Source: Streptomyces sp. NRRL F-2664 (GTDB taxonomy: Bacteria > Actinomycetota > Actinomycetes > Streptomycetales > Streptomycetaceae). From it: a DNA stretch of 14,769 bases. The position numbers and the translations under genes were made by a program. The notes under the pieces are model-generated. The model worked only from the letters and a program-made list of their open reading frames with translations, was not told the origin of the DNA and did no database searches. The DNA is taken from positions 1 through 14,769 of the forward strand of contig NZ_JOFX01000067.1 in the NCBI RefSeq assembly GCF_000719345.1, given 5' to 3'. This document shows, piece after piece, positions 1-14,769 of this stretch (positions are counted from its first letter, which is position 1; each line of letters begins with the position of its first letter).

Positions 1-1081
1 CGGTGGGGACTTGGGGGTTGGGGTCGGTCGCGGTGACGGTGAAGGTGTAGGTGCCCGGCTGGGTGGGGGTTCCGCTCAGGGTGCCGTCTGCGGCCAGGGA
101 CACTCCAGACGGCAGGGTGCCGTCAGTGACCGCAAAGGCTGCTTCCCCGGTCCCGCCGGCGGTTTCAATCACGGCCGAGTACGGCTGGCCGACGGTGGCG
201 TCCGGCAGCGGGCTCGCGGTGGTGATCTCCAGATCCGCGACAGTGTAGGAGATCGTCACCTGCGCAGGGCCCGTCGCCGCCTCGCGGGTGCCCCCGGCGG
301 GCACGAAGTCCGAACCGCCGCCTCCACCGGCGGGGCCGAGAGCTGTAGTGTTCGCAGGGCAGGAGCCTCCGCCCCCGCCTCCGAACCAGCCGCCCCCCCC
401 CCCGCCCCCCCCGCGGGCGAAACCCGCCCTGCCGCCACCTGCTCCTCCGTCCTGGCCAGTGGGGAAGCCCGCGTCACCTCCGGCGACGGGCGTGCTGGCG
501 GTCGTCACGCCGCCACCGCCCCCGCCACCCGCGACGATCAGCCGGGGGTCGTCCGGTACGCCTGTCAGCGTGCAGCCAGCTGTCTCGGAGGAGCAGGTCC
601 GGACATCGCTGGCGCCCCCTCCCGCTCCGCCGCTGAAAATGCCGGGGCCGCCCAGGCCGCCACCAACGGCGACGTTCACCCACAGGGTGCTGCCCGCTGT
701 GACAGTGAGCGTCCCTGTGACTGTGGAGCCGGCGCCACCCGCTGAACCTGGCTGTCCGCTGCTGCCTGTTTCGCCGGTGGCGGTGATGGACAGGGATGTG
801 ATGCCGGCGGGGACGGTGAAGGGCTGGTTTGCGCCGGCGGTGAAGGTCTGGGTGATGGTGGCGGCTGTGGCGGGGGCGGCGGGGACCATGACGCCCGCGG
901 CTGCCAGGACGAGTGCGGGGGCCAGGAGCCGTGCCGCTGCCCTTCGGGCGCGCGCAGCGCGCCCGAAGGGAGCAGGCTGCCGGAGGTCCGCAGCGTTGCG
1001 GGGGAGTGCCCGGGGCTGCGTTGTGGCTGTGTCGGCTGAGGTTGCCGTGGGGAGTGGGATCACGCCCGCACGCCCCCTCAT
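1..1081 (-). CDS. Secreted glycine-rich protein with Ig-like (He_PIG-type) domain, 3' end cut by window
   Basis: This reading frame stays open from the start codon to the left window edge, so the C-terminus is missing. The first ~70 residues hold an Arg-rich stretch, then a hydrophobic signal core (LLAPALVLAAAGVMV) and an Ala-rich cleavage region (PAAPATA) near residue 73. The mature part opens with a beta-rich segment (TITQTFTAGANQPFTVPAG), then a long Gly-rich region with two Cys-containing patches. It ends in a putative Ig domain with the typical signature: LPDATVGQPYSA, then GTLPSGVSLAADGTLSGTP, then GTYTFTVTATD. Secretion and surface or wall attachment are inferred. ATG 1081 is in frame; GTG 1063 is an alternative with a better-placed purine-rich GAGGGGG upstream. 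Two G-tracts (8 and 11 nt) lie in the Gly-rich part, and the frame is continuous only with exactly these lengths. Function is unknown; the secretion and Ig-fold calls are fairly sure. Confidence 0.75.
   Translation of the reverse strand, partial: MRGRAGVIPLPTATSADTATTQPRALPRNAADLRQPAPFGRAARARRAAARLLAPALVLAAAGVMVPAAPATAATITQTFTAGANQPFTVPAGITSLSITATGETGSSGQPGSAGGAGSTVTGTLTVTAGSTLWVNVAVGGGLGGPGIFSGGAGGGASDVRTCSSETAGCTLTGVPDDPRLIVAGGGGGGGVTTASTPVAGGDAGFPTGQDGGAGGGRAGFARGGGGGGGGWFGGGGGGSCPANTTALGPAGGGGGSDFVPAGGTREAATGPAQVTISYTVADLEITTASPLPDATVGQPYSAVIETAGGTGEAAFAVTDGTLPSGVSLAADGTLSGTPTQPGTYTFTVTATDPNPQVPT
940..970. repeat. Perfect 13-bp inverted repeat (hairpin) in the 5' part of the secreted-protein gene
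   Basis: The arms CCCTTCGGGCGCG (940-952) and CGCGCCCGAAGGG (958-970) are exact reverse complements around a 5-nt loop. The element lies inside the coding sequence, just before the hydrophobic signal core. It encodes the Arg-rich FGRAARARR stretch. It could be a translational or transcriptional control hairpin, or an intrinsic-terminator-like relic. No U-tract follows on either strand. Confidence 0.6.
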
Positions 1082-1170
1082 CCGTCGGGCCTGGACCCAC
1101 TATCGATGGGACACACGACCCCACGCATCCGATGACCTGCTGGCAAACGCTCTTACAGTCCCTGGCTCGG

Positions 1171-1491
1171 CTACTCCTCCGGCTCTGACGACCTGTCCAG
1201 GCAGAAGTTTGGAGCCCTGGTGCCATCCGGACATACGACGATGGCGGTGGGTGACACGACGTTGTGGTCTGTGCCGGCTACAGGGCTGTCATGTCCAGCG
1301 CCGGTGACATGGCCTGTGCCGACGACATGGTGGTCGCCAGCTACGAGGTGGTGCCCGTTACCTGGGGCGTTGATGATGGTCATCCCGTCTCCCTGGTTGT
1401 TGTCACCGTCGGCATGAGCGGGTGCCATACCCGCTCCCATCGCGATGATGACCGCTACCGTTGCCGCGCTTACATGATGCCGGTAAAGCAT
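1171..1491 (-). CDS. Small secreted His/Gly-rich repeat protein, hypothetical
   Basis: This 106-residue protein has a clear signal peptide: basic start MLYRHH, hydrophobic core AATVAVIIAMGAGMA and a cleavage site after AHA at about residue 27. The mature part carries short degenerate repeats built on GxxHxVxG (GHHLVAGDHHVVGTGHVTGAGH), with seven His over about 40 residues. It ends in a segment with two Cys (VVCPDGT and NFCLDR) that could form one disulfide. GGAGG sits 10 nt before the ATG (1502-1506), which supports this start. The repeat pattern suggests a short beta-solenoid-like or metal-binding surface, but that is inference. The gene lies 89 bp upstream of, and on the same strand as, the larger secreted protein and may be co-transcribed with it. 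I do not recognise a named family. Confidence 0.65.
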   Translation of the reverse strand: MLYRHHVSAATVAVIIAMGAGMAPAHADGDNNQGDGMTIINAPGNGHHLVAGDHHVVGTGHVTGAGHDSPVAGTDHNVVSPTAIVVCPDGTRAPNFCLDRSSEPEE

Positions 1492-1528
1492 TGCTTGTTG
1501 TCCTCCAGTAAGTGGACTTCATCGGCTG

Positions 1529-1575
1529 AGTATAGGGAAAACTTTGACGGTGTTTCACTTAGGTGCAGAGTGAAA
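1529..1575 (-). promoter_or_regulatory. Candidate promoter/operator of the small secreted-protein gene
   Basis: On the minus strand a TATACT hexamer (1534-1529) lies about 38 nt before the ATG and would give a short leader containing the GGAGG. No good -35 is visible at 17-18 nt. Just upstream is an inverted repeat, TTTCACT (1553-1559) and AGTGAAA (1569-1575), with a 9-nt loop. It would be placed to bind a regulator. This stretch is also clearly lower in GC than the genes around it. Confidence 0.35.
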
Positions 1576-1657
1576 TCTACAGCTCGTCATCACAAAAAAG
1601 GATGATCTCGTACGCAAGGTTGACGCAGTCCATCTAGGAACCGTGGGTGGGTGACCG

Positions 1658-2315
1658 ATGATCGTATGGAGAGCCGTCTACATGGCGCAGGTTGCGTCCG
1701 GGGAAGTGGTGTACGGGTTCGACCTACTGAACGCCCGTTCACGGGTCGAAAACGAGCTGGCCCTGCACGCTCAGATCGAGCAGCTCGAAGACCACAAGGC
1801 ATCGCTGTCCACCGCGGCCCCCGCTTCGCCGACTGCCCGTGCCGACGGCACCGCCGACGTCGCCGACTTCGAGCGCATGGTCCATGAGACCTTGGAAGCC
1901 TGGCATGTTCCGGGGAGCAACGCGTCCGCTACGACCCAACAACTGCCCTCTCCGTTGACGGACAGCCGCGAAAGAGCCGTGGCAGGGGCATGCGGTTCAT
2001 CCTCACGCCGCCTTCGCCGTATCACTCGCGCGCCGGAACACAGCCCGTGACCTGATCCACCCTTCGTCGTGCTCGACACTCCGGTCCTCACCTACCGCCG
2101 GCCCGAAGAACCCGCAGGCAGACCGTCCCGAGCTGATGACCGCCGACGTCGCCGAGAACTTCTACCGCGACCTCCTGGAGAATCCGCCGGGGCAGGCCAT
2201 CGTGATCGAGAACCCGACACCGCCAGCGAGCATCAGAGGGCGTGCCACCGTCCACGCATTCAGCGTGGACGGTTCGGAACGCCAAGGATTCTTCCCACCC
2301 CGAGAAAGGCAGTGA
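1658..2315 (+). pseudogene. Decayed C-terminal half of a coiled-coil ABC/SMC-type ATPase (DUF3732-like), multiple frameshifts
   Basis: Pieces of one protein are spread over three frames in collinear order. Frame A to ~1911 has a coiled-coil stretch (GEVVYGFDLLNARSRVENEL, then HAQIEQLEDH) ending in AWHVPG. The next frame, ~1915-2007, gives EQRVRYDPTTALSVDGQPRK and RGMRFILT. The third, ~2004-2058, gives HAAFAVSLARRNTARDLIH. Frame A returns at ~2054-2104 with DPPFVVLDTPVLTYRRPEE, matching the Walker B/D-loop pattern (VVLDSPL-TYR). The last frame runs ~2110-2315 with NFYRDLLENPPGQAIVIENP and GFFPPRERQ before TGA. QAIVIEN-PP and GFFP match the C-terminal signature of DUF3732-type ATPases as I recall them. 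About four indels rule out a working product. The N-terminal Walker A half is absent. Such ATPases belong to multi-component, possibly defence-related systems, but the partners are not in view. ATG 1658 marks only where the frame opens. Confidence 0.6.
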
Positions 2316-2328
2316 GTAAGACCGTGTC

Positions 2329-2445
2329 CTATGTGGTGAGGCGGACGAGGCGTTTGTAGCAGCACAGGGCGGCGGCGAGGCCGAGAAAGGCCAGGTAGTT
2401 GCGGGGATGGCGCTCGTAGCGGTGGTTGAGTCTGCGGTAGCCGGT
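2329..2445 (-). pseudogene. 3' remnant of an IS5-family transposase
   Basis: The minus strand encodes the C-terminal ~38 residues of an IS5-type transposase: RRLNHRYERHPRNYLAFLGL, then AAALCCYKRLVRLTT and a TAG stop. The xYRRLxxRYE...FLGLAAALCCYKRL pattern is the usual terminal helix of actinomycete IS5/IS427-group enzymes. Upstream of this point the frame runs straight into IS630 sequence, so everything N-terminal, including the DDE residues, is gone. The likely IS end (ACCGTGTCCTATG, about 2321-2333) starts only a few bases after the stop codon of the decayed ATPase gene. Confidence 0.7.
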
Positions 2446-2447
2446 CA

Positions 2448-3211
2448 CATGCGGCGCATTGGTCGACGCGGTCGATGGCGGAAAGACGGGGGCTTCCCCA
2501 GTCGGCGGTGTCACGTGTGTGGCGTGCTTTCGGACTGTAGCCATACCGCTCGGAGGCGTTCAGACTGTCGACGGATCCGTTCTTCGTCGACAAGGTCCAT
2601 GACGTCGTCGGCCTCTGCCTCGAGCCGCCTGAGCGTGCTCTGGTGCTGTGTGTGGATGAGAAGTCGCAGATCCAGCCCCTGGACCGGTCCCAGCCGGTCC
2701 TGCCGATGGTGCCCGGGGTGCCGGAGCGGGCCCCCCGCGGCTACGTCCGGGCCGGCACCCCCACCCTGTTCGCCGCGTTCGACGCCGCCTTCGGCCATGT
2801 CATCGGATCCCTCCACCGCCGCCACCGCGCGGCGGGGTTCAAGAAGTTCCTCACGAAGCTCGACAAAGAGAGCCCCGCCGGACTTGAGGTCCATCCCGTC
2901 TGCGGCAACTACGCGACCCACAAGACCGCAGACATCAAGAAACGGCTCCTGGCCCGCCCTCGGCTCCACATGCACTTCACACCCACAGGATCCTCCCGGC
3001 TGAACCTCGTCGAGCGATGGTTCGCGGAGCTGGCGAACAAACAGATACGGCGCGGAGTCCACAAATCCGTGCCAGCACCCGAGGGAGACATCCGCACCTG
3101 GATCGCCACCCGGAACCAGGACCCCAAGCCATTCGTATGGACGAAGACAGCCGACCAGATCCTCGAGCCCCCGCCTCATACTGCCGACGAATTACTGACT
3201 CAGGACACTAG
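2448..3211 (+). pseudogene. IS630-family transposase, 5'-truncated and mutated
   Basis: One frame encodes a helix-turn-helix tail (HWSTRSMAERRGLPQSAVSR, VWRAFGL), an amber TAG at 2538-2540, then most of the DDE catalytic domain. The order is CVDEKSQIQ (first Asp), SLHRRHR, VCGNYATHK, FTPTGSSRLN, LVERWF (Glu), then WTKTADQILE. Four defects are visible. The N-terminus is missing at the junction with the IS5 remnant. TAG replaces what is normally Lys/Arg in GLKPHRSE. The second catalytic Asp (VCDNYATH in the family) is Gly, codon 2904-2906. A one-base shift near 3170 moves the real ending (SYCRRITDSGH, stop 3209-3211) into another frame. The element is dead. Its last codon is one base from the stop codon of the converging DUF5988 gene. 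Confidence 0.85.
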
Positions 3212-3212
3212 T

Positions 3213-3419
3213 TCACTCGGCGATCTTGGTCCGGTAGATCCATTGGTACACGCGGCATCCTGATGCTTTCGAGGCGGCCACGTCAAATTCATAATGCTCA
3301 TAACCATTGAGCCAGCGAATGGTCAGGCGAGTGGGGTCCTGACGGGTGGGAGCGGGCGGGTCCTCGGCCAGCTCGGGCGGCCCACCGGACAGGCAGAAGG
3401 GGACGGTGGCCTCGATCAT
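3213..3419 (-). CDS. DUF5988-type small protein
   Basis: This 68-residue protein begins MIEATVPFCLSGGPPELAED and ends with the family hallmark: YEHYEFD, a short variable stretch, then VYQWIYRTKIAE. Small proteins of this kind (a V-L-GGP-x-L opening, a GYEHFE middle and a V-Y-W-x-x-RTxIAE ending) are common in Streptomyces, often near secondary-metabolite genes. Their function is not established. The start is well supported by AAGGAGG five bases before the ATG. There is no signal peptide or membrane segment, so it should be cytosolic. It is the last gene of the minus-strand block and appears intact although a dead IS630 element abuts its stop codon. The gap of 204 bp to the membrane-protein gene upstream is long enough for its own promoter. 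Confidence 0.7.
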   Translation of the reverse strand: MIEATVPFCLSGGPPELAEDPPAPTRQDPTRLTIRWLNGYEHYEFDVAASKASGCRVYQWIYRTKIAE

Positions 3420-3623
3420 GAGTGCCTCCTTGGATAGGGCGGGAGAGTCCGTTCATCCGATGGGACTCCTCGACCGTGGCGCGCCCGGATGGTGCGTTAG
3501 CCCATCGGGGGTGTGCAGCGGAGAGCTTCGTGAGGTTCGCCAAGCGTCTTACGGACTTGCTGGAATATGCTGCTGTGTCCGTTGGGTTACGCAGCAGCCG
3601 GTAACGGTTCCGGATGAAAAGGC
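3420..3623. other. Spacer between the membrane-protein gene and the DUF5988 gene
   Basis: No credible gene is seen in this 204-bp stretch. On the minus strand it ends with the strong ribosome-binding site AAGGAGG (3425-3431) of the DUF5988 gene. No clear terminator hairpin or promoter hexamers could be recognised by eye. Confidence 0.4.
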
Positions 3624-4358
3624 TCAACGGTTGTCGATGTATAGATCAGGCCGCAGGCGCAACAGTGCGATACCCACCGCGATCACCCAGAAGGAAAACA
3701 GCGCCCAGGGCAGCACCGATGCGAGTGTGCCGGGGGCCAGGCTCCCCTTGCCATCGAGCATTACGAAAACACCTAGGGCACAGAGTATTCCGACTCCGAC
3801 GGTGGACCACACCGCCCACCCCGGGAATATTCTGGTGCGCCGGAAGGCGAAAGCTGTGGCAAGCAAGAGCAACGCCCCATACATTTGGCCGGAAAGGTAG
3901 AGCATCCAAGACAGTTCGTAGGTGTACTTGGCGAAGGCCTCGACTGTCGGGTGGCCGGGGGTACCCGCCAGCGCGTTGAGTAGCCACACCGGGTTGGACG
4001 CCTGCATACTCACTGAGGTCGCGACGGCTGCAGGTGTGAGCATGCGGGTCACGACGGTGCGGCCACCGCAGGTCTCGAGGTAGGTAGTGAGTCCGGAGAT
4101 CAACCAGATCAGCAGCACCAGTCCGGCGGCTGCGGCGGCAACCTCGAGGCCGACAGCGACGCGGTGCTCGGCGAACCAGGCTGCAATCTGTGCACCGGTG
4201 TCACCCCAGTAAGGGTAGAGCTTGGGGAAGTGCGCCATCCCGTCCGCGCCTACGACGATCATTGTCACGAACATCAGCGGCATAGCAACAATTCCAGCCC
4301 AGCCAGATAGGCGGATTTCTCGAGCTTGTTCGGCGGACAGGGAATTCGCGGTGGGCAT
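3624..4358 (-). CDS. Multi-pass integral membrane protein, function unknown
   Basis: This 244-residue protein has about six hydrophobic segments: near residues 19-38 (GWAGIVAMPLMFVTMIVVG), 66-88 (AAAAAGLVLLIWLISGL), a weaker one near 105-125, 146-168 (LYLSGQMYGALLLLATAFAF), 176-198 and 207-232. It ends in a short basic tail (LRLRPDLYIDNR). No ATPase, transporter signature or catalytic motif is visible. The overall look is that of DUF4386-like actinomycete membrane proteins, but I am not certain of the family. AGGA about six bases before the ATG supports the start. A 253-bp gap with inverted repeats separates it from the flavoenzyme gene upstream, so it may have its own promoter. In context it could help export the product or protect against it; nothing in the sequence proves this. 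Confidence 0.7.
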   Translation of the reverse strand: MPTANSLSAEQAREIRLSGWAGIVAMPLMFVTMIVVGADGMAHFPKLYPYWGDTGAQIAAWFAEHRVAVGLEVAAAAAGLVLLIWLISGLTTYLETCGGRTVVTRMLTPAAVATSVSMQASNPVWLLNALAGTPGHPTVEAFAKYTYELSWMLYLSGQMYGALLLLATAFAFRRTRIFPGWAVWSTVGVGILCALGVFVMLDGKGSLAPGTLASVLPWALFSFWVIAVGIALLRLRPDLYIDNR

Positions 4359-4494
4359 AATGATCCTGCTAACTAAGAAGATGGGCGATAGGAAGGGAGG
4401 TGGGCAGCCGGAGGGTAGCGTCAGCGACCTCCCCAGTTACCCGAATACGGAGCACGCGTCGGGCCGTCGGGACTCGTTATTTCGCAACCCCCTC

Positions 4495-4524
4495 ACGTGC
4501 CGCCGGGGTGTGATGTCGGCACGT
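4495..4524. promoter_or_regulatory. Operator-like 8-bp inverted repeat upstream of the membrane-protein gene
   Basis: The arms ACGTGCCG (4495-4502) and CGGCACGT (4517-4524) are exact reverse complements separated by 14 nt. The repeat lies in the gap between the flavoenzyme and membrane-protein genes, about 137 bp upstream of the latter's start. The symmetry and length suit a dimeric repressor site or a weak stem-loop. No regulator gene is in the window. Confidence 0.35.
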
Positions 4525-4567
4525 CCGGTCGCCGGCGTCGCGCGATTGCGGAGTGACCGATCAGACC

Positions 4568-4588
4568 GGAACTGGGTGAAACAGTTCC
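4568..4588. repeat. 7-bp inverted repeat just downstream of the flavoenzyme gene
   Basis: GGAACTG (4568-4574) and CAGTTCC (4582-4588) flank a 7-nt loop, 24 bp past the flavoenzyme stop codon. A 10-bp direct repeat, GATCAGACCG, occurs on either side at 4559-4568 and 4610-4619. The hairpin may be a weak transcription terminator or a regulatory site. There is no U-tract. Confidence 0.35.
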
Positions 4589-4611
4589 AATACGCAAACT
4601 CTGCGGGCGGA

Positions 4612-5943
4612 TCAGACCGATTGCTTCAATACCTTCCAGAGGATAGACGGCTGGAACAATTCAGCAGGAGTAGCCGTCTTTCCTATGGTGCGAAAAAAGG
4701 TACAGGTGACACTATCGTCGTGTTCGGCGATAGCCAGCAGCCGCTCCAGGTAGCGAGACAGGATTTGGAAGTGAAGAGGTTGTTTCCGATCCGAGTCCTG
4801 TAGGGCGGTGTCGATGGCAGCAGAAAACATCCATGGTATTCTCAACGTATGTGCGGCGCCTCGATAGAAGCGATGAGGAAGTCGCCTCGTCCCTTGTGAC
4901 AGGCATTTTTTTAAAACTAGTGCCTGCTCTGCGGAATGCGTGATACCGCCACCATGGAGAGGGTTTATCGAGCACAGCGAATCGCCCATTATTACAAGCC
5001 GATCCGGGACCTTCTCAAGCCGTTCGTAATGCTGCCATACATTGCTCGGAAAGTTATAGGACATGAATTCATCCAGCGGCTTCCCCTTATGTCGGACCAG
5101 TTCAAGAATATCCGATGGAACGATGCCGGACGCATATTTCCAGAATTGATCTGCATTGGCGGGGGGGCGCCAGGGGCCGTATCCCTGGAGGGAGAATACC
5201 CAGGAGCCGTGCTCTTGCTGTAACAAGGACCAGCCGCGCGGGTTCGTGGGCGACGGACTGGACAAGCAGGCTTTGTCGGCCCCGAGCGCGCCTTCCTGCA
5301 GTCTGAAGTGCCTACTGACGTAGGAGAGGTTTAGTGGAAGCCTCTCTTCCGGCGGGCGAGAGTATCCAATTTCTTCCAACCATGCAGCAGCGAGACGGGT
5401 GCGTCCCGGTGCGCACACTACGAAATCAGCCGGCAGGAGCCACTCCCGTTTTTCGTAATTCGAAGCGACTCGCACACCACTGACGCGATCACCTGCTGAA
5501 ATAGTTTGAAATCCCAACGCTTTGCACTCCGGCAGAAACTCTATACCAGGTTTCCGGCACATGAATCGCCGCACCGCGGCTTCGATAAATGGGCGAGTCG
5601 CCAGTACCGCTTTAGCAACTCCGGGAGGCCTGCTTAAGGTATGCCCGAGATACGAGACGCGAAAGTTCGACATCGCATCCGCCTCGACAGCACCTAATTC
5701 AACTAATTCCTGACAGAAGCCGGGCATGAGTTCTTCGAATATTTCGATTCCGCGTGTCAGTAGACCGTGCGGATGTGAGCCTTGCGGCACACCGCGCCGC
5801 GGCTGGGACGGAGCACCAACAGGATGGAGCTCATCCTTCTCTACAACCGTCACTCGGCTGAAATGCTCGGCGAGAACGCCTGCGGCAAACAAGCCCGCGA
5901 ACCCGCAACCGATCACTACTGCGTGTTCATCAGCTTTCACCAT
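4612..5943 (-). CDS. FAD-dependent oxidoreductase (PHBH fold, LasC-like epoxidase/hydroxylase)
   Basis: The protein opens with a Rossmann FAD-binding motif (AVVIGCGFAGLFAAGVLAEH), an acidic strand end (VTVVEKDEL) and the family's RRGVPQGSHPHGLLTRG segment. Later it has the flavin-ribityl motif GDSLCSINPLHGGGITH, equivalent to GDA-C-FNP-x-GQGM of LasC-type epoxidases and related monooxygenases. It is cytosolic and should use FAD, NAD(P)H and O2 to hydroxylate or epoxidise a chain product. The longest frame starts at 5967, but GGAG lies six bases before the ATG at 5943, which I prefer (443 residues). Four leucines of the 451-codon frame were checked; L88, L91 and L111 are TTA, suggesting control by the bldA tRNA. 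The gene is more AT-rich than the synthase genes, hinting at a separate origin. It follows the thioesterase by ~100 bp, with a palindrome between. The substrate is unknown. Confidence 0.8.
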   Translation of the reverse strand: MVKADEHAVVIGCGFAGLFAAGVLAEHFSRVTVVEKDELHPVGAPSQPRRGVPQGSHPHGLLTRGIEIFEELMPGFCQELVELGAVEADAMSNFRVSYLGHTLSRPPGVAKAVLATRPFIEAAVRRFMCRKPGIEFLPECKALGFQTISAGDRVSGVRVASNYEKREWLLPADFVVCAPGRTRLAAAWLEEIGYSRPPEERLPLNLSYVSRHFRLQEGALGADKACLSSPSPTNPRGWSLLQQEHGSWVFSLQGYGPWRPPANADQFWKYASGIVPSDILELVRHKGKPLDEFMSYNFPSNVWQHYERLEKVPDRLVIMGDSLCSINPLHGGGITHSAEQALVLKKCLSQGTRRLPHRFYRGAAHTLRIPWMFSAAIDTALQDSDRKQPLHFQILSRYLERLLAIAEHDDSVTCTFFRTIGKTATPAELFQPSILWKVLKQSV

Positions 5944-6000
5944 CGGATGCTCCATTACCTGCGACATTTAACAATCGCAACCTGTGGCATACCATCTGCT

Positions 6001-6019
6001 GGTAGATATAAAATCTACC
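6001..6019. promoter_or_regulatory. AT-rich palindrome between thioesterase and flavoenzyme genes
   Basis: GGTAGAT (6001-6007) and ATCTACC (6013-6019) form a perfect 7-bp inverted repeat around ATAAA. It lies 58-76 bp before the preferred flavoenzyme start. It overlaps TA-rich sequence that could serve as a -10 region (TATATCT on the minus strand). It may be an operator or internal promoter for the flavoenzyme gene. Confidence 0.35.
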
Positions 6020-6045
6020 GCCGGGCGAGTATGCCCAAAGTTGGT

Positions 6046-6669
6046 TCACGGTTTTACGCCTATGCCGTTGGCTTCTTTGTGTGGATCGCTGCTGTTTGTG
6101 CTCCAGGCTCGGGTGAGATCGGCGCCGAGGAGTTTGATGCCGTCGACGCATTCTCGGGGGAGCGGGGCGGGTATGAGTGTGGCCCCGGGTTCTGGGAGCC
6201 CGTTTTCCCATACCGCGTTTCCCCATGTTTGCTTGGCTCGGGCGACCAGTTCATCGCCGCGGTCGGCGCGTCGGTAAATGTGGATATTGGCTTGCAGGAA
6301 GTAAAGCCGAACTCCGGAGACGAACATCTTCAGGACAACGTGGTCGTTGGCGTAGAGTTCACCCAAGTATTCACAAGAGACCTCGACGGTCGGCATGACC
6401 ACGATGCCGTGCGCGGCATCTCGCATGTACTGGGGGAATAGTTCGAATCCGCATTGTTCGCGACATGCGCCCATCCATTCGAAGTACTGGTTGTAGTAGA
6501 CGAATCCGGCGGCGCTGGTTTCGCCGTATGTGACGATGTGTTCCCACTCGTAATAGGGCAACCCGTTGGTGTCGGGTGCTGGCGGGCAGACTCTGGCATT
6601 GAATCGTTGGTGTCGTTGTGGCCGGGGCGCGGTATCCGGCTCCGCTAGTGCCGCAATGTCCTGTGTCAT
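6046..6669 (-). CDS. Hotdog-fold thioesterase, enediyne E10/CalE7-like
   Basis: This 207-residue protein has a ~35-residue Pro-rich N-terminal extension and then a single 4HBT-type hotdog domain. The domain contains EHIVTYGETSAAG (residues 43-55), FVYYNQYFEWMGACRE (56-71) and a central strand, VVMPTVEVSCEYLGEL. Enediyne thioesterases such as CalE7, SgcE10 and DynE7 share the ET-x-x-x-G-x-V-Y-x-x-x-Y-x-x-W-x-G-x-C-R-E pattern. These release a polyene from the ACP of the iterative PKS. From memory of CalE7, Tyr29 and Arg37 match Tyr62 and Arg70 here, while the Asn19 position is Ser52. The start is supported by AGGGGA seven bases before the ATG. It begins 11 bp after the synthase stop, a strong sign of co-expression and of acting on that synthase's chain. 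It could also be an editing or general acyl-ACP thioesterase. Confidence 0.8.
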   Translation of the reverse strand: MTQDIAALAEPDTAPRPQRHQRFNARVCPPAPDTNGLPYYEWEHIVTYGETSAAGFVYYNQYFEWMGACREQCGFELFPQYMRDAAHGIVVMPTVEVSCEYLGELYANDHVVLKMFVSGVRLYFLQANIHIYRRADRGDELVARAKQTWGNAVWENGLPEPGATLIPAPLPRECVDGIKLLGADLTRAWSTNSSDPHKEANGIGVKP

Positions 6670-6680
6670 TCTCCGGTCCC

Positions 6681-9600
6681 CTATCTCCCTGTCGCGCCGC
6701 CGGCAGTATTAGATTCTCGCGGGTTCGGATTGCCTGCTGTCGTGGCTGGGTTATGTTTGGTCCATTCGCGGTACGGGATGTCAGATGGTATGAGGTCTAT
6801 CGTGTGGAAGGTCAGTCCGGTGACGGTCAATAGGGTGCGTCCGCTGGCGGTCGTCGCGGTGGCGTGTCGTTGGGTGTGCTTGTAGGACAAATTGATGCCT
6901 TCCGGGTATCGCCCGGTAAGGGTGACATCCGTGTCGGTGGTGTAGAGGTCGATACGTTCGACGGCGACGGGTACTCCCATGGTTTGTCGGCCGTCGGGTT
7001 GTGGCGGATAGCCGAACAGTCGCATCGTGGAGTCGAGTAGCAGCGCGGGTATCGGCAGGTGCGCGAACACGCTGTGTGGTTCCGGGTGCGGGCGGCAGCG
7101 TGCGGCCGCACCTGTCGCGCCGCTCGCCACGGCGTGCAGGGTGCGCCACACACCGGATAGTTGAACGGACACGTCGGGTCGGACAGCTGGGTCGTCCTGC
7201 AATTCGGTCAGATCGGCTGCGGCGTTTGACACCGGCAGTAGAGGCGATGTTGGTGGGTGTCCGAGCCGGACTTCGACTCGGCAGTGCAGCCGGTCTGCGG
7301 CCAGGATTCGGCCGTCTCGTGCCTGCACGTCGGAGCGTAGTTCCACTCGTACGATCTGTGGTGCGACGGTTTCAGCGTTGATGCGACATCCTGCGGCCCG
7401 CACATCGGTGTAGAGCGGCGCCTGGATGTGCAGGTCGGTGAAGGTGGTGATGGGGAGGCCGGGATGTAGTTGCTGGGCCGCGTCGGCGGCGAGTGCCAGC
7501 ATCATTACGGCGGGCATAACTGGCCTATGGTCGATCAGGTGTTCGGCCAGGTAGGCGTCACGGACCGGGTCAGGGCGCCATGTCCATGTCCCAGTAGCGT
7601 TGTTTTTGATGTCGGGATCCCCGAGTAACGGGGCCGCCGGATCCTGATGGTGCGTCCAGGAGTGGGCGATGCCGTAGAACGGTACCCGGTCCAGCGGGCG
7701 TGGTACGGCGAGTTCGGCCAGCATCAGGTCGGTGCCGACGCTGTTGCTGATGCCGGTCAGACCGTAGTTGCGGCTCAGAGGAGCGGCGATGCTGGAGACC
7801 ATTCCGGTTTCGGTCCACAGCCCCCAGGCGCTGGTGAACTCGGCGCCGTCTGCGTATCGTGCTGCGGCGCAAAGATATTCGTTGGCTGCGACGTAATCGG
7901 TGTCGCCGGCGCAGCCGAGTAGCGCGTTGGCGGAGCCGAAGTTGCACCACAGGACGGGGGCGGGGTCGGCGAATGCTTCTTTCAGATGGTGGTAGCCGGC
8001 TACTTTGATGTCACGGATCTCCCGGAAGTCCGCGAGGGATTTGTCGGCGATCGCGTTGGAGCGTATGCGGCCGGCACCGTGAATGAGCATGTCGATGCGA
8101 CTCTCGCGCTCCGAAATGATTTTGGCTGCGTGCATCACCTGTTTGCGCTCGCGGATATCGCAGACCAAATAGTGGACGTTATCCCGGCCGCACAACTGCT
8201 CGAGTCGGCGCAGGGTGCGGTGGATTTCGCGGCCGTGGAGCAGCGAGTCGAACCTCTTGGTTAGAGCTGCGACAGTGGCGGAGGGGTCCAGGCTCCGTTC
8301 GCGGGTCAGGAATTCAGCTCTCGCGACCGCTATTTCGTGATCTGGTGTGTCTCGCAGCTCATCGGGGGTGGCATCGGCGGGTGTGGTGCCCAGCAGCCAC
8401 AGCGTAGGGTGTACTCGTTCGGCGATCGCCGTCACCACTGCCGCGGTCACTCCGCGGGCACCGCCGCTGGCCACTATGACAGGACGGTCCGTCCACGGCA
8501 GCGGGCCTGCCCTGCGTTCCGCAGGAAGGGGTGTGGTGCACACCTGTTCGACGTAGCGCAGGCCGAGACGGTAATAGACGATGGTGCGGTCGCGCATCGC
8601 TGCTGTTTCGTCGCCGAGCTGGTCGAGCCCGGCGGTGAGGGTCCCGTCGCTAATCACCGCGTAGACCGGGTGAGGGAGTTCGTGGGCGAGGCTGCGCAGG
8701 AAGCCTGTGAACAGTGTCATGTGCGGGTGAACAGTATGGCGGCGCAACGGGTCCAGCAGCAGTGCCGTTACCGAGCAGTCGGCCGCGGAATCAGCAGCGA
8801 GAAGCTGCGCCGCAGAGAGCGCGCACTCCTGCAAGGCCAGCAGCGCAGCCGAGGGCGGGGCGGGCCAGGCGGCCGGCGGGGTGCGGGCCGAGGCCACGAT
8901 CACCACATGCTCGACACCATGGTGCAGGGCTCTCGCAGCCTCGTTGACGATCTGCGGGTCGGAGCCGTCAGCGACCGTAACGTGGCCGCGTACAGTAGCT
9001 GTCGGATCCGTGCACACCACTCGGCATCCGGTGTGTATCCATGGTTGCAGCTGCCGCGCGAGGTCCTCACTGTGGGTCAGTACCAACGTCGCGGGCCCGA
9101 TCACAGGTCGGCGCTGGCCATTGCACTGGGCATCGGCGCGGCGCAACACCATCACCGATCGATCCGGCGCCGGCTCCCGACTAGCGGTGGGTTCATCGAG
9201 GCGACCAAGGTTGTCCTCCGGAAGTACCGGTGTTTCGAGTCTCTCCGCATTCATAGAACTGCAGGTGGGGGTCTCTGTGTCAATATCGATTACCGGTCGT
9301 GACCGGTCGTCGGCGGATGCGGGGGCGAGCCCATTCGAGACAGCTGCCGGGAGAATCTTCTGTGCAGACGGTGGGGGTGCCGGAATCGGTTGGATCTGTA
9401 CCCGGGGTGCCGGATCTTGGTTGCATATCACGACCGGGCTTACCGACGCTGTGTGCAGTGCGCGGAGCACCGCGAGCGCACCGTCGGCGCCGAGGTAGCT
9501 GCGCCCAGCGCCCGGCATGCCGGTGCGGTGGTGACCAGTGTGTGTGGCGTCGGTGCTGACCAGCGCGTGTATCGGCCAGCCGTGACGTTGGGCGGTCGAG

Positions 9601-12600
9601 CGGCGGGCCAGGACCAGGAGTACGGCTCCCTCGGCGAGTTCGGTGTCGGGTATACCGCTCAGTTCGGTCATCAGTGCGGTGCTGTTGCCGTTGAGGCCGA
9701 TCACCAGTGCCAGGTCCAGTTCCCCCGAGGTCAGGTAGCGTTCGGCGGTATGCAGCGCGCCCTGGGTCGAGGAGCGGCCGCAGTCGATGTTCATCGCCAG
9801 GCCGTGCAATCGGTACCGGTTCACCACCATCGAGGAGATGATGTTGGTGAGCTGGCCGGTCATGCTGCGGTCATTGGCGGCGGGGAGTCGCTGTTCCAGG
9901 GTGGTGAGCGCAGCGTCGAGGCGCTCGATATCCTCCGTCGTGACGTCGGACGTGTCCGTGAGCGCGGCCCGCAGGTCGTCTGCCCCTGTTCGGATGGTGT
10001 AGTCGGTCATGCAGCGGGTCGGGCCGGTGTGGCCGGTGAAAACCCCGGTGCGCGCTCTCAGCCCTGCCCACATCTCGCCGTGTTCGGTCACGAAACCGTG
10101 CACGGCGGCCAGACCCATCAGGTGGGTTCGGTCGATGCTCAGTGCCGCCGCCAGTGGCATCCGCAACCGGTCGAACGGCGGCATCGGATACTGGTCACCG
10201 AACGACCGCGGTGGTGGGCTCCCCACCCCACGCAACCAATCGATGATCCCTTGCTCCGATACTGCGCCGGGGAAGTGCACGGAGGTGCCGACAAGGACCA
10301 TCGGGTCTTTCTCGTGGCGCCTGTTGGTCGCCGGCCCGGACTGCGGGGGGGTGAATCCGGAGTCGGGTGCCTGCACCAACTGGTGGGCGTTGGTGCCGCC
10401 GAGGCCGTAGGCGCAGATTCCGGCCAACCGCGGTGTCTTCGGGCGTGTCGGCCAGGGGACTGGCTCCATGGGTATGGTGACCCGCTCGGCCCGGACGTGG
10501 GGCGGCAGCGCAGTGAAGTATCGTTCGGGTGGTATCTCCTCGTGCCGCATGGCCAGGACCGCATGAATGACGTTGATTGCCCCCGATGCCCAGGCGCCGT
10601 GCCCGATCAATGGTTTGTTCGAGGTGCAGCACACGCCCCCGGGTCCGGCCGTCTCGGCTATCGTCGCGAGTTCGTCCTCGTCACCGACCCGGGTGCCGGT
10701 GCCGTGGGCGACGACCCAGTCGACCCTGTCGGCGCCGATGGTATTGATGGCGCGGGCGCGTTCGACCGCGAGCCGCTGGCCTGCGGTCGAGGTCGCGACG
10801 AGGCTGCCCTCGCCATCGGCCGAGCCGCCGAATCCTGCCAACAGTCCCAGGATTTCATCGCCGTCGGCGCGAGCGCGATCGAGGCGCTTCAATGCGACGA
10901 CCGCGGCCGCGTCGGAGAACAGCACCCCATCGGCGGCGGTGTCGAAGGCGCGGACCTGCCCCTCGGCCGCCAATCCCCCGAGTTTGGCGAACAACACCAG
11001 ATCGCGTCGGGAGCCGCTGATGGCGCCGCCGCACAACACGATGTCCCGATCTCCGGCCAGCAGGCTCTTTACTCCGAGGTCGATGGCGTACAGCGAGGAC
11101 GAACAAGCGGTATCGACCACGAGCATTTCACTGTCCTCCGGCAGCACATCCCGGCAGGCATTGCGCAGCATATGGTCGGGAAAGGCGTCTACACACCGGT
11201 CGGGGGCGTGCCGGTAGTGCGCACGCAACGCCGCGTCTCCCGCTGGCCCCCGCAGTGCAGCCGGTCGTGGCAGTGCCGTTGCTGTGGCCAGCAGGACGCT
11301 GTCCTCGAGCGCCAGCCCGCCTGGCTGGGTGCCGACGTAGGCGCCGAACCGATCGCGGGACCGGACACAGACAGTGTCCATCGCCTGGAAGAAGCTGTGG
11401 CGCAGCATCAACGTGGTCAGGTCGGCGCGATCCCAACGGCCCCTTGATTGCTCGGCGGCGAGGCGGGGGTGGGGTGTGAAGTCGTGCAGGAAGCCCGCAA
11501 TTCGGACGTAGGTCTTATCCGGTGCCGATCGATCGTGGTCAAACCAGTTTGCCATGTCGAAATGTTGGGGTTCGCGCAGGGTGTTCGTCCTTGCGAACAG
11601 CACCTTCCAGAAGTCTTGTGGACTGTTGACTCCAGGCGCGACCATACCCATACCCACAATCGCGACGGCGCCCGAACCAGGTAGCGCGCCGGTTGTGTCC
11701 ACATAGTCGTGCCCCAGGCGACGATCCGGGGGCCGGTGTCCAGGCAGTCTGGTGGGTTCGGCTGCGGCGGTGAGGGCGTCGAGGATCTGTGTGGTGTTGC
11801 GAGCGCCGGGTGGTGCGCCGGCCGCGGTGGCATCGGCGGGCAGGGAACTGCGGGTGCATTCGGTCAATACCCGTCGGACCCCGACCTCGATAAAGGTGCG
11901 CGCACCGACGTCGGTATACAGGGTCCGCACCGCGGCCAGATAATGCACCGGATCGGTCAACTGCCGGTCGAGGATACGGCGCGCGTCCGCGGATCCGGAC
12001 ACGAACCGCCGCAGAATCGGTGAATACACCCGGGCCGTGGGAGCACCGACCTGGTAGGAAGCCGTCCTCTCCGCCACACGCTGAGCCGCTGGACTCAGCA
12101 GCGGGTTGTGATGGGGGCTGTCCACCACGACGCGGGCGGTATGCACGCCCGCGGCCGCGGCGACTGCCTCGAGTCTCGCCAGTTCCCCGCCGGTGCCCGA
12201 GACCACTGTCTGCTCAGGGGAATTCGACACCGCCACGGTCAGCGACTCTCCGTTTGCCGCACCACAGAGGTACTCCGCTCGGCGGACGTCGGCGCGCAGG
12301 ATCACCATGCCGCCGTGTACCGGCAGCGCGGTGAGGGCGAGCTCGCGCTCACATAGCACACGGGCGGCGTCCTCAGGGGACAGTGCACCGGCCACGGTGA
12401 GGGCGGTGATTTCGCCCGTGCTGTGCCCGAGCAATACGTCGGTTTGTATCCCCGCAGCACGCAATCCTTGATACAGCAGGTACCCGGAGACGAACGGGGC
12501 AAGATGCAACAACGCGGGCGTCGCCCGGAGTGCCTCGAGCACCGGTCCGGCAGGATCGGTCAGCGGCCCCGACACCGAGCCGAACCCATAGTCGGCGGTA

Positions 12601-12728
12601 ACGCGGTCAATGACGGACATGAACGCATCCGTATGCGGCGAGCCATCCATGTCGGCCAGCACTCCCGGAGCGTACCCCCCGAGGCCGGGGAATTGGGCCA
12701 CCACCAGTTGGCCAGGACCGGGCTTCAT
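6681..12728 (-). CDS. Iterative-type polyketide/fatty-acid synthase, AT-KS-(inactive KS)-KR-DH
   Basis: The 2015-residue protein has these domains. AT lies at ~10-320 (GHSTGE, Ser103; SPHHNP, His206/207). KS lies at ~354-787, with VDTACSSSL giving Cys542, AHGTGT giving His675 and KPLIGHG giving His710, so the catalytic triad is intact. A second KS-like domain lies at ~808-1100, where CGRSST puts Arg985 at the Cys position and the second half with both His motifs is absent. A Pro/Ala linker runs to ~1190. KR lies at ~1190-1690 (SGGARGVTA at 1421; Lys1575, Ser1599, Tyr1612, Asn1616). DH lies at ~1720-1985 (EHLIDHRPVMP, His1730; LLDSTMRL, Asp1899). There is no ACP, ER or PPTase. Active KS plus dead KS and the KR motif recall PUFA synthases; the DH and thioesterase neighbour recall enediyne PKSs. 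ATG overlaps the upstream stop (ATGA), with GGTGAGG seven bases before. Leu1701 is TTA. Confidence 0.85.
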   Translation of the reverse strand: MKPGPGQLVVAQFPGLGGYAPGVLADMDGSPHTDAFMSVIDRVTADYGFGSVSGPLTDPAGPVLEALRATPALLHLAPFVSGYLLYQGLRAAGIQTDVLLGHSTGEITALTVAGALSPEDAARVLCERELALTALPVHGGMVILRADVRRAEYLCGAANGESLTVAVSNSPEQTVVSGTGGELARLEAVAAAAGVHTARVVVDSPHHNPLLSPAAQRVAERTASYQVGAPTARVYSPILRRFVSGSADARRILDRQLTDPVHYLAAVRTLYTDVGARTFIEVGVRRVLTECTRSSLPADATAAGAPPGARNTTQILDALTAAAEPTRLPGHRPPDRRLGHDYVDTTGALPGSGAVAIVGMGMVAPGVNSPQDFWKVLFARTNTLREPQHFDMANWFDHDRSAPDKTYVRIAGFLHDFTPHPRLAAEQSRGRWDRADLTTLMLRHSFFQAMDTVCVRSRDRFGAYVGTQPGGLALEDSVLLATATALPRPAALRGPAGDAALRAHYRHAPDRCVDAFPDHMLRNACRDVLPEDSEMLVVDTACSSSLYAIDLGVKSLLAGDRDIVLCGGAISGSRRDLVLFAKLGGLAAEGQVRAFDTAADGVLFSDAAAVVALKRLDRARADGDEILGLLAGFGGSADGEGSLVATSTAGQRLAVERARAINTIGADRVDWVVAHGTGTRVGDEDELATIAETAGPGGVCCTSNKPLIGHGAWASGAINVIHAVLAMRHEEIPPERYFTALPPHVRAERVTIPMEPVPWPTRPKTPRLAGICAYGLGGTNAHQLVQAPDSGFTPPQSGPATNRRHEKDPMVLVGTSVHFPGAVSEQGIIDWLRGVGSPPPRSFGDQYPMPPFDRLRMPLAAALSIDRTHLMGLAAVHGFVTEHGEMWAGLRARTGVFTGHTGPTRCMTDYTIRTGADDLRAALTDTSDVTTEDIERLDAALTTLEQRLPAANDRSMTGQLTNIISSMVVNRYRLHGLAMNIDCGRSSTQGALHTAERYLTSGELDLALVIGLNGNSTALMTELSGIPDTELAEGAVLLVLARRSTAQRHGWPIHALVSTDATHTGHHRTGMPGAGRSYLGADGALAVLRALHTASVSPVVICNQDPAPRVQIQPIPAPPPSAQKILPAAVSNGLAPASADDRSRPVIDIDTETPTCSSMNAERLETPVLPEDNLGRLDEPTASREPAPDRSVMVLRRADAQCNGQRRPVIGPATLVLTHSEDLARQLQPWIHTGCRVVCTDPTATVRGHVTVADGSDPQIVNEAARALHHGVEHVVIVASARTPPAAWPAPPSAALLALQECALSAAQLLAADSAADCSVTALLLDPLRRHTVHPHMTLFTGFLRSLAHELPHPVYAVISDGTLTAGLDQLGDETAAMRDRTIVYYRLGLRYVEQVCTTPLPAERRAGPLPWTDRPVIVASGGARGVTAAVVTAIAERVHPTLWLLGTTPADATPDELRDTPDHEIAVARAEFLTRERSLDPSATVAALTKRFDSLLHGREIHRTLRRLEQLCGRDNVHYLVCDIRERKQVMHAAKIISERESRIDMLIHGAGRIRSNAIADKSLADFREIRDIKVAGYHHLKEAFADPAPVLWCNFGSANALLGCAGDTDYVAANEYLCAAARYADGAEFTSAWGLWTETGMVSSIAAPLSRNYGLTGISNSVGTDLMLAELAVPRPLDRVPFYGIAHSWTHHQDPAAPLLGDPDIKNNATGTWTWRPDPVRDAYLAEHLIDHRPVMPAVMMLALAADAAQQLHPGLPITTFTDLHIQAPLYTDVRAAGCRINAETVAPQIVRVELRSDVQARDGRILAADRLHCRVEVRLGHPPTSPLLPVSNAAADLTELQDDPAVRPDVSVQLSGVWRTLHAVASGATGAAARCRPHPEPHSVFAHLPIPALLLDSTMRLFGYPPQPDGRQTMGVPVAVERIDLYTTDTDVTLTGRYPEGINLSYKHTQRHATATTASGRTLLTVTGLTFHTIDLIPSDIPYREWTKHNPATTAGNPNPRESNTAGGATGR

Positions 12729-14089
12729 ACCGCTACCTCACCGAAGGGCAGAGATTGCATCAACTCGGCCAGCTTGGGTACAGTGCTGTAGTCACGCATG
12801 CGCAGTCGAGCCGGTGGCGTCGGCAACTGGTATTCATCCAGCAGCCGTACCAGCAGGTCGATCTTCCTGACCGACGTGATCCCGAGGTCGGCCTCCAAGT
12901 GCGCATCATCTGTGAACACATCCTCGGGATATCCCAGGGCCTGCGCAAACACCGACCGTATCCGAGCTTCCAGCACATCCCGGCCCGGCAGCACGGGCCG
13001 CTCGCCACTGTTGACCGCCACATCCTCAGGTGCAGCTGCCACCGGCGCCTCCTGAACGATGGTCGACGTGGCGACCTCGTCAGCTTCGGACACCGACCCT
13101 CCAAACCGATGCGCTGCAGGCGAAATCGTTGGCGAGCCGGCCAGCACCGCGAGGATCTGCGCGGCGCTATGCGTCAGCGGCGGTGGTCCCAGAACGGCAG
13201 CGGTGGCCGGCAGGATTTCACGGGCCAAGTCCGTCAGCACGGGTCGCACCCCGACTTCAAGGAACTCGCGAACACCGAAGTCGTCGTAAAGGCTGCGGAT
13301 GGCACACACATAGCCCACCGGATCGGTGAGGTGACGCTCCACGATCTGGCGTGCATGCACGGCGCACGACACTGTGTGATCAAGTATCGGCGAGAAGATC
13401 CGTGCCGCCGGATCGGTGATAGGAACCGACGCGACGGCCTCGGCCAGCCGACGCCCGGCCAGTCGCAACGCCGTATTGTGGTGCGGGTAGCGGACCAACA
13501 GCCGGGTCGCCGACACACCGGCGCCGCGCGCGACCGCCTCCAGTCTCGCCAAATCCTCGTCGATACCCGACACGACGGTCTGCACGGGCGAATTCCGCAA
13601 CGACACCTGCACAGACCAGCCCCCCGCGGCGGCACACAGATGCTCCGCATGCCGGGCACCGGTCTGGAGGGCGACCAGACCACCACGCGGTCCGACATCG
13701 CTCAGCGCCACCTCACGCTCACACAGCACACGAGCCCCATCGGCGACCGACAGAGCACCCCCGGCGACGAGCGCGGTGATCTCTCCCGTGCTGTGGCCGA
13801 GCAACATATCCTCCTCGAACCCCTTGGCGCGCAAGGCTTGGTACAGCACATACGCCGACGTAAACGAGGCCAGATGCAACAATGTCGGCGTATCAGCAAG
13901 ATCCTCCAGCAGCGGGCCGGACGGGTCGGTCAGCGGCACCGATACCGGGCCCAGACCGTACTGTCCGGCAACACGATCCACGTCGGCCAGTATCGACCCC
14001 AACTGCGGTGCATTAGCCACGACATCGGCCAGGACCCCCGGCACATAGCTACCCAGCCCCGGAAATTGAACAAGAATACGGTTGCCCAC
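12725..14089 (-). CDS. Acyltransferase-acyl carrier protein didomain (AT-ACP)
   Basis: From the GTG at 14089 the product is 454 residues. An AT domain fills ~5-315: QFPGLGSYVPGVLAD, GHSTGEITAL with Ser100, YPHHNT with the expected His pair, and FLEVGVRPVL. A Pro/Ala/Val-rich linker follows, then one ACP at ~370-444. The ACP motif LEADLGITSVRKIDLL puts the phosphopantetheine Ser at 406 (codon 12872-12874). This pattern is close to the DLGIDSIKRVEIL of PUFA-type ACPs. The AT is clearly homologous to the N-terminal AT of the next protein. An upstream ATG at 14143 would add 18 residues, but GTG 14089 has AGGGGA six to eight bases before it and matches the paralogue's N-terminus. The stop overlaps the synthase start by ATGA. 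This protein very probably supplies the carrier that the synthase lacks. The AT substrate (starter or malonyl) cannot be read with confidence. Confidence 0.85.
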   Translation of the reverse strand: MGNRILVQFPGLGSYVPGVLADVVANAPQLGSILADVDRVAGQYGLGPVSVPLTDPSGPLLEDLADTPTLLHLASFTSAYVLYQALRAKGFEEDMLLGHSTGEITALVAGGALSVADGARVLCEREVALSDVGPRGGLVALQTGARHAEHLCAAAGGWSVQVSLRNSPVQTVVSGIDEDLARLEAVARGAGVSATRLLVRYPHHNTALRLAGRRLAEAVASVPITDPAARIFSPILDHTVSCAVHARQIVERHLTDPVGYVCAIRSLYDDFGVREFLEVGVRPVLTDLAREILPATAAVLGPPPLTHSAAQILAVLAGSPTISPAAHRFGGSVSEADEVATSTIVQEAPVAAAPEDVAVNSGERPVLPGRDVLEARIRSVFAQALGYPEDVFTDDAHLEADLGITSVRKIDLLVRLLDEYQLPTPPARLRMRDYSTVPKLAELMQSLPFGEVAV

Positions 14090-14115
14090 GGCGGGTCCCC
14101 TGTCACTAGCAAATA

Positions 14116-14412
14116 CTATTTTGCGATCATGCTCGCATACCACCAGCGAAGAAACTCCGCCGCAGGACCATTGCGCGCATTCGCATGTCTATTATGTCGC
14201 TCTAAAATGAAGGCGGGATAATCTGCGTAACAAATGCGGCGAGGCGCTAGCTCCCCAGGGCCGAACAACCCGCCGTAGGCAGACACTTCGTGGACCACGT
14301 TCGTGTCGACCGGTATCTGTGAGCAGTAGACCTCCCCGCTCTGCGCTTGTACAGAGTGACACCGTCGGTAACAACGGACACTGTCCACAAGGTTGTGCAC
14401 TTGTGAATGCAT
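14116..14412 (-). CDS. Hypothetical protein upstream of the AT-ACP gene
   Basis: This is a 98-codon frame ending 26 bp before the AT-ACP start, in the position of a first operon gene. The N-terminal half is Cys-rich (RCYRRCHSV and VYCSQ). The second half looks more protein-like: SAYGGLFGPGELAPRRICYA, then FILERHNRHANARNGPAAE and FLRWWYASMIAK. There is no signal peptide, membrane segment or known motif. The ribosome-binding site before ATG 14412 is poor (GAAGG about 13-14 nt away), and later GTG starts exist. Codon third positions are only weakly GC-rich. It may be a small real gene, the remnant of a larger one cut by rearrangement, or part of the operon leader. I do not recognise it. Confidence 0.35.
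   Translation of the reverse strand: MHSQVHNLVDSVRCYRRCHSVQAQSGEVYCSQIPVDTNVVHEVSAYGGLFGPGELAPRRICYADYPAFILERHNRHANARNGPAAEFLRWWYASMIAK
14386..14405. promoter_or_regulatory. Inverted repeat near the head of the biosynthetic operon
   Basis: CACAAG (14386-14391) and CTTGTG (14400-14405) flank 8 nt that include GTGCAC. A second small symmetric element, GGACA-C-TGTCC (14376-14386), lies directly next to it. Clustered dyads at the presumed start of the minus-strand operon could be a regulator site. They overlap the doubtful 98-codon frame. Confidence 0.3.
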
Positions 14413-14710
14413 TGCAGACTAGGAGCCTTCTTCCCTTTTCCCGAACGGCAGCTGTAGTTCCGTCGTTTTCGCCTACTCAGTTCTGGGGGTCGGCATTGCG
14501 GCAGACTCCGGGTGGTAGCCGACGGTGGGTGAGCACTTCCTGCGCCCGGGCTTGGGAGTCCTGCCGAAAGATCCTGCCCCTGCCGTTCGGCCCGGAGAGT
14601 TGATCGCTGCTGGGATGTCGTGCCTCCGCTGGCCGGTGTGAGCACTGCTTGATTAGGGGCTGTTTCTGGGTCTCCGGACAGGGGTGGGGTGTTGAGGGCA
14701 GGCTCGTCGT
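14413..14710. other. Intergenic stretch between the biosynthetic operon and the right IS5-type element
   Basis: No convincing gene is seen in these ~300 bp on either strand. Open frames here are short, have no ribosome-binding site and show no family motif. The operon promoter should lie in its left part, and the outer end of the IS5-type element in its right part (about 14650-14710). I could not fix either by eye. Confidence 0.4.
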
Positions 14711-14769
14711 ATGGGCCGTGGGGATCTGACGAATGCGGAGTGGGAACGGCTGGAGTCGTTCTTGCCTCG
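14711..14769 (+). CDS. IS5-family transposase, N-terminal end only (cut by window edge)
   Basis: The last 59 bases encode MGRGDLTNAEWERLESFLP, a close match to the start of many actinomycete IS5-family transposases (MGRGDLT-AEW-RLEPLLP as I recall it). This N-terminal domain binds the IS ends. The rest lies outside the window, so whether the element is intact cannot be judged. It reads away from the biosynthetic operon. Together with the IS5/IS630 remnants at 2329-3211 it means transposase sequence borders the block on both sides. Confidence 0.75.
   Translation, partial: MGRGDLTNAEWERLESFLP

Follow-up and report, generated by a model that had tools for sequence, protein, structure and literature searches.

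A synthase probably divided between two proteins

The 14,769-nucleotide stretch of Streptomyces sp. NRRL F-2664 DNA analysed here (the window) carries two adjoining genes for a probably iterative synthase of unusual domain order, and raises the question of whether it belongs with the enediyne or the PUFA synthases, or with neither, and what it might make. The initial annotation had read the pair as an AT-ACP protein and an AT-KS-KS(dead)-KR-DH protein, a layout confirmed by the open reading frames, by Pfam and by the residues conserved in relatives (Table 1). Because the frames are open and kept in relatives, this layout is not attributable to chance. On the minus strand the genes follow the order AT-ACP, large protein, thioesterase (TE) and flavin monooxygenase, the last two, which give hints as to function, being absent from the initial account. 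Position 14089, previously taken as the end of the pair, is an internal GTG of the AT-ACP frame, and the database entry for this protein (P0123), with 454 aa, is consistent with a start there.

Table 1. Features of the synthase locus, in window positions
Feature	Position	Strand	Remarks
AT-ACP protein	12725..14143	(-)	472 aa from GTG 14143; 454 aa if GTG 14089 is the start
AT of AT-ACP protein	about 13139-14098	(-)	Pfam; alignment to E. coli FabD
ACP of AT-ACP protein	about 12746-12988	(-)	Pfam PP-binding, ACP profile
Predicted phosphopantetheine Ser codon, AT-ACP protein	about 12872-12874	(-)	
Large AT-KS-CLF-psiKR-KR-DH protein	6681..12728	(-)	2015 aa; start codon overlaps AT-ACP stop by 4 bp (ORF list)
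N-terminal AT	11754..12728	(-)	Duplicate of AT from AT-ACP proteins
Active KS	10302..11684	(-)	C542, H675, H710 (Cys-His-His kept)
Inactive second KS, CLF-like	9384..10316	(-)	DCGRSS replaces DTACSSS
Structural (psi) KR and catalytic KR	7629..9176	(-)	S1599, Y1612, N1616
Double-hotdog DH	6759..7616	(-)	H1730, D1899; Gly of HxxxG is His
Enediyne-type hotdog thioesterase	6046..6669	(-)	11 bp after synthase gene; PDB sequence and profile matches
Flavin monooxygenase, Lsd18/LasC-MonCI epoxidase type	4612..5967	(-)	78 bp beyond thioesterase
244-aa ORF	3624..4358	(-)	Looks hydrophobic on inspection; Pfam gives nothing at E<=1; operon membership uncertain

The large protein holds a KS pair, and the carrier lies outside it

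Pfam finds AT, KS N- and C-terminal, KR and two-part PKS DH matches in the large protein, where the second KS is recognised only through a repeated match to the N-terminal KS model. In the aligned large proteins of the family (77, including the window and a few partial sequences), the catalytic Cys of the first KS is kept in 76 and that of the second is missing in all. The predicted structure of the KS pair (pLDDT 94.3) has as its top solved match the PfaC KS-CLF 6riw (E 7e-47, TMq 0.77), followed by a next-best structure at E 2.9e-35 and TMq 0.48, and the second KS thus models as chain-length-factor-like; the VIA-align list mainly covers the first KS, and the CLF was not judged from it. All KS, KR and DH residues checked in the window protein are kept, except the glycine of the DH motif HxxxG, which is His here and a residue other than Gly in 10 of the 16 members of the core clade.

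The claim that the carrier sits on a separate protein also held: the AT-ACP protein has Pfam AT and PP-binding domains, its AT lining up with E. coli FabD at the Ser, Arg and His positions, and a scan of all 77 large proteins with an ACP profile gave no carrier (i-E<0.05; some sequences partial), which led us to reject an ACP hidden inside the large chain. In controls at i-E<1e-3, the same profile recovered the ACP in 59 of 59 AT-ACP proteins and in 21 of 25 reference PKSs, although in only three of the seven enediyne ones.

A separate KS clade with a conserved gene pair

In the KS tree, all 77 family sequences, among them partial ones such as L017_7 and L091_14, lie on one side of a branch with support 99, apart from the enediyne, PUFA and modular references; a sampled tree of 24 rows gave the family split a support of 100/100. 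The family KS fall outside the enediyne clade, each of the two groups having 100/100 support in the sampled tree, and outside the PfaA and PfaC clades. This agrees with the separate family proposed initially, and the separateness holds relative to the references used, which exclude named hgl, RerA and type II polyene KS. With these references, neither finding named at the outset as counting against the proposal, a KS within a characterised clade of like domain order and product or an ACP inside the large chain, was obtained. For the enediyne group, PKSs were taken from seven of 12 Streptomyces loci with a TE match, including one annotated enediyne cassette, and the PUFA references came from five of nine Streptomyces genomes above the TIGR02813 cut-off. 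Group names are our own labels, and two rows were misfits: L183_6, a 'modular' row from a TE-matched locus, was placed among the enediyne KS, and L149_5, labelled 'FabF', among the modular ones. Three sequences were left out of the tree: L150_2 lacked a match, while L149_4 and L154_2 scored <200 bits.

The gene pair recurs in other genomes: an AT-ACP gene directly adjoins the large gene at 17 of 21 distinct loci, and two of the other four are cut by a contig end. Neighbouring genes were called by a simple script based on codon positions, which overlooked the thioesterase gene of Actinocrispum at least. Plasmid records H1 and H3 have no annotated genes. The window has the KS in the clade, the second KS without Cys, the large chain without ACP and the AT-ACP partner gene that mark the family. 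From these sequences, it looks like a bacterial family of scattered distribution, seemingly related to PUFA and enediyne synthases yet distinct from them. No paper recognised as describing AT-ACP plus KS-CLF-KR-DH came up in searches of the open-licence PMC literature, nor did we find a description of the product of any family member.

The AT-first order given prominence at the outset is not a mark of the family, and was rejected on the AT tree and on the count of fronts. The 77 large proteins begin with an SDR-like domain (36), with an AT (11) or with neither (30), as counted on ungapped sequences. Within the core clade (n=16), a front AT occurs only in the window and in Nocardia suismassiliense, where it descends from the AT of the partner AT-ACP protein; the remaining nine AT-fronted proteins form a sister clade, and their AT comes from a different lineage. 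As read from the tree, the front AT of the window is a late duplicate of its partner's AT, and our guess is that it serves as a spare or starter-loading copy.

Comparison with known iterative synthases

Enediyne PKSs of the CalE8/SgcE/DynE8 type have the order KS-AT-ACP-KR-DH-PPTase in one chain, and their clusters carry E3-E5. The window synthase shares with them the iterative KR-DH polyene logic, a thioesterase of the same family and a flavin monooxygenase with kin in enediyne clusters. By Pfam and the ACP profile, however, it does not have the one-chain order: enediyne PKSs are single chains that contain their ACP and match KS only once, whereas the window pair splits the carrier off.

With PUFA (Pfa) synthases the window protein shares the KS-CLF didomain fold of 6riw. 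These synthases have tandem ACPs on PfaA and a DH pair on PfaC (PMC3098273); the window pair differs in having one ACP, rather than tandem ACPs on a KS-MAT-ACPn-KR protein, in combining KR and DH with KS-CLF in a single chain, and in its KS, which lies outside the PfaA and PfaC clades. A PUFA synthase identity was therefore rejected on the KS clade and the single ACP. That the locus mixes traits of both systems was partly sustained, in that a PfaC-like KS-CLF fold occurs with an enediyne-like thioesterase, although in a sense that differs from the one originally meant.

The RerA/RerB system of Rhodococcus erythropolis PR4 makes polyenes with 6-9 double bonds on ACP-bound chains up to C22 and, once its ACP is inactivated, can load a free-standing ACP supplied in trans (PMC11563203). 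It resembles the window system in having iterative KS, AT, ACP, KR and DH domains and a TE carried by another protein, but RerA is a single KS-AT-ACP-ACP-KR-DH chain with no chain-length factor reported, and the PPTase is on RerB (PMC11563203). Shulse and Allen (2011) describe secondary lipid synthases of types A-T, similarly iterative FAS/PKS systems of varied domain orders, yet none of these types, as far as the text descriptions in the consulted portion of PMC3098273 go, corresponds to AT-ACP plus KS-CLF-KR-DH. Nor are KS, CLF, KR, DH and ACP separate proteins here, as in highly reducing type II PKSs.

Thioesterase and flavin monooxygenase

In PDB searches, the thioesterase matched 5vpj (5e-19) and 9ccr (4e-18), both named only 'Thioesterase', CALE7 (1.8e-14), the 'ACP-polyene thioesterase' 4i4j (6e-14) and DYNE7 (1.6e-9); we take CALE7, DYNE7 and 4i4j to be enediyne thioesterases. 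As a profile with three relatives, it matched these five entries at 1e-37 to 2e-28, with the next at 1.6e-11, so that the ACP-polyene thioesterase associated with enediyne systems has a counterpart at this locus. At positions occupied by Asn in the matched enediyne chains, the window TE has Ser and Phe. A protein search with it returned no match besides itself. A TE gene adjoins the synthase in Actinocrispum, Mycobacterium sp. D16Q13 and Streptomyces sp. BHT-5-2, and the TE is fused to a second Actinocrispum synthase; weak N-terminal hotdog matches (i-E<1e-3) occur in four of the nine sister-clade proteins and in P0091, which is outside the tree. Overall, six of 15 records searched have a TE match and nine have none, and in three of the six the TE is on a different contig from the synthase.

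Lsd18 acts on modular polyether polyketides. So does MonCI (PMC10560226). Lsd18/LasC and MonCI account for all nine PDB sequences matching the window monooxygenase at E<1e-5, although this homology is family-level and does not imply their modular polyether substrates. Its family is broad, with kin on 143 plasmid records, at 29-37% identity in the best 60.

The thioesterase and these plasmids are what would favour a rearranged enediyne synthase, in which the pair builds the enediyne polyene precursor, the other cassette genes lying elsewhere: the enediyne gene E5 also has a match on 31 of those best 60 plasmid rows (30 within 60 kb), but many of the plasmids are near-identical. Against it stand the position of the KS outside the enediyne clade and the lack of an E5 match (E<=0.001) both in the genome that the window comes from and in that of Mycobacterium D16Q13, while two control genomes (G041, G006) did match. 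In Actinocrispum and Saccharothrix, E5 is on contigs other than those of the synthase pair, if contig numbering follows record numbering, as we assumed. We rejected an enediyne synthase identity on the KS clade and the missing E5 match in the genome, and regard this explanation as very unlikely.

Proposed pathway

We consider it reasonably probable that the four genes encode an iterative type I polyene synthase with its carrier in trans, followed by thioesterase release and epoxidation. The AT-ACP protein would load malonyl onto its own ACP, and the KS of the large protein would extend the chain in trans on that ACP, with the second KS as chain-length factor, while KR and DH would convert each beta-ketone to a double bond. 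Because the operon genes include no recognised enoyl reductase, a conjugated polyene is expected; dehydration could nevertheless be altered, as the HxxxG glycine is replaced here and in most core members. The product set free by the enediyne-type thioesterase would, by analogy, be a polyene acid, a polyenone or a polyene, and the flavin monooxygenase would epoxidise one or more double bonds. We infer the action in trans, the chain length, the release chemistry and the epoxidation, whereas domain order, catalytic residues, the lack of a detectable carrier in the large chain, KS clade and TE family are read from the sequence.

With an enoyl reductase supplied in trans from some other part of the genome, the pair might instead be a fatty-acid or secondary-lipid synthase whose product is a long-chain acid, either saturated or partly unsaturated. 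The PfaC-like fold would suit such a synthase, as would the SDR-like front of 36 of the 77 large proteins, for which the top-scoring models in P0041 are FabL enoyl reductase and FabG, though below the curated cut-offs, and some SDR-fronted relatives may, by sequence, reduce further; a fatty acid desaturase gene adjoins the synthase in a Hyalangium relative. However, Pfam detects no enoyl reductase, of the PfaD type or other, in the 14 window ORFs scanned, the window large protein has no SDR front, and its thioesterase is in the enediyne set, whose members release polyenes in characterised systems. The TE of RerB, which may or may not be akin to the window TE, also releases polyenes (PMC11563203). 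Altogether, we find a lipid synthase unlikely.

Returning to the polyene synthase, the family might, more tentatively, be a third iterative polyene synthase lineage beside PUFA and enediyne synthases, in which a KS-CLF-KR-DH chain acts on an AT-ACP-delivered carrier and an enediyne-type thioesterase frees the polyene; in this strain, a flavin epoxidase would then convert it to a polyepoxide or polyether-like metabolite without a modular PKS. If so, it would add a clade to the iterative synthases governing conjugated-chain formation in bacteria, one whose carrier is physically apart from its catalytic chain. Chain-length control, carrier recognition and release could then be studied, in a naturally split system, with two separately purified proteins. 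For genome searches, an AT-ACP gene beside a KS-CLF-KR-DH gene, with a TE in some members, may serve as a handle on uncharacterised polyene, perhaps polyepoxide, pathways of Nocardia, mycobacteria, Streptomyces, Burkholderia and myxobacteria.

Genomic setting

The contig ends at position 14769 and the cluster may therefore be incomplete; repeats within the window are only short chance-like pairs. The locus has a lower G+C content (0.56-0.67) than the left end (0.705) and a transposase-like ORF nearby, and the family is rare in the genus, found in at least two of 150 Streptomyces genomes. This count is a lower bound, since the search behind it scored no more than the top 10 candidates in each genome; another genome search scored four. 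These features, together with a shortened relative carried by a Streptomyces plasmid, might point to a decayed or non-functional acquired locus, which we hold to be highly improbable: all four genes are open frames, and the large protein retains the KS, KR and DH residues tested, the DH motif glycine excepted.

Two overlapping genes encode the synthase

The operon lies on contig C67 (14,769 bp), which the window covers entirely, in a host genome of 7.98 Mb. The small protein of the gene pair contains an AT and a PP-binding domain by Pfam, and alignment with FabD shows that the Ser, Arg and His positions are conserved in its AT; this conservation is consistent with malonyl transfer. Searches with the AT-ACP protein matched at least two of 150 genomes of the genus at E≤1e-60, the host included, and at least one of 345 genomes of the class, the host itself, these counts being lower bounds because few candidates were scored per genome. 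The pair is rare among genomes of the genus and class and the operon has a lower G+C content (0.56-0.67) than the contig's left end (0.705), so it was likely acquired from outside.

Features of the window and of loci carrying relatives of the synthase
Location	Strand	Feature	Remarks
Window, 2-1081	minus	ORF running off the contig	Putative Ig (He_PIG) domain
Window, 2643-3263	plus	DDE_3 transposase-like ORF	Left of operon; Pfam 8e-10
Window, 6681-12728	minus	Large-protein gene, 2015 aa	AT, KS, KR, DH by Pfam
Window, 12725-14143	minus	AT-ACP gene	4-bp overlap with large-protein gene
Window, 12872-12874		Predicted carrier Ser codon, approximate position	GITS in AT-ACP
L009, 19557-25415		Second, diverged KS-CLF-KR-DH protein	Actinocrispum wychmicini; ca. 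3.5 kb after first pair
L011, 17016-21575		SDR-KS-CLF-KR-DH gene, then P450-KR gene	Burkholderia; P450-KR by Pfam
L012, 20379-23808		SnoaL-like cyclase, SDR and P450 genes near SDR-KS-CLF-KR-DH gene	Streptomyces griseocarneus; AT-ACP with two ACPs
L019, 7899-16936		ACP-ACP-SDR, (hotdog)-AT-KS-CLF-KR-DH, fatty acid desaturase	Hyalangium versicolor; mirror arrangement of window
L089, 17726-27604		AT-ACP beside shortened large-protein relative	Streptomyces sp. YIM 121038 plasmid; transposase-rich stretch
L090, 22490-26524		SDR-KS-CLF-KR-DH gene, then P450-KR gene	Paraburkholderia; P450-KR by RefSeq 'cytochrome P450' and KR-like blastp match; transport and PPTase genes farther along
L142, 8687-16260		PPTase, KS-CLF-KR-DH, AT-ACP and LuxR-type regulator genes in row	Same-genus genome G105

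Large-protein homologues occur in Nocardia, Actinocrispum, mycobacteria, Streptomyces, Kitasatospora, Amycolatopsis, Burkholderia and Paraburkholderia. For 24 of the 34 closest (P0003-P0036), the longest-contig value was identical to that of an AT-ACP homologue, which suggests that both genes are linked in these cases. Of 21 distinct loci examined as fetched DNA, the window among them, 17 have an AT-ACP gene immediately next to the large gene; the remainder are L014 and L143, both at a contig end, L091, and the Hyalangium locus L019, where the large protein has its own AT and is preceded by an ACP-ACP-SDR protein.

The large protein pairs a KS with a putative chain-length factor and has no detectable carrier

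As the initial annotation had proposed, the large protein appears to lack an ACP: a profile built from ACPs of the family found none at i-E<0.05 in the 77 aligned large proteins. At i-E<1e-3, the same profile recovered ACPs in all 59 AT-ACP proteins and, among the iterative PKSs used as references, in 21 of 25; just 3/7 enediyne references pass, so very divergent carriers could escape it. In the more distant AT-ACPs the carrier serine is mostly preceded by Asp, and in those of the core clade and Streptomyces by Ala, Thr or Ser; this change may alter which PPTase recognises the carrier.

In the same 77 proteins, the first KS keeps both His throughout and the Cys in 76, and the Cys position of the second is never Cys (Arg in the window). 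Modelled with AlphaFold (781 aa, pLDDT 94.3), the KS pair had as its top PDB match the KS-chain length factor of the PUFA protein PfaC (6riw; E 7e-47, TM 0.77, 909 columns), with which it would share its fold; the second-best match reached E 2.9e-35 and TM 0.48. The second KS, annotated as dead, lacks the cysteine and, given this model match, is best read as a chain-length factor (CLF). The rest of the protein (pLDDT 87.5) is predicted to comprise two KRs, one structural and one catalytic, and a double-hotdog DH, and its model matches PKS ketoreductases and the CurF dehydratase.

The family forms a separate KS clade in which the front domain varies

In a quick tree of 128 rows, a single branch (SH-aLRT 99) separated all 77 family KS from the reference KS (enediyne, PfaA, PfaC, modular, and further KS-AT-ACP-KR(-DH) types), and a careful tree of 48 of these rows supported the family's 24 rows with 100/100. 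Named KS of the hgl, RerA or type II polyene kinds were not among the references, and within that scope the trees agree with the proposal of a separate family. Seven of the 12 Streptomyces loci with a thioesterase match supplied the PKSs used as enediyne references; in one of them, L182 (in NZ_CP108680.1), the PKS has DUF1702, CRTAC1 and 'enediyne biosynthesis protein' genes as neighbours. In kind it is probably an iterative type I synthase. Open-licence PMC papers, to which the search was confined, gave no description of an AT-ACP plus KS-CLF-KR-DH layout; one may exist in subscription literature or in natural-product cluster databases.

The AT-first order, by contrast, does not generalise. 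Ahead of the KS, 36/77 proteins carry an SDR matching that of homologue P0041 (FabL/FabG-like in score, below curated cut-offs), 30 neither SDR nor AT, and 11 an AT. Fourteen of the 16 core-clade proteins start with the KS; the two exceptions, from the window and Nocardia suismassiliense, have front ATs that nest among those of core AT-ACP proteins (98/95), reflecting either one fusion with losses or two fusions. The other nine AT-fronted proteins form a metagenomic and myxobacterial sister clade, and their ATs group elsewhere. Four of these nine, and P0091, which is absent from the tree, have a weak N-terminal hotdog thioesterase match (i-E<1e-3), and P0055 has one at 0.02; Pfam 4HBT_2 was above cut-off in P0091 alone of four proteins scanned.

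Thioesterase, tailoring and a proposed pathway

Eleven bases downstream of the large gene lies a 207-aa hotdog thioesterase (TE). In the PDB it is closest to two chains labelled 'Thioesterase', and after them to CALE7, 'ACP-polyene thioesterase' (4i4j) and DYNE7; with a profile including three relatives these five scored 1e-37 to 2e-28, and the next, DHNA-CoA hydrolase, 1.6e-11. The TE matched 12 of 150 Streptomyces genomes, the host included, and its neighbour in the loci opened is often a PKS. A TE of the same kind follows the synthase gene in Mycobacterium sp. D16Q13, Actinocrispum and Streptomyces sp. BHT-5-2, and the second Actinocrispum synthase has an enediyne-type TE fused C-terminally, with EF-hand motifs behind it. 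Matches occurred in 6/15 records searched, three of them on a contig other than the synthase's, so that the TE is common to some family members, not all.

We rejected an enediyne reading: the enediyne core gene E5, which matched in two control genomes, had no match in the host or in Mycobacterium D16Q13, and in the two family-bearing genomes that contain it, it lies on contigs other than the synthase's.

The protein encoded after the TE is a flavin monooxygenase whose only PDB matches at E<1e-5 are Lsd18/LasC and MonCI; PMC10560226 describes MonCI as thought to form three epoxides on a polyene intermediate. Relatives occur in 143 plasmid records. Among the best 60 of these (29-37% identity), E5 matched in 31, the C-1027 plasmid included, and within 60 kb in 30, although independent cases are fewer because many plasmids are near-copies; overall, E5 matches 50 of 72,556 records. 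P450s with 56-61% mutual identity occupy the place of the flavin monooxygenase in Actinocrispum and Mycobacterium, indicating that tailoring differs between family members.

RerA/RerB, a polyene-making system, builds ACP-bound chains of up to C22 and, when its own ACP is inactivated, loads a separate ACP in trans (PMC11563203). By this analogy, we infer that the AT-ACP would deliver malonyl and carry the growing chain, which the large protein would extend, reduce and dehydrate, the TE release and the flavin monooxygenase epoxidise. Of this scheme the sequences establish the domain content, and the chemistry is proposed throughout. Its main weak points are that the DH glycine is altered, that many relatives carry an SDR front, that no product is on record and that the contig ends.

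Among the relatives' loci, the plasmid locus of Streptomyces sp. YIM 121038 is seemingly decayed, and relatives of the SnoaL-like cyclase and SDR genes of S. griseocarneus occur in the same order in S. apocyni (L021).
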